The translations under genes and the position numbers were made by a program. The notes below the pieces were generated by a model. The model made no database searches, was not told the origin of the DNA, and saw nothing but the letters and a program-made list of their open reading frames with translations. From contig JAACJQ010000219.1 of NCBI GenBank assembly GCA_016879935.1, forward strand, positions 1 through 64,000: a DNA stretch of 64,000 nt, in the 5' to 3' direction. This document shows positions 1-64,000 of the stretch, piece by piece. Numbering within the stretch: the first letter of the stretch is position 1; every line of letters starts with the position of its first letter. This DNA comes from Archangiaceae bacterium. GTDB taxonomy: Bacteria > Myxococcota > Myxococcia > Myxococcales > Myxococcaceae.

Positions 1-550
1 CTTTCGTGCGCAACCTGATCAGCTGCAGCGTCACACCATGCTGCGTGTGCTTCGCGACGACCTCGAGCGAGTACGTGCCGGGCTTCATGCTGACGGGCAC
101 CCAACCGAAGGGGTGATTCATCTCGCCGAGCGGGCCGAAGGGCAGGTCGGCTCCGTACTTTCCGTCAGCAGGGAAGAGCGCGAGCTTGCCGTCCTTCAGC
201 ACGACCTCTCCGCTCGACTTCCACGCCGCGTCCGGCACGCCTGCGAGCGCGCGAAGAATCAACTCGTCACCAGCAGGCCGCGCATCGACCCAGCGAACGA
301 CGGTGCCGCCAGCAGCATCGGGCACGAACGTCGTACACACCTCGGGGCCGCCGAACACGAGCGCTTCGAACGGGCCACAGTCGACGCTCGACACGACGGC
401 CTTCGACTTCTTCTTCGCGCGCGCGGCGAAGTCCTTCGCGGCCGGGCCCTGCCACTTCGAGCGAAACCGGTCGGGAATGATGGCCAGCGGCAACGGGCTC
501 TTCGTGTTCCCGGTGCCGACGAATGCGAGCGGAATGGTCTTCTTCGCCAT
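1..550 (-). CDS. Imm21-like protein, 3' end cut off by window edge
   Basis: The reading frame starts at the ATG at 550 and runs off the left edge (183 codons visible). The order of features resembles the Imm21 immunity-protein family as I know it: a PLPLAIIP strand and RSKWQG near residues 20-35, EALVFGGPE near 65, VVRWVDA near 87, then a strand-rich second half with LALFPADG. No signal peptide or membrane segment is visible, so it is probably cytoplasmic. It diverges from the WD40 kinase across 46 bp. Imm21 members are predicted to neutralise polymorphic toxins, but no toxin gene is visible here, so the role is inferred from fold resemblance only. Confidence 0.6.
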   Translation of the reverse strand, partial: MAKKTIPLAFVGTGNTKSPLPLAIIPDRFRSKWQGPAAKDFAARAKKKSKAVVSSVDCGPFEALVFGGPEVCTTFVPDAAGGTVVRWVDARPAGDELILRALAGVPDAAWKSSGEVVLKDGKLALFPADGKYGADLPFGPLGEMNHPFGWVPVSMKPGTYSLEVVAKHTQHGVTLQLIRLRTK

Positions 551-596
551 CGCGGCATCGTACTGTCGACGGTTCTGCGCGTGGTACCTTCGTGCG

Positions 597-3575
597 GTGA
601 GCGACCTCGACGGCGACGGCACTGGCGCGACCATCACGCCGAACCAGCGACGTTCGTCCCAGGGAGACACCGGCTCGCTGCCCGTCGCCAGTCCCGACCG
701 CTACGTCATCGAGGGTGAGCTCGGCTCGGGCGGGCAGGCGGTGGTCTTCGCCGCGAAAGACGCCGCGCTGAACCGTGACGTCGCGCTCAAGACGGCGCGC
801 CACACGAGCGATGGCTCCGAGGGCTTCGTGCGTGAGGCCCGCATCACCGGCCAGCTCGAGCACCCCGGCATCGTGCCCGTACACGAACTCGGGAGAACTG
901 CGCAGGGCGAGCTGTACTGCACCCAGAAGCTCGTGCGCGGCCGCACGCTGCGAACGGCCCTCGAAGCAGCGACGACGCTCGACGCGCGCCTCAAGCTGCT
1001 GCCGCACTTCATCGACCTCTGCCACGCGGTCGCCTACGCGCACAGCCGCGGCGTCGTGCACCGCGACTTGAAGCCCGAGAACGTGATGGTGGGCGAGTTC
1101 GGCGAGACGGTCGTGCTCGACTGGGGCGTCGCGCGCGTGCTGGCCGACCCGGAGCAGCTGCCAGAGAAGTCGGTCCCCATCACCGAGGTGAAGCCACTGC
1201 AGACGGTGAGGCGCCTCGCTGGCGTCACGTCTCGCGACTCGCAGGGCACCGTCGTCGGCACGCCGCTGTACATGAGCCCCGAGCAGGCTCGCGGGCAGAT
1301 CGACCGCATCGACGCACGCAGTGACGTCTTCAGTCTCGGCGTGATGCTCTACGAATTGCTGGCCTTCACGCGACCGTTCGAGGCGACCGACGTGCACGAG
1401 CTGTTGCGCGAGGTCGGCCGCGGGCGGTGCAAGCCCCTGTCAGAGGTGGCTCCCGACGCGCCGGCCGAGCTGGTGGCCATCGTGACGCAGGCGATGCAGA
1501 TCGAGCGGGAGCAGCGGCCCGACGCGAAGTCCCTCGCTGCGCAGCTGACCGACTTTCGCGCGGGCAACCGCGTCTCGGCGTACCAGTACACGTCGATGGA
1601 GCTCGCGAAGCGTTTCATCGCGCGAAACCGGGCGTTGACGGTGGTGAGCCTCGCCGCGCTCGTCGTGCTCGGTGCCTCGGAGCTGTACGCGTGGCATCTC
1701 GTCGGAACACGCGACGCTGCGCTCGTCGACTCACGCAAGGCGCTCGCGGCGAAGCTCGCGACCGAGGCGACCACGGCGCAGCGCCGCGGTGACTGGAACC
1801 TCGCGGTGGCGACGTGGAAGCAGGCTGCGACGCTCGAGGCTCCAGGCGCTGCGCTTGCGCTAAAAGTGCTCGAGCCGTGGAGCACGCCGCTGCGAACGCG
1901 CCCGGCGCTGCTTCCGACTCCGGCGACTGGCGTCGGCGCGTTCGATGTGACGAGTGGTCGTGCGCTGCTCGCCGCTCCGGGGCGTGGAGCGTTCGTCATC
2001 GACGATGATCAGGCGTGGCACCTGCTCGAAGGAACGACCGACGCCGAGCGGCGCGCGCTGCCCGTGGCCATCGCGCGTGGTGGCAACCACTGGGTCTTCA
2101 AGAGCGCAGCGCTCCAGCTGGCGAACCCGGGTGGAAGCCAACCACTGGAGGGCACGAAGACGGCGACGGCCAGTGCGTTCTCGCCCGATGGCACGGTGGT
2201 GGCCGTGGCGACGCCGACCGAGGTGCTCCGCTTCGACGTGCCTGGTGGCGCGCTGAAGGACTCATGGCCGGTCGCGAAGGGCGTGGAGTCACTCGCGGTC
2301 GGCACCGCTCATGTCGCGCTCGCCGGAGACGATGGCTCGCTCGAGTGGTGGAGCACTGCCGACGCCGGCGTTCGCGCGACGGGAGCGTTCACTGCGCTCG
2401 CCTTCTCGGCCGATGACTCGCTCCTCGTCGCGGCCGACGGTGACCGTCACGTGCGGGTGCTCGACGTGAAGACCGGCGCGCTGCAGCGCACGCTGACTCC
2501 CGACACGCAGAGCATCACCGCGCTCGCGGTCTCGAGCGATGGAGCGCTGCTCGCCTCGGCCTCGGTCGATGGAGCCGTGGTGCTCTTTCACCTGCCGACG
2601 TGGAAGCGGCTCGCGCGTCTCGAAGGTGGTGGCGACGAACTGCGCGCGGTGTCGTTCACGGCCGATTCGGGGCGCGTGGGAGCGCTCGACCGCGCTGGCC
2701 GCCGCTTCGAGTGGTCCATCGATGGGCTGCGTGCCTTCAGTCCCTTCGCCACCCTCGACGCACCGGCGCTCTCACTGCTGCCTGGTGCCGATGGGCTGCT
2801 GTGGATTCGCACGCGCGAGGCCGTGCTGGTACTGGGAGCCGATGGGAAGGAGCGGTGGCGGCAGAGCGCTCCGAAAGCGACCTCGGTGCTGCCAGTCGAG
2901 GGTGGCGTGCTGCTCGGCAAGCCAGGCGCCATCGACCTGCTCGAGCTGATCGACGGCTCGGTGACGAACACGCTCACGCCCTGTCCCGCCACCGTGTGGG
3001 CGCTGGCGGCGACGGCCTCACGAACGCTGTGGCTGAGCTGTGGAAGCGAAGTGCTCTCGGTCGACGGCGAGAAGATGTCGCAGGGCGACCCCGAGCTTCG
3101 GGCGCGTTCCTCGATTCGGTGGCTCGCCGTGACGGGCGAAGGTAACGACACACGGGTCGCGTTCGCGGCGGAAGACGGCAGCGGAGCGCTCACGCATCCC
3201 AACTCCAACCGTCGGGCGCAGAAGTGGACTGGCGGGCGCACGCAGGCGCTCGCGTTCGACGAGTCGGGTCGATGGCTGGTGACCGCAGCCGAAGATGGCG
3301 TGGTCGTTCGTGACGGCGAGAGCGGCAACGAAGTGAAGCGCGTCACCACGGCTGACCTCCACGTGCGCTCGGTCGGCTTCGCGATGCAGGGCGCGGTGGT
3401 GTGGGCGGCCGGCTCCGAAGGCGTGACCCTGTGGAGCACACGCGGTGCAACGAAGCTGCTCGAGCTGCCGGGGCTTCAGTCGAGTGTGACTGCGGCTCAC
3501 CTCTCGAGCGACGGCGCGAGCTTGTGGGTCGCCGACGAGGCGGGTCGCATCTTCAAGGTGCCGTTCGGTTCATGA
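597..3575 (+). CDS. Transmembrane Ser/Thr protein kinase with C-terminal WD40-like repeats
   Basis: A protein of 992 residues from the GTG at 597. The longer upstream open frame is antisense to the divergent gene, so this start, just before the first kinase-like sequence, is preferred. The Hanks-type kinase spans about residues 40-310: glycine loop GSGGQAVVF, lysine in DVALKTA, catalytic loop HRDLKPEN, metal motif LDWGVAR (DWG in place of DFG, common in myxobacterial kinases) and GTPLYMSPEQA. One membrane helix lies near 344-366. After it comes a long segment of WD40-type blades with phrases such as AFSPDGTVVAVA, AFSADDSLLVAA and VSSDGALLASAS. It probably phosphorylates partners in the cytosol, with the propeller as a binding platform. 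Its last codons overlap the CPCC gene by ATGA. Confidence 0.9.
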   Translation: MSDLDGDGTGATITPNQRRSSQGDTGSLPVASPDRYVIEGELGSGGQAVVFAAKDAALNRDVALKTARHTSDGSEGFVREARITGQLEHPGIVPVHELGRTAQGELYCTQKLVRGRTLRTALEAATTLDARLKLLPHFIDLCHAVAYAHSRGVVHRDLKPENVMVGEFGETVVLDWGVARVLADPEQLPEKSVPITEVKPLQTVRRLAGVTSRDSQGTVVGTPLYMSPEQARGQIDRIDARSDVFSLGVMLYELLAFTRPFEATDVHELLREVGRGRCKPLSEVAPDAPAELVAIVTQAMQIEREQRPDAKSLAAQLTDFRAGNRVSAYQYTSMELAKRFIARNRALTVVSLAALVVLGASELYAWHLVGTRDAALVDSRKALAAKLATEATTAQRRGDWNLAVATWKQAATLEAPGAALALKVLEPWSTPLRTRPALLPTPATGVGAFDVTSGRALLAAPGRGAFVIDDDQAWHLLEGTTDAERRALPVAIARGGNHWVFKSAALQLANPGGSQPLEGTKTATASAFSPDGTVVAVATPTEVLRFDVPGGALKDSWPVAKGVESLAVGTAHVALAGDDGSLEWWSTADAGVRATGAFTALAFSADDSLLVAADGDRHVRVLDVKTGALQRTLTPDTQSITALAVSSDGALLASASVDGAVVLFHLPTWKRLARLEGGGDELRAVSFTADSGRVGALDRAGRRFEWSIDGLRAFSPFATLDAPALSLLPGADGLLWIRTREAVLVLGADGKERWRQSAPKATSVLPVEGGVLLGKPGAIDLLELIDGSVTNTLTPCPATVWALAATASRTLWLSCGSEVLSVDGEKMSQGDPELRARSSIRWLAVTGEGNDTRVAFAAEDGSGALTHPNSNRRAQKWTGGRTQALAFDESGRWLVTAAEDGVVVRDGESGNEVKRVTTADLHVRSVGFAMQGAVVWAAGSEGVTLWSTRGATKLLELPGLQSSVTAAHLSSDGASLWVADEAGRIFKVPFGS

Positions 3576-3952
3576 CTCGACGCGAGGCCATCGCACGGCT
3601 GAGGCGCAGGCCTCCTGTTCCACCAGAGGAGCGCGAGCGGTTCGTCGGCGTCACCAACGCGTACCTGGAGCATCGCCTTGCGTTGCTCGGGCTCCACGAA
3701 TCGGTCGAAGGCACGCCTGAACTCCTCAAGCCCTGCCCGTGTTGCGAACTGCGCACCCTCGACGGCGAGGCCTACGACATCTGCCGTGTCTGTTTCTGGG
3801 AGGACGACGGCACGGTCGAGCTCGATGTGATCAGCGACTGCAATCACTGCTCACTCCGCGAGGCACGTCAGACCTTCGAGCGCGTGGGCGCCGTTCGTGA
3901 AGAGGTGGTGGTGCACGTTCTCCGCGATGGCCGCGAACGATACGCGCGCTAG
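3572..3952 (+). CDS. CPCC cysteine-rich small protein
   Basis: A protein of 126 residues whose ATG overlaps the stop of the WD40 kinase gene (ATGA), so the two are probably translationally coupled. The centre reads KPCPCCELRTLDG followed by YDICRVCFWEDDG. This matches the Cys_rich_CPCC family, in which two CxxC pairs probably bind zinc. The N-terminal 40 residues are basic and rich in arginine. Members of this family often sit in bacterial immunity-type loci, but their biochemical role is not established. No signal peptide is seen. Confidence 0.75.
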   Translation: MTRREAIARLRRRPPVPPEERERFVGVTNAYLEHRLALLGLHESVEGTPELLKPCPCCELRTLDGEAYDICRVCFWEDDGTVELDVISDCNHCSLREARQTFERVGAVREEVVVHVLRDGRERYAR

Positions 3953-3961
3953 AACCCATGC

Positions 3962-5962
3962 ATGGCTCACGCGGCGCTCGAACGTGCGGCGAAGGCGAAG
4001 GATCCAAAGAAGCAACTGAGCGAGCTGCTCATCGCATGGCGCGCGTTGCGACATCCCCGAATCGCAGACCTGATCGATCGCCTCGATGCGCAGCTGATCA
4101 AGACCGCCGGCAAGATCACGGCGAAGTCAGTTCCCGCGCGCGCGGATGCGCTGATCAAAGCCGCGACGACGAAAGACCCACTCGAGGTCGGCCGCGTGCT
4201 CGCGAGCGACTGGCCCAAATCGTGGCAGGCCGAGCTGCCGGTGCTGAAGGCCGTCTGCGAAGCGCCCGATGACCCACGCGTGGCGAAGAGGCTCGCTGCC
4301 CTCGTCGACCTCGCGACGCACCAGTCACGAGGCGCGAGCGGCTTCTGGAACGTCACCTTCCGGCGCCTGAACGAACTCGGCGACGTGCGGCAGCTGCCGA
4401 TTCTCGAAGCACAGCTCGATCGCTCGAAGAGCAGCTACTACCGGGAACGTTCACAAGAGCGCGAAGAGCACTGCGTCGAGGTGCATCGCGCGCTGAAGAT
4501 TGCCGAGCTCAGCAAGGCCGACGCGAAGCTGCTCGACGTGCTCGAAGCGCCGTTCGCTGGTCAGTCGAGCACCGAGAAGACCCGCAAGCGCTCGGGTAAG
4601 GAGCTGCTCGAGCTCGTCTGGGCCAACCCGACCGACTCCGGCGTGCGCGCGGTCTACGGAGACTGGCTCGTCGAACAGGGCGACCCGCGCGGAGAGCTCA
4701 TCGCGTTGCAGCTCGCGCCGCCCACCGAGAAGTCACCGCGACGAATTCAGCGGCTCATCGAGAAGCACTGGAAGCAGTGGCTCGGTCCCCTGGCGGACTG
4801 GTTCAGGGTCGCGCCGCGCTTCGAGCTCGGCTTTCCCGTCACCGGCACCGTCGGTGAGCCCTCGCACGATGACGGACGAGAGCGGCTCCTGCCGTTGCTC
4901 GAACGTCCGGAGTGGTCGACGTTTCGAGAGCTCGCGATGCCGTGGGACCTCGTACCGCCCGCCGAGGTCGTCACCTTGCCCCGCTTCAAGGCGCTCATCG
5001 GGCTTCACCAACTGGAGCCGCAGTTCATCCCCGCGCTTGCAGCCACGAAGCCGGCCGTGACGACGCTCGCGCTCGGGTACGGCGACGAAGACGACGTGCT
5101 GCCGAAGAAGACGTGGGATTCGTTCGCGCACCTCGAGCGCATCGACTGCTCCCCGCTGACGCTCGGCGCGGTGCTCTCCGGCTTCGGGAAACGACCGCTG
5201 AAGACGCTCGAGCTGGACCTCTCGGGAGGCTGGCTCCAGGAGCCCTTCGACGCGTGGTGGCCGAAGCTCGACGCAGCGCCCATCGAGAGCGTCGAGCTGC
5301 GCGTGTACGAGACGCTCGTTCGTGTGACGCGCGCCGGCGCCGGCTTCACCCGCGCCCACATCATCGAGCCCGCTCGCCTCGAACGCCTGGTGCTCGGCTT
5401 CCCTCCCGCGATGACGCACCTCACCCGCGAACCGGGGCCGATGCTCGACGCTCCGAAATCAGCCATCGAGCACTTCGAGAAGCAGCTCGCTCGCTACACG
5501 AAGCTCGAAGTGCGCGAGGTACCGTTCGCACTCGAGGCGCCACACGTGCACGTGAGCATCGAAGGCGGGGCGTACGAAGACGAAGCGATTCCGAAGTTGT
5601 GGGAGCTGTACCGCGACCACCTCGGCGTCACCTTCGACCGCGTGCAGATTGGGTACAGCGGCAACGCGCGGCCGCTCGGAGACGACCCGAAGGCGATGCT
5701 CGCGAAGACGGCTCGCAGTCGTCGCGACAGCTGGCTCTATCTCGAGAAGGTGAACGCCGAGGCGAGACTGGGCATTTCACGAACAGCCCTTCAGGCAACG
5801 ATTCCGGTGACGCGCGCGGAGTCGGTCTTCGAGTGGATTCTCGCGGCGCTCGTGTTCGGTGGCACCACCGTCAACATCGGCAAGCAGCGCTTCGACACGA
5901 CCGCGTTCACCGCATCGACCTTGAAGCAGCAGAAGGCCCAGGTACTGAAGGCGCTCGGCTGA
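3962..5962 (+). CDS. TIGR02996 domain protein (repeat-companion type)
   Basis: A protein of 666 residues starting 9 bp after the CPCC stop. The TIGR02996 signature is at about residues 215-245: ELVWANPTDSGVRAVYGDW followed by LVEQGDPRGELIALQ. The region before it is helical and full of short leucine/alanine repeats. The region after it has LRR-like stretches (TLALGYG, RIDCSPLTL, TLELDLSGGW). The last 35 residues (GGTTVNIGKQRFDTTAF and on) vaguely resemble a WGR-type fold, which is weak. Such proteins are abundant in myxobacteria and their function is unknown. Its stop and the convergent queE stop are 5 bp apart, with no room for a terminator. Confidence 0.75.
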   Translation: MAHAALERAAKAKDPKKQLSELLIAWRALRHPRIADLIDRLDAQLIKTAGKITAKSVPARADALIKAATTKDPLEVGRVLASDWPKSWQAELPVLKAVCEAPDDPRVAKRLAALVDLATHQSRGASGFWNVTFRRLNELGDVRQLPILEAQLDRSKSSYYRERSQEREEHCVEVHRALKIAELSKADAKLLDVLEAPFAGQSSTEKTRKRSGKELLELVWANPTDSGVRAVYGDWLVEQGDPRGELIALQLAPPTEKSPRRIQRLIEKHWKQWLGPLADWFRVAPRFELGFPVTGTVGEPSHDDGRERLLPLLERPEWSTFRELAMPWDLVPPAEVVTLPRFKALIGLHQLEPQFIPALAATKPAVTTLALGYGDEDDVLPKKTWDSFAHLERIDCSPLTLGAVLSGFGKRPLKTLELDLSGGWLQEPFDAWWPKLDAAPIESVELRVYETLVRVTRAGAGFTRAHIIEPARLERLVLGFPPAMTHLTREPGPMLDAPKSAIEHFEKQLARYTKLEVREVPFALEAPHVHVSIEGGAYEDEAIPKLWELYRDHLGVTFDRVQIGYSGNARPLGDDPKAMLAKTARSRRDSWLYLEKVNAEARLGISRTALQATIPVTRAESVFEWILAALVFGGTTVNIGKQRFDTTAFTASTLKQQKAQVLKALG

Positions 5963-5967
5963 TCAGC

Positions 5968-6672
5968 TCACACGCCGCGGGCGTTCGGCTCCCACAGGTA
6001 CTTGTGCTGCTGCAGCTGGAACCGCACGGGCAGCCGGTCGGCGATGATCCACTCCGCGAGCTTCACGGGTTCGAGTGAGGTGAACACCGTCGAGAACAAG
6101 AGGCCGAACGGCTTCGCATCGAGCTTGTGCTTGCGAATCATCTCGACGCTGAAGTCGTAGTCTTCACGGGAACCGATGACGAACTTGAGCTCGTCACGCT
6201 CGTTCATCGAGTCGAAGTTGCGCAGGTCGTTTCGGTCGTGCTCCTTCGACGACGGCGTCTTCAGGTCGACGATCTTGTGCACCGCCTTCGGCACCAACCG
6301 CACGTCGATGGCGCCGCTGGTCTCGAGCAGCACGATGAGGCCTGCGTCGAGGAACGACTCCATCAGCGGGTACACGCCCGGCTGGAGCAACGGCTCTCCG
6401 CCAGTCACCTCGACCATCGGCGACTTCTGCGCGAGCACCTGCTTGAGCACCTCGGCGTTCGCCATGCGCTCGCCGCCCTTGAACGAGAACTCGCTGTCGC
6501 ACCACGCGCAGCGCAGGTGGCAGCCGGTGAGGCGCACGAAGGTGCACAGCTTGCCCTGGTGCGACGACTCACCCTGGAGCGAGAGGTAGATCTCCTTCAC
6601 CACGACGCTGTCAGCGGTGGCGACTCGGCGGGGTTCGACTCGGGGGCGTGCGGCGAGCATCAGGGCCCACAT
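5968..6672 (-). CDS. queE: 7-carboxy-7-deazaguanine synthase QueE
   Basis: A protein of 234 residues. QueE converts 6-carboxy-tetrahydropterin to 7-carboxy-7-deazaguanine, a step of queuosine (preQ0) synthesis. Visible motifs are the early LSLQGESSHQG, the radical SAM cluster CHLRCAWC (C51, C55, C58), EVTGGEPLLQPG and LLETSGAI. Length and motif order are usual for the family. It is the last gene of a four-gene minus-strand run (from 9453 down). No queC, queD or queF is in the window. An ATG at 6660 is an alternative start. Confidence 0.92.
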   Translation of the reverse strand: MWALMLAARPRVEPRRVATADSVVVKEIYLSLQGESSHQGKLCTFVRLTGCHLRCAWCDSEFSFKGGERMANAEVLKQVLAQKSPMVEVTGGEPLLQPGVYPLMESFLDAGLIVLLETSGAIDVRLVPKAVHKIVDLKTPSSKEHDRNDLRNFDSMNERDELKFVIGSREDYDFSVEMIRKHKLDAKPFGLLFSTVFTSLEPVKLAEWIIADRLPVRFQLQQHKYLWEPNARGV

Positions 6673-6709
6673 GCCACGGAATGCGCCCGTTCAACCAGAC
6701 TCCCCGCTC

Positions 6710-8590
6710 TCACGTGGTGGCGATGACGCGGACACACCACGGTCCGAGCTCGGCTCCAGCAGGCTCGTTCACCGAGAGCAGCACCTCGCCCTCGACGTCG
6801 AGCGGCACCGGCCCATCGGAGCAGTTGAAGACCACCGACACCGCGCGCCCATCACGCCGCGTGCGCTGAAACGAGAGCACGGGTCCACTCGCCACGACCT
6901 GCACGTCATCGTCGAGGCACTCGCGCCGGAGCCGCAGCAGGTCACTGATCAACCCATACGTCTCGGGCTTCGGCCCATCGAGCGACGGCATCGCGATTCG
7001 TTCGGGCCACGCATCATCGAGGCGGAACAGGGGCACGCCCGCTGCGAGCTCGAACTCCGTGCCCGCGGTCAGCCATACCGGCTCTGGTCTCGTGAGCAGC
7101 CACGCGAGCGCGAACCGAACCCGCGTCGGGTCGACCAGCGAGCCGAGCCTCGACGTGTCGTGATTGTCGAAGAAGCGCAGCCGCGACCCGTGTGGCAACG
7201 GCCCCTGCCGATGCTCGAGGAAACGCGTCCACCCCGCGAACGTCTCGGGCCGCATCGTGCCCTCGAGCAACTGCAGCAACGCCTCACGATGCTGAAAGTC
7301 CGTCACCGCATCAGCGCCCAGGTCGCGCGAGAAGAACGGCTGCACGTCCATCACGACTTCACCGAGCAACGCGACGTCACGCCGCACCTTGCGAACGGCC
7401 GCGCGCAGCTCCTGCCACAACACCGGCGGCGCATCGGTCATCGCATCGAGTCGCAGCGCATCGACCCCCAGCTTCACCCACTTCACCGCCGCGTCGATGA
7501 TGTGCTTGCGCGCAGGCACATGCGTGAGGTCGAGCAACGGGAGCTCAGGCCGGTTCGCGTACGCGGCGTAGCGGGAGACATCTCCGCGCTTCACGGGGAA
7601 ACGCTTCACCTGAAACCACTTCGCCGTGCGCGAGCGCTTCTGCTTCTGCAGCACGTCCCTCCAGAAGGGGTGGTCTTCGTGCACGTGCGTGAAGGACACG
7701 TCGAGGCACACCTTCAGGCCCTTGCGGTGCGCGTCTTTGATCAACCGGCGCAGCGCGGGTTCTCCACCGAGCCGCTCATCGATGGCGTGATGATCAGTCG
7801 TGTCGTAGCGATGCGGCGTCTCCGAGGGCTGCAACGGCGTCAGCACCACGCCATCGACCCCGAGCGCCTTCAACGAAGACAACGACTGACGAACCCCTTC
7901 GAGATCTCCGCCGTAGAAGGTGGTCGCCGAGGTGGGCTCGTCACGCGAGACCACACGTGCATCAGCCGTCGCTCCGCCGCGGAACCACCGGTCGAGGAAG
8001 ATGCCGTACCAGACCGTTCCACTCAGCCACTTCGGCGCCTCACTCGTCGCGTGCACCGCTGGCGTGTCGAACACGAACTCGGGCCAGCCCTCGAAGCCGA
8101 ACGTGCCCTGCGCATTGGCGCTCAGCGGCAGCTCGGCCGAACACGTCACGCGCCCCCGCCACACGCCGTGCGTCACCACCCTCGCCCACGACACGGTCTC
8201 GTCGACGCGCAGCCACACCCGCCCGGGGACGACGGCGCGCTCGTCACACTCGAAGTGCACCACCAGGCGATCGTGAAACCGCTGCACGTGACGCCGGTCG
8301 GTCGCGAAGAAGAGCGGCGGCCTCGTTCCGTCGACGATGACGATGGAGTTGTCGACGCCCTCGGTCCAATCGACCGGCGCCTCGACATCACGCGTCCACC
8401 GGCGCCAATCGACGAGGAACTTCCAGCGATGAATGCCGGGCGGCAGCTCGAGCGTGAGCACGAACTCACCCGGCGCCACCTCGGGCATCAGGTGCGGCCG
8501 GTCCCACGTGGGCAAATCACCGAACAGCTCGACGCGCTGGCCGGGAGCACCGCGAAAGCGGAACGTCACCGGCACGGTCACGTTGTTCAA
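6710..8590 (-). CDS. GH13 alpha-amylase family glycosyl hydrolase
   Basis: A protein of 626 residues with an N-terminal beta-sandwich carbohydrate-binding region (FRGAPGQRVELFGDLPTW, then GIHRWKFLVD), and a second strand-rich stretch before the barrel. The GH13 regions are visible: LDVSFTHVHED near 292, DALRLDAMTD near 375 (nucleophile Asp), LLGEVVMD near 407 (acid/base Glu) and FFDNHDTSR near 470. The layout resembles cyclomaltodextrinase/neopullulanase-type enzymes acting on maltodextrins. No signal peptide is seen, so it is probably cytoplasmic. Its ATG overlaps the stop of the DcrB-like gene (ATGA), which is unusual company for an amylase. Confidence 0.88.
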   Translation of the reverse strand: MNNVTVPVTFRFRGAPGQRVELFGDLPTWDRPHLMPEVAPGEFVLTLELPPGIHRWKFLVDWRRWTRDVEAPVDWTEGVDNSIVIVDGTRPPLFFATDRRHVQRFHDRLVVHFECDERAVVPGRVWLRVDETVSWARVVTHGVWRGRVTCSAELPLSANAQGTFGFEGWPEFVFDTPAVHATSEAPKWLSGTVWYGIFLDRWFRGGATADARVVSRDEPTSATTFYGGDLEGVRQSLSSLKALGVDGVVLTPLQPSETPHRYDTTDHHAIDERLGGEPALRRLIKDAHRKGLKVCLDVSFTHVHEDHPFWRDVLQKQKRSRTAKWFQVKRFPVKRGDVSRYAAYANRPELPLLDLTHVPARKHIIDAAVKWVKLGVDALRLDAMTDAPPVLWQELRAAVRKVRRDVALLGEVVMDVQPFFSRDLGADAVTDFQHREALLQLLEGTMRPETFAGWTRFLEHRQGPLPHGSRLRFFDNHDTSRLGSLVDPTRVRFALAWLLTRPEPVWLTAGTEFELAAGVPLFRLDDAWPERIAMPSLDGPKPETYGLISDLLRLRRECLDDDVQVVASGPVLSFQRTRRDGRAVSVVFNCSDGPVPLDVEGEVLLSVNEPAGAELGPWCVRVIATT

Positions 8591-9042
8591 CGGTCCTTCT
8601 TCGCCGCCTTCTGCTCGACGGGGAACGACGCGACGGCCTTCTTGAAGCGCTTCTTGTCGGACGTGAGCGTGAGAATGACGACGAGGCCGTTCTTCGCCCG
8701 CACCGCCACCTGCCGCTGACAGAGCACCACGTTCACGCGCGGGTCAGAGAACGTCACGTCTTGAAAGACCGCGCTCTGACCGAGGTACTGGCACTCACCG
8801 CCGGCGAGCACCTCGAAGTCGTCGGTCTTCTCTTTCACCGAGCGGTTCGGCGCCTCGAACACCTTCGCCATCGGCACCGACTCGGGCACCGCATGGCTCG
8901 TCACCACCACGTTCTGCGTGAAGCCCTGCGACACGACGGGGTCGCTCTCATCGGCTGGAGCGCTGAATCGCAGAATGGAGTCGTCGACCCACTCCTGCGG
9001 CACCCCGACCGTCACGCCGTGCAGCGACGCCGTCGCGCTCAC
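8587..9042 (-). CDS. DcrB-related (DUF1795) protein
   Basis: A protein of 151 residues with a GTG start directly abutting the upstream stop. The N-terminal phrase VTVGVPQEWVDDSILRFSAP and the following strands (FTQNVVVTSHAVPES, then VFQDVTFSDPRVNVVLCQRQVAVRAKN) fit the DcrB/DUF1795 fold. In other proteobacteria this fold often appears next to type VI secretion effector genes. It lacks a signal peptide here. Its stop overlaps the amylase start. A role as an effector adaptor or chaperone is inference; no VgrG, PAAR or Hcp gene is in the window. Confidence 0.65.
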   Translation of the reverse strand: MSATASLHGVTVGVPQEWVDDSILRFSAPADESDPVVSQGFTQNVVVTSHAVPESVPMAKVFEAPNRSVKEKTDDFEVLAGGECQYLGQSAVFQDVTFSDPRVNVVLCQRQVAVRAKNGLVVILTLTSDKKRFKKAVASFPVEQKAAKKDR

Positions 9043-9453
9043 TCAGCGGCCACCGAGCTTGTAGTTGTCGTCGGCGTACTGGAGCCACACCTCGCCAGTG
9101 TTCGTCTTGAGGCCGTAGGCGACGCCGAGGTTCTGCAGGTCCTGCGTGCGAATGTGCGTGCCTTTGATGGTGACCGTGTGCGTGTCGTACATGTTGCCGC
9201 CGCGGTCTGCCGAGCGGTGGTCGAAGGTCAGCTCGACGCGCTTCCACTCGACCTGGTTCTTCTTGTTGCGCGTGGGCACCAGCGCGAAGGCCTGCTCCAT
9301 GCCGTCGAAGTCGACACCCGTACGCCGCAGCGCCGCGTCATTCACCGTCACCTCGAGCTTCACGTTCGTCGGCGTCTTCGCGCGCGGCTTCGTGGTGGCC
9401 GAGACGTTCGCTGACGTGGCGTTGTTGTAGCGGGGAAGAATCTTGTTACCCAT
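9043..9453 (-). CDS. Conserved-looking small protein, first gene of the DcrB-amylase operon
   Basis: A protein of 136 residues that I do not recognise. It starts MGNKILPRYNNAT, has a low-complexity Ala/Thr/Lys stretch to about residue 30, then alternating beta strands (KLEVTVNDAALRRTGVDFDG and RVELTFDHRSADRG) and ends with EVWLQYADDNYKLGGR. There is no signal peptide or membrane helix. An RBS-like GGAGG sits upstream of the start (complement of cctcc at 9459-9463). Tight coupling to the DcrB-like gene suggests the two work together. Confidence 0.7.
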   Translation of the reverse strand: MGNKILPRYNNATSANVSATTKPRAKTPTNVKLEVTVNDAALRRTGVDFDGMEQAFALVPTRNKKNQVEWKRVELTFDHRSADRGGNMYDTHTVTIKGTHIRTQDLQNLGVAYGLKTNTGEVWLQYADDNYKLGGR

Positions 9454-9516
9454 GCAACCTCCGGAGCGGTGAGAGGCGTGAGATTTTGCACACGCCCTTC
9501 GCCTTCGCCAGCCCCG

Positions 9517-10569
9517 TCACCACGCGCGGGGCCCTGCGTCACGAGCGCACGTCGGAGCGCCCTCGCACCGTCGATGGCTCGCGCTGTACGCCCGCCGTCG
9601 CTGAAAGGCCGTCGAGTTCCACAGGGTGATCAAGTCGTGCTCGAGCACCGAACCGACTGCTGGCTGGTGGAAGTCCTGCGGTTTCACGGCGCCATCGGGC
9701 TCGATGCAGACGACCTCCCACGGCGCGCGGCAGGGGTTGATCAAGACACGGTTGGCGAAGTCGTCGGCGAGCGAGAACGCTTCGTCGTCTGCACTCATCA
9801 CGCTCGGCTGGCACCGCCAGACCTGCCGGTCATGGGAGTGGTCGACGAAGCGCACGCCGTGTTCGGCGCAGAGGCGCCTGGCTTCGGCAATCGCCGCGTC
9901 GCGCACCGCCGGCTCGAGCCGGGCCTCCGCTTCTCCACGCGCGTTCACGGGAAAGGTCTCTTCCACCTTGAACCAGTCGAGCTTCGCGCTGGCGACGAGT
10001 CGCGCGACGGCGGCGACCTCGTGAACGTTCGAGCGCATCACGGTGCACGAGACGCCGAGGCGCACGTCGAGGGCGTGCTCGGTGCGCAGTGAGGCGAACG
10101 CGCGCAGCCGTTCCTTCAACACCACGACCTTCGCGCCGAGGCGGAGCGCGTCGTTCGTTCCCTGCGTCGCACCGTCGAGCGAAATCGACCACGACCGAAT
10201 GCCTGCGCGAGTGAGTTCGAGAAAGCGCCGCTCGGTCAACGCCATGCCGTTCGTCACCACGTGCACCACGGGCTTGCGGAGCACCTGAAGCAGCGGCTCC
10301 AGCATCGGCGCGAGCGTCGGTTCTCCCGCGTGCGTGAGTGCGACGTACTTCGCGTGACGCAGGTGCGGCGTGAGCGCATCGAGCACTTCACGGCTCATCG
10401 TGCGCGCGCTGCCATCGGCGCTCTTCGTCGGCGCGTGGGTGATGCAGTGAACACAGCGCAGTTGGCAGCGCTCGGTGAGGTTCAGGAAGAAGCGCGTCGG
10501 AGGACTTCGGGGCCGCAGCGATGCTCGACGAAACGCTGCATCGACCTGCGCCAACACCGGGCGACCCAT
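9517..10569 (-). CDS. Radical SAM protein with SPASM-like C-terminal domain
   Basis: A protein of 350 residues from the ATG at 10569 (an ATG at 10596 is also possible). The SAM-binding cluster motif is CQLRCVHC (C35, C39, C42), followed by THAGEPTLAP and SISLDGATQG, typical of the class. The C-terminal part has CRAPW, an EPDGAVKPQDF segment and CEGAPTCARD, the Cys spacing of a SPASM/twitch domain that would hold an auxiliary iron-sulfur cluster. SPASM enzymes modify peptides or proteins, or mature enzymes; the substrate is not evident and no small precursor peptide is visible nearby. It diverges from the PHP gene across about 33 bp. Confidence 0.85.
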   Translation of the reverse strand: MGRPVLAQVDAAFRRASLRPRSPPTRFFLNLTERCQLRCVHCITHAPTKSADGSARTMSREVLDALTPHLRHAKYVALTHAGEPTLAPMLEPLLQVLRKPVVHVVTNGMALTERRFLELTRAGIRSWSISLDGATQGTNDALRLGAKVVVLKERLRAFASLRTEHALDVRLGVSCTVMRSNVHEVAAVARLVASAKLDWFKVEETFPVNARGEAEARLEPAVRDAAIAEARRLCAEHGVRFVDHSHDRQVWRCQPSVMSADDEAFSLADDFANRVLINPCRAPWEVVCIEPDGAVKPQDFHQPAVGSVLEHDLITLWNSTAFQRRRAYSASHRRCEGAPTCARDAGPRAW

Positions 10570-10602
10570 GACGTGCTGCAACCTATCCCGTACCATCGCG
10601 CC

Positions 10603-11517
10603 ATGGCGCGCCGCAGTGACTTCGTCCGCACCGACCTTCATGGGCACAGCTGTCTCTCTGACGGGCTCTTCACGCCCACCGACTACGTGAACGCGCGCGC
10701 CGACGAGCAGCTCGAGGTCATCGCGTTGTCCGACCACGACATTCTCTCGGGCGTGGCCGAGGCCGCGAGGGTGGCGAAACGCCGTGGGCTCACGTTGGTG
10801 CCCGCGATGGAGACGAGCAGCTTCATTCACTTCGGCACCCCCGACGCCGAGCAGGTGCACGTGCTCGCGTACTTTCCACCGTCGATGACGCCGAAGACGT
10901 TGAGCCGCACCACGCTCTTTCAACGCGGCCAACGCATCGTCGCCTCGTGGCGCGAGTTCGTCGTCGCGTGGATTGATTCGTTGCCGGCTGATCAACAGCG
11001 CGTGGTCGACCCGAAGCGTGAGCTGCGAAAACTCGAGGCTGCGTCGTTTCCCGGGCTCGCGGTGTTCCTCGCGCAGCTCGTCGGTGAGCCGCGGCGCGCG
11101 AATGAAGACGCTGTGGCCGCGCGGGTTCGACTCGATGAACGCTCGGCGCTCGTCACCGCATTTCAGCGCCACCACGTTCGATTCTGGACCGAGCAGCCCG
11201 ACTTCTTCCGTTGGTCGCCTGAAGAGATGATCGACACCATTCGCGCTGACGGCGCCTTCGACGTGGTGGCGCACCCGAACCGCATTCGTGACACGGCCCG
11301 CATGGAGCGCGTGCTGACGTACGCCCAGGGCGTCGAGGTCTACACGTCACGCCACAGCGAGACGGTCTCGGCGAAGTTCCTCGAGTACGCGACCCGCCAC
11401 GGCAAACACTGGACGGCGTCGACCGACGACCACCAGCACGTGCGGCAACGGCCGTACCGGCCTCCACCGTCGGGAACACCGCGCGCGACCGTCGACCGCA
11501 TTCTCGAAGGGTCGTAG
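10603..11517 (+). CDS. PHP domain metal-dependent phosphoesterase
   Basis: A protein of 304 residues from the ATG at 10603. PHP metal ligands are visible in order: TDLHGHSCLSDG near residue 7, ALSDHDI near 43, AMETSS near 68, AHPNRIRD near 223 and STDDHQH near 269. Stand-alone PHP proteins of this type hydrolyse phosphate esters such as nucleoside 3',5'-bisphosphates or short oligonucleotides; which substrate applies here cannot be read from sequence. It is followed after 3 bp by a small membrane protein gene. Confidence 0.85.
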   Translation: MARRSDFVRTDLHGHSCLSDGLFTPTDYVNARADEQLEVIALSDHDILSGVAEAARVAKRRGLTLVPAMETSSFIHFGTPDAEQVHVLAYFPPSMTPKTLSRTTLFQRGQRIVASWREFVVAWIDSLPADQQRVVDPKRELRKLEAASFPGLAVFLAQLVGEPRRANEDAVAARVRLDERSALVTAFQRHHVRFWTEQPDFFRWSPEEMIDTIRADGAFDVVAHPNRIRDTARMERVLTYAQGVEVYTSRHSETVSAKFLEYATRHGKHWTASTDDHQHVRQRPYRPPPSGTPRATVDRILEGS

Positions 11518-11520
11518 CGG

Positions 11521-11970
11521 GTGCTGCCGCGCCTGCTGGCCGTCGCCATGCTGACGCTGCTGGGCGTGAGCCTCTTCGTTCCCACGCACACGCTCGACCA
11601 CGTGATGCTGATGACCGACGGGTACCTGTGGGGCTCGAGGGTCGACATGGGCGGACGGCCGCTGCTCGACCTCGTCATGGTGCTGCAGCCGCTCACGCTC
11701 CTCGTCATCGCGCTCGCGTGTCTGTCGACGCTGCGCACGGGGCGAACTCGCACGCTCCTGGTGGCGGCCGGTGCCTTTCAAGCCGCGCTCCTGCTGGCGG
11801 GTCTGCACGCGTGGGCCATCGACGGCGGCTCGTGGCGCGGGTCGATGCCGAGGCCCTTCTTCGACGTGCTTCAGGTGGTGTGCGTGCTCTTCTTCATCGG
11901 AGCAACCCTCGCTCATCACCGCAGGCCGGCGACCTCAGCGCAGGTCCAGCACGCGGCGAACGAAGAATGA
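11521..11970 (+). CDS. Small integral membrane protein
   Basis: A protein of 149 residues from the GTG at 11521, 3 bp after the PHP gene. Four hydrophobic segments are visible, at about residues 5-20, 50-67, 80-97 and 110-128. No family is recognised. The 3' end overlaps the convergent grpB-like gene by 36 bp, so the last codons are shared antisense. Probably in the inner membrane and co-transcribed with the PHP gene. Confidence 0.65.
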   Translation: MLPRLLAVAMLTLLGVSLFVPTHTLDHVMLMTDGYLWGSRVDMGGRPLLDLVMVLQPLTLLVIALACLSTLRTGRTRTLLVAAGAFQAALLLAGLHAWAIDGGSWRGSMPRPFFDVLQVVCVLFFIGATLAHHRRPATSAQVQHAANEE

Positions 11971-12444
11971 CTTCGCCTCGGTGTAGCCCTCGCGGTCGAA
12001 GCGATGCGTCACGGCGAGCCGCTTCTTCAGCGCTGCGTACTCGGCCGCGAGTGACGCATCGGCCCTGAGCGCGTCTCGAAAGAACAGGCGCTCCTGCCAC
12101 AGCGCGCTGCCGACGGGCACGAGGTGCAGGTGGTGCGTGCGAAACGCCGCCGATGGTTTGCAGAACCAGTGCATCACGTCGGTCTTGTACGGGAAGTACT
12201 GGTACTCGAGCGTTCGCAGCGCCTCGATGGCAGGCCGCGACGCCTCGAGCGACGCGACTCCCGCCATGATGTCGATGACGGGTTTCGCCGCGAGCCCACG
12301 CACCGCCGTGCTGCCGATGTGCTCGATGGGCCCAGCGAGCCACGGCGCGAGCAGGCGCTCGAGCAACGCGCGCTCTTCGGCGAACCGCGCGGGCCAGCGC
12401 TCGTCGTACTCGACGACCTCGATGACGGCTTCACCGTTCGACAT
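11935..12444 (-). CDS. GrpB family protein (UPF0157)
   Basis: A protein of 169 residues matching the GrpB family throughout: YDERWPARFAEE near the start, then IEHIGSTAVRGLAAKPVIDIM, VMHWFCKP and THHLHLVPVGS. The fold is related to nucleotidyltransferases, and family members are sometimes fused to dephospho-CoA kinase. The function is not established. It diverges from glgX across 42 bp. Confidence 0.88.
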   Translation of the reverse strand: MSNGEAVIEVVEYDERWPARFAEERALLERLLAPWLAGPIEHIGSTAVRGLAAKPVIDIMAGVASLEASRPAIEALRTLEYQYFPYKTDVMHWFCKPSAAFRTHHLHLVPVGSALWQERLFFRDALRADASLAAEYAALKKRLAVTHRFDREGYTEAKSFFVRRVLDLR

Positions 12445-12486
12445 GACGACAGCCTACGCCGCGAAACGACGTAGGCTTCTGCCCGC

Positions 12487-14601
12487 GTGACTACGTATTC
12501 GTTGAGACCCGGAGTCCACTACCCGCTCGGCGCCACCTTCGACGGCAACGGCGTGAACTTCGCCATCTACTCGGCAGGCACCGCCGTCGAGCTCTGCCTC
12601 TTCGACGAGCAGGGCACCGAGACGCGCCTTCGCCTCGGAGAGTCGACCAACAGCATGTGGCACGGCTACGTGCCCGGCCTCAAACCCGGCGCGCTCTACG
12701 CGTACCGCGTGCACGGCCCGTGGAGCCCCGGCGAAGGGAACATCTACAACCCGAACAAGCTGCTGATGGACCCGTACGCGCGCCTCTTCCGCGGGCAGGT
12801 GAACCACGACGGGCCGCTGGTGCCGAACCGCGGGCCCGAGCTCGACCCTCGCGACTCTGCGCCGTTCGTTCCGCGGTGCGTGGTGGTGCACGACGACTTC
12901 GATTGGAGCGGCGAGAAGCGCCCCGAGGTCATCTGGCGCCGCACCGTCATCTACGAGGCGCACCTCAAGGGCCTCACCGCGCGCCACCCCGAGGTTCCAC
13001 CCGAGCACCGCGGCACGTACCTCGGCCTCGCGCACCCGGCCGTCATCGAGCACCTGAAGTCCATCGGCGTCACCTCGGTCGAGCTGTTGCCGGTGCAGGA
13101 GCTCGTCTCCGAAGGCTTCATCGTCAAGCGCGGCCTCACCAACGTGTGGGGCTACAACACCATCGGCTTCTTCGCGCCGCAGCAGCGCTACGCCTCGTCG
13201 AGCGGCCCCGGGCCGGTGACCGAGTTCAAGATGATGGTGAAGGCGCTGCACGCCGCGGGGCTCGAGGTGATTCTCGACGTCGCGCCGAACCACACGTGTG
13301 AAGGCAATCAGCTCGGGCCGATGCTCTCGTGGAAGGGCCTCGACAACCGCGGCTCGTATTGGCTCCAGGACGACAAGTCGAAGTACCGCGACTTCACCGG
13401 CTGCGGGAACAGCCTGAACCTGAGCAACCCGTGGGTGCTGAAGCTGGTGCTCGATTCGCTGCGGCACTGGGTGAACGAGTTTCACGTCGACGGCTTTCGC
13501 TTCGACCTCGCCACGACGCTCGCGCGCGCCGGCTCTGGAGAATTCTCACCGAGCGCGCCCTTCCTCACCGCGATTCACCAGGACCCGGTGCTCTCGCGCG
13601 TGAAGCTCATCGCCGAGCCGTGGGACCTGGGGCTCGACGGTTACCGGCTCGCGCACTACCCCGCCCTGTTCGCGGAGTGGAACGACCGCTACCGCGACAC
13701 CATTCGCCACTTCTGGAAGGGCGACCCATGGCAGGCCGGAGAGCTCGGCTATCGCCTCACGGGCTCCTCCGACTTCTTCAAGCTCTCGGGGCGCCGGCCG
13801 ACGGCGAGCATCAACTTCATCACTGCGCACGACGGCTTCACGCTGCGAGACCTCGTCTGCTACTCGAAGAAGCACAACGAGCTGAACCTCGAGGAGAACC
13901 GCGACGGCAACGACTCGAACCACTCGTGGAACTGCGGCGTCGAGGGCGAGACGAGCGACCCCGCCATCAACGCGCTGAGGGCCAGACAGCAACGCAACTT
14001 CCTCGCGACGCTGTTCCTCTCCACTGGCACGCCGATGCTGAACGCGGGCGACGAGCTGAGCCGCACACAGCGCGGAAACAACAACGCCTACTGTCAGGAC
14101 AACGAGCTGCTCTGGCACGACTGGCGAATGACGCCCGAGGTGACCGAGCACCTCGCCTTCGTGCGCCGCCTCGCCGAGCTTCGAAAGCAGCCGGTGCTGC
14201 AGCGCCGCAACTTCTTCCTCGGGCAGACGCTCGACGACTCGCACTTCCACGACCTGGTCTGGTTCAACGCCGACGGCACCGAGATGCAGCAGCAGGACTG
14301 GAAGTCGCCGCGGCAATACATGGCGTGGTTCCTCGGGGGAGACGCCATCGGCATGCGCGACCCCGCCGGCAAGAAGGTCATCGGCGACAGCCTGCTCATC
14401 TATCTGAACGCCTCGGCGAACGAGCTGCCGGTGACTCTGCCCGGCGTCGAGTGGGGCGCGCGCTGGCGGGTGTGTCTCGACACGGCGCTCGCGCTCGATG
14501 GGCAGTCGTATGCGTGTGACGGGCGCTTCGTCGTGCAGTCGCGCTCGGTGGTGGTGCTCGAGCTCATCGCGGGCGAAGCGCCGCAGAGTGCTCCAGCGTG
14601 A
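12487..14601 (+). CDS. glgX: Glycogen debranching enzyme GlgX
   Basis: A protein of 704 residues from a GTG start, full length for the family. GlgX hydrolyses alpha-1,6 branches of phosphorylase-trimmed glycogen in the cytoplasm. The N-terminal CBM48 domain covers about 1-130 (PLGATFDGNGVNFAIYSAG, YAYRVHGPW). GH13 regions follow: DVAPNHT near 263, GFRFDLA near 335 (nucleophile), IAEPWDLG near 374 (acid/base) and TAHDGF near 447. The NRDGNDSNHSWNCG segment is also typical. No other glycogen genes are adjacent. Its stop overlaps the next start (GTGA). Confidence 0.95.
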   Translation: MTTYSLRPGVHYPLGATFDGNGVNFAIYSAGTAVELCLFDEQGTETRLRLGESTNSMWHGYVPGLKPGALYAYRVHGPWSPGEGNIYNPNKLLMDPYARLFRGQVNHDGPLVPNRGPELDPRDSAPFVPRCVVVHDDFDWSGEKRPEVIWRRTVIYEAHLKGLTARHPEVPPEHRGTYLGLAHPAVIEHLKSIGVTSVELLPVQELVSEGFIVKRGLTNVWGYNTIGFFAPQQRYASSSGPGPVTEFKMMVKALHAAGLEVILDVAPNHTCEGNQLGPMLSWKGLDNRGSYWLQDDKSKYRDFTGCGNSLNLSNPWVLKLVLDSLRHWVNEFHVDGFRFDLATTLARAGSGEFSPSAPFLTAIHQDPVLSRVKLIAEPWDLGLDGYRLAHYPALFAEWNDRYRDTIRHFWKGDPWQAGELGYRLTGSSDFFKLSGRRPTASINFITAHDGFTLRDLVCYSKKHNELNLEENRDGNDSNHSWNCGVEGETSDPAINALRARQQRNFLATLFLSTGTPMLNAGDELSRTQRGNNNAYCQDNELLWHDWRMTPEVTEHLAFVRRLAELRKQPVLQRRNFFLGQTLDDSHFHDLVWFNADGTEMQQQDWKSPRQYMAWFLGGDAIGMRDPAGKKVIGDSLLIYLNASANELPVTLPGVEWGARWRVCLDTALALDGQSYACDGRFVVQSRSVVVLELIAGEAPQSAPA

Positions 14602-15023
14602 GCGACGACCGCGAGCTGCGAGACCTCGTCGAGAAGCTGCAGGTCGAGAACGCGGCCCTGCGCAAACGGCTGCTGAAGACCGACGAGCTGCAGGCGCGGG
14701 TGAAGGCGCTCGAGTCTGACAACGGCGCCCTCAAACGGCAGCTCGAGCTCGCCGACGAGGCGCGCGACAAGTGGGGCGAGAAGCTGGCGCGCATGCAGCG
14801 CAAAGACCTCGAGGCGCACGTGAAGTCGCTCGAGGCGAACACCTCGAGCCTCAAGCGGCAGCTCGAGCTGGCTGACGAGGTGCGTGACACCTGGTACCGC
14901 GACGCCGCGAGACTTCGGCGAGAGCTCGAGATTGCGCGAGAAGAGCAGCTCCGGCTGCGCCGCATCGTCGACCAGGAGCGCCTCGACCATCGCCGAGAGC
15001 TGAAGCGCCTGCGCAAACGCTGA
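14598..15023 (+). CDS. Coiled-coil protein coupled to glgX
   Basis: A protein of 141 residues whose GTG start overlaps the glgX stop. Nearly the whole chain is charged heptad-like coiled coil. An internal duplication is visible: a segment with VKALESDNGALKRQLELADE recurs as VKSLEANTSSLKRQLELADE about 40 residues later. No family is recognised. Translational coupling to glgX may be incidental or may mark a scaffold for glycogen metabolism. Its stop is 3 bp from the convergent gene's stop. Confidence 0.7.
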   Translation: MSDDRELRDLVEKLQVENAALRKRLLKTDELQARVKALESDNGALKRQLELADEARDKWGEKLARMQRKDLEAHVKSLEANTSSLKRQLELADEVRDTWYRDAARLRRELEIAREEQLRLRRIVDQERLDHRRELKRLRKR

Positions 15024-15026
15024 GCC

Positions 15027-15509
15027 TCAGCGGCTGCCGGCGTCGGTGGCGGTCGTGACGAAACGAAACGAGTCGAGAATCGTCGCGCACGTCGCAAAGC
15101 CCGCGCACGACACGCGAACCGTTCGGTCCTCGAGCAGGAAGATGCGCAGCGTTCGAACGCCACCCGGCTCTCGAAGCCGGTACTCACGGCCAGTCACCTT
15201 GCCTGCCGAGACCGCGCGTTCCTGAAGGATGGGGCGACCGGCAGCAGCGAGCTCGCGCACCGTGGCCTGTCGCGCACGCAGTGTGTCTTCGGGCAGGTCG
15301 ATGGCCACTTCGACCGAGTCACGGTCGGCGCGAGGGCCTTCGAGCACGTAGACGCGGTGACGCGCGGGCGCGTGAACGGACAGCACCACCGAGCCATCGT
15401 CGTCGACGATGACCGGAGCTTTCGGCAGCTCGATGGAGAACTGGTCGGCGACCAAGACGAAGGGCGTCGCCGAGAGCAGCGCCCACAGCACGCCACTCCA
15501 CGGGGTCAC
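15027..15509 (-). CDS. Secreted or membrane-anchored hypothetical protein
   Basis: A protein of 160 residues from a GTG that overlaps the stop of the upstream gene (GTGA). The N-terminus (WSGVLWALLSATPFVLVA) is a signal peptide or anchor. The rest is beta-rich, with two cysteines in SCAGFATC near the C-terminus. It is not recognised. The pair with the upstream gene suggests a two-component envelope unit. Confidence 0.6.
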   Translation of the reverse strand: MTPWSGVLWALLSATPFVLVADQFSIELPKAPVIVDDDGSVVLSVHAPARHRVYVLEGPRADRDSVEVAIDLPEDTLRARQATVRELAAAGRPILQERAVSAGKVTGREYRLREPGGVRTLRIFLLEDRTVRVSCAGFATCATILDSFRFVTTATDAGSR

Positions 15510-16093
15510 AACACGTCCGCAACGACGCCCGCCGTGAGGCCGAGCTGCACCGAGCTCGTCTGCCAGAACGTTCCCGCGGCGGGTCGCACGATGCCGCCGA
15601 GGAGCTGCGCCGTGGCGCGGAAACGAACCGGGCTGTCCTTCGGGAACTCACCCGCGATGCGCCCGCCCGCGCTGACGAGGGGAAGGAGTCGGCTGTCAAG
15701 TGAGAGCACTCCGGCCGCCACCACCGCGCACGTCGACACGCTGCCCCACTCGAGGCAGAGCGGGAGCTGACCGACGACGCCGACGCCACGAACGCTCGCA
15801 ACGACGGTTCCTGGAGGGATGAAAATGGCCTCCATTGGCACACGCAGTGCTGCGAGTTCGTCGATGTTCACCTGCGCCGCGCCCGGCATGAGCGGCTGCG
15901 CCTCGAGCCCGAACGAGAGGCGGCCCTGACGGAACCGGGCTCCCACGTTGAGGGTGAACGGGTCACCCGGAGACAGACCCCATGCACCCACCAGCGCTCC
16001 CACGAACGAGAGCTGTCGCGAAGGCGGTGCCTCGACGCTCGCCCCGACCGTGGGAGTACTCGACACCAGGGACGCACAGATGAGCGCAAGCAT
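15506..16093 (-). CDS. Putative outer-membrane or exported beta-rich protein
   Basis: A protein of 195 residues from the ATG at 16093; the longer open frame upstream has no signal-like start. The N-terminus (MLALICASLVSSTPTVGA) looks like a signal peptide. The remainder has alternating hydrophobic strands with glycine (SFVGALVGAWGLSPG, LNVGARFRQGRLSFGLEAQ) and ends SVQLGLTAGVVADVL, which suggests a small beta barrel. It is not recognised. It is the first gene of a pair with the gene ending at 15027. Confidence 0.6.
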   Translation of the reverse strand: MLALICASLVSSTPTVGASVEAPPSRQLSFVGALVGAWGLSPGDPFTLNVGARFRQGRLSFGLEAQPLMPGAAQVNIDELAALRVPMEAIFIPPGTVVASVRGVGVVGQLPLCLEWGSVSTCAVVAAGVLSLDSRLLPLVSAGGRIAGEFPKDSPVRFRATAQLLGGIVRPAAGTFWQTSSVQLGLTAGVVADVL

Positions 16094-16175
16094 GTCTGAA
16101 CGATAGTGGCCGGCCCGCGGCCGTTCCATTGCCTGCCGGCGTTGAAACCGCACCCAGAGCAGTGACAATCGCCGC

Positions 16176-16733
16176 ATGGGTCACGCCCGGTTCTTCATCG
16201 ACGCGAAGCCGAAGCGACGCCACCGCTACCTGTTCGCGCACAAGATGACGTTCACCACCATCACGGAGGAGCGTGGCGGCAAACGCACGACCACGAATGT
16301 CGAGGCGTCGTCGAAGGCCGAGCTGCTCGCGCTCTACGAAGCGGGCTGCCGACAGGCGCTCGCCGACGGGTGGAAGGACTTCACCTTCAACGGTTGGGAG
16401 AGCACCCTTGGCAGCGGCTCGAAGCGGCCCACCGCGGCGGAGGCCGAGCGACGCTTCGAGGCGATGAGCAAGACACTCGCAATCGCGCTGAAGCAGGCGG
16501 GTGGAAAAGCAGCGCTCGAGAAGCGGGCGCTGAAACACGCCCTCGGCGACTACTCGAAGCTGAAGGTCGAGCTCGGTGGGTCGAAGTTCGAGCACGCACT
16601 GCACTTCTTCGCGGTCGATGGCGTGGGGCTGAAGAAGAAGCGCACTCCCGCGCTGTTGCGCCCGAAGACTGATCAGCCAACGGTGGAGCGATGGCTCGCG
16701 GCCCTCGAGGCGTCGATCAACGCGTCGTCTTGA
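16176..16733 (+). CDS. Hypothetical protein with weak WGR-like N-terminal half
   Basis: A protein of 185 residues. The segment near residues 25-70 (FTTITEERGGKRTTTNVEA, then a helix ending ALADGWKDF) has the strand-loop-helix pattern of WGR-like domains but lacks the WGR residues, so this is only suggestive. The C-terminal half contains HALHFFAVDGVGLKKKR. A degraded copy of that C-terminal stretch lies just downstream (16763-16816), which shows the gene or its tail was once duplicated. Function is unknown. Confidence 0.65.
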   Translation: MGHARFFIDAKPKRRHRYLFAHKMTFTTITEERGGKRTTTNVEASSKAELLALYEAGCRQALADGWKDFTFNGWESTLGSGSKRPTAAEAERRFEAMSKTLAIALKQAGGKAALEKRALKHALGDYSKLKVELGGSKFEHALHFFAVDGVGLKKKRTPALLRPKTDQPTVERWLAALEASINASS

Positions 16734-16746
16734 TGTGGCTCGGCTT
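16724..16746 (+). repeat. 23-bp repeat, copy A (echo of the kinase 3' end)
   Basis: These 23 bp match 17378-17400 with a single mismatch and in the same orientation. The second copy is the reverse complement of the PEGA kinase's C-terminal coding sequence (KPSDIKTT). Copy A read on the minus strand would give KPSHIKTT. It overlaps the stop codon of the gene ending at 16733. The pair flanks a segment of about 650 bp that carries one secreted-protein gene. Confidence 0.7.
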
Positions 16747-16750
16747 GCTT

Positions 16751-16768
16751 GTTCTCGACCACGAGAAC
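16751..16768 (+). terminator. Hairpin after the 16176-16733 gene
   Basis: A perfect 7-bp inverted repeat, GTTCTCG / CGAGAAC with a 4-nt loop, begins 17 bp after the stop codon. There is no T-run after it, so if it ends transcription it is not a classical intrinsic terminator. It lies inside the duplicated remnant region, so it may be incidental. Confidence 0.3.
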
Positions 16769-16816
16769 TCGATGCACTTCTCTGCCCTCACTGGTGGTGC
16801 ACTGAAGAAGAAGCGC
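16763..16816 (+). pseudogene. Remnant tail of a duplicated copy of the 16176-16733 gene
   Basis: The 18 codons at 16763-16816 align without gaps to codons at 16590-16643 of the upstream gene. By my count 39 of 54 bases and 10 of 18 residues are identical (E, H, F, A, G, L, K, K, K, R). In translation the remnant reads ENSMHFSALTGGALKKKR against EHALHFFAVDGVGLKKKR. No start codon with an RBS precedes it in frame, and the frame continues into unrelated sequence over the next gene. Confidence 0.55.
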
Positions 16817-16835
16817 CAACGCTGGGAGCGTGACG

Positions 16836-17360
16836 ATGAATGCGAAGCATCTGGCCGTGTGGCTGTGCGTTCTTGGAGCGAGCGTCGCGGCTCAGCCCAA
16901 AACCGACGGAGGCGTGCCGAAACGCGCGTCGAAGCAGAAGAGCGGCGCGCTGGAAGCCACCGACGTCGCGACCATCGTCAACATCATCAACTCCGGGCAA
17001 ATCACCCTGCCGCCCTTCTTCCCGAACAAGGTCGACCAAAAGGCGGTCGACGCGGTCTCCTTTCGCCCGGGAGTGTTGATGGGCATGGGGTCGATGCTGA
17101 TCAAGTTCAAGCACCGCGCAGACGCGTTGAGTGACTCCCAGTGGGAGCGCCTGGAGGCCAACGCGACCCGAGTGCCTGCCGAGAGCAGTCCCCCTCGCAG
17201 CCTCAAAGACTCCGTCGGGCAGCGGCTCGCGCCCAGCCGGAAGGTCGTCGCGCACCTCGTCCTCGACGGGAAGGACGAGAGCGAGTGGAACCACGGCGGG
17301 GCGTGGGGAGTCACCCTGCTGAACGACGACGCGGTCGTGTTCTGGATCGAGGACTGGTAG
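16836..17360 (+). CDS. Secreted hypothetical protein
   Basis: A protein of 174 residues from the ATG at 16836, with GGGAG 7 bp upstream; a GTG at 16830 is less likely. The N-terminus (MNAKHLAVWLCVLGASVAAQ) is a clear signal peptide. The mature part has ATDVATIVNIINSGQITLPP and ends GAWGVTLLNDDAVVFWIEDW. It is not recognised. It sits between the two copies of a 23-bp repeat, next to the remnant of a duplicated gene. It is convergent with the PEGA kinase, 10 bp away. Confidence 0.65.
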   Translation: MNAKHLAVWLCVLGASVAAQPKTDGGVPKRASKQKSGALEATDVATIVNIINSGQITLPPFFPNKVDQKAVDAVSFRPGVLMGMGSMLIKFKHRADALSDSQWERLEANATRVPAESSPPRSLKDSVGQRLAPSRKVVAHLVLDGKDESEWNHGGAWGVTLLNDDAVVFWIEDW

Positions 17361-17370
17361 CCGCCAGCGC

Positions 17371-18903
17371 TCAGCGGGTCGTCTTGATGTCGCTCGGCTT
17401 CGGCCCGACCTTCACCGTCGCCTTCTTCTTCAGCGTCACCGTCACGGCCGGGTCGGTCGAATCGGTCAGCGTCGTCTGAAACGGCTCGTACCCGTCGCGT
17501 GAGACCTTCAGCAGCACTGGCAGCTTGTTCTTCTCGACCTTGAGCTCGATGGGCGTCAGCCCCCGTTTGTCACCGGCGAGCTCGACCTCTGCCTCCGAAG
17601 GCTCGGAGCTGAGCGCGTACGTCACGTACTCGACGACCTGCGGCGGCTGCTCGACGACCTTCGGGAGCTCGGGCGGCTTCACGGGCAGCACGGGCGGGTC
17701 GACAGGCTTCGGCGTCTCGTCACCACGGCCCTTCACCACGTACCCGACGACGCCAATCAGCAGCACCGCGACGATGCCGATGCCGGCCCAGAGCCCTGCG
17801 CGCGAGCGGCCTGCCGGGTTCGAGACGGCCTCGGTGCGCGAGTCTCCAGCGGGGAAGACCTGCCCACCCTGCTGCTTGCTGCGGTCGACGGTGGTGGCGC
17901 CCTGCGCATTCTTCGGCAGCCCGCCCGCGTCGAGGTCGGTGAGGCCCGAGTCTTCTTCGAGCGTGCGCGGGTCGGCCTCCTTCGCGATGCGGTCGGCGTA
18001 CAGCCCCTGCATGAACTCGACGAGGTGCGCGTTCGACGCGGGAATCGAGTTCTTGAAGGCGAAGTCTTCGAGCGCCATGCGAAACGCGCCGGCGTCGGCG
18101 TAGCGGTCCTTCACGTCTTTCGCGAGCGACTTGAGCACCACCGCGTCGAGGCCCTTCGGCAACGACGGCTCGACTTCGCTCGGCGGCGGCACCTGGCAGG
18201 CCTTCACCAGCCGCTGCGTCATCAGGTCGTTCTCGCCCTTGAAGAGGCGTTTGCCGGTGAGCAACTCCCACAAGACGATGCCGAGCGCGAAGACGTCACT
18301 GCGCGCGTCGATGTCGAGCCCGTCGGCCTGCTCGGGCGACATGTACGGGAACTTGCCCTTCAGAATGCCCGTCGCCGTGTGCTGCGCGCGGCCGGCGGCT
18401 TTGGCGACGCCGAAGTCGAGGAGCTTCACCGAGCCGTCGAACCCGACGAGCACGTTCTGCGGAGACACGTCGCGGTGCACGAGGCCGAGCGGGTTGCCCT
18501 TCGAGTCCTTCGCTTTGTGCGCGAAGTCGAGGCCTGCGGCGGCGTCGGCGATGACGCGCAGAATGACGCCGAGCGGAACCGGGTGGTTCGCCATGCGTGC
18601 GCGTTTGTCCATGCGGCGCACGTCTTCGCCCGAGACGTATTCCATCTCGATGAAGTGCACGCCGTTCTCGACGCCGAACTCGTTGATGCGCGCGATGTTC
18701 GGGTGGTCGAGGCGCATGGTGATCTTCGCCTCGTCGATGAACATGGCGAAGAACTCCTCGTCCTCGACGAGGTGCGGAAGGATGCGCTTGATGACGACGA
18801 GCTTCTCGAAGCCTTCGGCGCCTTTGCGAGCGAGCAGCACCTGCCCCATGCCACCAGCGGCGATTTTGCGGAGCAGCTCGTACCGGCCGAAGGGAATGCC
18901 CAT
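17371..18903 (-). CDS. Transmembrane Ser/Thr kinase with PEGA-type extracytoplasmic tail
   Basis: A protein of 510 residues. The kinase domain is complete: GRYELLRKIAAGGMGQVLLA glycine loop (6-25), lysine in VVIKRIL near 38, HRDVSPQNV near 143, LLDFGVAK near 160 and FPYMSPEQADG near 185. The activation segment is rich in Thr (HTATGI). One membrane helix is near 369-390 (GIVAVLLIGVVGYVV). It is followed by a proline-rich linker (about 395-425) and a PEGA domain (SSEPSEAEVELAGDKRG, then a second strand pair). PEGA domains are thought to bind at the cell surface. Its C-terminal coding bases recur at 16724-16746. Confidence 0.93.
   Translation of the reverse strand: MGIPFGRYELLRKIAAGGMGQVLLARKGAEGFEKLVVIKRILPHLVEDEEFFAMFIDEAKITMRLDHPNIARINEFGVENGVHFIEMEYVSGEDVRRMDKRARMANHPVPLGVILRVIADAAAGLDFAHKAKDSKGNPLGLVHRDVSPQNVLVGFDGSVKLLDFGVAKAAGRAQHTATGILKGKFPYMSPEQADGLDIDARSDVFALGIVLWELLTGKRLFKGENDLMTQRLVKACQVPPPSEVEPSLPKGLDAVVLKSLAKDVKDRYADAGAFRMALEDFAFKNSIPASNAHLVEFMQGLYADRIAKEADPRTLEEDSGLTDLDAGGLPKNAQGATTVDRSKQQGGQVFPAGDSRTEAVSNPAGRSRAGLWAGIGIVAVLLIGVVGYVVKGRGDETPKPVDPPVLPVKPPELPKVVEQPPQVVEYVTYALSSEPSEAEVELAGDKRGLTPIELKVEKNKLPVLLKVSRDGYEPFQTTLTDSTDPAVTVTLKKKATVKVGPKPSDIKTTR
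17378..17400 (+). repeat. 23-bp repeat, copy B (inside kinase 3' end)
   Basis: This is the partner of 16724-16746, with one mismatch in 23 bp. It lies within the last codons of the minus-strand PEGA kinase, so this is the functional copy, and the other is probably a duplication scar. Confidence 0.7.
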
Positions 18904-18944
18904 GAGAAGGACTTGGAGCCTAGCGCGGCTCCATCAGAAGTGAC

Positions 18945-19699
18945 TCACGACTTCATCCGGTAACCCACGGACAGCATCCGGTGCGCAACGGCCGTCGCCA
19001 CCATCGCGAGCCCGACGAGCAGGCCGAGCCCGAGGAACGAGCCCTCTTCCAGTCCCAGCATGCCGGCGCGCAAGCCTTCGACCATGTGCACGACGGGGTT
19101 GAAGAGGCTGATGGTGCGGAACGGCTCGGGCAGCGCACGCACCGAGTAGAAGACGCCGCCGAGGAACGTGAGCGGCAGCATGAGGAACGTGGGGAAGAAG
19201 TTGATCTGCTCGAACTTCTCCGCCCAGATGCCCGCGATGAGCCCGAGCACCGCGAAGACGTAGGCCGACAGCAGCAGGAAGAGCAGCGTGGTGGCTGCGT
19301 GCGCGAGGTGCCAGCCGGTGAAGACGAGCGCCGCGGCCCAGGTGAGCAAACCGACGAGCAGCCCGCGCACCATGGCGCCCGAGACGAAGCCGATGAGCAG
19401 CTCGGTCGCTCCGAGCGGAGCCACCAGCAGGTCGACGATGGTTCCCTGAATCTTCGTGATGAAGAACGACGACGAGCTGTTGAGGAACGCGTTGTTCGCG
19501 ATGCCGAGGAAGACGAGCCCCGGCACGATGAACGAGACGTAGCTGACGCCGTTCACTTCTCCCTGCCTGCCGCCGAGCGTGTACCCGAAGACGACGAAGT
19601 AGAGCGTGGTGCTGATCAGCGGCTGCAGCACCGTCTGGCCGGGCACGCGCAGGAAGCGGCGCACTTCTTTCTGGAGCAGCGTCTTCGTGCCGATGACGT

Positions 19700-19703
<4 letters not shown>
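18945..19703 (-). CDS. ABC-2 type transporter permease (YadH-like)
   Basis: A protein of 252 residues from a GTG that overlaps the ATPase stop (GTGA). About six membrane helices are visible, with conserved ABC-2 phrases: LQPLISTTLYFVVFGYTLGG, TKIQGTIVDLLVAPLG, PLTFLGGVFYSV and LFNPVVHMVEGLR. Overall it looks like the E. coli YadH family, whose substrate is undefined; ABC-2 systems export drugs, polysaccharides or lipids. It works with the ATPase encoded immediately upstream. Confidence 0.92.
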
Positions 19704-20623
<920 letters not shown>

Positions 20624-20791
20624 GGCGTGCTGATGGCACAGAAGTCACGGTCGATGAACTGAGACGTGGGGAACGTTGCGTCCCACAGGCTGTTCGACCA
20701 GTGGGTCGGCCTCGGCTCGCCGATTGATCAGAAGTCCGCGCACAACCGAGACGAAGGACGTTGCGGTCACTCCATGCTAGCGACTCGACCC

Positions 20792-21196
20792 ATGCGCCGT
20801 TTCAGCCTCGTGCTCTCGCTCCTGCTCGCGACCCAGGCGGTCGCTGCTCCGACGGCGCCTCAGCGTTCCTGGCTCTCGGGCGTCGGCGTCGGCCTGCTCG
20901 GCGTGGGCCTCGGGCTCGCAGGCTTTGGTCTCTCCCAACAGCTCATCGCCTCCGACGCGCGCGCCATCATCGGCGCCTACGGCATTCCTTCTGCCAGTGA
21001 AGCGCCCGCCGTCTCGCTCATGGAGAAGCGCGCCAGCACCGCCAACTCCCTCGCGCTCGGAGGCTTCATCAGCGGCGCCATTCTGCTCGCCGGCGGAATC
21101 GTCTTGCTCGTCCTCGACAAGCCCGCTGCGCCGGTCACGGCCTGGGTGCTGCCGCTCACCAACGGCGCCGCGGCGGGCCTCTCGGCCACGTGGTAG
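20792..21196 (+). CDS. Small exported or membrane protein
   Basis: A protein of 134 residues from the ATG at 20792; an ATG at 20774 in the same frame is possible. The signal peptide is MRRFSLVLSLLLATQAVAA. Two further hydrophobic glycine-rich helices follow (GVGVGLLGVGLGLAGFGL, and GGFISGAILLAGGIVLLVL). No family is recognised. It lies 9 bp upstream of the Nudix gene on the same strand. Confidence 0.6.
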   Translation: MRRFSLVLSLLLATQAVAAPTAPQRSWLSGVGVGLLGVGLGLAGFGLSQQLIASDARAIIGAYGIPSASEAPAVSLMEKRASTANSLALGGFISGAILLAGGIVLLVLDKPAAPVTAWVLPLTNGAAAGLSATW

Positions 21197-21205
21197 TCGG
21201 CCGCC

Positions 21206-21670
21206 ATGCGCATTCCCCGCGGACTGTTCGGCATCGCGAAAGAGGTGCTCCGCCACCTGCTCCGTCGCCCCGTCGTCGGCTTCGTCGTCTTCGCGCGCAC
21301 CCCTGACGGCCGCCTCGTGCTGATTCGCCGCGGAGACACCGGCGAGTGGGCGATGCCCGGCGGCACGCTCGAGTGGGGCGAGACATTTCGTTCGGGCCTG
21401 CCCCGCGAGCTGATGGAAGAAGCCGGCGTCGAGCTCGTCACCGAGGGCGAACTGCTCGGCGTCTACTCCGACCCGTCGCGAGACCCGCGCTTCCACGCCG
21501 TCACCATCGTCTTGAGCGCCACTGTCTCGGAGCCGAAGCGCCCGCCCATGACCCCCATGGAGATTCTCGAGGTGCGCTGCTTCGGCGACGACGAGCTGCC
21601 GTCACCGCTCTCGCACAAGATGGACGACATGCTGAAGCGCGCGAAGTCGAACGAGCGCTTCTGGGAGTGA
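21206..21670 (+). CDS. Nudix hydrolase
   Basis: A protein of 154 residues. The Nudix box GX5EX7REUXEEXGU is perfect at residues 52-74 (GTLEWGE, then RELMEEAGV). These enzymes hydrolyse nucleoside diphosphates linked to another group; the substrate cannot be told. The first 20 residues are basic and amphipathic. It is convergent with the MoxR gene with no gap between the stop codons. Confidence 0.92.
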   Translation: MRIPRGLFGIAKEVLRHLLRRPVVGFVVFARTPDGRLVLIRRGDTGEWAMPGGTLEWGETFRSGLPRELMEEAGVELVTEGELLGVYSDPSRDPRFHAVTIVLSATVSEPKRPPMTPMEILEVRCFGDDELPSPLSHKMDDMLKRAKSNERFWE

Positions 21671-22684
21671 CTACACCTTCACCCGTTCGACGATGCTGTC
21701 GATGAGCTTCACCGACGTCAGCCCTTCGGACTCGGCGGTGAAGTTCGGCAGCACGCGGTGACGCAGCACCGGCCTCGCGAGCGCGCGCACGTCTTCGACC
21801 GACGCGGCGAAGCGGCCCGAGAGAATCGCGCGCGCCTTGGCCCCGATGACGAGGTACTGACTCGCGCGCGGGCCTGCGCCCCACGAGACGTTGCGAGCGA
21901 CGAAGTCGAAGGCTCCTGGCTCTTTCGGGCGCGTCGCACGCACGAGGTCGACGGCGTACTTCACGACGTGGTCTGGCACGGGCACGCGCCGCACGAGGTC
22001 CTGCAGTGAGAGAATCTCCTGCGGCGAGAGCACCTTCGAGAGCGACACCGTCTGCCCGCTCGTCGTCTGCTTCACGATGCGAATCTCTTCATCGGCGCTG
22101 GGGTAGCCGACGTCGACGTAGAACATGAAGCGGTCGAGCTGCGCCTCGGGTAGCGGGTAGGTGCCCTCCTGCTCGATGGGGTTCTGCGTCGCGAAGACGA
22201 GGAACGGCGGGTCGAGGTGCCAGGTGCGGCCCGACGCGGTGACGCGGTACTCCTGCATCGCCTGCAGCAGCGCGGCCTGCGTCTTCGGCGGCGTGCGGTT
22301 CACTTCGTCGGCCAGGACGATGTTCGCGAAGATGGGGCCCTTCATGAAGCGCAGCTCGCGGCGCCCCGTGGAGCGGTCTTCTTCGAGAATGTCGGTGCCC
22401 GTGATGTCGCTCGGCATCAGGTCGGGCGTGAACTGAACGCGGTTGAACGAGAGCGTCAGCACCTCGGCCAGCGTCGAGATGAGCAGCGTCTTGGCGAGGC
22501 CCGGCACACCCACGAAGAGACAGTGGCCCTTCGAGAAGAGGGCGATGAGCAGGTGGTCGACGACTTCCTTCTGGCCGACGACGCGTTTGTCGATTTGCTC
22601 GAGCACGGCGGCTCGCGCGCGCGCGAGCGCCTCCACTGCCTTCAGGTCGTCCGGGGTGCCGAGTCCATTCGAGGTGTCACTCAT
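21671..22684 (-). CDS. MoxR family AAA+ ATPase
   Basis: A protein of 337 residues from the ATG at 22684. Walker A is [10 protein letters not shown] near 55, Walker B is [13 protein letters not shown] near 122, and the sensor region has [20 protein letters not shown] near 160. MoxR ATPases act as chaperones that insert metals or assemble complexes, usually with DUF58 and von Willebrand A partners encoded next to them. None of those partners is here: upstream is the giant lipoprotein gene, downstream the convergent Nudix gene. Confidence 0.93.
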
Positions 22685-22720
22685 GAATGGCGCCGGTTGT
22701 AACCGGCCCCACGCCACCCG

Positions 22721-25700
22721 TCACGGCGCGAACGTGAGGGCGAACACGCTGAACGTGGAGTTGTCACTGCCGCCCTGAGCGCCCCGCGTGAGCTGAAACC
22801 GGGTGTTCGTGGCGCTGCGGTTGTACGTGATGTGGGCCTGCGAGTACGCGAGCGGCGCGCCGGCGACGTTCGTCTCACCACCGCACTGACCGCCGACGCC
22901 CTGACCCGACACGAACGTCCACACGCGGTCGAGCCCCAGAAACTGGTTGCCAAGGTTCTGTGAACCGCTGATGGAGGTGTTCCCGTTGATGGTGACACCG
23001 GGGAACGCCTGAACGGTCGCAAGAGTCGTCGGAATCGTCGGGCGCTCCCAGGCCAGCGCCCCCACCGTCGCGTTGTTGCAGTTCGAGCTGCCGCTCGAGA
23101 GCGCCCGGGTGAAGGTGAGCGTCGTGTCGTTGGTGACGACACTGCGGAAGCGGAACTTGCAGACCTCGGGCCCCGTCGCGCTGCTCATGCGCCCGCTGTG
23201 CAGCACGAAAGCGTCGGCGCTCGCGCCAGGCGCGGTCGTGGTTGCCGTAGCCGACAAACCCGTCGCCGTTCCGGGAGCGGTGGTGCCACGCTCCACCAGT
23301 GCACCCGGCAGCTGCACGGCCTGAACGCTGTAATTCACCGTCGTTGGCCATGCCGACGACCTCAACACCACGTTCGTCGTCGTCGTGAGCTCGGCGGTGA
23401 TGTTGTCGTCCCCACTCAAGGCGGCGGACGAGGTGCCAGCGCTCAGGAGCAGGAAGGTACCGGCCGTCGCAGCGACCGCCTCGCTCAGCGTCAAGGTCTG
23501 GTCACCGGTGGCTGACGCGAGGGTTCCCGAAGACGTGAGCACCACGGCATCGGCGATGGTGACCACCTGCCACCTGACCTCGATGGTCTCCGCACTCGCC
23601 GTCGTCACGCGCTGGCAGGTGACCTCCGTCGCCGCACCATCGAGCCGACACTCGACGCTCGACCGTCCCGGTTCGTTGTTCCCGATGCCCTGCGCGGTGA
23701 CGAAAGAACGCCGGCCGGCAGCCGCTGGAAGGGCAGGCAGCACCAGACATCGCGCTGCACTGGTCGCGCTCGAGGCAGCGCCAGCCTCGATGGTGCATGA
23801 GCCGCGACGAACTGCCGGGTGAATGCTGATGGCCGCGCTGGTTCCAGCGGTGAAGTAACCTGCCGCGTCGGTGGCAATGACGGTGAGCGTGCGCAGCGAG
23901 GCTGGCATTCCACTGGTGCCAGCCGAAAGAGTCACGGTGGCGTTCGTGGGCTCGGCGCTGTGGCCTCGAACGTAGATGGTCGTCGTCGCGCTCCCTGATG
24001 AGATGGGCACGTTCGTCAACGACGCTGCACCAGCGTCGGAGCAATCGCTGGCGAGGTGCAGCGAGTACGAGGTCGCTGGCGGCGAGTTGCCGACAGTCAC
24101 GTTCACGTTGGTGGTGAGGAGCGTGAAGTCCGAACCAGACAGGGTTCGGCGAATCGTGACGCCGATGCAGCTTCGGTAGAGCAGGTCGGTGCTTGCAGGC
24201 GTGACGGTCAGCACGGCGGCCGCAGCGCCCGACACCACCACCTGCGCGGCAGGCGTGGCCGTGAGCGGAGTGGTGACGGTCGTGTCGGTGGCCACGGCGT
24301 TGAAGGTGCCATTCGCGAACGAGTACGCGTAGAGGTCGGGCGATTCACTCTGACCCGCGGCAATCTGAAACGCGCCCGTCACCGGGGTGGTGCAGCCCAC
24401 GTCGGTGAAGAACCGGAAACCCGTCGCGACCAGCGGCGCAAACGAGAGGGTGCGGGCCGGAACGGTAGCGACGACGTTCGTTCCATCGGTCACTTGCACC
24501 CTGAACGCCGACGAACAGGTGAAGCGGCTCAGCGTTGCTGGCGGAGCGGCGCCCGGCTTCCAGCGCAGCGCCGTCGCGACAGGCGTGGTGATGGTCCAGT
24601 TCTGGGTCGCAGAGGGCGAGGTACCGACCGTCAACGGCACCGACCCGCCAGCCATCGTGTTCTTGAAGAAGAAGGTGCCAGTCGTTGCCGTTCCAGCGAC
24701 GAGGTCGGTGACGACGGTGGTGCACGTCATGTCAGAGAAGAACGTCGCGTTCGCCATCGAGAGCGCCTGAGGTCCGAGCGCGGCTGCGTTGCCTGAAGCA
24801 TCGGTACCGTTCACCGTCACGGCCGGGCTGCAGGTGTTGCCTGCGAGGCTCGTGGGCGTCGTGGTGAAGGTGATGCTCGCCAGCGCACCGACGCCGACCG
24901 AGGTGGTGGTGTTCGCCGGCGCACTCAACGGGTTGCTCGCCGTCGCGATGGTGATGGTGCCCACCTTGCGCAACCGCACGCTGAAGGTCGCGCTCGAGGC
25001 CCCTGCGGCGATGTCGACGTTCAACGTGCCCGACGCTCCGGTCGACGAGCAGCCCATGCCGGTGAACAGGAGCGCCTCGTTCGAAGCCGCGGGCGTCGCC
25101 GCCGTTCCCGTCGCCGTCACCACCACCGTGCGCAGCGCACCGACCGCCGGGTGGTCTCCCGAATCGAGCCGGTTCACCGTGAAGCCCACGCAATCTCCCG
25201 CTGTGTTCGTCATCGGGAAGTCGTTGCGGGTCAGCTTCGCTTCGACGCCCGCGATGATGTTGAGCGCGAGGCTCGCGCGGCCCGAAGCGCCGACCGACGG
25301 CGTCGCCTGCACCGTCACCATGCCCAGCACCGCGGGGAGCGGTTTGAACCAGAACGAGCCGACGCCCATGGCCGGCACGCTCACGGAGTTGACGGTGCCT
25401 CCGGTGCACATCGCGTTCGTGAAGAAGGTGCCCACCGACATCACCGAGGTCGAGAGCGAGACCGTCTCGGCCGTCGACACGCGGTTGCCGCCGACGTCGA
25501 GCGCCTCGACCTGGAACGGCACGCACCCGTCGTACTGCTGGTCGCCCGTCGGAGGGCTCACGTAGGCGACGTGGTCGACGTTGCCCGCGCCCACCGTGGT
25601 GGTGCCGACGGCCGAGGTGAGGCTGGCACCCGTCACGGTGAAGGTGAGCGAACCGGGCGCGCGTGGGCTGTACGAGAACGTCGTCGAGTTCGCCGTGCCG

Positions 25701-28588
25701 CTGAAGGTGAGCCCGACCGACGTCTGCGGCGTACCACCCGTGCATGACGAACCAGCCACGAGCACGAGGCCGTTCGTCGAACCGGCTCCGGTCGCGGCCG
25801 CCGAGACGGCGAGGTCAGACGGAACGCCCGTGAGGTTGCCTTCGACGTCGAGCCGCTCGAGCGTCGCCTGCAGACACCCGCCCACCGCCGACGTTGCGGG
25901 AGGACTGCCCGCGGCGAACCGCAGCGTGGTGGCCGTCGAGGCGTTCACCGTCACGCTGTTGGTGGTGGCCGACATCGCACCAGCCGAGCTCGCCGTGAGC
26001 GTCGAGGTGCCGACCAGCCGGCCCCTCACGAAGAACGTCGCGCGCGTCTGCCCTGCCGCGAAGCCGAGGGCCGGGCCTGCGGTGCCGCTCGCGCACGAGG
26101 CTGCATCGCCGTGCACCGAGAGAACGCTGGTGGTGTTCACGCCCACCGTGAAGGCCTGCGCCGCGCCGGGGCTCGGGTTCATGAAGGCGTCGCGGCGCTC
26201 GAGCGTGACCTGGGTGCAGCCCGCCGCGTCGAGCGGCGTCATCGGCTGCGTCGCCACCACGAAGACCGTCGGAGCGCCCGCGTCGACGGTGAACACCGCC
26301 GCGTCGGTCGACTGCACCGAGAAGCCCGTCGCGGTGATGCTGTACTGCTGCGCCCTGCGCGCCGACGCGTAGAACGTCACGCCGCCGTCATTCATCGCCA
26401 CCGTGGTCGAGGTCGGCGTGCAGTTGGGCGCGCTCGAGAACACCACGCCATCAGGCATGGCGACGACGGGCGAGGCCGCGGGCGTCACGGCTCCGCTCGC
26501 CGAGGTGGGGTTGTCGAAGGTGTCGAACGAGCGCAGCACCAGACCACCGCTGCACTGGCCGGCGAGCGCGCTCACCACCGGCGGAGCGTCGAACACGAGC
26601 TTGCTCGTCGGCGCGGGCCCGATGCGAATGGGCTGCACCGGCGAGGTGGTGACGAAGTTCGTCGCCGACGCGCTCAAGGTGAGCGACGAGGCACGGTTCG
26701 CGCGGAAATAGAAGCTGACCTCGCTGCTGCCGGCTCCGATGACGAGCTGACTGTTGGTGAGCGGCGTCATGCAGGTGGCGTCGGAGAAGAAGCTGACGCC
26801 GACGGCAGCGCTGGGCGCGATGGTGACGGTGGTGGCCGCGCGCACGGGCGAGACGGGCGACATCGCCGAGTTGAGCTCACGGGTCTGCAGCCGCACCGCA
26901 GGGCTGCAGGTGCCGGCGGTGGTGGCGAGCGTCACCGCCGAGCTGGGGAAGAAGAGCGCCGTTGGGTCCATCGTCGAGACGTCGACCTGCAGCGACGCGG
27001 TGCGCACGGAGAGGTTGGCCGTCGCCGTCACGCCGTACGTGCCCGGGCCGCTCGCCCGCACGAAGACCGAGACGGAGGACTGGCCCGCCGGAATCTGCAC
27101 GCTGCTGGTGGGCGAGCCCATGCAGGTCGACGAGGTGAAGAACTCGAGCATGCCGCCGCCGCTGGGAGGCGAGGCCACGAGGCTGACGTCGACCCCGCTC
27201 GCGCCGGCGGTGGTGAGGTTCGAGTTGGCGTCGAACACCCGCAGCTCGGCCGCGACGGGGCTGCACTCGTTGTTGCGGGTGCCGAGCACCTGGGTGGTGA
27301 ACTCGAGGTGGTGCGGGTCTCCCGGGGTGACGACGAAGTCGAGCGAGGCGCCACTGGCGAGGCCGGGCAAGCTGAACTGCACCTGAATCGGCATGCCCGC
27401 CGGCGTCACGCGCGTACCCTGCAGGTAGAGGGTCGTCGTCGAGGTACCCGCCGAGATGCTGGGCATGCCCTCGGTGGTGCAGGCCGCGTCGGTGAACGTC
27501 TTCACGGTGTTGGTGCCGGCGGGAAGGAAGGCGACCGCGAGGGGGAACTGCGTGGCGCCGACGTTGGTGGGCATCTGACGGTCGTCGAGCGCGGTGACGT
27601 CGACGGCGGCGGAGCAGGCTCCCGCGCGGGCGCTCACCGAGACGGGGCTCACCGAGAGGCCCATGACTGCGCGGTCGGTGACGCTGGTGGTGAGGGCCGT
27701 GGAGCCGAGGCCCGGCGCGCTCGCGGTCAGCGTCAACGCGCCCGGGCTGCGAGCGCGGAACGAGAAGGTGACCTGGCTGGTGCCGAAGCGGAGCGGCAAC
27801 GTCGAGGGCATGAGCCGGGTGGTGCAGGCGGCGTCCGAGAAGAACTCGAGGCCGGCCGACGCCGTGCCGCTGGGCGCGAGCGTGACGGTGACGTCGGAGG
27901 AGACGGCCGCGGGCCTGCCGTTGGCGACGCTCTGCACGGTGACGGGGCCCGAGCAGTCGGCGGCGACCAGCGTCGTCAACGTCGTCGTGTACGTCAGGCC
28001 GGTCGCGGTGGTGGTGCACGCCGCTTCGTTCGCGCAGGTGGCGTCTTCACAGAAGAGCTTGCCGTTGCAGTTGGTGTCGACGGTGGAGTTGCAGACCTGC
28101 CGCGCGCCGGGGTTCACCTGGGCGTCGCCGTCGTTGCAGTCGGTGCCGCCCTTGCCCGTGTCGACGTAGGTGTCGCGGTCGCCGTCGAGGGTCGAATCAG
28201 GCAGGCCGATGGCGAGCTCGAACTGGTCGACGCCCGTGGTGGGGAAGGCCTGGGTCTTTGCGGGGGAGCGCGAGCTGAGCTTCCACTCCGTCTCGTCGGC
28301 GCAGCGGCCCTGGTACGCGCTGGCCTGCCACTCGAGCGCAGCGGGGAAGTCTCCGCGCGAGATGCCGACGAAGTACTCGTTCTTCATCGCCTGGCGCGAG
28401 ACGAGCGAGCGTGAGGCGCGCGTGCCGTTCGACGTGGCGTCGATGACGAGGCAGTCGGCGCGAACGCCAGGCTCGATGGTGACCTTCAGCACCAGGCCGC
28501 CTTCGGTCTTCTTGGGGCAGGCGGTGAGGGTGGCGAGCGCGAGCGCAACGACGAAGCTGCGGAGCACCATCGGTGTGGGTCGAGTCAT
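22721..28588 (-). CDS. Giant lipoprotein with about twelve Cys-paired Ig-like repeats and a MopE-type motif
   Basis: A protein of 1955 residues, the largest in the window. The lipobox is LATLTAC near residue 24. Near 135-180 is a MopE-type metal-binding motif (DGDRDTYVD, GGTDCNDGD, then a Cys-rich cluster). From about 190 to 1400 roughly 100-residue beta-sandwich modules follow. Each has an early Cys in a strand and a second in a phrase such as FFSDAACTT, FTDAACTTEG, FFSDATCMT, FFTNAMCTG, FFSDMTCTT or FFTDVGCTT, so each module may hold one disulfide. The C-terminal 350 residues are different and also beta-rich. It is probably a surface-exposed adhesin or matrix protein; no sortase or autotransporter domain is seen. 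MVLRS at 28570 is an alternative start. Confidence 0.85.
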   Translation of the reverse strand: MTRPTPMVLRSFVVALALATLTACPKKTEGGLVLKVTIEPGVRADCLVIDATSNGTRASRSLVSRQAMKNEYFVGISRGDFPAALEWQASAYQGRCADETEWKLSSRSPAKTQAFPTTGVDQFELAIGLPDSTLDGDRDTYVDTGKGGTDCNDGDAQVNPGARQVCNSTVDTNCNGKLFCEDATCANEAACTTTATGLTYTTTLTTLVAADCSGPVTVQSVANGRPAAVSSDVTVTLAPSGTASAGLEFFSDAACTTRLMPSTLPLRFGTSQVTFSFRARSPGALTLTASAPGLGSTALTTSVTDRAVMGLSVSPVSVSARAGACSAAVDVTALDDRQMPTNVGATQFPLAVAFLPAGTNTVKTFTDAACTTEGMPSISAGTSTTTLYLQGTRVTPAGMPIQVQFSLPGLASGASLDFVVTPGDPHHLEFTTQVLGTRNNECSPVAAELRVFDANSNLTTAGASGVDVSLVASPPSGGGMLEFFTSSTCMGSPTSSVQIPAGQSSVSVFVRASGPGTYGVTATANLSVRTASLQVDVSTMDPTALFFPSSAVTLATTAGTCSPAVRLQTRELNSAMSPVSPVRAATTVTIAPSAAVGVSFFSDATCMTPLTNSQLVIGAGSSEVSFYFRANRASSLTLSASATNFVTTSPVQPIRIGPAPTSKLVFDAPPVVSALAGQCSGGLVLRSFDTFDNPTSASGAVTPAASPVVAMPDGVVFSSAPNCTPTSTTVAMNDGGVTFYASARRAQQYSITATGFSVQSTDAAVFTVDAGAPTVFVVATQPMTPLDAAGCTQVTLERRDAFMNPSPGAAQAFTVGVNTTSVLSVHGDAASCASGTAGPALGFAAGQTRATFFVRGRLVGTSTLTASSAGAMSATTNSVTVNASTATTLRFAAGSPPATSAVGGCLQATLERLDVEGNLTGVPSDLAVSAAATGAGSTNGLVLVAGSSCTGGTPQTSVGLTFSGTANSTTFSYSPRAPGSLTFTVTGASLTSAVGTTTVGAGNVDHVAYVSPPTGDQQYDGCVPFQVEALDVGGNRVSTAETVSLSTSVMSVGTFFTNAMCTGGTVNSVSVPAMGVGSFWFKPLPAVLGMVTVQATPSVGASGRASLALNIIAGVEAKLTRNDFPMTNTAGDCVGFTVNRLDSGDHPAVGALRTVVVTATGTAATPAASNEALLFTGMGCSSTGASGTLNVDIAAGASSATFSVRLRKVGTITIATASNPLSAPANTTTSVGVGALASITFTTTPTSLAGNTCSPAVTVNGTDASGNAAALGPQALSMANATFFSDMTCTTVVTDLVAGTATTGTFFFKNTMAGGSVPLTVGTSPSATQNWTITTPVATALRWKPGAAPPATLSRFTCSSAFRVQVTDGTNVVATVPARTLSFAPLVATGFRFFTDVGCTTPVTGAFQIAAGQSESPDLYAYSFANGTFNAVATDTTVTTPLTATPAAQVVVSGAAAAVLTVTPASTDLLYRSCIGVTIRRTLSGSDFTLLTTNVNVTVGNSPPATSYSLHLASDCSDAGAASLTNVPISSGSATTTIYVRGHSAEPTNATVTLSAGTSGMPASLRTLTVIATDAAGYFTAGTSAAISIHPAVRRGSCTIEAGAASSATSAARCLVLPALPAAAGRRSFVTAQGIGNNEPGRSSVECRLDGAATEVTCQRVTTASAETIEVRWQVVTIADAVVLTSSGTLASATGDQTLTLSEAVAATAGTFLLLSAGTSSAALSGDDNITAELTTTTNVVLRSSAWPTTVNYSVQAVQLPGALVERGTTAPGTATGLSATATTTAPGASADAFVLHSGRMSSATGPEVCKFRFRSVVTNDTTLTFTRALSSGSSNCNNATVGALAWERPTIPTTLATVQAFPGVTINGNTSISGSQNLGNQFLGLDRVWTFVSGQGVGGQCGGETNVAGAPLAYSQAHITYNRSATNTRFQLTRGAQGGSDNSTFSVFALTFAP

Positions 28589-28743
28589 GGTTTCTGTCGG
28601 ACGAGAGGCGGCTCGGCTCGAGCTGCCGGAGAGGCCGCAAGGCTAGCACGTGCCCCGTCGTGGACACGGCGCTTACCGGCTGATGTGCGCAACGGGTTTG
28701 CCGCGTGGCCGAAGCTGCGCCGCACGGGTCGGATCACCAGGCC

Positions 28744-30720
28744 TCAGGGCGAGGCGCCGTTGGTCTGCGCCTTGGGTGTCGGCGCTTGCAGCACCCACGT
28801 GAGGTCGAGGTCTTCGCTCGTCTCGTCGTGGCCGGTGAGCCCGTTGCCGCCGGTCTTCCGCTCGGCGCCCTCGTTGGTGCACACGCGTTGATACGAGAGG
28901 GTCGCCGACGGCGTGCCAGTCATCGGGCGCTGCGACGAGCTGGGCGTGTCAGCGAGGTAACCAGGCACGCCCGTCTTGTCGGTTCGGTAGGTCGGGGTCG
29001 TTCCCCAGATGACGTAGTCGACGTCCTGCACGGTCGAGGCGACGCCGTCCCACGAGTAGAGCACCGCGTCTTCGCCGCCGTTGCTGAGCAGGCCCTGACC
29101 GCTGCCTCCGTCGGGAGAGACGAAGACGACGGCGCGGTTGTCGAAGTCACCCAGCATGTTGGCGACGAGCGGGTCGTCGGCGAAGCCGGTGGCGGCGACT
29201 TCGTAGGTGGGCCGCGACGAGAGACACGAGAAGAAGCCGCAGTAGTTGGCGGCGCCGGTGAGCGCGATGGTCTGGAACTCGCCCGGCGCGATGCTGGCGC
29301 CCGCGGGGAAGCGCAGGTTGAAGTCGTTGAAGGTGGTTCCACAGGCGCCACCCGTCGGAGCGAGTTGGTAGAAGCAGCTGGTGCCACCGTCGGCGACGAA
29401 CGTGGCGTTGTAGAGCCACACGTTGCTCAGCGAGATGGCGGTGCTCGTCGGGTTCCACACCTCGATGGACTCGGCGGGCGTGGGCGTGACGACGACCTCG
29501 GAGATGACGAGGTGGTTCGCGCGCGGGCCGCTGCCGCAGGCCGAGCTGCTGGTGATGGTGACCTCGGAGTCACTGCGCGGCCGGAGCTTGCGGCGGCAGA
29601 ACGAGAAGTGGCCGAAGCCGGTGAGTGAGGTGACCGAGCCGCCGAGCGCGGGGTTGGCGGTGAGCCCGAAGCTGGTCGAGACCTGCACCTTGTCGGCGCC
29701 GCTCGAGAGCTCGAAGAGCCCGAAGCTGTCGCGGCCGGCCGAGACGGTGCCGCTCTGGATTCGCACGAGCACGCCTTCGTACGACTCGGCGTTGGTGCCA
29801 TCGACCCAGGCGGCGCCCGAGACGGGGCAGCCCGACGAGCCGCCCGACTGCCCAATCTCCGAGAGCGTGACGACGGCCGGCTGGGGAACGGTGGTGGCGC
29901 CGACGCGCGTGACGGCGCCGCAGGCCGGGGTGAGGCGCAGCGTCGAGTTGTTGAAGTTCTCGAAGTACTCGCCCGTGACGACGAGGTCGTCTCCGACGGC
30001 GACCGACGGCGCAGCGGTGAGCGTCGAGACGACCTCGATGCCCGAGTTGGGAGCGGTCGTCGTGAGGTTCTTCTCGGAGATGTAGAAGGCCGAGCGCGGC
30101 GTGCGAGTGCCGCCGTCCATGATGATGGCGTCGTCGGGGTCGGAGAAGACAGCCGACATCGCGACCGCGCTCACCTGCACGCACGAGCCGGGGGTGATGG
30201 TGCCCTGCTGCACGGCGGTGATGGTCGACAGGAGCGTTCCACCGTCGCTGCTCGTGGTGCCGCCGCCGGTGACGAACCCACCGCCTGTCGCGGCGCCGCC
30301 ACCCGTGACCGCTCCACCGCCGGTCGCGAGCCCACCACCGGTGACAGCGCCACCACCCGTCGCGAGCCCGCCGCCGGTGACGGCTCCACCGCCCGTGCCG
30401 GAGCCGCCCGTCGCCATTCCACCACCCGTGCCAGACATGCCGCCGCCGGTGCTCGAAGCGCCGCCGCCCGTCGAGGTGGTGGGGCTCATGCACTGACCGA
30501 ACTGACACGTGAGGCCGAGCTGACAAACCGAGCAGCTCGAGCCGTTGGAGCCGCAGGCCGACATCGTCATGCCCGCTTCACACAGGCCCGTCGACGTGGA
30601 GCAGCAGCCCTGACAGGTGCCCGGCCCGCACATGGGCTTCGAGGAGCCGCAGGCGCCGGCAAAGACGCCGAGAGAGAGACCAGCAGCGAGGGCGAGCGAG
30701 AATCGAAACGAGCGCATCAT
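28744..30720 (-). CDS. Surface lipoprotein with glycine-repeat linker and lamin-tail domain
   Basis: A protein of 658 residues from the ATG at 30720. The lipobox is VFAGACGSS near residue 24. A Cys-rich module follows (MCGPGTCQGCC to CQFGQC, about 30-75), then a linker of TGGGxx hexapeptides (about 80-155). The next domain has an OB-like pattern (GTITPGSCVQVSAV, VGDDLVVTGEY). A lamin-tail domain is near 415-520 (NHLVISEVVVTPTPAESIEV, WNPTSTAISLSNVWLYN). It is probably surface-exposed on the outer membrane. Its function is unknown. Confidence 0.8.
   Translation of the reverse strand: MMRSFRFSLALAAGLSLGVFAGACGSSKPMCGPGTCQGCCSTSTGLCEAGMTMSACGSNGSSCSVCQLGLTCQFGQCMSPTTSTGGGASSTGGGMSGTGGGMATGGSGTGGGAVTGGGLATGGGAVTGGGLATGGGAVTGGGAATGGGFVTGGGTTSSDGGTLLSTITAVQQGTITPGSCVQVSAVAMSAVFSDPDDAIIMDGGTRTPRSAFYISEKNLTTTAPNSGIEVVSTLTAAPSVAVGDDLVVTGEYFENFNNSTLRLTPACGAVTRVGATTVPQPAVVTLSEIGQSGGSSGCPVSGAAWVDGTNAESYEGVLVRIQSGTVSAGRDSFGLFELSSGADKVQVSTSFGLTANPALGGSVTSLTGFGHFSFCRRKLRPRSDSEVTITSSSACGSGPRANHLVISEVVVTPTPAESIEVWNPTSTAISLSNVWLYNATFVADGGTSCFYQLAPTGGACGTTFNDFNLRFPAGASIAPGEFQTIALTGAANYCGFFSCLSSRPTYEVAATGFADDPLVANMLGDFDNRAVVFVSPDGGSGQGLLSNGGEDAVLYSWDGVASTVQDVDYVIWGTTPTYRTDKTGVPGYLADTPSSSQRPMTGTPSATLSYQRVCTNEGAERKTGGNGLTGHDETSEDLDLTWVLQAPTPKAQTNGASP
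30258..30474 (-). repeat. 18-bp tandem repeats encoding TGGGxx
   Basis: About twelve degenerate 18-bp units encode the hexapeptide TGGGxx, with AV, LA and other pairs in the variable positions (for example TGGGAVTGGGLA repeated). They form the linker of the lipoprotein at 28744-30720. Such arrays can vary in copy number between strains. Confidence 0.75.
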
Positions 30721-30775
30721 GAGACCGATGCTCGACCACCCGCTGCCCGCTGTCACGCGCTACGAATTGATCAGC

Positions 30776-31063
30776 TCACAACTGGTGAAGCGTACCCGCG
30801 ACGTGCCAACTGCCCTGCGCGACGGGCGTGACTCGGAGCACGTGAAAGCTCGCGCGCAGCGGCTCGAGGCGCGTGTCGGTGCCACGCAGCACGACCTGCA
30901 TGTCGGCGCCGACGCTCGGCTCCATCGGCGCGCGAAACGCGAGGCCTTCGCTCGAGAGGTCTTTGCCGTTGCCCGAGAACTCGATGCCGCTCTCGATGTC
31001 GACCACGCCGACCGTGGTGTCTTCGAGGCTGAGGCGGGTGAAGCGGCGCTGATTCGAGGACAT
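30776..31063 (-). CDS. PilZ domain protein
   Basis: A protein of 95 residues from the ATG at 31063, with GGAG upstream. It begins MSSNQRRFTRLSLED, has GKDLSSEGLAF (the second PilZ motif, DxSxxG-like) and a Val/Leu-rich barrel. The RxxxR arm is reduced to RRFTR. PilZ domains bind cyclic di-GMP, but single-domain forms may instead work as adaptors, so binding here is uncertain. It diverges from the 31205 gene. Confidence 0.72.
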   Translation of the reverse strand: MSSNQRRFTRLSLEDTTVGVVDIESGIEFSGNGKDLSSEGLAFRAPMEPSVGADMQVVLRGTDTRLEPLRASFHVLRVTPVAQGSWHVAGTLHQL

Positions 31064-31204
31064 GGAGGCTCCGTGCAGGGGAAGTACAGCGATGTGGCTC
31101 GATGTTACGAACGGGCCGCGACCCGTCAAAAAAGCGGCCCGTTGTGACCAGTGAAAACATGAGCGAGAGATGACGCGCTGGCGAGGGCGGACTATCTGGC
31201 GCGC

Positions 31205-31714
31205 GTGGCTGACAACGACGCCCGGTTCCCGCTGTCGACGCCAGAGGCCGTGATGCTCGACGGCGCGAACAGCGTGTCGGGGGCTCCGCGGGCGCACTTT
31301 CCAGAAGCGGCGTTGTCGCTGTCGGTGGCGGGGCTCGCGCTGCTGGTGACGGTGGTGGCGGTGCGCACGAAGCGCGCGGCGCTGGTGGTGCCTGCTCTGC
31401 TCGGGCTCGCGGCGTTGCCCGGCTTGTTCGCGCTCGTCGTTCGTCGAGCCGATGCGCCAATGAACCGCGCAGCGCTGACGGCGCTGGTGAAGGTCGGCGT
31501 GAACGACTTGAAGGCGCAGGCCGCCTGGCCGCAGGCGTCGCTGCAGGTGGTGCGAGACGACGACGACGTGCTGTTTCCGCTCGCGCGGTATGCGTGGCCT
31601 TCGCGCGGCGCGGTCGATGGAGGCGTCGAACTCGAGCTCCGAGGCAGTGCGCTGATCACCGCGTGTCATCACGAGGCTGCGAGCGGTCACGTCGTGTGTG
31701 GGGTCGGGCGATGA
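31205..31714 (+). CDS. Membrane protein, first of a three-gene overlap chain
   Basis: A protein of 169 residues from a GTG. Two adjacent membrane helices lie near 36-80, followed by a soluble domain with VVRDDDDVLFPLARYAWP and two cysteines near the C-terminus (TACHHEAASGHVVCG). No family is recognised. Its stop overlaps the next small frame by ATGA. Confidence 0.6.
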   Translation: MADNDARFPLSTPEAVMLDGANSVSGAPRAHFPEAALSLSVAGLALLVTVVAVRTKRAALVVPALLGLAALPGLFALVVRRADAPMNRAALTALVKVGVNDLKAQAAWPQASLQVVRDDDDVLFPLARYAWPSRGAVDGGVELELRGSALITACHHEAASGHVVCGVGR

Positions 31715-31905
31715 CCGTGTTCGCGCGCCACCCGGCCGCGGCGACGCGAGAGCCGTTCATGGTTCCCGAGAACGACTTCGCCCCGACGAGGCTCGGAGCG
31801 CGGACGGCGGTGGTTCGCGCTGATCCGACTGCCGACGTTCGCAGGAACGCGTTCGCTGCTGGTCGCCGCATGCTCTCGCTCCTCTGCTGCGGAGTCAGCC
31901 GATGA
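31711..31905 (+). CDS. Possible 64-residue protein between two coupled genes
   Basis: This frame begins with an ATG overlapping the stop of the gene before it (ATGA) and ends with a TGA overlapping the ATG of the gene after it. It would encode 64 residues, basic, with no recognised domain, ending RRMLSLLCCGVSR. The perfect fit of both overlaps is the only support; coding character is otherwise weak. It may instead be a spacer or a decayed gene. Confidence 0.35.
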   Translation: MTVFARHPAAATREPFMVPENDFAPTRLGARTAVVRADPTADVRRNAFAAGRRMLSLLCCGVSR

Positions 31906-33095
31906 TGGCCCTCGGTGGCCTCACGCTGCTCCTGGTGATGGGCGCGGTGCTGCGCGCGGTGGTGACGCGAGAGCCATTGTCAGACTCGCTCGTCTCACCG
32001 ACCTCCTTCTTCTTCTCCCTGGGCCTGCTCTACGCGAGCTCGCTCGGCTTCGCGGGCGTGGTGCTGGGCACGTCGCTGCTCGTCTGCGCGCGCCTGCTCC
32101 CTCGACCGGAGCCGCCGGTGCTCCGCTCCTTCCCGCTCGCGGTCGGTGTCATCGGCGTCATCATCGTCGCGCGGCCCTGGTACCCGACCTGCTGGGACGA
32201 GTTCGTGTGGCTCGCGAAGGCGCGCTTCGAGTCGCTCGAGTTCGGAGCCGGCGTTCGCGCTGCGCTCGACGTGAGCTCTCACCTGGTGCCGGCGGGCTAC
32301 CCGCCGCTCTGGCCGTCAGCGGTGGGGTGGCTGGCGCTCGGAGAAGATCGGCTGGAGACGCATGTCCTCGCGGCCGCGCTGCTGGTCGTGCTCTGTGTCG
32401 CGACGGCCGCCGAGGCGTGGGTGACACTGCTTCGTGACTCGCTCGAGTGGCCCGTCGCGCTCGCGCTCGTCATCGCCGCGCCCTTCGTCTGGGTGCACGC
32501 GCGCCTCGTCTACGTCGACCTGCCCATCGGCCTGCTCGGCCTCGCCGTGCTCGGGTTTCTGCTCACCGACCGGCTCGCGCTGGCGTGTGTCGTCGCTGTC
32601 TCCATGGCGGGCTTCAAGGACGAAGGGCTCGCCCACGTGCTGGCGGCGACGCTCGGAGCGCTGGCCGTGAAGGGCTTTCGAAAGACGTCGCTGCCCTGGC
32701 TGTTGCCGGCCTTGCTCGCGGGCGTGGCGGTGGTGACCTGGCGGTGGCTGCTCGCGAGGCACGGCGTCGTCGTGGTGGACCACGCGCTGAGCGCGCCCGC
32801 CTTCTCGTGGGCCTCGACGTTCGGCGCCGTGCTGGTGCACCACGCCTCCGACGTGTCGACGTGGGGCGCCTTCTGGGCGGTGACGCTGGGCGTCTTCTTC
32901 TCCGCAGCATCGTCGGAGCAAGCACGCGCGCTGCGCTGGGCTCTGCTCGCGGGCTTCGGCTTCGTCGCGGTGGCGCTCTTCTTCGGGCCCGAGCGCGTGC
33001 GCGTGTTCGCCGAGAACGGAACGTTGCTCAACCGGCTGCTCGTTCAGCTCTGGCCGACGGCGGCGGTGATGATCAGCGTGAAGCTCACGCGGTGA
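31902..33095 (+). CDS. Polytopic membrane protein, GT-C glycosyltransferase-like
   Basis: A protein of 397 residues with about ten hydrophobic helices. After the third, a loop has YPTCWDEFVWLAKARFES, like the acidic loop (DE motif) of GT-C lipid-linked glycosyltransferases, and a later loop has GFKDEGLAHV. This suggests transfer of a sugar from a polyprenyl phosphate to a lipid or protein in the envelope; no homologue is recalled precisely, so this is a class-level guess. Its stop is convergent with the LRR gene, 1 bp away. Confidence 0.6.
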   Translation: MMALGGLTLLLVMGAVLRAVVTREPLSDSLVSPTSFFFSLGLLYASSLGFAGVVLGTSLLVCARLLPRPEPPVLRSFPLAVGVIGVIIVARPWYPTCWDEFVWLAKARFESLEFGAGVRAALDVSSHLVPAGYPPLWPSAVGWLALGEDRLETHVLAAALLVVLCVATAAEAWVTLLRDSLEWPVALALVIAAPFVWVHARLVYVDLPIGLLGLAVLGFLLTDRLALACVVAVSMAGFKDEGLAHVLAATLGALAVKGFRKTSLPWLLPALLAGVAVVTWRWLLARHGVVVVDHALSAPAFSWASTFGAVLVHHASDVSTWGAFWAVTLGVFFSAASSEQARALRWALLAGFGFVAVALFFGPERVRVFAENGTLLNRLLVQLWPTAAVMISVKLTR

Positions 33096-33096
33096 A

Positions 33097-34248
33097 TCAT
33101 CGCGACAGGCGCGTTTCAGGCAACTGCTTCTCCAGCGCCTTCAGCTCTGCCGCTCCGAGCGCGTTCTTCTTCAGGTTGAGCAGCCGCAGCGAGTGCTTCC
33201 GTTTCAGCACCGGAGCGACGGCCGCGCTGGTGAGCTTGTTCGCGCGCAGGCTGATCTCCTTCAACGTCTCGAGCAGCGGAGACGACAACACCGCGACCGC
33301 GCCAGCGTCGGTGACGCGCGTGTACGTGAGGTCGAGCAACTCGAGGTGCGGCGCCTTCATCGCGGCGACGAGCTTCGCGCCTTCGAGACCAAGGCCCACG
33401 TTGCTCAGGTCGAGCGACTTCAAGCGTGGCCACGGTGAGCCCAACACCGTCGCGAGTTGCCCTTTGCCGAACTTCGCGCCGTCGAGCGCGAGCACCTCGA
33501 GCGTGGGTGCACAGCGCTGCAACACCGCGAGGAGCGCTTCGGAGACGACCGCGCCCGAGATGGCGAGCGTGGTGAGGTTCGGTGAGAGCGCCTTCACGAG
33601 CGCGGTGCTGTCTCCGCTCCAGCGCACGGCCCGCAGCGTCGACGGCAACTTCACCTCGGTGACGCGGTCCCCGTCGAACCACAACGAATGGAGCTTCGGG
33701 CATCGCGATAGCTCCACCGAGAGCGGTTGATCAGCCTTCATCGAGAGGTGGAGGCGCTCGAGTGACGATGCTGTTCCGAGCGCAGGGAGCAGCGACTCGG
33801 CGACGGCTCCTTCGGCATCGAGGCGCTCCAACTGCGCGAGCTGCGGCACGGGCGTGGCGGCGTCACCACGAAGCTCGAGCTCCTCCAGCAACGGCGCCTT
33901 CTGGAACAACGTGGCGAGGTCGTCACGCTGCTGCACGGTGAGGCGACACGACGAGACGAAGCCGCGGCGCAGCTTCACGTGCGAGAGCGCGTACGAGTCG
34001 CGCTCGCGAAGCCACTTCTCGAGCGGGCCGAACCACTCCTCGCGGTGCGCGTCGAGCAGCTCGGCCTCGCGCGCCTTCGCGGCCTTGACGTCTTTCGGGG
34101 CGAGCTTTCCCGAGGAGAGGCGGCACTGCAGCACGATGAACTCGCCGCGCGGGTCGTCGTTCTCGGTGAGCCAGTCTGCGTAGACGAGGCGCGGGGCGTC
34201 TTCCCACGGCGCCTTCACCATCGCGTCGAAGCGCGCGTTCTTCGTCAT
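33097..34248 (-). CDS. TIGR02996 domain protein with leucine-rich repeats
   Basis: A protein of 383 residues from the ATG at 34248. The N-terminal TIGR02996 domain reads APRLVYADWLTENDDPRGE near residues 14-33. From about 100 on, leucine-rich repeats of 22-28 residues follow (LEELELRGD, LKSLDLSNVGLGLEGAK, LELLDLTYTRVTDAGAV, LKEISLRANKLTSAAV, LRLLNLKKNALG). There is no signal peptide. LRR surfaces bind protein partners. It is the second TIGR02996 protein of the window and is unlinked to the first. Confidence 0.85.
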   Translation of the reverse strand: MTKNARFDAMVKAPWEDAPRLVYADWLTENDDPRGEFIVLQCRLSSGKLAPKDVKAAKAREAELLDAHREEWFGPLEKWLRERDSYALSHVKLRRGFVSSCRLTVQQRDDLATLFQKAPLLEELELRGDAATPVPQLAQLERLDAEGAVAESLLPALGTASSLERLHLSMKADQPLSVELSRCPKLHSLWFDGDRVTEVKLPSTLRAVRWSGDSTALVKALSPNLTTLAISGAVVSEALLAVLQRCAPTLEVLALDGAKFGKGQLATVLGSPWPRLKSLDLSNVGLGLEGAKLVAAMKAPHLELLDLTYTRVTDAGAVAVLSSPLLETLKEISLRANKLTSAAVAPVLKRKHSLRLLNLKKNALGAAELKALEKQLPETRLSR

Positions 34249-34293
34249 GTCGCGAGACGAGCACAACGTCGGCGATTCCGTTACGACGATGAG

Positions 34294-35280
34294 GTGCGGT
34301 GGTTCGGGTTGCTGCTTCTGCTCGCTGCGTGTCCGCGCTCGGTGCGTTCACCGGGCAGCGCCGACGTGCTCGTGCTCGGGCCCCACCCCGACGACGAGGT
34401 GTTGATGGCCGCGGGCGTCATCGACCGTGCGGTGAAGCAGGGCCAGCGCGTCGAGGTCGTGCTGATGACGAACGGTGACTTCACCTGCAAACGCGACGGC
34501 CGCGTTCGCCAGCTCGAGACCCTCACCGCCCTCGCGAAGCTGGGCGTCGACGAGGCGCACGTTCACTTCCTCGGGTACCCCGATGGTCACCTGCACGAGC
34601 TGACGGCCGAGCCGCTCCCGCCCGTCGAGCGGATCAGCCCGGCGGGTGAGTGTGTTCGCAGCAACGAGACGTGGCCGCTGCGTGGTGTCGCGCGAGCGCC
34701 ACGACCCTTCACCTCGACCGCCCTCACGGACGACCTCACGGCGTTGATCGATCGGCTCCGGCCGACCGACGTCTACCTGCCGCACGGCATCGACACGCAC
34801 CGAGACCACGCAGCGACGTACATGTTCTTCCGTCGCGCCATCGACCGCCTGGGCTTCGTGACGCGAGCACATCGCAGCGTCGTTCATCGCCACGACGACC
34901 TGTGTTGGCCGGGCACCTGTGAGCGGCCCTATCAACCGAACGCCGCGATGCCGCCGCTCCCCTTCCCGCTCGATGGATATGTGGCGGACGAGCAGCTGCC
35001 TGTCGACGCGGCGTGGAAGCTGGGGTTGATCAGCGCGTACCCCTCACAGCTCGATGCGCCGCTCGAGAACGACTGGCTGGCCGGCTTCGCACGCACGAAC
35101 GAGGTCTTCTTCAGCGAGCGCTACGTGAAGCGCGAAGGGCGCATGGTCTCCGACGCGACCACCTCGTGTGACGGCGTCACACCAGTCACCTGCCACGTTC
35201 CCTTGAAATTCGGAGACGAGGTCAGCATCTGGGCGAACGACGGGTTCGCGTCGTCGCAAATCGTCAGCAGCAAAAGGTGA
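34294..35280 (+). CDS. PIG-L family deacetylase, lipoprotein
   Basis: A protein of 328 residues from the GTG at 34294. That start gives a short signal with lipobox LLAAC (C13), while longer upstream frames overlap the divergent gene. The zinc motif is GPHPDDEV near residue 28 and the third ligand is in HGIDTHRDH near 163. The family removes N-acetyl groups from GlcNAc-type sugars or thiol precursors such as mycothiol and bacillithiol intermediates. The envelope location here argues for a glycan or glycolipid substrate. An extra C-terminal beta domain of about 60 residues is present. Confidence 0.88.
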   Translation: MRWFGLLLLLAACPRSVRSPGSADVLVLGPHPDDEVLMAAGVIDRAVKQGQRVEVVLMTNGDFTCKRDGRVRQLETLTALAKLGVDEAHVHFLGYPDGHLHELTAEPLPPVERISPAGECVRSNETWPLRGVARAPRPFTSTALTDDLTALIDRLRPTDVYLPHGIDTHRDHAATYMFFRRAIDRLGFVTRAHRSVVHRHDDLCWPGTCERPYQPNAAMPPLPFPLDGYVADEQLPVDAAWKLGLISAYPSQLDAPLENDWLAGFARTNEVFFSERYVKREGRMVSDATTSCDGVTPVTCHVPLKFGDEVSIWANDGFASSQIVSSKR

Positions 35281-35290
35281 GGCTGTAGAA

Positions 35291-35363
35291 AAGACGTCGC
35301 CCGCACGACATGGTGACGACGCAGAGGGAAACGACCCTCCGTCGAACCAGAAAGAGACGTCTT
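35291..35363 (+). promoter_or_regulatory. Paired GACGTC sites upstream of the YciI-ECF42 genes
   Basis: AAGACGTC at 35291-35298 and its reverse complement GACGTCTT at 35356-35363 flank the short region before the yciI-like start. ECF42 factors are reported to recognise a TGTCGA-like -35 and a CGTC/CGAC-like -10. CGTCGA at 35340 and CGTC at 35358 are present, but their 12-bp spacing is shorter than usual. A regulatory role is plausible but unproven. Confidence 0.3.
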
Positions 35364-35367
35364 CTCC

Positions 35368-35733
35368 ATGCAATACGCCCTCGTCGTGTACGAAACCCAG
35401 GCCGAGCTCGCGCGCCGTGACGACCCTGCGCAGGCCCAGGCCTATTGGGCCCCCTACTTCGCCTACTCCAGGGCACTGGCCGAGGCGGGTGTCGCGGTTG
35501 GCGGCGCCGGCCTGCAGTCGCCGCGTGCTGCCACGTCGGTGCGCCTGCGTGACGGCAAGCGCCAGGTGCAGGACGGGCCCTTCGCCGACACCAAGGAGCA
35601 GCTGGGTGGGTTGTTCCTCATCGAGGTGCCTTCGCTCGACAAGGCGCTCGAGTGGGCAGCGCGATGCCCGGCCTCCTCCACGGGAACGGTCGAGGTCAGG
35701 CCGGTGCTGGCTCCACCGCCTGGCGCACGCTGA
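35368..35733 (+). CDS. YciI/DGPF family protein
   Basis: A protein of 121 residues with the family's motif LRDGKRQVQDGPFADTKEQ, containing DGPF and the residues usual for the ferredoxin-like YCII fold. Such genes are typical partners of ECF42 sigma factors, as here: the sigma gene starts 21 bp downstream. The activity is not known; it is presumed an oxidoreductase-like or binding protein in the same stress response. Confidence 0.92.
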   Translation: MQYALVVYETQAELARRDDPAQAQAYWAPYFAYSRALAEAGVAVGGAGLQSPRAATSVRLRDGKRQVQDGPFADTKEQLGGLFLIEVPSLDKALEWAARCPASSTGTVEVRPVLAPPPGAR

Positions 35734-35754
35734 CGTGAACGAGGGCCTGCTCCG

Positions 35755-36960
35755 ATGAACGCGAACCGGGCAGCGGAGCAGGTCGCTCGCGAGAGCTATG
35801 GCCGGGTGCTGGCGCTGCTCGCGTCACGCACGAAGGACGTCGCTGCGGCCGAAGATGCGCTCTCGGAGGCGTTGCTCGCGGCACTCACCCAGTGGCCACG
35901 CGAGGGCGTTCCAGCAAACCCGGTGGCGTGGCTGATGACGGCGTCGAAGCGGCGACTGCTCGACGCGCGACGGCGGCACGACGTTCGTGAAGCGGCCGCC
36001 GCGACCATCGAGCTCGAGCTCGCGACGCTCGACCAGCAGGCGGAGGTTGGGGTGCCCGACGAGCGGCTGCGGCTGCTCTTCGTCTGCGCGCACCCCGCCA
36101 TCGACGCCGAGGCACGCACGCCGTTGATGCTGCAGACGGTGCTGGGGCTCGACGCGGAGCGCATCGCGAGTGCGTTCTGCGTGGCACCGAAGACGATGGG
36201 GCAGCGGCTGTGGCGCGCGAAGGCGAAGATTCGTGACGCCGGCATCGCCTTTGACGTGCCCGAGGTCAGCGAGCTCGCCGAGCGCGTCTCGTTCGTTCAC
36301 GAGGCCATCTACGCCGCGTTCGGAACGAGCTGGGACGACGCCGCAGAGGGCGCTGACGGCGCGGGCGACCTCGCTCGCGAAGCCATCTGGCTGGCTGAGG
36401 TGCTCTCCGGGCTGTTGCCCGACGAGGCAGAGTCGAAGGGCCTGCTGGCGCTGATGCTGCTCAGCGAAGCGCGCCGACAGGCGCGACGCTCGCCGACCGG
36501 TGCGTACGTTCCGTTGAAGGAGCAGGACCTCGCACGGTGGGACCTCGCGATGCTGCATGAAGGAGAACGACGGCTGGCCGAAGCTTCGCGGCTGCAGAAG
36601 CTGGGGCCGTTTCAGCTCGAAGCGGCGATTCAGTCACTGCACGTGGCTCGGCGTCGTGACGGCCGTCGAGACGACGCGCTGCTGGTGCAGCTCTACGACG
36701 GGCTGTTGCAGCTGGCGCCGTCGCTCGGGGTGCAGGTCGCGCGCGCCGCGGCCATCGGCGCCTCGAACCCGCGCGCCGGTCTCGAAGCGCTCGACGGCAT
36801 CGACGACGCGCGAACGCAGACCCATCAACCCTGGTGGGCGACGCGAGCGGGTCTACTTCGTGGGCTGGGTCGGCTCGACGAGGCAGGGCAGGCCTTCGAA
36901 CGCGCGGCCGGTCTGACGAGTGACGACGCAGTCCGCCGGTGGTTGCTGGCGCAGCGGTAG
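35755..36960 (+). CDS. ECF42-type RNA polymerase sigma factor with C-terminal TPR-like extension
   Basis: A protein of 401 residues. Sigma-2 spans about 10-75 (AAEDALSEALLAAL, NPVAWLMTASKRRLLD). Sigma-4 spans about 110-170 (DAERIASAFCVAPKTMGQRL). A long alpha-helical extension follows (about 180-401) with tandem helices such as RAGLLRGLGRLDEAGQAFER, a TPR-like region found in the ECF42 group and thought to control activity in place of an anti-sigma factor. No anti-sigma gene is visible. It is convergent with the propeller lipoprotein gene, with zero gap. Confidence 0.9.
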   Translation: MNANRAAEQVARESYGRVLALLASRTKDVAAAEDALSEALLAALTQWPREGVPANPVAWLMTASKRRLLDARRRHDVREAAAATIELELATLDQQAEVGVPDERLRLLFVCAHPAIDAEARTPLMLQTVLGLDAERIASAFCVAPKTMGQRLWRAKAKIRDAGIAFDVPEVSELAERVSFVHEAIYAAFGTSWDDAAEGADGAGDLAREAIWLAEVLSGLLPDEAESKGLLALMLLSEARRQARRSPTGAYVPLKEQDLARWDLAMLHEGERRLAEASRLQKLGPFQLEAAIQSLHVARRRDGRRDDALLVQLYDGLLQLAPSLGVQVARAAAIGASNPRAGLEALDGIDDARTQTHQPWWATRAGLLRGLGRLDEAGQAFERAAGLTSDDAVRRWLLAQR

Positions 36961-38133
36961 TCAGCGCAGCGTCACGCCCTGCGGGTTCGTCGCGTTGCCG
37001 GGCCCAGCGGGCGACCAGACGGGGCTCGAGTACACCTGCGTCAACCCGCTGCCGTCGTACTTCGCCCGAATGAGCGCGTCGCTCGCGTTGTCAGTCCAAT
37101 AGAGCTGCTGCGACTCGGCGTCGACGGCGAGGCTGGTGATGGTGCCGCTCGCCACCACCGTGGCTGGCCCGCCTGCGAGTGGCGCCCGCATCAACGAGGT
37201 GCCCTCGGCCCAGAACAGCAGCTGCGCGGAAACGTCGAGCGCCAGTGCACGCGGGTTCGCCGAAGCGTCGGGCGCCGTGTGCAGCACCATGCGCCCCGAG
37301 CCATCGAGCGCCGCGCGGTTCACCGTGTCGGAGCCGTTGTCCGTCCAATAGACGAAGCCACCTGCCGCATCGACGGCGACCGAGCTCGCGAAGGCTCCGC
37401 TCGTCTGGGCAACGAAGGGGGTTCGGCCGCTGCCGTCGAGCTGCGCCCGCATCACGGTGCCGCCCTCGGCCCAGAACAACTGCCCGTGCATCGTGTCGAC
37501 GGCGAGGCCTTCGGGGTTCGAGGTGGCCTGCGGGCTCGTGTACAGCACGCGCTTCGAGCCATCGGCGTCGAGCCGTGAGAGCGCATCGGTCGCGTTGTCG
37601 AACCAGTAGACGCGCCGCTGATCATCCACCGCCACCGAGGTGACGAAGTTCTGGCCGGCGACGCCGTCGACGAGCGTGGTGACGCCGCCATCGCTCACGT
37701 CGAGCTCACGCACCGCCCAGCCATCACCAAACACGACCCGCGGCGCGCTCGGCTCGCTCACGACGAAGAAGGAGAAGTGGCTCACCTCGGCGACGAGCGT
37801 GTTGCCCATGCGTCGAACCCCGGCCACGGGAGCCCACGCACCTCCGGGCTGCGCCGTCAGCAGGCGCGTCTGCGAAGCGGTTGCTGGAAAGGTGAGCGTC
37901 ACGGGCACTGCGAATGTCTGGCCGTGCGGCGTGAGCGCAATCACGGTCGAGCCGGAACCCGAGGGGAGCGCCGGAAACCCTTCGGTCGCGACCGCGAGGC
38001 CAAGCGAAGCTGGAGCCTTCACCGCACCAGCAGGCACCTGCACCATCACCCCGCCGGGGCCCGTCAGGGTTCGCCCACCGTCGAGGGCGCTGCACGCCGA
38101 GAGCGTCACCGCCAGCATCAGTCCAGTTCGCAT
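36961..38133 (-). CDS. Lipoprotein with YWTD-type beta propeller
   Basis: A protein of 390 residues. The signal is MRTGLMLAVTLSAC with lipobox LSAC (C14). Residues about 22-130 resemble a ZU5-like beta domain (LTGPGGVMVQVPAGAVKAP). Then at least five propeller blades of the low-density-lipoprotein-receptor YWTD type appear: VYWFDNATDALSRLDADGS, LFWAEGGTVMRAQLDGSG, VYWTDNGSDTVNRAALDGSG and LYWTDNASDALIRAKYDGSG. It is probably a surface-attached binding protein. Its ligand is unknown. Confidence 0.85.
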   Translation of the reverse strand: MRTGLMLAVTLSACSALDGGRTLTGPGGVMVQVPAGAVKAPASLGLAVATEGFPALPSGSGSTVIALTPHGQTFAVPVTLTFPATASQTRLLTAQPGGAWAPVAGVRRMGNTLVAEVSHFSFFVVSEPSAPRVVFGDGWAVRELDVSDGGVTTLVDGVAGQNFVTSVAVDDQRRVYWFDNATDALSRLDADGSKRVLYTSPQATSNPEGLAVDTMHGQLFWAEGGTVMRAQLDGSGRTPFVAQTSGAFASSVAVDAAGGFVYWTDNGSDTVNRAALDGSGRMVLHTAPDASANPRALALDVSAQLLFWAEGTSLMRAPLAGGPATVVASGTITSLAVDAESQQLYWTDNASDALIRAKYDGSGLTQVYSSPVWSPAGPGNATNPQGVTLR

Positions 38134-38176
38134 GGCGCGACCTTCACCGAGGTCTGGCGCCGATGTCGAGGGGCCA

Positions 38177-39403
38177 TCACGGCAGCTGCGTCGTCTGCTC
38201 CGCGCGCACCGAGAGGTCGAACTGCCCGCCGATGGTGTTCGGCTCCGGCGCCGAGTGGCTCGTGAGGTGGCGCGCGATCAACCGAACGGTCGCGGTGGGC
38301 GAGCTGATCAGCGCGTTGTTCCAGCGAAAGCCCTCCCACGGCACCAGCACGCCGCCTTGCACGTCCTTCTGGAGCCACACGTACTCGGGCACGTACGCGC
38401 GCACCGACGCGTCGGGGTGAATCGAGATGAGGAACGCCGTCGCCCACTCACCGCCGTCCCACGCGACGCGCACGGGCGCCAACTGCTCGAGCGACGACGA
38501 CACACGCAGGGTCAGCGGCGCTGCCGGGAGCACGACCGTCGCAGTCCACGGCTCGAGCTGACCGCTGCGAATCGACACCTGGTTCTCTCCGACGCGCCAG
38601 GGAAAGAGACTGGTGGTCGAGAGCACGCCATCGACGAGCGCCACCGTGGCGCCGTTCACCTCGACGGTCTGGGGCAGCTGCATCGCCTGGTCGATTCGCG
38701 GCGTGAAGCGCGCTCCGCCACCAGGCAGCAGCTCGAGCTCTGCCGACGTGATCAACGTTCGAGGAAAGCCGGTCGCGCAGCAGCGGCCTTCGCAGATGGC
38801 GTTGGCGAGGTGCGCATCGCGCTGCAGCAGCATCGACGCGCGCACGGTCTCGAAGCCGGTGCAGCTCGACCACGAGATGGTGAAGTTGTCGGCGCGCTGC
38901 ACCGCGGGGAACTGCCACGGGTCATCGCCCTTCGACGAGAGGCCGACGAGCGTGTCGGTGCGAGGGTCGAAGGCCGGGCCGTCGCTCGACTCGTAGACGA
39001 GCAGCAGGGCCCGCGCGGTCTCACAGCGGCCGATGGCCCGGGCGTTGGGCGGAGGCACGGGCAGCTCACCCTGGGCCGAGCCCTCGCGCAGGCGTGCGAA
39101 CTCGACCGGCGGCTCCGCACCCCACTTCACTGCGACGACGAAGGTGCCAGGCAGCGGGTCGGGTGACCATGACGACAGGCTGACGTGCCCGCTCGAGCTG
39201 GTGACACCCAACCGCCCGAGCGCTTCCAGTGCGGGCTCGGGCTGCAGGTGCCAGCCGGGGCTGAGCAAGGTCGGAACGGCGACCTGTTCGACGCGGCGTT
39301 CGGGGGCGACGGCGTAGGCCTCGCTCACCGGTGTGGCGACGGGCTCGGGCACACCACAGGCCATCGGGAGCGACAGCAGCAACGCGGCAACATGAAGGCG
39401 CAT
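38177..39403 (-). CDS. Hypothetical lipoprotein
   Basis: A protein of 408 residues from the ATG at 39403; the lipobox is LPMAC (C16). The chain is beta-rich, with cysteines in AIGRCETA, SSCTGFE and AICEGRCCATGF, the last a tight cysteine cluster that may form disulfides or bind metal. A later segment (TVVLPAAPLTLRV and on) resembles an Ig-like fold. Family not recognised. It lies between two other secreted-protein genes on the same strand, which suggests a shared envelope function. Confidence 0.7.
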   Translation of the reverse strand: MRLHVAALLLSLPMACGVPEPVATPVSEAYAVAPERRVEQVAVPTLLSPGWHLQPEPALEALGRLGVTSSSGHVSLSSWSPDPLPGTFVVAVKWGAEPPVEFARLREGSAQGELPVPPPNARAIGRCETARALLLVYESSDGPAFDPRTDTLVGLSSKGDDPWQFPAVQRADNFTISWSSCTGFETVRASMLLQRDAHLANAICEGRCCATGFPRTLITSAELELLPGGGARFTPRIDQAMQLPQTVEVNGATVALVDGVLSTTSLFPWRVGENQVSIRSGQLEPWTATVVLPAAPLTLRVSSSLEQLAPVRVAWDGGEWATAFLISIHPDASVRAYVPEYVWLQKDVQGGVLVPWEGFRWNNALISSPTATVRLIARHLTSHSAPEPNTIGGQFDLSVRAEQTTQLP

Positions 39404-39458
39404 GCGACGGGGTATGCCGGCCCCAAAAAGAAGGACACGGCCCTGCGCCAACCGTCGA

Positions 39459-40388
39459 TCAGCCGGCTGAAACTCGCCGAGTACGCCTGAAGACCAGCAC
39501 AGCCAATGCGGCCCGCATTCCAGGCGTGCTCGAGCAGCCAGGCGTGGGCAGTGACGCACTGCCGCCTTCATCGATGGGCTTCGGTGTGTCGGACGGGCCG
39601 CTGCAGGCAAGCGTGAAGGTGGTCGAGGCGGTCAACGGCTGCGTGACTCCCGCAATCGTGGCCTGAAGTTCGGCGGTGTGCTGACCGAGCCCGACCCCCA
39701 CGCCGACCGCCTCGGGCGAGCACGGCACGTTGACCTCGAGCACCCGGTTGCGCGCGCGATAGTACGGCATCGTCGCGACCAACCCGCTCGCACCAATCGA
39801 GCCCACCGGCTCGCGAGCCCAGACTTTTCCGTCGACGATGAGTGACCAGCTGGTGACCGGGAGAAACGGCACCAACTCCGCAGCGGGCGTGAACGCAAAC
39901 TGCGCGTAGGCACCGCTCATGGCCATGGCGCAGCTCGGGCCTCCGGGAATCGAGACGGTGCCGTGACCGCGAGCCTTCACGCCGAACGAGCCGAGCGTCG
40001 ACGGCAACGGCTGGGCACCCGAAGTCGTGAAGGCCACGTCGGTGAGGGAGCCGCCCCCGCATTCCTTCGGGAAGCGAAGGAGCAAGGACTGGCCGGCGGA
40101 GAGCGGTTGCAACGGCCGCACGACGACGACGGAGCGATCGCCACTGCGCTCGACCGAAGCGGGAATGGGTTGGCGATTGGCCGTGAGCAGCTCGAAACCG
40201 CCATCGGCAGCGTCGAGCCCCGGGGCGAGCGCGTCGGTCGCATCGACGGCCAGGGCGGGCGCATTTGCAGGCACCGAAGCACCGGCGAGCGACGAACCGA
40301 ACGAACAGGCCGGGCCAGAGCACGCGAACGCAAGCCCGGGAGCGCCCAACAGCACGACGAGGAAGACGACGCGTAGCGCGACTCGCAT
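39459..40388 (-). CDS. Secreted protein with MYXO-CTERM-like tail
   Basis: A protein of 309 residues. The signal peptide is VALRVVFLVVLLGAPGLAFA and the mature protein starts CSGPACSFG. The C-terminus has TPGCSSTPGM followed by a hydrophobic stretch AALAVLVF and RRTRR. That is the order Cys-Ser, helix, Arg cluster of the MYXO-CTERM sorting signal of myxobacteria, here short and with few glycines. The middle is beta-rich (Ig-like strands). It is expected to be processed at the Cys and anchored at the surface. Confidence 0.75.
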   Translation of the reverse strand: MRVALRVVFLVVLLGAPGLAFACSGPACSFGSSLAGASVPANAPALAVDATDALAPGLDAADGGFELLTANRQPIPASVERSGDRSVVVVRPLQPLSAGQSLLLRFPKECGGGSLTDVAFTTSGAQPLPSTLGSFGVKARGHGTVSIPGGPSCAMAMSGAYAQFAFTPAAELVPFLPVTSWSLIVDGKVWAREPVGSIGASGLVATMPYYRARNRVLEVNVPCSPEAVGVGVGLGQHTAELQATIAGVTQPLTASTTFTLACSGPSDTPKPIDEGGSASLPTPGCSSTPGMRAALAVLVFRRTRRVSAG

Positions 40389-40432
40389 GCCGGTGAGCTT
40401 GTTCGGCCGCCTCGGTCGTGTCGAGCGGCTGA

Positions 40433-41263
40433 TCAGGCGCTCTTCGACTGGCTGTTGCCAAGCCTCTTCGGCGTCCCGTGCTCGAGACGCCTCGTCACGG
40501 CGTCACGGCCAAGCCCGTTCATGATGCGCGCGGCGAGTGAGGGCCAGACGCGTTGCAACAGCAGCAGGCCTCCGTTGCCACCCGGGAGCGCTCGCGCGGC
40601 GTTCGAGTCGAGGAACGAGACGAAGGCCTCGGCCACCCAGGCGGGCTCGAAGATCTTCGGGAGCGCGAGTGGCCAGCGCTCACCCGCCTCCGTGCTGGTG
40701 TGGGGCGGCGAGAAGACCCGCACGTCGATGTTCTCTGGGGCGAGCTCGGTGCGCAGGGCGATGGACCACGCGTTCACTGCGGCCTTGGCGGCCGAGTAGA
40801 TGGCCGCGCCCGGCATCGGCACGTAGCCGACGGTCGAGGCGAAGTTCACGATGACGCCTCCGCGCTGGGCCCGCATCACCGGAAGCACCGCGCGCGCCAT
40901 GTGCTCAGCCCCCAGCACGTGCACTGCGAACTGCTCCCGCGCGACCTCGGGACGTGCGTCGGCCCACCACCCGAGCTCGCCACCATTGCCGGCGTTGTTC
41001 ACCAGAACGTCGACGCGACCGAACCGCTCCATGACCTGCTGCACTGCTCGTTGGGCCGAGGCGGCGTCGGTGACGTCGAGGGGCACCGCGACGGCCTGAC
41101 CTCCATCGGCGACGACGGCGGCCACCTCGCGCTCGAGGGTCTCACGACGGCGCGCGGCGAAGGCCACCTTCGCCCCCCTTCGTGCGAGCGCTCTGGCGAT
41201 GTGAAGCCCGATGCCACTCGAGGCTCCGGTGACGAGAACGGCTGACGACGCTGCGCGACCCAT
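40433..41263 (-). CDS. Short-chain dehydrogenase/reductase
   Basis: A protein of 276 residues from the ATG at 41263; the longer frame upstream is antisense-like. The NAD(P) motif is TGASSGIGLHIA near residue 11, the structural NNAG is near 90, Ser in NFASTVGY near 139 and the catalytic YSAAK near 155. It is a classical SDR of unknown substrate. The C-terminal 60 residues (LPKIFEPAWVAEAFVSFLD, then a basic tail) resemble SDRs acting on lipid or acyl substrates, which is only suggestive. Confidence 0.9.
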   Translation of the reverse strand: MGRAASSAVLVTGASSGIGLHIARALARRGAKVAFAARRRETLEREVAAVVADGGQAVAVPLDVTDAASAQRAVQQVMERFGRVDVLVNNAGNGGELGWWADARPEVAREQFAVHVLGAEHMARAVLPVMRAQRGGVIVNFASTVGYVPMPGAAIYSAAKAAVNAWSIALRTELAPENIDVRVFSPPHTSTEAGERWPLALPKIFEPAWVAEAFVSFLDSNAARALPGGNGGLLLLQRVWPSLAARIMNGLGRDAVTRRLEHGTPKRLGNSQSKSA

Positions 41264-41355
41264 GGGCAACCTCCGTGGAAGAGGCGCGAGGTGTACCGGC
41301 GTGAGGTCGGCGGCAGCTTCTCGACGCTTGCGAAGAAGTTCTCCTGGCTTGCGCT

Positions 41356-42261
41356 TCAGTCGCGCAGCTTCAGCATCACGTCGTACGAGACCCGGCCGCG
41401 CACCGGAGCGTCGTGAACGAAGTGTTCGACGGGCACGAAGTCGTCGAGCCGTGCACCGCTCGCCGGGAGCCACACCGAGTAGATGTCGAGGTAGTGACGC
41501 TCGACGGCGCTCACCGGCCCCGAGAAGGGGAACACGGCCCATCGCCCCGCGGGGAGCTCCGTCTCGAACAGCGGAGGAGCGAGGGGCTGATGCGCCTCGA
41601 CCGGAGTGCCTGCGTAGTAGCGGCAGCGCAGGGCTCCCGTCAGCGCAGGGCTGTCCCACGCGAGCCCCCACGCATCGAGCGGCCCGTCGACACCAGCCAC
41701 CTTCAGCTGACGCTGCAGGCGCGCGAACGTTCGTTCGATGTCGGCGGGCTGGTACCCCTTCTCCGTCACCAGACAGGCGAGCGAGAGCGAGGGGCGACGC
41801 TCGACCCGCAGCGTCTTGTCCAGGCGTCTCAGAATCGCCTCGCGACGTGCCGTCGAAGGCCCGGGCGGCACACTGAAGAGCTTCGCCGGGTCGAACCTCG
41901 AACGACGGGTGCGCCGGCCTGCACGAACCTGGCTCGGGCTCGAGCCGTACCGGGCCGAGAAGGCCTTCGAGAAGTTCGACACCGACGAGTAGCCACACCT
42001 CAGCGCGATGTCCGTCACGGGCGCGCCCGGTTCCCACGCCAGCAGCATCGCGGCCTGCTCGAGGCGGCGGCGGGTCACGAAACGACCCACGGGCTCGCCC
42101 ATGAGCGCCGTGAAGATGCGGTGAAAATGAAACTCGCTCACGTGAGCGACCCGGGCCACGTCGGCGAGGCGCAGCGGCTCGGCGAGGTGGTCGATGATGT
42201 ACCGCACGGCCCGCTCGATGCGCGGCCGCCAGACCGTCTCGTCAGGAGCCCGTCGCTTCAA
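41356..42261 (-). CDS. AraC-family regulator with GyrI-like effector domain
   Basis: A protein of 301 residues. The start is set at a TTG at 42261 that overlaps the stop of the upstream ATPase gene (TTGA); no ATG or GTG fits before the DNA-binding domain. Two helix-turn-helix units are visible (LADVARVAHVSEFHFHRIF near 24-42 and VTDIALRCGYSSVSNFSKAF near 75-95). A linker (about 110-150) and a GyrI-like ligand domain follow (RWAVFPFSGPVSAVER, DDFVPVEHFVHDAP). Such regulators bind small hydrophobic effectors. Its coupling to the ATPase gene suggests one regulatory unit. Confidence 0.85.
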   Translation of the reverse strand: MKRRAPDETVWRPRIERAVRYIIDHLAEPLRLADVARVAHVSEFHFHRIFTALMGEPVGRFVTRRRLEQAAMLLAWEPGAPVTDIALRCGYSSVSNFSKAFSARYGSSPSQVRAGRRTRRSRFDPAKLFSVPPGPSTARREAILRRLDKTLRVERRPSLSLACLVTEKGYQPADIERTFARLQRQLKVAGVDGPLDAWGLAWDSPALTGALRCRYYAGTPVEAHQPLAPPLFETELPAGRWAVFPFSGPVSAVERHYLDIYSVWLPASGARLDDFVPVEHFVHDAPVRGRVSYDVMLKLRD

Positions 42262-45200
42262 GCGCTCTTCGACTCGCTCTTGCGCGCGTCCTTCAGAATG
42301 CGGCGCAGCACGCCGTCGGGCAGCGAGTACGCCTCGGGCGACGTCAAATCTCCATGCGCCTCGAGCAGCTTCGACTCGGCCAGCAGCCGCACCATGACGC
42401 TCGCGGCTTCCTGCGCGCGGCGCTTGAGCTCGTTCGGCGTGAGATGTGCCGTCAGGCCGGTGATGCCGAAGCGCTCCATCACCTGCGCCTCGACCAGCTT
42501 CTCGAGCGCGACGACCTTCACCTTCTCGCCGTTCGCGAGCGCGCGCAGCAGCACGCCTGCCGAGGTGTCGTCCTGCGCAATCTCGCTCTCGACCCACACG
42601 CGCAGCGGAGAACCACCCCGCTCTTCACGTCTGATGGCCTCACGCGCACCTTCGACGCCGATGCGCATCGCGCCCAGCGCGCCCTGTCGCGCACGGTCGG
42701 CGTCGTACAGCTCGAGCACCGACGTGCCCAGCCGGCGGAGCAGCAGCGGCACACCGTGCGACGCGTGCACCAGCTCCGACAACGCGTCGTCGTCGAACCG
42801 AATGCCCTGACGCGAACCGAGGCCTCGCATCATCGCGTGCGCTGCTTCGTCGTCGAGCGCGGGCACGCAGATGCTCGGGAACGCACCCATGATGCTCTGC
42901 CCACCGAGCGTCGACAGCGGCGCCCACAAGAGCGGGTGCAACGCTGCGCACAACACGACGCTCACCGAGCTGCCGGCGTGAGGAGAGGACGGCTCCGAGA
43001 GCGCGCTGCGCAGCCGCCCCGTCAACGTCGCCATCACGTCGAGCGCGCGGCCCAGCTTCTCGGGAGGCGCCGTCAGCAGCTGCTCCACTTCGTCGAGCAC
43101 GAGCAGGAAGGGCGGCGGCGCCGTGCCACTCGACTGGCCACACGCCACGCTCAACGCGCGCAGCCACGTCGCCAGCGCCGGAGCATCGAGCGCGCCCTGC
43201 GGCACGGGCGGAACCACCGCCGCGGGGTACCGCGCAGTCGCGGAGTCCGAGAGCCGCGTCACCAGCGTGCGCAGAATCGCCTCGACCGCGACGGCCGGCG
43301 TCTCTCCGTACGACACCTCGTGATGGAAGCCCGCGAGGTCGACGTACGCCGACGGCCCCGTCATGCGCCGCGCGACTTCGAGCGCGAGCGACGACTTGCC
43401 GAACCGCCGCAGGCCCGTCACCACCGTCCAGTTTCCCTTGCGCGCCTCGGTCAGCAGCCCGGCGACGAGGCGCTCACGGTTCCAGAACTGGCTCGAGCTG
43501 CGCACCGGGCCACGCACCTCGAAGGGATTTCCACGAAGCGTCGTGGCTTCGACGAGGTCGAGCAGGTCTTCGTCTTTCGTCGCCCACGCGAGCCGCGAGA
43601 GCGCGAGCGGCAACACCGTCACCGCGCGCGTGCCACCGCGTGCCGCCCAGTCGAGCGTTCCACGAACGGCGCCGAGGTCGAGCACGGCCGTGTCGGCGTG
43701 GAGCAGGAACACGACGCGCACCCCTTCACGCAGCGCCACGCTGGCCGCGTGGTTCACGTCGGCTTCGCGCAGCGCGGTCGTGCCAGGAGACAGAATCGCC
43801 ACCGCGTCGCCGCCCCACTGCTCCCAGGCGTGCGTCTTCGGCAGCTCGAGCAGCAGGGTGTCGTGCCGTGAGGGGAAGACGAAGCGCCACGGGTCGCTCT
43901 CTCCCGTGAGGCCCAACGCGCCGAGGCTCTCGCGCACGGCCCGCAGCGGCCCGGCGAAGGCTTTGCGCGCGCGCCGCACCCGCAGCAGCCACAGCGCGAC
44001 GACGATGCTGACGCCGAGCCCGGCAATCGACGAGGTGGTGATGCGCCGAAACCGGGTCCACGTGGTGTCGAGGTTCGCGATGAGGTCGCAGTCGTAGCGT
44101 GAGCCGCGCTGCTGCTCGCGACACGCCTCGGCGCGCGTCTTCGGCAGGCCCAGCGCGTCGGCCGACGACTCCTGGTTCACCACGTGCGACAGCCAGCCGA
44201 CGTAGGTGTCGGCCTCTTCGAAGCGCGCCATCTCGAGCGGCCTGGTCGCCGTCGCATCGAGCCGCCACGGAGACGCGCTCGACGGCTCGCCCACGTCTTT
44301 CGCGATGCCGTGGAGCGCCAGCAACGACTGCTCGAACTGCGGCGTGGTGCCCTGGCGCTCGTCACACGCCTTGCGCAGCGCGCCCACGGCCGACTCGCCT
44401 TCGTCGTTCACCTTCACTTCGTCACTCGGAGACGACGGCATCTCGACGGCCGCGCCGCTCCACATCAACGAGGCGACCTTCTGACAGAGCTGCGCGTCGT
44501 CGTTCGCGTCGGCGGGCAGCGGCTGGTGCGCCCACGTCGACAACGTCGTCAGCGTGTCGGGCCGGTCGATGGAGCACCCGTTCTTCACCTCGAGCCGCTG
44601 CATCGCGCGCACGGCCCGGCCGCAGCGGTCGAGCACGTCACCTTCACGCACGGCCTGCGAGAACGCGTCGAGGGCCACCGGTGCGCGCGCGTCGAGCTGC
44701 TTCTGCGCGGGCAGCCTCGGCGTCACCCACGCGCGGTACGAGGGGTCGCCTTCGACGTCGCCGAGGTAGCAGAGGAAGAGCTTGCTGGTCGCGGCGCGGG
44801 TCAGCTCGGTGAGGGCGGTCTGCTTCTCTTTGCGGCCGCTCGCGGGGAAGTCCTGCAGCCAGGCGCGAATCACGTCGGCGTTGAGCGCATCACAGGGCGT
44901 CGCCCACATCTCTTCGACGCGACGGCGGACAATCAACGGCCCCGCGTCGTCGAGCAGCTCGAGCAGCTGCCGCGCGCGCCCACACTCGGCCGACTCGGAG
45001 CGGTCTTCACAGTTCGCCAGCTCGAGGTACGACAACGTCATGCGCAGGGCAGCGGTGAGCGGCGGCCCCGCGGGCCCCACCGGCCCTTCGTGTTCACCGT
45101 TCGCCTCTTCGATGAAGCCCGCCGGCAGCGGCCCACGCGAATCGAAGAAGCCGTCGAGCGCGGTCGGCCCCTGCGACTTGAGCCGCGACCAGGTGTTCGG

Positions 45201-45773
45201 CGCGGTCAGACGAAACGCCGCGACGAGCAACCGACGGTTCCACAGCGGCGCGCCAGCCTTGAGCCCGAGAATGCGCGCGAGGCGCCGCTCGGGCTCGGAG
45301 TTGCCGTTCACGCGCGGGAGAATGTCGGTCGAGCCCGTCGCGTAGTCGTCGAAGCCCACCATGCTCTTCGACACCGAGGCCCAGGCCGACACGAGGCCCT
45401 GCAGCTGTTGCTGCGTGCCAGGCGGACCACAGGTGCCGATGGAGCGCGCGGTGCCCTGCAGCAACGACGCGGCGAAGACGGCGGCCTCCTGACACAGCTG
45501 CGTCTGCTCGAGCGTGCAGACGTCGAGCTTCGCGTCGCCGGCCTTGAGCTTCTCACCCGCCTCTTCGAGCTCGGCCTCGCAGCGCTCTTTGTTGGCGTTG
45601 GCCGAGCGCGAGAGCTCGTTGCAGGCCGCCAGCGTGCGCTGCGCCGACGCGAGGCGCTGTTCCACCTCGACACACGACACGACCCCAGCGTCGGTCGCGG
45701 CGAGCGACGGCAGAGAACTCGAGACGACGCTGACGACGAGGGCCCACTTCATCGCGGTGACGGGAGATTCCAT
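42258..45773 (-). CDS. Membrane-anchored STAND-like P-loop ATPase with large periplasmic sensor region
   Basis: A protein of 1171 residues from the ATG at 45773. A signal-like helix sits at residues 7-24 (AMKWALVVSVVSSSLPSLAA). A Cys-bearing alpha-helical region of about 550 residues follows, probably periplasmic. A membrane helix is near 578-600 (IAGLGVSIVVALWLLRV) before a basic stop-transfer. The cytosolic part has a domain of about 160 residues with DAVAILSPGTTALREADV, then a motif NPFEVRGPVRSSSQFWNRE, Walker A VVTGLRRFGKSSLALEVA near 780 and Walker B FLLVLDEVEQLL near 887. The last 250 residues are winged-helix-like. This layout fits a signal-transducing ATPase that senses outside and acts inside. 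Confidence 0.75.
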   Translation of the reverse strand: MESPVTAMKWALVVSVVSSSLPSLAATDAGVVSCVEVEQRLASAQRTLAACNELSRSANANKERCEAELEEAGEKLKAGDAKLDVCTLEQTQLCQEAAVFAASLLQGTARSIGTCGPPGTQQQLQGLVSAWASVSKSMVGFDDYATGSTDILPRVNGNSEPERRLARILGLKAGAPLWNRRLLVAAFRLTAPNTWSRLKSQGPTALDGFFDSRGPLPAGFIEEANGEHEGPVGPAGPPLTAALRMTLSYLELANCEDRSESAECGRARQLLELLDDAGPLIVRRRVEEMWATPCDALNADVIRAWLQDFPASGRKEKQTALTELTRAATSKLFLCYLGDVEGDPSYRAWVTPRLPAQKQLDARAPVALDAFSQAVREGDVLDRCGRAVRAMQRLEVKNGCSIDRPDTLTTLSTWAHQPLPADANDDAQLCQKVASLMWSGAAVEMPSSPSDEVKVNDEGESAVGALRKACDERQGTTPQFEQSLLALHGIAKDVGEPSSASPWRLDATATRPLEMARFEEADTYVGWLSHVVNQESSADALGLPKTRAEACREQQRGSRYDCDLIANLDTTWTRFRRITTSSIAGLGVSIVVALWLLRVRRARKAFAGPLRAVRESLGALGLTGESDPWRFVFPSRHDTLLLELPKTHAWEQWGGDAVAILSPGTTALREADVNHAASVALREGVRVVFLLHADTAVLDLGAVRGTLDWAARGGTRAVTVLPLALSRLAWATKDEDLLDLVEATTLRGNPFEVRGPVRSSSQFWNRERLVAGLLTEARKGNWTVVTGLRRFGKSSLALEVARRMTGPSAYVDLAGFHHEVSYGETPAVAVEAILRTLVTRLSDSATARYPAAVVPPVPQGALDAPALATWLRALSVACGQSSGTAPPPFLLVLDEVEQLLTAPPEKLGRALDVMATLTGRLRSALSEPSSPHAGSSVSVVLCAALHPLLWAPLSTLGGQSIMGAFPSICVPALDDEAAHAMMRGLGSRQGIRFDDDALSELVHASHGVPLLLRRLGTSVLELYDADRARQGALGAMRIGVEGAREAIRREERGGSPLRVWVESEIAQDDTSAGVLLRALANGEKVKVVALEKLVEAQVMERFGITGLTAHLTPNELKRRAQEAASVMVRLLAESKLLEAHGDLTSPEAYSLPDGVLRRILKDARKSESKSA

Positions 45774-46067
45774 GCCCGCGTCTCGCGACGTTTGGAAGTT
45801 GTATCTGTCGGGTGGACCTGACGTTGCACCACTTCCCTCTGGCAGGGCGTCGTGCCCGTCTTCGACGCAGCTTTTGTCGCGCCCACCATTTCGCGCGCAA
45901 CGGTTGCTCTGGTGAGGTGTGCCGCCGGCGAACCTCGCTTGACGACCCTCACGCTGGCCCTGTCGCACGTTTCACCACGAAGCAGCGTTCATTCCGAAAT
46001 GAAACAGAGTTGACGGTGCCCAAGAGGCACGGCCGCGGCACCTGATCTGCAAGCAGGGCGCTCTGCC
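45774..46067. other. Intergenic region of 294 bp between divergent genes
   Basis: No gene is seen. The region must hold promoters for the ATPase gene (minus) and the NnrS-FAAL run (plus). It is relatively A+T-rich near 45975-46012 and contains the palindrome listed separately. TTGACG at 46010-46015 could be a -35 element, but no convincing -10 lies 17 bp downstream. Confidence 0.6.
45988..46003. promoter_or_regulatory. AT-rich palindrome TTCATT-CCGA-AATGAA
   Basis: A perfect 6-bp inverted repeat, TTCATT/AATGAA with a 4-bp centre (CCGA), lies 65 bp upstream of the NnrS-like start. It is directly followed by TTGACG at 46010. Such an A+T-rich palindrome is rare in this G+C-rich sequence and is placed like an operator for the plus-strand run. 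The binding protein is unknown; NnrS genes in other bacteria are often controlled by nitric-oxide sensors such as NsrR or NnrR. Confidence 0.4.
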
Positions 46068-47366
46068 ATGCGCCTCATGCCGCAGAACCTCCGCGCTCCC
46101 TGGGTGCCCTTCGTCATCGCCTCGGTGGTGTTCACGGTGCTCGTCGGCGCGTTGAACGGCGCGTGGAACCTGTGGTCGCTGCACGTGCTGCAGGTGCCGG
46201 TGCCCGTCGAGCATCACCAGTCGCACGCCATCGCGCAGGTGTTCGGCTTCATGTGGCTCTTGAAGGTGGGCATCTCGTTTCATCTCGCACCGCGCTTGAT
46301 GGGTGGAGCGCCGCCGTCGCCGAAGCTCGTGAAGTCGGTCGCGCTCGCGGGCATCAGCGGCGTCGCGTTGCTGGTGCTGGGCCGGTTCGGCTCGTTGCTC
46401 CCCGGCAGCGCGTTTCTGGGCCTCGTCGGCGCGGTGCTGCTGCTCGCCGCCGTCACACTGTGGACGCGCTTCTTCTGGCAGCTCTTCCTCGCGCGCCCGA
46501 CGCCGACCGACTGGTTGCCCGTCTTCGTGACGAGCGGCGCGAGCTGGTGGTCGTTCTCGGCGGTGATGCTGCTGGGCTGGCAGCTCGGGCAGAGCATCGG
46601 TGGGCCGCTCGCGCGCATTCCGTTCGACCTGGTGACGATGAGCGGCCTGCTGGGTGGAACGGGCGGCTGCATTCTCGGCATCACGCTGCGCGCTGGAGCG
46701 TGCGCGATGCGAATTGCGCACCCGCCCGTCTCTCGGCAGGGCATCGGCTTCTTCGCGTGGCAGCTCGGCACGGTCGCGTTGCTGGTGAAGACGCTCACGC
46801 CATTCGAGTCGTGGAGTGACGTGCTGTGGCTCGGCCCCGCGCTCGCCATCGTGGTGATGGTGTGGGTCGTGCGGCCGTTCCAGAAGGTCGCGCCCGCGAT
46901 GGGCCCAGAGCCGCTGATTCGGTTCGCCATGGTGGCGTCGTGGGCCTTCGGGCTCGCGGGCGCCGTGTTGATGACGTGGCAGGCGCTCGCGCTCGTCGGC
47001 GTCACGCAGCCGCCGCTGCTCCGTGATGCGGCGAGGCACGCGTTCACGCTCGGGTTCGGACAGCTCGGTGTGCTCGCCTTCGCGGGAAGAATGGTGCCCG
47101 GCTTCGAGGGCGTTCGGCTGCCTTCGCGAGGCATCTTCGACGCGGGCATTCTCTTCGTGACGGCCAGCGCGGGGCTGCGGCTGCTCAGCGTCTTCGGCCC
47201 TTCGCGTGGCGCGCTCGTGGCGTCGGGCGTCTCGGGCCCGCTCGCGCTCGTCGGCGTCTGTCTCGTGAGCTGGTGTCTGGTGCGGGCGCTGCGCGGTGGT
47301 GCGGCGCTGCGTCGCGAGCTCGAGACCAGCCGCGCCGCCGTCACCGTTCGGCTGGTGGAGGCCTGA
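46068..47366 (+). CDS. NnrS-family-like polytopic membrane protein
   Basis: A protein of 432 residues with about twelve membrane helices. Two His-rich helices match the NnrS pattern: EHHQSHAIAQVFGF near 46-60 and RHAFTLGFGQLGVLAFAGRM near 323-342. NnrS proteins are haem- and copper-containing membrane proteins that protect against nitric oxide and help under nitrosative stress. Here the gene ends 1 bp into the FAAL start (TGATG), so it is probably co-translated with it, which is an unusual pairing. Confidence 0.7.
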   Translation: MRLMPQNLRAPWVPFVIASVVFTVLVGALNGAWNLWSLHVLQVPVPVEHHQSHAIAQVFGFMWLLKVGISFHLAPRLMGGAPPSPKLVKSVALAGISGVALLVLGRFGSLLPGSAFLGLVGAVLLLAAVTLWTRFFWQLFLARPTPTDWLPVFVTSGASWWSFSAVMLLGWQLGQSIGGPLARIPFDLVTMSGLLGGTGGCILGITLRAGACAMRIAHPPVSRQGIGFFAWQLGTVALLVKTLTPFESWSDVLWLGPALAIVVMVWVVRPFQKVAPAMGPEPLIRFAMVASWAFGLAGAVLMTWQALALVGVTQPPLLRDAARHAFTLGFGQLGVLAFAGRMVPGFEGVRLPSRGIFDAGILFVTASAGLRLLSVFGPSRGALVASGVSGPLALVGVCLVSWCLVRALRGGAALRRELETSRAAVTVRLVEA

Positions 47367-48946
47367 TGGCGCGCGCGTGGGTGAAGGGCCCCGAAGCGAC
47401 GTCTTCTGACGTGCGGCTGCTGCGCTGGCTCTCGGAGCACGAAGGCGACGCCCGGCCGTGGCTCACCTTTCATCAAGGCGCGACGCCCGACGTGCTGCTC
47501 TTCTCTGACGCCGCGCCGCTCGCGCGACGGTGGGCGAAGGCGCTCTCGGAAGCAGGCGTGACGCGCGGGGACCGCGTGGCCATCTTCGTCCCCAACGGCC
47601 GCGACTTCGTCGGCGCGTTCTTCGGCACGCAGTGGCTCGGCGCGACGGCGGTGCCCGTTCCCTGGCCTGCGACGTCACTCGCAGCCGACCTGCCCGCGAG
47701 CGCGAAGCTGTTGCTCGAGACGTGTCGCGCGAAGGTGGTGTGCGCTCCCGGTCGTGCAGAGGGCCTGGGGTGGACGGTGCTCTCGGCGCCCTCGGAGGTC
47801 GAGTTCGACGCGCCGCCCGTCGATGGCGAGGCTGCCTTCATTCAGTTCTCGTCGGGCAGCACCGGCCGGCCCCGTGGAGCCGTCATCGGCCCCCGCGCCG
47901 CCGCGCTCTCGGCGCAGGTGATGGCCGAAGGGCTGCATCTCACCTCGAGCGACATCGGCGTCTCGTGGCTGCCGTTCTTTCACGACATGGGCCTCGTCGG
48001 CGTGGTGCTCACCTCGCTGGCCGCTGGCTTTCCCGTGCACGTGCTGCAACCCGGAGAGTTCCTGCTGCGGCCGGCGCGCTGGCTCGAGCTGTGTTCCCGC
48101 GTGGGCGCGACGATGACGGTGGCGCCGAATTTTGCGTACGAGCTGGTGCTGCGCCGCGTGCGTCACCCGAAAGACCTCGACCTCTCGCCGCTGCGCTCGA
48201 TGTTGAACGGCTCCGAGCCGGTGCATCGCGCGACCATCGAGCGCTTCGAAGCTGCGTTCGCGCCAGTCGGGCTTCGCAAGGGTGTCGTGTTGCCGGTGTA
48301 CGGGCTCGCCGAGAACGTGCTCGGCGTCGCGTTTCAACCGCAGGGCGCTCCTGATGCCGACCTCGCGCTCGAGGGCCGCGTGGTGCCGAGCTGTGGTGGC
48401 CCGCTGCGCGGTCTCGAGGTCGCGATTCGCAACGAAGCGGGAGACGTCGTCGGCGAGGGCCAGGAAGGCGAAGTCACCGTGCGTGGGCCGACGTTGATGT
48501 CGGGCTACTTCGACGACCCCGAGTCGACCGCGCGTGCGCTGCGCGATGGCTGGTTGTTCACGGGAGACCGCGGCGTGCTGGTGAACGGCCGCCTGCACCT
48601 GACCGGTCGCGAGAAGGAACTCATCATCAAGATGGGCCGCAAGTTCCACCCGGCCGACATCGAGCGCATCGTGACCGACGTCGCCGACCCGCCGCCGAAC
48701 GGGATGGTCGCCTTCTCGGTGGATGATCAATCGACGAACCAGGAAGCGCTGGTGGTCGTCGTCGAGCAGCGCCGTGCGTCGGAGACCGGCCTCGTCGACC
48801 GCATTCGTGGACGGGTGAGCGCAGAACTCGGCGTGATGGTCGACCGCATCGAGCTCGTCGGCGCCGGCGCGTTGCCTCGCACCACGAGCGGAAAGCTGCG
48901 GCGCAAGGAATGTACGGCGCGCTTCGCGAAGGCGGCGGCTCCGTGA
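47366..48946 (+). CDS. Fatty-acyl-AMP ligase (FAAL)
   Basis: A protein of 526 residues from the ATG at 47366. The ANL-family phosphate loop is QFSSGSTGRPRGAVI near 162, followed by SWLPFFHDMGLVG near 197, MLNGSEPV near 277, PVYGLAENVLG near 309, LFTGDRG near 395 and GREKELIIKMGRKFHP near 413. This order and wording fit FAALs rather than acetyl-CoA synthetases. FAALs activate fatty acids as acyl-adenylates and load them onto an acyl carrier protein. The ACP gene three positions downstream is the likely acceptor. It is the entry step of the proposed lipid pathway. Confidence 0.9.
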   Translation: MARAWVKGPEATSSDVRLLRWLSEHEGDARPWLTFHQGATPDVLLFSDAAPLARRWAKALSEAGVTRGDRVAIFVPNGRDFVGAFFGTQWLGATAVPVPWPATSLAADLPASAKLLLETCRAKVVCAPGRAEGLGWTVLSAPSEVEFDAPPVDGEAAFIQFSSGSTGRPRGAVIGPRAAALSAQVMAEGLHLTSSDIGVSWLPFFHDMGLVGVVLTSLAAGFPVHVLQPGEFLLRPARWLELCSRVGATMTVAPNFAYELVLRRVRHPKDLDLSPLRSMLNGSEPVHRATIERFEAAFAPVGLRKGVVLPVYGLAENVLGVAFQPQGAPDADLALEGRVVPSCGGPLRGLEVAIRNEAGDVVGEGQEGEVTVRGPTLMSGYFDDPESTARALRDGWLFTGDRGVLVNGRLHLTGREKELIIKMGRKFHPADIERIVTDVADPPPNGMVAFSVDDQSTNQEALVVVVEQRRASETGLVDRIRGRVSAELGVMVDRIELVGAGALPRTTSGKLRRKECTARFAKAAAP

Positions 48947-48970
48947 GAGATGCCACGGGGCTCAGCGGCG

Positions 48971-49253
48971 AGTCGCGTCGCGAACGCAACATGCATCCGG
49001 CGGGAGCACCCGCTGAGACGAGCGCTGCCTCGCAGCGCGGCTCGCGTCGCGAACTCAACGTGCACCTGGCGGGAGGACGCGCCGAGACGAGTGTTCCCTC
49101 GCAGCGCGGCTCGCGTCGCGAACCACCTGGCCGGATCAATCCAGGAGACGAGCGCTGCCTCGGAGCGCGGCTCGCGTCGCGAACACAACGTGCACCTGGC
49201 CGCATCACCCGCAGAGACGAGCGCTGCCTCGGCGTGCGGCTCGCGTCGCGAGG
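48971..49253 (+). repeat. Tandem array of about 69-bp repeats between FAAL and epimerase genes
   Basis: The core CTCGCGTCGCGAAC begins at 48971 (one base different), 49041, 49110, 49171 and 49240 (truncated). Spacings are 70, 69, 61 and 69 bp. Between cores lie conserved phrases such as GTGCACCTGG and GAGACGAGCGCTGCCTCG; copy three has lost about 8 bp. TCGCG-T-CGCGA is itself an imperfect palindrome. The array fills the 340-bp gap between two otherwise tightly packed genes. No open frame spans it cleanly, because the 61-bp copy breaks phase. No other copy of the core was seen in the window. Confidence 0.85.
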
Positions 49254-49286
49254 CCCGCGCCACGGCGCGCGCGGAGAGGCGACTCG

Positions 49287-50324
49287 ATGAGTGACGCCGT
49301 GGCGGCTCCCGTCAGCAGTCGACCGCCCGCGCTCGTGCTCGGCGCCGCCGGATTCCTCGGGCTCAACCTCGTCGACGCCCTGGTCGCCGATGGCCAGCAA
49401 CCACGCTGTGGCCGCCGCGCACGCACGAACGTGCTGGCGCTTCGTCAACGCAAGGTGCCGCTGGTGCAGGCCGACTTCGACGCGCCCGAGACGCTGCGCG
49501 AGGCGATGAAGGGCATCGACGTCGTCTACCACCTCGGTGGGCACTACCCGCGGCTCTCGCTCGACCTCGAGAAGGAGCGCCACATCGGGCTCACCCGCCT
49601 CGAGCGCGTGCTCGACGCCGCCGCCGAGACGGGCGTGCGCCGGCTCGTCTACGTCTCGTCGACCGCCACCGTCGCGCCTCGCACCGACGGCAGCGGCTCG
49701 ACCGAGGTCGACCTCTTCGACACGCCGCCGACGTGGGGCGCGTACCACGACCTCAAGTGGCACCTCGAAGCGCGCGCGTTGGCCGAGAAGCGATGGGAGG
49801 TCGTCGTCGCGTGCCCCGGAGCGTGCCTCGGCCCGTGGGACCTGCGGATGGGCACCTCGACGATGCTGGTCGGGCTCGCGCGCGGCCTCGACGTTCCCCA
49901 CCCTGATGGCCTCGTGAGCTGGGTCGACGCGCGTGACGTCGCGAAGGGGCTGCTCGCGCTCGGCACCATGACGGACCCGCCGCGCCGCGTGCTGCTCTCG
50001 GCCGAGAGCATTCGGCTGCAGTCGCTGCTCGAAGTGGCGGCGGCGTTCTACGGCGTCACCGCTCCGCCCGCGCTGAGTGACGCCGAAGCCCTCGCGTTCG
50101 CCGACGCCGAAGAGCACCGCGCAGCCGAAGGTGGCCCGCGTGCCCGGCTCGCGCGCGAGCTCGTCGACCTCATCATTCACGGCCCGTTCATCGACGCCAC
50201 ACGGAGCCGTCACCAGCTCGGCGTCACCTACCGCCCCCTCGACGAGACGCTGCGCGACTTCGACGCGTGGGCTCGCCGCGTTCGTTTCATCCCCACGAAG
50301 TCGACCCAGGAAGCCGCCCCATGA
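49287..50324 (+). CDS. NAD-dependent epimerase/dehydratase (extended SDR)
   Basis: A protein of 345 residues. The Rossmann motif is LGAAGFLGLNLV near 18-29, the Ser is in YVSSTATVAP near 124, and the catalytic YHDLK is near 152. The closest broad class is extended SDRs such as dihydroflavonol reductase or 3-beta-hydroxysteroid dehydrogenase-like proteins, which reduce or oxidise a hydroxyl group. In a FAAL-ACP operon a beta-ketoacyl or aldehyde substrate is plausible. Its stop overlaps the ACP start (ATGA). Confidence 0.85.
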   Translation: MSDAVAAPVSSRPPALVLGAAGFLGLNLVDALVADGQQPRCGRRARTNVLALRQRKVPLVQADFDAPETLREAMKGIDVVYHLGGHYPRLSLDLEKERHIGLTRLERVLDAAAETGVRRLVYVSSTATVAPRTDGSGSTEVDLFDTPPTWGAYHDLKWHLEARALAEKRWEVVVACPGACLGPWDLRMGTSTMLVGLARGLDVPHPDGLVSWVDARDVAKGLLALGTMTDPPRRVLLSAESIRLQSLLEVAAAFYGVTAPPALSDAEALAFADAEEHRAAEGGPRARLARELVDLIIHGPFIDATRSRHQLGVTYRPLDETLRDFDAWARRVRFIPTKSTQEAAP

Positions 50325-50575
50325 CCCAGCCCACCATCGAGACCCGCGTCATTCACCTCATCTCGCAGCTCGTTCCCGTGAAGTCGCAAGACATCAAGCC
50401 CGAGCAGCGGCTGCGTGACGACCTCGGCATGGACTCGGTCTCGTCGATGGAGCTGCTGTCGATGCTGGCCGAAGACTTCGAGCTCGACGTCGGCGTCGAA
50501 GACGTGGCCGACGTGCACACCGTCGCGCAGACCATCGAGCTGGTGAAGGTGTTCCTCGCGAAGAAGGCGGCGTGA
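50321..50575 (+). CDS. Acyl carrier protein
   Basis: A protein of 84 residues. The phosphopantetheine attachment motif is LGMDSVSSMEL with Ser39. The rest is the usual four-helix acidic fold (LAEDFELDVGVEDVADV). It is not adjacent to fatty-acid synthesis genes such as fabF or fabD, so it is likely a dedicated carrier for the acyl chain loaded by the FAAL. It overlaps the epimerase stop by ATGA and the dehydrogenase gene starts 1 bp after its own stop. Confidence 0.93.
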   Translation: MTQPTIETRVIHLISQLVPVKSQDIKPEQRLRDDLGMDSVSSMELLSMLAEDFELDVGVEDVADVHTVAQTIELVKVFLAKKAA

Positions 50576-50576
50576 G

Positions 50577-52028
50577 ATGCCTTCCGACGTCGTCGTCGCG
50601 CTGACCGAGCAGACCCGCCGGTACTGCGCCAAAGAGGTGAACGCGCAGGCCATCGACGCGGCTGCGAAGATTCCACGACACGTGCTCGAGGGGCTGGCCG
50701 AGCTGGGCCTCTTCGGCATCACGTTGCCCGAGGCGCACGGCGGCGCGGGCTTGACCCTCTCCGATGCGTGTCACGTCGTCGACGAGCTCGCGCGCTTCGA
50801 CCGCTCCGTCGCGGTGTCGGTGGGCCTGCACCTCGGCCTCGGCACACGCGGTCTCGTGCGGTACGGCTCGGCGGGCCAGCACGTGCAGTGGCTCCCGTCG
50901 CTGGCGACCGGCCAGACCATCGCGGCGTTCTCGACGACCGAACCCGGCGCGGGCAGCGACCTCTCGACGCTGCGCACGGTGGCCACCGAGAAGGGCGAGC
51001 AGCTGAGCGTCACCGGCGAGAAGAGCTACGTCACCAACGGTGCCTTCGCGGGCCTCTTCACGGTGGCGGTCTCGACGCCGGGCCTCGGTGGAGCGCAGCG
51101 CGGCCAGAGCCTCGTGCTCGTCGAACCGAAAGACCGCGGCTTCACCGTGCAGCGCGAGGAGCACAAGCTGGGCCTCAAGGGCTCCTCCACCACGGGGCTG
51201 CTCTTCGAAGACGCGCAGCTGCCGCGCGAACGCCTGCTCGGCGAGCCCGGCCAGGGCGCGCGCATGCTCTCGCACATTCTCTCGTGGGGCCGCACGCTGA
51301 TGTCGGCCGGCTGTTGTGGCGCGGCGGCGTACGCCATCGACAAGGCGACCGAGCACACGACGCAGCGCACGCAGTTCGGCCGGCCCCTCTTCGCGCTCGA
51401 CGTCGTGAAGGAGCGGCTCGCCCGACTCCGCGCGCGTCACTTCGCGATGGAGGCGCTGGTTCAGGCGACGGCGAAGAAGGAGCAGGACGAGGCGCTGGCC
51501 GTGAGCTCGCTCGCAGCGAAGGTCTTCTGCTCCGAAGGCGCCGGCTGGGTCGCCGACGAAGCGGTGCAACTGCACGGCGCCCTGGGCTTCATCGAAGACA
51601 CGGGCCTGGCGCTGGTGCTGCGCGACGTTCGTGTCACACGCATCTTCGAAGGCGCCAACGACGTGCTCCTCACTCACCTCGGCACGAGCGAGCTGGCGCG
51701 GCGGGCGCAAGAAGGCCCGCAGCACTCCATCAACGAGCTCGAGAGCGCCCTGGCCGACTTCGCGCAATCCTTGTCATCGAAATACAAGCTGCGCGTCTTC
51801 CGAGCGCCGCGGCTGTTGCATGCATTGGGCGTCGCCACCGAATGGGTGATGGCGTCGCGCGCCGCGACCGACCGCGCCCACGAGTCTCAGTCGGCCACGC
51901 ACCTCGCGATGGCGCGCCTCATCGAGCAGGAAGCCCGCGTGGTGGTCGCGCAGGCCGCAGCGGTGTCAGTAGATGATTCCCTCTTCCACCAGGTGCTCGG
52001 CCTCGAGCGCCCCGGAGCCACGTCATGA
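50577..52028 (+). CDS. Acyl-CoA (or acyl-ACP) dehydrogenase
   Basis: A protein of 483 residues. Visible family motifs are GITLPEAHGGAGLTLSDA near 50, FSTTEPGAGSDLS near 125, YVTNGAFAG near 155, a RTQFGRPL segment near 263, and IFEGANDVLLTHLG near 357, which carries the catalytic-base position Glu. The extension beyond residue 380 is larger than in short-chain members. FAD-dependent alpha,beta-desaturation of an acyl thioester is expected. Beside an ACP and FAAL, the substrate is probably ACP-bound, as in several specialised-metabolite pathways. It overlaps the next start by ATGA. Confidence 0.9.
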   Translation: MPSDVVVALTEQTRRYCAKEVNAQAIDAAAKIPRHVLEGLAELGLFGITLPEAHGGAGLTLSDACHVVDELARFDRSVAVSVGLHLGLGTRGLVRYGSAGQHVQWLPSLATGQTIAAFSTTEPGAGSDLSTLRTVATEKGEQLSVTGEKSYVTNGAFAGLFTVAVSTPGLGGAQRGQSLVLVEPKDRGFTVQREEHKLGLKGSSTTGLLFEDAQLPRERLLGEPGQGARMLSHILSWGRTLMSAGCCGAAAYAIDKATEHTTQRTQFGRPLFALDVVKERLARLRARHFAMEALVQATAKKEQDEALAVSSLAAKVFCSEGAGWVADEAVQLHGALGFIEDTGLALVLRDVRVTRIFEGANDVLLTHLGTSELARRAQEGPQHSINELESALADFAQSLSSKYKLRVFRAPRLLHALGVATEWVMASRAATDRAHESQSATHLAMARLIEQEARVVVAQAAAVSVDDSLFHQVLGLERPGATS

Positions 52029-53314
52029 AGGTGTTGTTCGTCTACCCGCGCTTCCAGCGCCACGCCCAGGCCCACCCCGAGCTGCTCGAGTACGTGCCGA
52101 TGAACGAGTACCTCGGCTCCCCGTCGCTGGGCATCGCCGCGCTCGCCGCCATTCTGCCGCCGCACTGGGAGATGGAGTTCCGCGACGACCGCCTGCAAGA
52201 CGCCGCGCGCCCCACCGACGCCGACCTCGTCGCGTTGTCGTTCTTCACGGCCGCGGCGTCTCGTGGCCTCGAGCTGGCCGACTACTTCCGCACGCAGGGC
52301 AAGCCGACGGTGGCGGGCGGGCTCTTCACCACTGCGATGCCCGAGGTGGTGATGCAGCACGCCGACGCGGTGGTGGTCGGCGAAGGTGAAGGCGCCTGGC
52401 TGCAGCTGCTGAAGGACTTCGAGGCCGGCGGGCTCCAGCGCCGCTACGAGCGCGTGCCGGTCGATTTGACCGCGCTCCCGCCGCCGAAGGTCTCGCTGTA
52501 CATCGATGGAGAAGGCCCTGCCTTTCACCCCGACGACTACCCGGTACAGCTCTCGCGTGGCTGCCCGCTGAATTGCCACTCGTGCATTCTGCCGGTGTCG
52601 ATGACGAAGCAGCTGCGTGAGTTCACGCTCTCGCAGGTCGTCACACAGCTCGAGCAGCTCGGCTCGAAGGGCAAACGCGCCTGCCTCACGGAAGACACCT
52701 CGTGGCTGCCCGGCAAGGGCAACCGGTTGCTCGAGTCGCTCTTCGACCACCTCATCGCCGAGGGGAAAGAAGCGACCGTCAGCTACGTGGGCATCTCGAT
52801 GCCGATGATTCTGGCGACGCCGCTGGCGCTCCTGAAGAAGGCGCGGCGCGCGGGCGTGAAGATGTTCTACCTCGTCGGCGGCTTCGACCCGGTGACGATG
52901 AAGGCCTTCACCGGCAGAGACCCGGTGCAGCTCGACCGCGCGTACAAGGCCATCGCGAAGTGCTTCGAGGCCGACATCGAGCCGTACACCTCGTTCCTCT
53001 TCGGGCAGGACGACGACGACGTGGGCACCGTCGACCGCATGCTCGAGTTCGCGAAGAAGTCGGGCATTCGAAAGGCCGAGTTCGCCATCTTCACGCCCTA
53101 CCCCGGCACGCCCAGCTTCAAGCGGCTCGAGGCCGAGGGCCGAATCCTCACGAGGGAGTGGCGCAAGTACAACGACGCGAACTGCGTCTACCAGCCGAAG
53201 CAGATGACGCCCGAGCAGGTGACGCAGGGCTACCTGCGGCTGTGGCGCGAGTTCTACGCCGACAAGGGCTACTTCCAGGACCGCTGCCACGACGAGCGAA
53301 CGATTCAGTTCTGA
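52025..53314 (+). CDS. B12-binding domain radical SAM enzyme
   Basis: A protein of 429 residues. The N-terminal 130 residues have the Rossmann-like cobalamin-binding pattern (MKVLFVYPRF, SPSLGIAALAAIL, VALSFFTAAASRG, VAGGLFTTAMPEVV), without the DxHxxG motif, as usual in this class. The radical SAM cluster is CPLNCHSC (C180, C184, C187). The C-terminal part has FTPYPGTPSFKRLEAEGRI, common in the class. Members perform methylation at inert carbons, ring contractions or cyclisations. Its position after an acyl-ACP dehydrogenase suggests action on the acyl chain, which is inference. Confidence 0.88.
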   Translation: MKVLFVYPRFQRHAQAHPELLEYVPMNEYLGSPSLGIAALAAILPPHWEMEFRDDRLQDAARPTDADLVALSFFTAAASRGLELADYFRTQGKPTVAGGLFTTAMPEVVMQHADAVVVGEGEGAWLQLLKDFEAGGLQRRYERVPVDLTALPPPKVSLYIDGEGPAFHPDDYPVQLSRGCPLNCHSCILPVSMTKQLREFTLSQVVTQLEQLGSKGKRACLTEDTSWLPGKGNRLLESLFDHLIAEGKEATVSYVGISMPMILATPLALLKKARRAGVKMFYLVGGFDPVTMKAFTGRDPVQLDRAYKAIAKCFEADIEPYTSFLFGQDDDDVGTVDRMLEFAKKSGIRKAEFAIFTPYPGTPSFKRLEAEGRILTREWRKYNDANCVYQPKQMTPEQVTQGYLRLWREFYADKGYFQDRCHDERTIQF

Positions 53315-53332
53315 AGAACGAGGGGGGCTGCC

Positions 53333-54424
53333 GTGCACGTCGTCGTCATCGGCGCAGGCATCGCAGGGTTGTCGACGGCGCTCGGGCTCGCGCGCGCGGG
53401 CGTTCGGGTGACGGTGCTCGAGCGCGGTGACACGGTGTTCTCGGGAGCCTCGGGGCTGAACGCAGCCATCTACCGCCCCCTCGAAGACGACGCGGTGATG
53501 ACGTCGTTCGCGCAGCGCAACGCGCGCCTGCTCGACGAGCTGCTGGGGCACCGCACGGCCTGGCTCGACGCGCGAGGGCTGGTGCTCGCGGGAGACACGA
53601 AGGTGGTGCGGCGGCTGGCGGCCGAGGCAGCCAGGGCCGGGCTCGTGGCGCAGCCCTGGGCCACCGTCGGCGAGCGGGTGGAGGTGCTCGACGGCGGCTC
53701 GGCAGAGGCGGGGCTGTGGCTCGCGGCGGGCGGCGTGATGGACCTGCATCGCATCGCACGGGCGCTCGAGCTCGCCTGCCGGAAGCTGGGTGTCGAGTTC
53801 CGCTTCGGTGTCGAGGTGACGGGGCTCTCGTCGTTCCGTGGCGCGCGGTGGGCGCTGACGACGAAGGGCGCTCCCGAGCAGCTCGGCGACGCCGTGGTGC
53901 TCGCCGCGGGTGCGCAGGCAGGCAGGCTCGCCGCGATGGCGGGCTCGAAGGTCGGAGTGACGTCGTACCGAAGAACGCTGGCGTTGCTCGAGCCAGCCAG
54001 CCGCCTTCACGTGCGCCAGGTCGTCTGGGACGTCTCGACGCAGGTCTACCTGCGCGAGGAGTCAGGCGGCGTGCTCGCCTCACCGTGTGAAGAAGTGGCC
54101 ACCGAGCCGAACGTGACGCCCACGGTCGACCAGCACGCGCTCGCGATGCTGGCCGAGAAGCTGGCCGTCGTGACGCCCGCGCTCGCCAACGCCGGCGTTC
54201 GACGTGCCTGGGCTGGCCTGCGCACGTTCTCGTTCGACCGGCTGCCCCTCATCGGCGCCGACCCGCAGGTGGCAGGGTTGTACTGGTGTACAGGGTTTGG
54301 TGGCGCGGGCATGACGACGGGCCTCGCGCTCGGCGCTGCCGCAGCCAGGGCCGTGCTCGGTGGCAGAACGTCGAAGGCGATTGCCGCGCGGACGGCTCCG
54401 CTGACGGCTGCACGACTCGCCTGA
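53333..54424 (+). CDS. FAD-dependent oxidoreductase, D-amino-acid/glycine-oxidase type
   Basis: A protein of 363 residues from a GTG 18 bp after the radical SAM gene, with AGGGGG-type RBS upstream. The dinucleotide-binding motif is VVIGAGIAGLSTALGLARAG at 4-23 and the C-terminal FAD contact is TGFGGAGMTTGLALG near 328. The DAO-family segments GLRTFSFDRLPLIG and YRPLEDD are also visible. It would oxidise an amine or a secondary alcohol. As the last gene of the FAAL run it is the likely final or tailoring step. Confidence 0.88.
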   Translation: MHVVVIGAGIAGLSTALGLARAGVRVTVLERGDTVFSGASGLNAAIYRPLEDDAVMTSFAQRNARLLDELLGHRTAWLDARGLVLAGDTKVVRRLAAEAARAGLVAQPWATVGERVEVLDGGSAEAGLWLAAGGVMDLHRIARALELACRKLGVEFRFGVEVTGLSSFRGARWALTTKGAPEQLGDAVVLAAGAQAGRLAAMAGSKVGVTSYRRTLALLEPASRLHVRQVVWDVSTQVYLREESGGVLASPCEEVATEPNVTPTVDQHALAMLAEKLAVVTPALANAGVRRAWAGLRTFSFDRLPLIGADPQVAGLYWCTGFGGAGMTTGLALGAAAARAVLGGRTSKAIAARTAPLTAARLA

Positions 54425-54455
54425 CAGACCGAGCCACATTGCCTACACAGCGGCC

Positions 54456-54806
54456 ATGAAGTTCTTCGGAGCGACGCTGGTCTTCATCGCCGAGCTCGGC
54501 ATGCTCGCGGGCCTCGGTCGTTGGGCGTGGTCGCGCGCTCCGGGCCTTTGGGGAGGGCTGCTGGCCCTCGGGGTGTGTCTCGTCGTCGGGGCAGTCTGGG
54601 GCGTCTTTCTGTCTCCGAAAGCGCGCTGGCCGATTCGCTCGTTCGCGCTGACGACCACGCTTCGACTGGCGCTGTTGCTGGGTGGAGCCGCGGCGGCCTG
54701 GTTCGCTCAGGTCGAGTGGCTGGGCGTCGCGACGGCGCTCCTGGCGACGGTGGGCACGGCGCTGGCTGGCCGCACCGCGACGGAGCGAGCGCCGGGCGTG
54801 GGCTGA
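54456..54806 (+). CDS. YrdB/DUF2568-like membrane protein
   Basis: A protein of 116 residues with four hydrophobic helices. The family-type phrases are VFIAELGMLAGLGRWAW near the start, then GAVWGVFLSPKARWPI near 47-62. YrdB proteins are of unknown function. It follows the FAAL run by 31 bp on the same strand, so it may or may not belong to that unit. Confidence 0.75.
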   Translation: MKFFGATLVFIAELGMLAGLGRWAWSRAPGLWGGLLALGVCLVVGAVWGVFLSPKARWPIRSFALTTTLRLALLLGGAAAAWFAQVEWLGVATALLATVGTALAGRTATERAPGVG

Positions 54807-54890
54807 TCGCCTTCGACGCAAAATCGCGCCGCGAGCTTCCGTCGGGAAGACGAGGACTCACTCCTCACTCATTCCCCAAAGGACCCCCTC

Positions 54891-56003
54891 ATGAAGCGCG
54901 TGTTGTCGTCTCTCGTCATTCTCGTCGGCTTGCAGGCGTGTGTGCTCCGCCTGCCTGGCATCTCCATCGGCACCCAGGGGGTCTCGACCCCGTCGTCCAC
55001 CGGCCGCTCGAGCGTCGCCAGCACCGGCTCGACGTCGAGCAGCAGCCAGGGCTCGAGCTCGTCGAGCGCGCCCGCGGCCAGGCCCAACTCCATCTGGGCC
55101 ACCAGCTCGGACGAGGCGTTCGCGGCCATGCTCGCGCCGGAGTACCTGGGCACGCTGCACGAAATCACCGCGCTCGAGAAGAAGCCGGCCGGCACCGTCG
55201 CCGTCGGGAAGATGGGCTTCGAGCCCGGCGACGTGAGCGAAGTGGAGCGCCGTGAAGAGGCGCTGCGGTGGAAGAAGTTCCCCGGCTCGAACGACCTCGA
55301 CGTCGCGGTGTGCAAGGCCGTCTTCGTCGAGCACGACGGGCTGCCCGAGACCGACGAAGACGTGAAGCGCCTGTGCAAGGACGGCCGCTTCGCCGGCTCC
55401 GAAGCGCTCGTCTACTGGGCGAAGGGCTACGTGAAGTTCGAGATGCTCGTCGAGCAGGTGAAAGACGCGGCCAAGGCGAAGGCGCTGCGCACCGAGTTCG
55501 CGCGCCGGGCCGGCTGGAAGCGTGAGGGCTTTCGCGTGCACGACTCGTCGCGCTGGGCCTCGCGCCTCGTCGAGGTGCCGATGACGGAGTGGACGTACCG
55601 CACGCTGCGCTTCGCCAGCACCTACGCGAAGAAGCACGGCCTCGACGCTGCGGTGCTGGCCGACCTCGACAAGGCGATGGCCTCGGTCGCTCGCACCGAG
55701 TGCGTCATGCGCCCCGGCATCTTCGTGAAGCAGTACGAGGGCGGTTCGACCTACGGCGCGCCGTACTTCGACTACCCCGACTACCGTGAAGCGACCGTCG
55801 TCGACTGCAAGAAGGTGAAGGGCCTCGTGACGGCCGCGGGCGACAAGAAGGCGCTGCCCGACCTCAAGCCCATCGTCGGCACCAAGTGGCTGGCGGTGCA
55901 GCCCAAGGGGGGGTGGAAGGTGAACCGCAACGACCTCGGCGTCATCTTGAACCAGTGGCAAGACGCCGACGCGTACTGGGAGCGTGAAGTCGCCTACCGC
56001 TGA
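54891..56003 (+). CDS. Hypothetical lipoprotein
   Basis: A protein of 370 residues with a clean RBS-like region and lipobox VGLQAC (C17). A Ser-rich linker spans about 35-65. The folded part has IWATSSDEAFAAMLAPEYLG near 67, many Lys and Trp residues, and ends NQWQDADAYWEREVAYR. Cysteines are few (VCKAVF, RLCKDG, ECVMRPG, VDCKKV) and may pair. No family is recognised. A strong hairpin lies 25 bp after the stop. Confidence 0.75.
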   Translation: MKRVLSSLVILVGLQACVLRLPGISIGTQGVSTPSSTGRSSVASTGSTSSSSQGSSSSSAPAARPNSIWATSSDEAFAAMLAPEYLGTLHEITALEKKPAGTVAVGKMGFEPGDVSEVERREEALRWKKFPGSNDLDVAVCKAVFVEHDGLPETDEDVKRLCKDGRFAGSEALVYWAKGYVKFEMLVEQVKDAAKAKALRTEFARRAGWKREGFRVHDSSRWASRLVEVPMTEWTYRTLRFASTYAKKHGLDAAVLADLDKAMASVARTECVMRPGIFVKQYEGGSTYGAPYFDYPDYREATVVDCKKVKGLVTAAGDKKALPDLKPIVGTKWLAVQPKGGWKVNRNDLGVILNQWQDADAYWEREVAYR

Positions 56004-56027
56004 AGAACCCTCAGCGTGGTGCAGACC

Positions 56028-56062
56028 TTCGCGGGCGGCGTGGAGCACACGTCGCCCGCGAA
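56028..56062 (+). terminator. Strong hairpin after the 54891-56003 lipoprotein gene
   Basis: A 13-bp stem (TTCGCGGGCGGCG pairing with CGTCGCCCGCGAA, one G-T pair) encloses a 9-nt loop and starts 25 bp after the stop. It is followed by AAACGTTT, without a T-run, so termination would be non-classical. It separates this gene from the convergent PATAN-TPR gene. Confidence 0.55.
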
Positions 56063-56110
56063 ACGTTTGAAGCCGACGCGCCGTGCACGCTGCGGAAGAC
56101 GACCACGGTG

Positions 56111-57643
56111 TCAGCGCCCTCTCGTCGACTTCATCGCGTGCTGGAGCGCCTCGACGTACTTCGGGTTCTTCGGCGCCAGCTTCACGGCCTGACGGAAGGC
56201 CGCTTCGGCGTCGGCCGAGCGCCCCAGCACCATCGCCAGGTCGCCCCGCCACACGTGGGCCTCTTCACACGTCGGCTCCTGCTCGCAGGCGCGGCCCAGC
56301 AACTCGAGACACGCCTCGGCACCGCTCGGCTCAGACTGGTACTTCGCCCACGCCAGCCACGCGAGGAAGCGCCCACGCGGCTCGATGTCGAGCGCGTACT
56401 GGAAGTGCTCGATGGCGGAGCGTGTGTTGCCCGCCGCGAGCCGCCGGCGCCCTTCGTCGAACTGCGACTGTGCATCGAGCAGGTGGGTGCGAATCTTCAC
56501 CGCCTCGGCCGCGGCCTTCTGCTTCAGCGCAGCCGGCGTCTTCGAGTCTCGCGCGGCCCGCCGGTCGCGGTGCTGCTGCCACGTCTCGGGCTCGCTCAGC
56601 GCACCGAAGGCCTTCGCGTAGGCCAGCTGCAGCGCCTCGGCGCGCGTCCTCGCCTCCACGCTCTTGAAGCGCACCGGGGCCAGCGCGTTCGCCTTCGTCA
56701 GAAACGCGCGCTGCAACGCCACGCCCTGCGTGTCGACGTCGACGCCGAGCACCTCGAAGGCGTCTCTGCTGCGAAACGAGAGGAACTCCGAGACGAGCAG
56801 GTTCTGAGCGGCCTCGTCATCGTCGAGAAACGGCAGGCCGTCGCTCGTCTTCGAGGTCGCCACTGGCTCCAGCTGCGGCACGGGCGTCGGGCGTGAGCGC
56901 ACGGGCATGGCAGCGATGGCTTCGGCGGTGTCGATGAACTCGAGCAACCGCAGGGCGTAGAGCCGGCGGTGCACCTCTTCCACTGTGAGGCCCGGCAGGG
57001 CACACAGCTCGGCCACCGTCGCTTTGCGCTTGATGGCCTGCAGCAGCCGGGTCTCCTTCGCCGACAGCTTGAGCTCGTCCTGCACGCTCGGCGCGTCGGG
57101 GAGCATGCCGAACACCGCGGTCGGCGGCGTGGCGAGCTGGGCCTCGAGCGCGCTCACCGGCAGGTGCTGGCAGCCCGTGAAGATGAGCTGCATCGGGTTG
57201 ATGCGCACCGGCGCTTCCTGGTCTTCGGCGGGCGAGAGCTTCCATGTCGCGTCGCTCCAGCGAAACGCGTCGAGCAGGCTGCGGCCCAGCGTCGCCTGCA
57301 GGTGCTTGAAGAGGTCGAAGGCCGACAGCAGCTGCTTCTCGAGCAGCCACGCCTGCAACGACTTGCCTGCAGCCGCACTCTCGCCCAGCGCCGCGTGGTG
57401 CTGCGCCTCGGTGAGCTTGCCCTTCTCGACGAGCGAGGGCCCGAGCGTCTCGTGCAGCAGGTTCGACTCGCAGCCGACCGGCACGCCGCCTTCGAAAAAC
57501 ACCCGCTTCTCGAGGTTGCGCAGCTTCAGCTCGAGGGTGGCGTGGCGCTCCTCGACGAGCAGCGCGTGCAGCAGCAACGGGAGGGGCGTCTCGAGGAGCG
57601 TGCCGGACTTCTGGCGGAGCACCTCACGGCGAGCGGGGAACAT
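56111..57643 (-). CDS. PATAN (DUF4388) domain protein with degenerate J-like region and TPR tail
   Basis: A protein of 510 residues. The PATAN/DUF4388 domain spans about 14-110 (LPLLLHALLVEERHATLEL, VFFEGGVPVGCESNLLHETL). The middle is helical with LTVEEVHRRLYALRLLEFID near 225. Near 290-350 a J-domain-like stretch begins AFEVLGVDVDTQGVALQRAF but lacks the HPD motif (LAPVRF is at that place), so Hsp70 stimulation is unlikely. TPR helices follow at about 405-500 (AIEHFQYALDIEPRGRFLAW, AEAAFRQAVKLAPKNPKYVE). Myxobacteria carry many such proteins in gliding and signalling systems. Confidence 0.8.
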   Translation of the reverse strand: MFPARREVLRQKSGTLLETPLPLLLHALLVEERHATLELKLRNLEKRVFFEGGVPVGCESNLLHETLGPSLVEKGKLTEAQHHAALGESAAAGKSLQAWLLEKQLLSAFDLFKHLQATLGRSLLDAFRWSDATWKLSPAEDQEAPVRINPMQLIFTGCQHLPVSALEAQLATPPTAVFGMLPDAPSVQDELKLSAKETRLLQAIKRKATVAELCALPGLTVEEVHRRLYALRLLEFIDTAEAIAAMPVRSRPTPVPQLEPVATSKTSDGLPFLDDDEAAQNLLVSEFLSFRSRDAFEVLGVDVDTQGVALQRAFLTKANALAPVRFKSVEARTRAEALQLAYAKAFGALSEPETWQQHRDRRAARDSKTPAALKQKAAAEAVKIRTHLLDAQSQFDEGRRRLAAGNTRSAIEHFQYALDIEPRGRFLAWLAWAKYQSEPSGAEACLELLGRACEQEPTCEEAHVWRGDLAMVLGRSADAEAAFRQAVKLAPKNPKYVEALQHAMKSTRGR

Positions 57644-57661
57644 GCGGGCCCGCTGACCAAA

Positions 57662-57674
57662 ACCTGAAACAGGT
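57662..57674. promoter_or_regulatory. Small palindrome upstream of the PATAN gene
   Basis: ACCTG-AAA-CAGGT sits 18 bp upstream of the PATAN-gene start and 21 bp after the FNR-gene end, and is flanked by a partly overlapping CTGACC/GGTCAG repeat. It could be an operator or a weak transcript end. Confidence 0.3.
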
Positions 57675-57694
57675 CAGGGGTCGAGCAAGCGGTG

Positions 57695-58414
57695 CTACTC
57701 GCTCTTCGGCTCGGCAGGCTTCGAGCGCTTGCGCGGGGCTGGCGCGGTCGGCACGTGCGGCGGTGAAGCGATGGCCTCGAGGCGCACGCGGTCGTTGACG
57801 GTGATGTGGCGGCCCACGGTGATGATGCCGTCTTTCGTGAGCGCGCCCAGACAGCGCGACATCGTCTCGGGGCGAATGCCCAGCATCGACGCCACGTGCC
57901 GCTTCGAGAACGGGCCGCGCTGGCCGCTGGCGACGACCTCGGAGTGCTCGAGGATGAAGCGCGCGACTCGCGACAGCGCAGTGCCAGAGCGGCCGGACGA
58001 CTCCTCGCTGCGGCGGTCGAGCTCTTCGAGGAGCAGCGGCACCATCGCGGCGGTCAGCTCGGCGTACTGCGGCGTGCCTCCATCGGTGCCCATCTGCACG
58101 CGCAACATCACCGGGTCGGCGGAGCACAACGACGCGTCAGTCACCACCTCGGCACGCGCGCGCGCTGGTTTGCCCTGAATCGCTTCGATGCCGAGCAACG
58201 AGCGCGGCCCACGAACGCCGTTCCACCAGTGCCCACCTTCGGCGTCGGTGGCGGTCAACGCGACGGTGCCGCTCTGCACGAACATCACCTCGGGAGGCAC
58301 TTCTCCCTGCTCCCACAGGCGTTCGCCTGCGCGAACCTTGCGGGGAACGAAGGCACATCTGCCCCCGGCATGCAGGGGACAGGAGGCGCACGAATCGACC
58401 GGTTTCTCGAACAT
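57695..58414 (-). CDS. Crp/Fnr-family regulator with FNR-like cysteines
   Basis: A protein of 239 residues from the ATG at 58414; longer upstream frames lack regulator sequence. Cysteines occur at C9, C12 and C20 (CASCPLHAGGRC) and at C97 (ASLCSADP). This is close to the FNR arrangement of an N-terminal trio plus one internal Cys that holds an oxygen-sensitive [4Fe-4S] cluster. The cyclic-nucleotide-like barrel spans about 25-130. The helix-turn-helix is FSKRHVASMLGIRPETMSRC near 185. It probably senses oxygen or nitric oxide. Target promoters are not identified. Confidence 0.88.
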   Translation of the reverse strand: MFEKPVDSCASCPLHAGGRCAFVPRKVRAGERLWEQGEVPPEVMFVQSGTVALTATDAEGGHWWNGVRGPRSLLGIEAIQGKPARARAEVVTDASLCSADPVMLRVQMGTDGGTPQYAELTAAMVPLLLEELDRRSEESSGRSGTALSRVARFILEHSEVVASGQRGPFSKRHVASMLGIRPETMSRCLGALTKDGIITVGRHITVNDRVRLEAIASPPHVPTAPAPRKRSKPAEPKSE

Positions 58415-58704
58415 GATGTTGATCAGTTCACTCCTCGTGCCAGCCAGTGCGCTCCGGGCGCTGCGTTGCGCTCGGTCAAGCCATGGCCTGCTTCGTCGTG
58501 AGCAGCCCTCGATTCGGCGCACACCATCGAAAACTTGTGGTGACAGCGGCCTGATCAGCACGAGCCGCCACGAGAGGAGCGCTGATGCGCAGGCGACCTC
58601 CCATCGCCCACCATGAGCGCCGGTTGCAATCCTTGCGTTCGTGGACCAGGTGATGCGCGAAGCGCGCGCTCGCGACGGCGGGCGTGCTGGGGTTCAACGC
58701 TGCC
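58415..58704. other. Intergenic region of about 290 bp upstream of the FNR gene
   Basis: No gene with a convincing start was found. It holds TTGATCAG at 58420 and CTGATCAG at 58551, but no TTGAT-N4-ATCAA FNR box. It must contain the FNR-gene promoter (minus) and that of the 58705 gene (plus). Confidence 0.5.
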
Positions 58705-59187
58705 ATGTTCGTCGACCATCAGGGCAAGGCGCTGACGTTCAAAGTGACGGTGCGTGGCGAGCGCGTCGACGCGTGGTTCCTTTCGGTCGCGAAGGCCGTC
58801 GGCATCACCAGCGCCCCCGATGAAGCGGGCGAGCTGTTGATGCTGCCCCTCTCGTTGGGCGACGTGAAGGGCTGGCAGGTCGAGTTCCACTTCTACGCGA
58901 CGACTTCGAGCTTCCCAGGCGCACGGCTGCTGACTCTCAAGAGCGCCGACGCCGTGGTCGAACTGTTCGACGGCGTGAGCGCACCAGCGCGAGCGGCGCG
59001 CGTGGCCTCGCTGAGGCAGGACCTCGGCACCTTCGGGTGCGACGCCGAGACGTTCCCGCGCTTCGCGGCCTCAGCCGAGCCGGTCGCCGGGTTCGACCAC
59101 TCCGACCCCGCGGAAGGCCCGATGGCGCTCGTGAAGAAGGTCAGCCGGCGGTTGCTCACCGACGCGCGCGAGCAGCTCGGCTCGTGA
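58705..59187 (+). CDS. Hypothetical cytosolic protein
   Basis: A protein of 160 residues if started at the ATG at 58705; a GTG at 58684 is in frame. It is beta-rich in the first half (KALTFKVTVRGERVDAWF) and has LLTLKSADAVVELFDG near 72. Conserved-looking residues are not assignable to a family. It is convergent with the YtkA-like lipoprotein gene, 1 bp away. Confidence 0.6.
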   Translation: MFVDHQGKALTFKVTVRGERVDAWFLSVAKAVGITSAPDEAGELLMLPLSLGDVKGWQVEFHFYATTSSFPGARLLTLKSADAVVELFDGVSAPARAARVASLRQDLGTFGCDAETFPRFAASAEPVAGFDHSDPAEGPMALVKKVSRRLLTDAREQLGS

Positions 59188-59188
59188 C

Positions 59189-59953
59189 TCACAGCTTCGT
59201 GTCGATGCTCACCGTCGCCATCACGGCGCTCGTCGACTTCACGGTGAACGTCGTCTTCCAGTCGCCGAGCATCGAGTAGTTCACGACGCCCTCGTAGCGG
59301 CCGGGGCCTTTGAGCGTCGGCGCCACGTTGTTCGACGAGCCGGGCCCGTGCGCGGGCATCTCGGGCACCATCTCGAGCGTCGCGTCGTCGAACGCGGGGA
59401 ACGTCATCATGTCCTGCATGCGGTGGAGCGTGACGACGACGGGGTTGAGGCCCACCTTCAGCGCTTCGGGGTACGAGACGCTCATCACGTACTTCGCGTC
59501 ACCCACGACGAAGCTGCGAGCCAGCCCTGAGTCGCCGACGGCCAACGCGTCGAAGGTGAGCTTCGACTCGACACCGCCACGCACGACCTTCGCGCTCAAC
59601 GACCAGGTGCCCATGTCGGCGCTCGGCATCTGAAAGACGAGCTGCCCGCGGTACACGCCGTTGCCCTCGTGCACCACGTCACCGACGACGGGGCACGCGT
59701 GCGACTTCGTCGGCATCGTCATCAGGGGCTGCAGCGTCACCGCGGCGTCGGTGACGGGCTGGCCGTGGTCTTTCAACGTGAGCCAGACGGTCGTGAGTCC
59801 CGTGCCCAATGACGCCGTCGAGGCGAGCTCGGCGTCGAAGGGAGCCACGCTGGTGGTGGCGAGCACGAGGCGCGCGGGCGGCTGCTGGGTGACGACCTCG
59901 GGGCCACAGGCCGCGAGCGCGAGGAGAGACGAGACGAGGCTGAAACGGCGCAT
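59189..59953 (-). CDS. YtkA/FixH-like lipoprotein
   Basis: A protein of 254 residues from the ATG at 59953. The lipobox is LLALAAC (C17). Two beta-sandwich modules of the YtkA type follow, with phrases TVWLTLKDHGQPVTDAAVT near 60 and GRYEGVVNYSMLGDWKTTF near 222, plus MPTKSHACPVV near 85 and MPEMPAHGPGS near 200, where Met, His and Cys could bind copper. YtkA-like proteins occur beside cytochrome-oxidase and copper-delivery genes. It is the last gene of a three-gene unit with the redoxin and the outer-membrane protein. Confidence 0.75.
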   Translation of the reverse strand: MRRFSLVSSLLALAACGPEVVTQQPPARLVLATTSVAPFDAELASTASLGTGLTTVWLTLKDHGQPVTDAAVTLQPLMTMPTKSHACPVVGDVVHEGNGVYRGQLVFQMPSADMGTWSLSAKVVRGGVESKLTFDALAVGDSGLARSFVVGDAKYVMSVSYPEALKVGLNPVVVTLHRMQDMMTFPAFDDATLEMVPEMPAHGPGSSNNVAPTLKGPGRYEGVVNYSMLGDWKTTFTVKSTSAVMATVSIDTKL

Positions 59954-59969
59954 GAATGGTGCTCCTTGT

Positions 59970-60563
59970 TCAATGAACGGCACTGCAGTGCTGCGGCTCG
60001 GGGGTGAAGAGGTGACGCGTGATGGTGCAGCCCCACGTCGGGGTGCGCGCGGCGAAGCTCGAGCCACCGAGCACGCCGTCGAGCGCGCGCTCGAGCCAGG
60101 GCTCGCGGTCATCGGCGCCGACGTCGCGCTCGTTGTCGACCCAGCCGGTGAAGCGCACGGCGCCCGTGCGGTCGAGCACCGCTGCAGTCGGCGTGCTGCG
60201 CGCGTTCACCAGCGCGGCGATGGCGCCCGTGTCGTCGCGGTAGAGCGGCACCGTCACGCCGCGTTCGTTCGCCACGCGAAGCACGTCGTCGAACGACTCA
60301 CCGGCGTTGCTCGAGACGGCGAGGACCTGCACGCGCGGCCTCGAGCGGAGCGCCTCGACGCGGGCCTGATAGCGGCGAACGCACGGGCAGCCGGCGCTCC
60401 AGAAGACGAGCACGGTCGCGTCGGCCTTCTGCGTGAGCGACTCGAGCGTGACGACCTCTCCCGTCGCAGAACGCAGCGTGAGCGACGGGACGGTGCGCAC
60501 CGTCTGCCGCGCGCCCGCGCAGGCGCTGACAAGACACAACAGCGCAACTCTAGAAATGGCCAT
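59970..60563 (-). CDS. Thioredoxin-like (redoxin) lipoprotein with CPC motif
   Basis: A protein of 197 residues from the ATG at 60563. The lipobox is LVSAC (C15). A thioredoxin fold of the AhpC/TlpA type is visible: SLTLRSATGEVVTL, then VLVFWSAGCPC (C59 and C61, so CxC instead of CxxC), and STPTAAVLDRTGAVRFTG near 140. A late Cys pair appears in TWGCTITRHLF and PQHCSAVH. Probably a thiol-disulfide or copper-handling factor on the periplasmic face. Its start overlaps the end of the outer-membrane gene by 14 bp. Confidence 0.82.
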   Translation of the reverse strand: MAISRVALLCLVSACAGARQTVRTVPSLTLRSATGEVVTLESLTQKADATVLVFWSAGCPCVRRYQARVEALRSRPRVQVLAVSSNAGESFDDVLRVANERGVTVPLYRDDTGAIAALVNARSTPTAAVLDRTGAVRFTGWVDNERDVGADDREPWLERALDGVLGGSSFAARTPTWGCTITRHLFTPEPQHCSAVH

Positions 60564-61458
60564 AGCGACCTCCGAGGCTGACGCCGAGCCGCGCGTCACG
60601 GTTCTGCCCGACGCCGGAAGGCCACACGCTCGTCGAGAGCGCGGTCACGAGCGTGAAGTGCGGGGCCACCCGCCACGAGAGTGAGGTGACGAGCGACGGA
60701 ACGAAGCCAGCCGACGACGGCACGACCTCTCCATCGAGGCTCAGCGGCGCCTCCCACTCGAACTGCGCCGACACCGCGAGCACCAGCTTGTCGGGCACGA
60801 CCTCTCGCCCGCCCGAGAGCGCCGTCTGCACCACCGGCCCGAACCACTGCGTCGCGTGCGTGTCGGTGCGAACGAACGGAGCGAACACGCTCACGCCGGC
60901 GTCGACGCGCACGTACCAGGGCAGCCACGTGTACTCGCTCTCGAGCGCGAGCGAGGCGCCCCACGCGCCACGACCGGTCGCCCCTGCACCGAGCGGCGCG
61001 AAGCCCTGCTCTGCCCGCCGGCCCGTCGGCGCCAGCACTCCGAGCGTGAAACCGAGCGAGGGCAGGCGCTCGAACTCACCCAGCGAGATGGCCTCGAGCC
61101 GAACGCCAGCGCCCACGTCACCGAGCCCGCCGACGACCTGGCTGGTGGCTTGCGACTCGCGGTCGTTGACGAGCACCGGCACACGCGCCTGCACCTGCAC
61201 CCGCTCGGAGAGACGAAGAATGGCCCACGGCTCGAGCCGCGTGATTCCGTCCTGAAACGCAGTGCCGGTGACGCGGTACGCGCGCTGCGGGTCGTACTGG
61301 CCGACGATGCGCGCGTGCCCGGTCTGCACGCCGACCGCGAAGTCTTCCCACACGAGCAGGCGGCCCACGCCGAACGACGTCGCCGACATGCAGCAGGCCG
61401 CCGCGCTCGCACCAGAGGGAAGAAGCAGCAACGACAGGCCGACGAGCGCTCGGAGCAT
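60550..61458 (-). CDS. Outer-membrane beta-barrel protein
   Basis: A protein of 302 residues from the ATG at 61458. The signal peptide is VGLSLLLLPSGASAAACC. The mature part is full of alternating strands with glycines and aromatic girdle residues (GVGVLAP and EYTWLPWYVRVDAGVSVF) and ends in a terminal strand closing with Phe (LGVSLGGRYGHF), the usual sign of an outer-membrane barrel. It is the first gene of the operon with the redoxin and YtkA-like proteins. It may be a small transporter or channel. Confidence 0.8.
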   Translation of the reverse strand: MLRALVGLSLLLLPSGASAAACCMSATSFGVGRLLVWEDFAVGVQTGHARIVGQYDPQRAYRVTGTAFQDGITRLEPWAILRLSERVQVQARVPVLVNDRESQATSQVVGGLGDVGAGVRLEAISLGEFERLPSLGFTLGVLAPTGRRAEQGFAPLGAGATGRGAWGASLALESEYTWLPWYVRVDAGVSVFAPFVRTDTHATQWFGPVVQTALSGGREVVPDKLVLAVSAQFEWEAPLSLDGEVVPSSAGFVPSLVTSLSWRVAPHFTLVTALSTSVWPSGVGQNRDARLGVSLGGRYGHF

Positions 61459-61800
61459 CGCCGACACCCTCTGCGATGCGCGTGCCCGACACCCTGCGAC
61501 ACAGCGCCGCAGTCAAAGCCGTCAGAAGCACGGGGAATCGATGGTTTCGGCCCAGCCTGATGCGACCACGTTCCGGCGCGTTTCAGAGTGAATCACCGGA
61601 GACGAGCTTCGGCGCGAGGTGGACGAGCGTGACGGGCCAGACCGACCGTCGCCAGCGCCGAACCCACGCTGCCAGGCCCAAAGCCGAACCAGTCCTTCGG
61701 CGGCCAAGGTCGGCCCGGGGCCCGCACGGGGCATGTCTTCACTCACACGAGTGGGCCGGTTCGCAGGCCTCAGGGCTCCTGTGGTTCTGGAGGGGTGATC
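61459..61800. other. Intergenic region of 342 bp between divergent genes
   Basis: No supported gene. Long frames cross it on both strands, but they have no RBS, no domain and extend antisense or out of frame over the flanking genes. It should contain the promoters of the outer-membrane operon (minus) and of the 61801 lipoprotein (plus). No clear promoter or terminator is seen. Confidence 0.6.
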
Positions 61801-62589
61801 ATGACGCGACTGACGTGGCTTGCCGTCTTCGTGATGTGCGGGTGCCAGGGCCAACCGGTGCTCGAGGTGTCGCTCGGCGGCAAGGCGTTCGAGGTGAAAG
61901 ACGCCGTCTTCTTCTCGGTGGTGCACCACTTCGGCCCACCGACGACGTTCGTCGTCTTCGGCGACCAGCCGGGGCTGTGCCGGGCCTTCGAAGACCCGCG
62001 CAACGTCTGCAACGCCCGCATCGACCCCCACGTGCGCGACGGCCTCTTCGGCGCCCTCTCGAGGCCCGTCGACCTGACGAGGCCCCTCGGCTGGCTGGTG
62101 TTGCGGAGCGCGACCGAAGGTCCGGCGACCGTCGTGAAGGACGACCTGGAGCTGAGTACCCCGGGCGCGACGCTCACCGAAGGGCCGGGCTCGGTGCTGC
62201 ACGCGGCGAAGAACCACGCCGTCATCGAGCAGCTCGTCGCGGGAGACGCTGCCATCGTCTCGTTCGAGAGCGAGCTCGACGACGGGCGGGCCTTTCGGGG
62301 ACGCGTCGAGGCGGGCTGGTGCCCGGCCCTCGACATGGTTCGTCGCCACACCAGGCTCGAGCGGCCCGCAGGCACGTCGGGCAGCTTCAGCTACGACGAC
62401 ACGCAGCGAATGATCGGCCGATTCGAGCGCTCCGAATGTGAGGGAGAGACCATCGAGAGTCAGTGCCGCGGAGACGCGACGGGCGTCACGTGCACCTGCG
62501 TTCGCGACGGCGTCACCTCGACCTGCGCGGGCACGTCCGACGCCAACAGGAGCCTCGTCTCATGCTGCAACCTTCGCTTCGGCATCTGA
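61801..62589 (+). CDS. Hypothetical lipoprotein
   Basis: A protein of 262 residues from the ATG at 61801, preceded by GGAGGGG with 5-bp spacing. A GTG at 61795 is less likely because it overlaps this RBS. The lipobox is FVMCGC (about C17). The fold is mostly beta (VLEVSLGGKAFEVKDAVFFS, FGPPTTFVVFGDQ). Eight further cysteines lie in the second half, including TCTCVRDGVTSTCAG and SCCNLRF. Not recognised. The 3' end overlaps the convergent membrane-protein gene by 30 bp. Confidence 0.72.
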   Translation: MTRLTWLAVFVMCGCQGQPVLEVSLGGKAFEVKDAVFFSVVHHFGPPTTFVVFGDQPGLCRAFEDPRNVCNARIDPHVRDGLFGALSRPVDLTRPLGWLVLRSATEGPATVVKDDLELSTPGATLTEGPGSVLHAAKNHAVIEQLVAGDAAIVSFESELDDGRAFRGRVEAGWCPALDMVRRHTRLERPAGTSGSFSYDDTQRMIGRFERSECEGETIESQCRGDATGVTCTCVRDGVTSTCAGTSDANRSLVSCCNLRFGI

Positions 62590-63588
62590 GCCCGGCGCCG
62601 CGACGACGACCGCCACGAACCACCACGCCAGCACCAGCGTGCCACCCAGCGCCGAGACCTCCATCGTCCAGCGCGTGACGTCGAGGGCCTGCAGCACCAG
62701 CGGCAGCGTGAGCAGCCCGACCGCGACGAAGCCCGCTGTCACCGCGAACGGAGAGCTCGACCACCGCTCGCGGGTGAGGCTCAGCAGCACCGGCCCCAGC
62801 ACCAGAAAGTGGAGTGCGCCCAGCACCGCGGCCCGCACATTGGGAACGAGGCCGAGCGCCATCGCCAGCAGGCCCGCACCGACCGTCGCCCGCGACGCGC
62901 GCAACACGAGCGGCACCGAGCGCTCGCGCCAGACCGAGAGGAAGAAGAGCGCGTAGACCGCGAGGCCGAGCCGGGTGAGCGTCGATGGCCACACGCCGAG
63001 CGCTGCCGCGCTGGCGAGCCCTGCGATGGTGAGCACCGGTGCTGGCCACGCACGTGCGCCGATGGCCGCCAGCGCTGACGGCGCGACGACGACCAGCAGC
63101 AGGGCCGAGAGAAACGTGGCGACCAGGTGCTGCGCGAAGGGCGGGTCTCTTCGCAACGTGAGGGCGATGAAGGGCACGCACGCCATCGCCGCGACGATGC
63201 CGAACGGTACGAGCGCGAGCGGGTCGTCGAGCCGCAGCACGCGATGCCTCAGCCCGAAGGCACCGTGCAACCACAGCGCGCCAACGACGGTGCTGCCGAT
63301 GATGGCCTCGACGCCGTAGCCCGCGCGCAGAAAGCCGAAGACCGCCAGCGCCGTCGCAGCGCCGTACACCACCATCACCCGCGGACCCGGTGCAGGCGCG
63401 CCCGCGTTTCGCCACGCCACGAACGCGAGGGGAAACAGCACGCCGTATGCGCCGAGGTGGGAGTGCGCGTGCCGCACGTGCGCGAAGTCGAGTGGCAGGG
63501 CGAACGCTCCTGCGAGGGCCCAACGCATCCACACGCCGAGCGCGAGCGTCACCAGCAGGGCCACCGAAAGCAGGCGTGTCGGGGTCAT
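62560..63588 (-). CDS. Polytopic membrane protein with HAHSH motif
   Basis: A protein of 342 residues with about ten hydrophobic helices. The first loop has DFAHVRHAHSHLGAYGVL near 36-52, a His cluster like that of haem-copper-oxidase-type or NnrS-like proteins. Its ATG overlaps the upstream gene's stop, so the two are co-translated. A role with nitric oxide or haem-copper enzymes is inferred from motif and partner only. Confidence 0.7.
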   Translation of the reverse strand: MTPTRLLSVALLVTLALGVWMRWALAGAFALPLDFAHVRHAHSHLGAYGVLFPLAFVAWRNAGAPAPGPRVMVVYGAATALAVFGFLRAGYGVEAIIGSTVVGALWLHGAFGLRHRVLRLDDPLALVPFGIVAAMACVPFIALTLRRDPPFAQHLVATFLSALLLVVVAPSALAAIGARAWPAPVLTIAGLASAAALGVWPSTLTRLGLAVYALFFLSVWRERSVPLVLRASRATVGAGLLAMALGLVPNVRAAVLGALHFLVLGPVLLSLTRERWSSSPFAVTAGFVAVGLLTLPLVLQALDVTRWTMEVSALGGTLVLAWWFVAVVVAAPGSDAEAKVAA

Positions 63589-64000
63589 GGCATCGAGGGC
63601 TCGGGTCGCAGCACGCTCGCCGCGGGTCGCCGGCTCGTGATGATGACCGACACCGCGAACAGCACCAACGAGAGAACGTTCGTCACCGCGCCAGCGACTC
63701 GAAGCGGGTGCACGGCCAGCAGGTCTCCGGCGACGCGCGCGACCAGCGCGGCGTGAAGCGCAACCAACGGCACGAAGAGCGCTGCATGAAATGGCACCGA
63801 CACCCGCGCGACGGCGGGAAGAATGATGGGCGCGTGCGCGAACACCATCGAGAGCACGAACCCGACGAAGAGCGCATGGAGCCCGGCGTCGGCGAGCGGC
63901 CCGGCAGGAATGGGCGGCGTGTGCACGAGCAGCGCTCCGGTGACGATGAGCCAGGCGGCTCCGGCGAGCACGCCCAGCGCGGTGAAGCGCGGCAAGCCCG
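63585..64000 (-). CDS. NnrS-like membrane protein, start beyond the right edge
   Basis: 138 codons are visible and the frame continues past 64000. Four membrane helices are visible; ADAGLHALFVGFVLSMVF and AHAPIILPAVARV match the C-terminal part of NnrS proteins (His helix followed by HAP). The last 60 residues end RRPAASVLRPEPSMP. It overlaps the downstream gene by ATGA. It is expected to be a haem/copper membrane protein in nitric-oxide stress. Confidence 0.7.
   Translation of the reverse strand, partial: GLPRFTALGVLAGAAWLIVTGALLVHTPPIPAGPLADAGLHALFVGFVLSMVFAHAPIILPAVARVSVPFHAALFVPLVALHAALVARVAGDLLAVHPLRVAGAVTNVLSLVLFAVSVIITSRRPAASVLRPEPSMP

Follow-up and report, generated by a model that had tools for sequence, protein, structure and literature searches.

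The window analysed here, a 64,000-nucleotide stretch of DNA from an Archangiaceae bacterium, carries a conserved core operon of five genes, which encode a FAAL-type acyl-AMP ligase (FAAL), an extended SDR, a stand-alone acyl carrier protein (ACP), an acyl dehydrogenase of the ACAD family and a B12-binding-domain radical SAM enzyme (rSAM). The set recurs across the phylum more than expected by chance, and key residues are kept in the ACP, ACAD, SDR and rSAM. These genes very probably form one acyl-ACP pathway, whose substrate, step order, methylation and release mode we infer as follows: the FAAL would turn a fatty acid into acyl-AMP and load the ACP; the ACAD would 2,3-desaturate the acyl-ACP to a 2-enoyl-ACP; the rSAM would then modify the chain on the ACP, with C-methylation of an unactivated or allylic carbon as the likeliest reaction (another C-C change being the alternative); and the SDR would reduce a carbonyl and may set the chain free as an aldehyde, in the manner of cinnamoyl-CoA reductase. 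As a whole, this scheme of a dedicated acyl-ACP tailoring operon is plausible at somewhat less than an even chance. We found no description of the set in the literature searched, judged mostly on titles and abstract openings, and the term "radical SAM" is absent from the accessible text of a 2025 FAAL review (PMC11837247).

Conservation of the operon

Six genes lie on the + strand at the location picked out by a first-pass annotation of the window: FAAL (47366..48946), SDR (49287..50324; PF01370), ACP (50321..50575; PF00550, 45.4 bits), ACAD (50577..52028; three ACAD domains), rSAM (52025..53314; PF02310 and DUF4070) and a DAO-family FAD oxidoreductase (53333..54424). The coordinates and junction types given in that annotation are borne out, with ATGA overlaps at the SDR/ACP and ACAD/rSAM junctions, a gap of 1 nt between ACP and ACAD, and a gap of 18 nt between rSAM and DAO.

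To count the genes across loci, we mapped 53 of these (the window, L054 and L064-L114; the fragment L115 was left out) and used 50, dropping L109-L111, whose rSAM is 40-45% identical and has no core genes adjoining it. A gene was counted only on the same strand as the rSAM, and each denominator is the number of loci with sufficient flank. By this count the ACAD is present in 36/36 loci and the ACP in 39/39, while the FAAL is present in 31 of 33 and the SDR in 31 of 36. In L093 and L098 the FAAL lies downstream rather than upstream. No FAAL was found close to the rSAM in L095 and L108, nor in the 4.9 kb covered upstream of the L102 rSAM, and the 1,163 nt upstream of the L094 rSAM (56% identical) hold no ACAD. 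Some loci are not independent: L065 and L066 come from one genome, as do L071 and L113, and the rSAMs of L082 and L084 are near-identical. Because tens of genomes keep the gene set, its strand and, for the most part, its order, accidental adjacency, the refutation that the first-pass annotation had itself proposed, fails as an explanation, and the conserved set supports the suggestion made there that FAAL, stand-alone ACP, ACAD and B12-type rSAM make up a dedicated acyl-ACP pathway.

Among 195 genomes of the phylum, orthologues of the rSAM, ACAD and SDR show restricted co-occurrence, with ACAD orthologues in the 26 genomes that have a full-length rSAM and in one more, where a contig end truncates the cluster. 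These searches scored the best 8-10 first-look candidates per genome, and the orthologue thresholds were our own choice, placed at clear gaps (rSAM, 424 versus 178 bits, fragments aside; ACAD, 320 versus 270). In G068, a genome that is 80% complete, no ACAD orthologue was found, and the rSAM is represented by a 90-residue fragment at the end of a contig. A species-level contig scan with two peptide patterns, which relatives can escape, gave loci from uncultured bins in 52/52 cases. Plasmid-borne relatives of the rSAM were considered and set aside, all 7 records being only 27-32% identical. The operon, found here only in uncultured genomes, may represent chemistry that culture collections have missed.

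Recurrent non-core neighbours, grouped as BLAST clusters, comprise a second rSAM (8 loci), a LuxR/GerE regulator (11), a tryptophanase-like protein (3) and a serine-palmitoyltransferase-like enzyme, or AOS (5); one member per cluster was scanned for domains. Of the other neighbours scanned, eight gave zero Pfam matches.

Proposed loading and desaturation of the acyl chain

The FAAL matches PF00501 with 187.7 bits. Its best NCBIfam model is "fatty acyl-AMP ligase" (342 bits, cut-off 600), and a "CoA ligase" subfamily model scores 301.3 bits, also below its cut-off. The nearest solved structure is 3pbk, at 251.1 bits, and the best 4-coumarate CoA ligase reaches 147.6 bits; some chains titled "acyl-CoA synthase", which we take to be FAAL32, score up to 184 bits. 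By these scores the ligase resembles FAALs more than it does CoA ligases. FAALs have a helix and an insertion of their own that exclude CoA. The FAAL-specific helix region, as defined by a figure legend in PMC8460268, aligns to 3pbk free of gaps, and in the same alignment the FAAL-specific insertion region appears ~19 residues shorter than that of 3pbk. Ser39 of the ACP is invariant (20/20), as is Glu358 of the ACAD (21/21), which is closest to very-long-chain acyl-CoA dehydrogenase.

An acyl-ACP ligase, a carrier protein and an acyl-ACP dehydrogenase also act together in the mycobactin system (MbtM, MbtL and MbtN, respectively). The operon shares this trio with the mycobactin genes, which, in contrast, include no rSAM or SDR, and the MbtM and MbtN models score 254.9 and 62.3 bits here, below their cut-offs of 621 and 700.

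Possible chemistry of the radical SAM enzyme

The rSAM (429 aa; model pLDDT 88) has an N-terminal B12-binding (Rossmann) domain (PF02310, 41.6 bits, cut-off 32.1), and the Pfam Radical_SAM model scores 25.3 bits, under its cut-off of 29.5. We base the assignment on the above-cut-off B12-binding domain, on the fold and on a CX3CX2C motif (Cys180/184/187) that is invariant in 20/20 sequences. The enzyme is predicted to bind and use cobalamin.

The fold leaves the reaction undecided, because AprD4, a dehydratase, tops the list (Z 30.8, 383 residues, rmsd 3.1) and MiaB/RimO (Z 21-23) stand close to the methylases; CysS has Z 24.7 and OxsB Z 23.4, and a family missing from the fold lists is not thereby excluded. 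The profile of the N-terminal domain finds TokK (E = 0.0027) and also 4q37, and the residue aligned with Trp76 of TokK, which lies under the cobalt, is Pro in 15/20 sequences and Ala in 5/20, uncharged as in other methylases. A sequence match to CysS spans residues 42-228. CysS, from the cystobactamid pathway, is described as a methylase of pantetheinylated substrates and is, as predicted for the present enzyme, a myxobacterial cobalamin-dependent rSAM, but it acts on an aromatic NRPS substrate (PMC12846815), has a chain of 645 residues and is ~10% identical in the structural alignment. We put methylation at just under an even chance.

The top fold match also admits an AprD4-like radical dehydratase or isomerase, whose substrate would be an oxygenated chain and whose NAD(P)H reductase would be the SDR. 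AprD4, of apramycin biosynthesis, is partnered by the NADPH-dependent reductase AprD3 (PMC5461906), and the core sequence scores of AprD4 and MgmA are level (35.7 and 37.2 bits). However, AprD4 is described as acting on a sugar (PMC5461906) and has, in the alignment, a CX3CX3C motif where 20/20 sequences here have CX3CX2C; the AprD4 model NF033070 scores 27.8 bits against a cut-off of 500; the N-terminal profile does not find AprD4 at E up to 10; and five loci keep the rSAM without the SDR, as does L100. Such a reaction is, in our judgement, quite unlikely.

It is unlikely, too, that the rSAM, with no methyl added, links carbons of the acyl chain into a ring or cross-link, as proposed for ladderanes. 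Its NCBIfam matches do include BchE (47.5 bits) and the model for the ladderane B12-rSAM (TIGR04072, 37.9 bits), OxsB is a ring contractase, and a B12-rSAM has been put forward as a cyclase candidate in an anammox genome (PMC2649909); but the two scores are far under the cut-offs of 481.35 and 360, and the conserved core includes no ketosynthase or phytoene-desaturase-like gene.

Returning to methylation, we note a likeness to the swf cluster of sponge symbionts, which is described as widespread and of unknown function and combines an acyl-ACP maker, a thioester reductase and a B12-rSAM, SwfC, the proposed methyltransferase (PMC3908369); the rSAM-PKS-AOS locus L111 resembles this cluster as well. 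In the swf cluster, unlike here, a type I PKS/FAS makes the chain, the reductase is fused to a sulphotransferase, SwfC has 585 aa (versus 429), and the account in PMC3908369, as far as consulted, reports no FAAL, free ACP or ACAD. A PKS/FAS of the swfA type is absent among the operon genes of the window. The small, stand-alone acyl-ACP radical chemistry proposed here should reconstitute easily, providing a compact system for B12 radical enzymes on fatty chains.

Possible release of the chain and accessory features

The gene labelled "epimerase/reductase" in the first-pass annotation encodes, more exactly, an extended SDR, a probable NAD(P)H-dependent reductase. Glycines 19/22/25, Tyr153 and Lys157 are invariant in 20/20 sequences, and the model (pLDDT 94) has as its nearest folds PA4631 (the best, titled sugar epimerase), Gox2253 and plant cinnamoyl-CoA reductases, the last at Z 31-32 and true epimerases at Z 29-30. 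The nearest family model is that of the hopanoid-associated SDR HpnA (TIGR03466), which at 131.5 bits is below its cut-off of 367.65. Cinnamoyl-CoA reductase reduces its thioester and thereby releases an aldehyde.

The five SDR-less loci form one clade with L111 in the domain tree, and in four of them (L099 and L101-L103) an AOS gene follows the ACAD. L100, too, has no SDR between FAAL and ACP and shows no AOS before the contig end, and SDR and AOS never occur together in the fetched stretches. Because the final domain-architecture tree has 11 label changes and its "none" rows are mostly truncated contigs, we used it for the AOS clade only. The existence of this SDR-less, AOS-carrying subclade points to chain release as the exchangeable step: in the AOS clade, the AOS in place of the SDR may free the chain by condensing it, with decarboxylation, to an amino acid. 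If the swap does alter how the chain is released, it would be a natural case of an exchangeable last step. That the SDR is the releasing enzyme is doubtful, and we lowered our estimate because L100 has neither an SDR nor a visible AOS and the best SDR fold is titled an epimerase. Our broader proposal is tentative: uncultured Myxococcota, together with a few other lineages, may have a lipid or signal pathway that has not been described, in which carbon would be built onto or into an enoyl chain on the ACP by a B12-type rSAM of a new subfamily, and the SDR/AOS swap would lead to a family of modified fatty aldehydes or amino ketones.

A different role for the AOS, and one that we consider improbable, is that the operon supplies a special acyl-ACP to an AOS encoded nearby, in the AOS clade, or elsewhere in the genome, in loci of the window type, in a sphingolipid-like pathway in which the SDR reduces the ketone formed. 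The closest models to the L099 AOS are those of serine palmitoyltransferase (403.8 bits, cut-off 640), four AOS-like matches are present in the window genome (28-35% identical, all on other contigs), and the ceramide genes of Caulobacter are described as encoding SPT and a special ACP together with an acyl-ACP synthetase and an epimerase/dehydrogenase (PMC9386255). The rhodobacterial genes spt, acpR, aasR and cerR similarly pair a special ACP and its own acyl-ACP synthetase with an SDR-type reductase (PMC9386255, PMC11087976). However, that locus shares the AOS with just one clade here, in which the SDR is missing, and the known ceramide loci, as described, have no ACAD or rSAM. CerR is reported to be periplasmic and NDUFA9-like (PMC11087976), whereas the present SDR is nearest HpnA; on this published description, the SDR would be distinct from CerR. 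L124 and L125, plasmid loci with SPT-like genes, match the window proteins at chance level.

Upstream, an accessory gene for an NnrS-like membrane protein (46068..47366, + strand) is translationally coupled to the FAAL, its TGA stop and the FAAL ATG sharing one base (TGATG). The first-pass annotation had described a translational fusion; in L064 and L067 the genes overlap in this way too and their products are read in different frames, and the apparent 974-aa frame of L067 is an out-of-frame extension, so we reject the fusion. The NnrS label itself is weak (PF05940, E = 0.013, 15.3 bits, cut-off 28), and profile matches are limited among the 53 loci to the window and its close relatives L064 and L067, which places the gene outside the core.

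The DAO gene, annotated as "FAD amine-oxidase-like", does encode an FAD oxidoreductase, but of the DAO family (PF01266, 178 bits, versus 22.5 bits for PF01593). It occurs in 5/53 mapped loci, all of them the window or close relatives, and in 3 of the 43 whose downstream flank is 1,500 nt or longer; the "oxidised or aminated" step assigned to it is thus not part of the core.

An imperfect tandem repeat array (48973..49251, no strand assigned), in which an 18-nt core occurs five times at spacings of 61-69 nt, sits inside the set, in the gap between FAAL and SDR, and not ahead of it as had been annotated. An RNA element was considered and rejected: the predicted fold is no better than that of shuffles (z = 0.43), and the repeat is not kept in L064, which has none at this position, or in L067, which has a different 39-nt repeat. 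The array is local and not conserved, and the exact 16-nt repeat core has 4 matches in its own genome, all within the array.

Composition and conservation of the operon

The first-pass annotation described a pathway of fatty acyl-AMP ligase (FAAL), ACP, acyl dehydrogenase (ACAD) and B12-type radical SAM enzyme (rSAM), and the six genes do lie where it placed them, all on the forward strand and with overlapping or very short junctions: FAAL (47366-48946), SDR (49287-50324), ACP (50321-50575), ACAD (50577-52028), rSAM (52025-53314) and DAO (53333-54424). Their Pfam domains correspond to an AMP-binding ligase, an extended SDR, an ACP, a three-domain ACAD, a B12-binding rSAM with DUF4070 and a DAO oxidoreductase; Radical_SAM itself scores 25.3 bits on the rSAM, slightly below its cut-off of 29.5. 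Among the matches listed, none of the six proteins reaches a curated NCBIfam cut-off (ligase best 25 of 101, DAO best 25 of 75). The genome is a 9.5-Mb draft in 445 contigs.

Full-length rSAM orthologues (48–100% identity, at least 424 bits) occur in 26 of 195 genomes of the phylum, this one included; one further genome has a 90-residue fragment, and the next matches are only 35% identical. With 320 bits as the lower limit (the next match scores 270), ACAD orthologues occur in 27 of the 195, namely the 26 with a full rSAM plus genome G025, whose contig carries the SDR and ends inside ACAD. SDR matches (E up to 1e-45) are found in 21 genomes, every one among these 27. Five of the other six are the SDR-less genomes of loci L099 and L101-L104 (L-numbers denote other loci with rSAM relatives), and in the sixth, G156 (L098), the SDR is truncated by the contig start. 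Sequence distances of the rSAM correlate with those of FAAL, SDR and ACAD (r = 0.90–0.91) and of ACP (r = 0.80), a correlation that common descent alone could explain.

When one genome per species was scanned with a profile, 52 rSAM loci emerged, none of them from an isolate (51 MAG records and 1 bin); the nearest named relative, L064, with an rSAM 93% identical, is a Myxococcaceae bin. Per-protein profiles were mapped on 53 loci, of which 50 were counted as orthologous. Where enough flank is available, the rSAM strand carries ACAD in 36/36 loci, ACP in 39/39, SDR in 31/36 and FAAL in 31/33, most commonly in the order FAAL-SDR-ACP-ACAD-rSAM. Twelve rows that form a distant clade (support 100/99) have the order ACP-rSAM-ACAD, except for L111, whose rSAM showed no core gene next to it; nor do core genes adjoin the rSAM in L109 and L110. 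FAAL lies downstream in L093 and L098, and was not found in L095, L108 or, within the 4.9 kb examined, L102. L094 has no ACAD within 1,163 nt upstream.

In the mapped loci, the NnrS-like gene (46068-47366, +) and DAO are restricted to the window and its close relatives, with DAO on the rSAM strand in only 3 of 43 loci with enough flank. Elsewhere the 3' neighbour varies: a second rSAM, a LuxR-type regulator, a tryptophanase-like enzyme or an alpha-oxoamine synthase (AOS). Such an unchanging core with a variable end fits the pattern of a specialised-metabolite family.

Predicted activities of the core enzymes

By sequence, the ligase is closer to FAALs than to CoA ligases, with a shortened insertion. 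Ser39 of the ACP is invariant (20/20 aligned sequences), as is Glu358 of ACAD (21/21), which we take to be the catalytic base position. Glu358 falls in a RIFEG motif shared with very-long-chain acyl-CoA dehydrogenase; this enzyme is the nearest relative of ACAD, which hints at a long-chain substrate, short of proof.

The predicted rSAM structure (mean pLDDT 88) matches AprD4 (Z 30.8 over 383 residues, rmsd 3.1), MgmA (26.0), CysS (24.7), OxsB (23.4), TsrM (22.9), MiaB (22.6) and TokK (17.9). MiaB and RimO are not known to use B12, and therefore the fold alone settles neither cofactor nor reaction. At the sequence level, MgmA (37.2 bits) and AprD4 (35.7 bits) are equally close to the core, and CysS can be aligned across residues 42-228 at 28.3 bits. 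Searched by itself, the N-terminal domain matches TokK (E = 0.0027) and 4q37 (E = 0.018), with no further match up to E = 10. In TokK, according to the accessible part of PMC13331322, the residue positioned under the cobalt is Trp76, from the loop that follows strand 3; the aligned rSAM residue is Pro in 15/20 and Ala in 5/20. Our tentative first choice, held at a little short of an even chance, is methylation of the ACP-bound chain, because methylation is the commonest reaction of this enzyme class (accessible part of PMC11659888) and CysS works on pantetheinylated substrates (accessible part of PMC12846815).

The SDR model (pLDDT 94) matches PA4631 (Z 34.5, titled sugar epimerase), Gox2253 (33.3), cinnamoyl-CoA reductases (31–32) and dihydroflavonol reductase (31.0), followed by sugar epimerases at 30.2 or below. 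The SDR likely reduces a carbonyl.

In another genome of the same order, one contig has five matches to B12-type rSAM paralogues, 30–35% identical to the rSAM here, within about 13 kb (L127, G053:C2:4500-20500).

Proposed release of the chain and known counterparts

The SDR is absent from L099 and L101-L104, which cluster with L111 in the tree (support 96/98), and also from L100. Directly 3' of ACAD, L099, L101, L102 and L103 share one gene family; the L104 contig stops at that point. The L099 member matches AOS enzymes, best a serine palmitoyltransferase model, at 403.8 bits against a cut-off of 640. Because no mapped locus has both SDR and AOS within the stretches examined, we infer that they are alternative means of removing the chain from its carrier. 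Against this, L100 shows neither in view, and SDR loss and AOS gain within one lineage may be unrelated. Cinnamoyl-CoA reductase is a precedent for release as an aldehyde; given this precedent and the SDR/AOS pattern, the SDR may release the chain as an aldehyde, with the AOS as its alternative.

The L100 contig, FAAL-ACP-rSAM-ACAD at 62% G+C, is filed under Candidatus Kuenenia stuttgartiensis; it may be misbinned, since Kuenenia is much lower in G+C.

Combinations of these constituents have known counterparts: the mycobactin acyl genes for ligase, ACP and dehydrogenase; the rhodobacterial ceramide genes for ligase, ACP, SDR and AOS (accessible part of PMC9386255); and the swf cluster, function unknown, in which a B12-rSAM accompanies an acyl-ACP maker and a thioester reductase (accessible part of PMC3908369). 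Among the open-access papers listed in the literature searches, none was seen to describe the whole set. Reminiscent of swf is a row in a Bryobacterales bin (L111:5333-14215), in which the rSAM is followed first by a polyketide synthase of one module (KS-AT-DH-ER-KR-ACP) and then by an AOS of the L099 family.

Flanking genes and the FAAL/SDR junction

One tryptophanase-like family (domain scan of the L091 member only) lies downstream of the operon in three loci, adjoining the rSAM in L091 and a few kb off in L081 and L085. Near the operon, 11 loci (L081-L083, L085, L087, L089, L090, L092, L096, L107 and L114) encode a small protein whose C-terminal domain is of the LuxR type (GerE; domain scan of the L096 member only). 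Directly after DAO in the window is a DUF2568 membrane protein gene (54456-54806; 49.3 bits, cut-off 24.2), seen beside the operon in none of the other mapped loci listed.

The FAAL/SDR junction contains a 69-nt repeat array (48973-49251) in the window and a 39-nt tandem repeat of unlike sequence in L067 (3663-3974), and no tandem repeat in L064; minisatellites seem to arise readily at this site in the genus.
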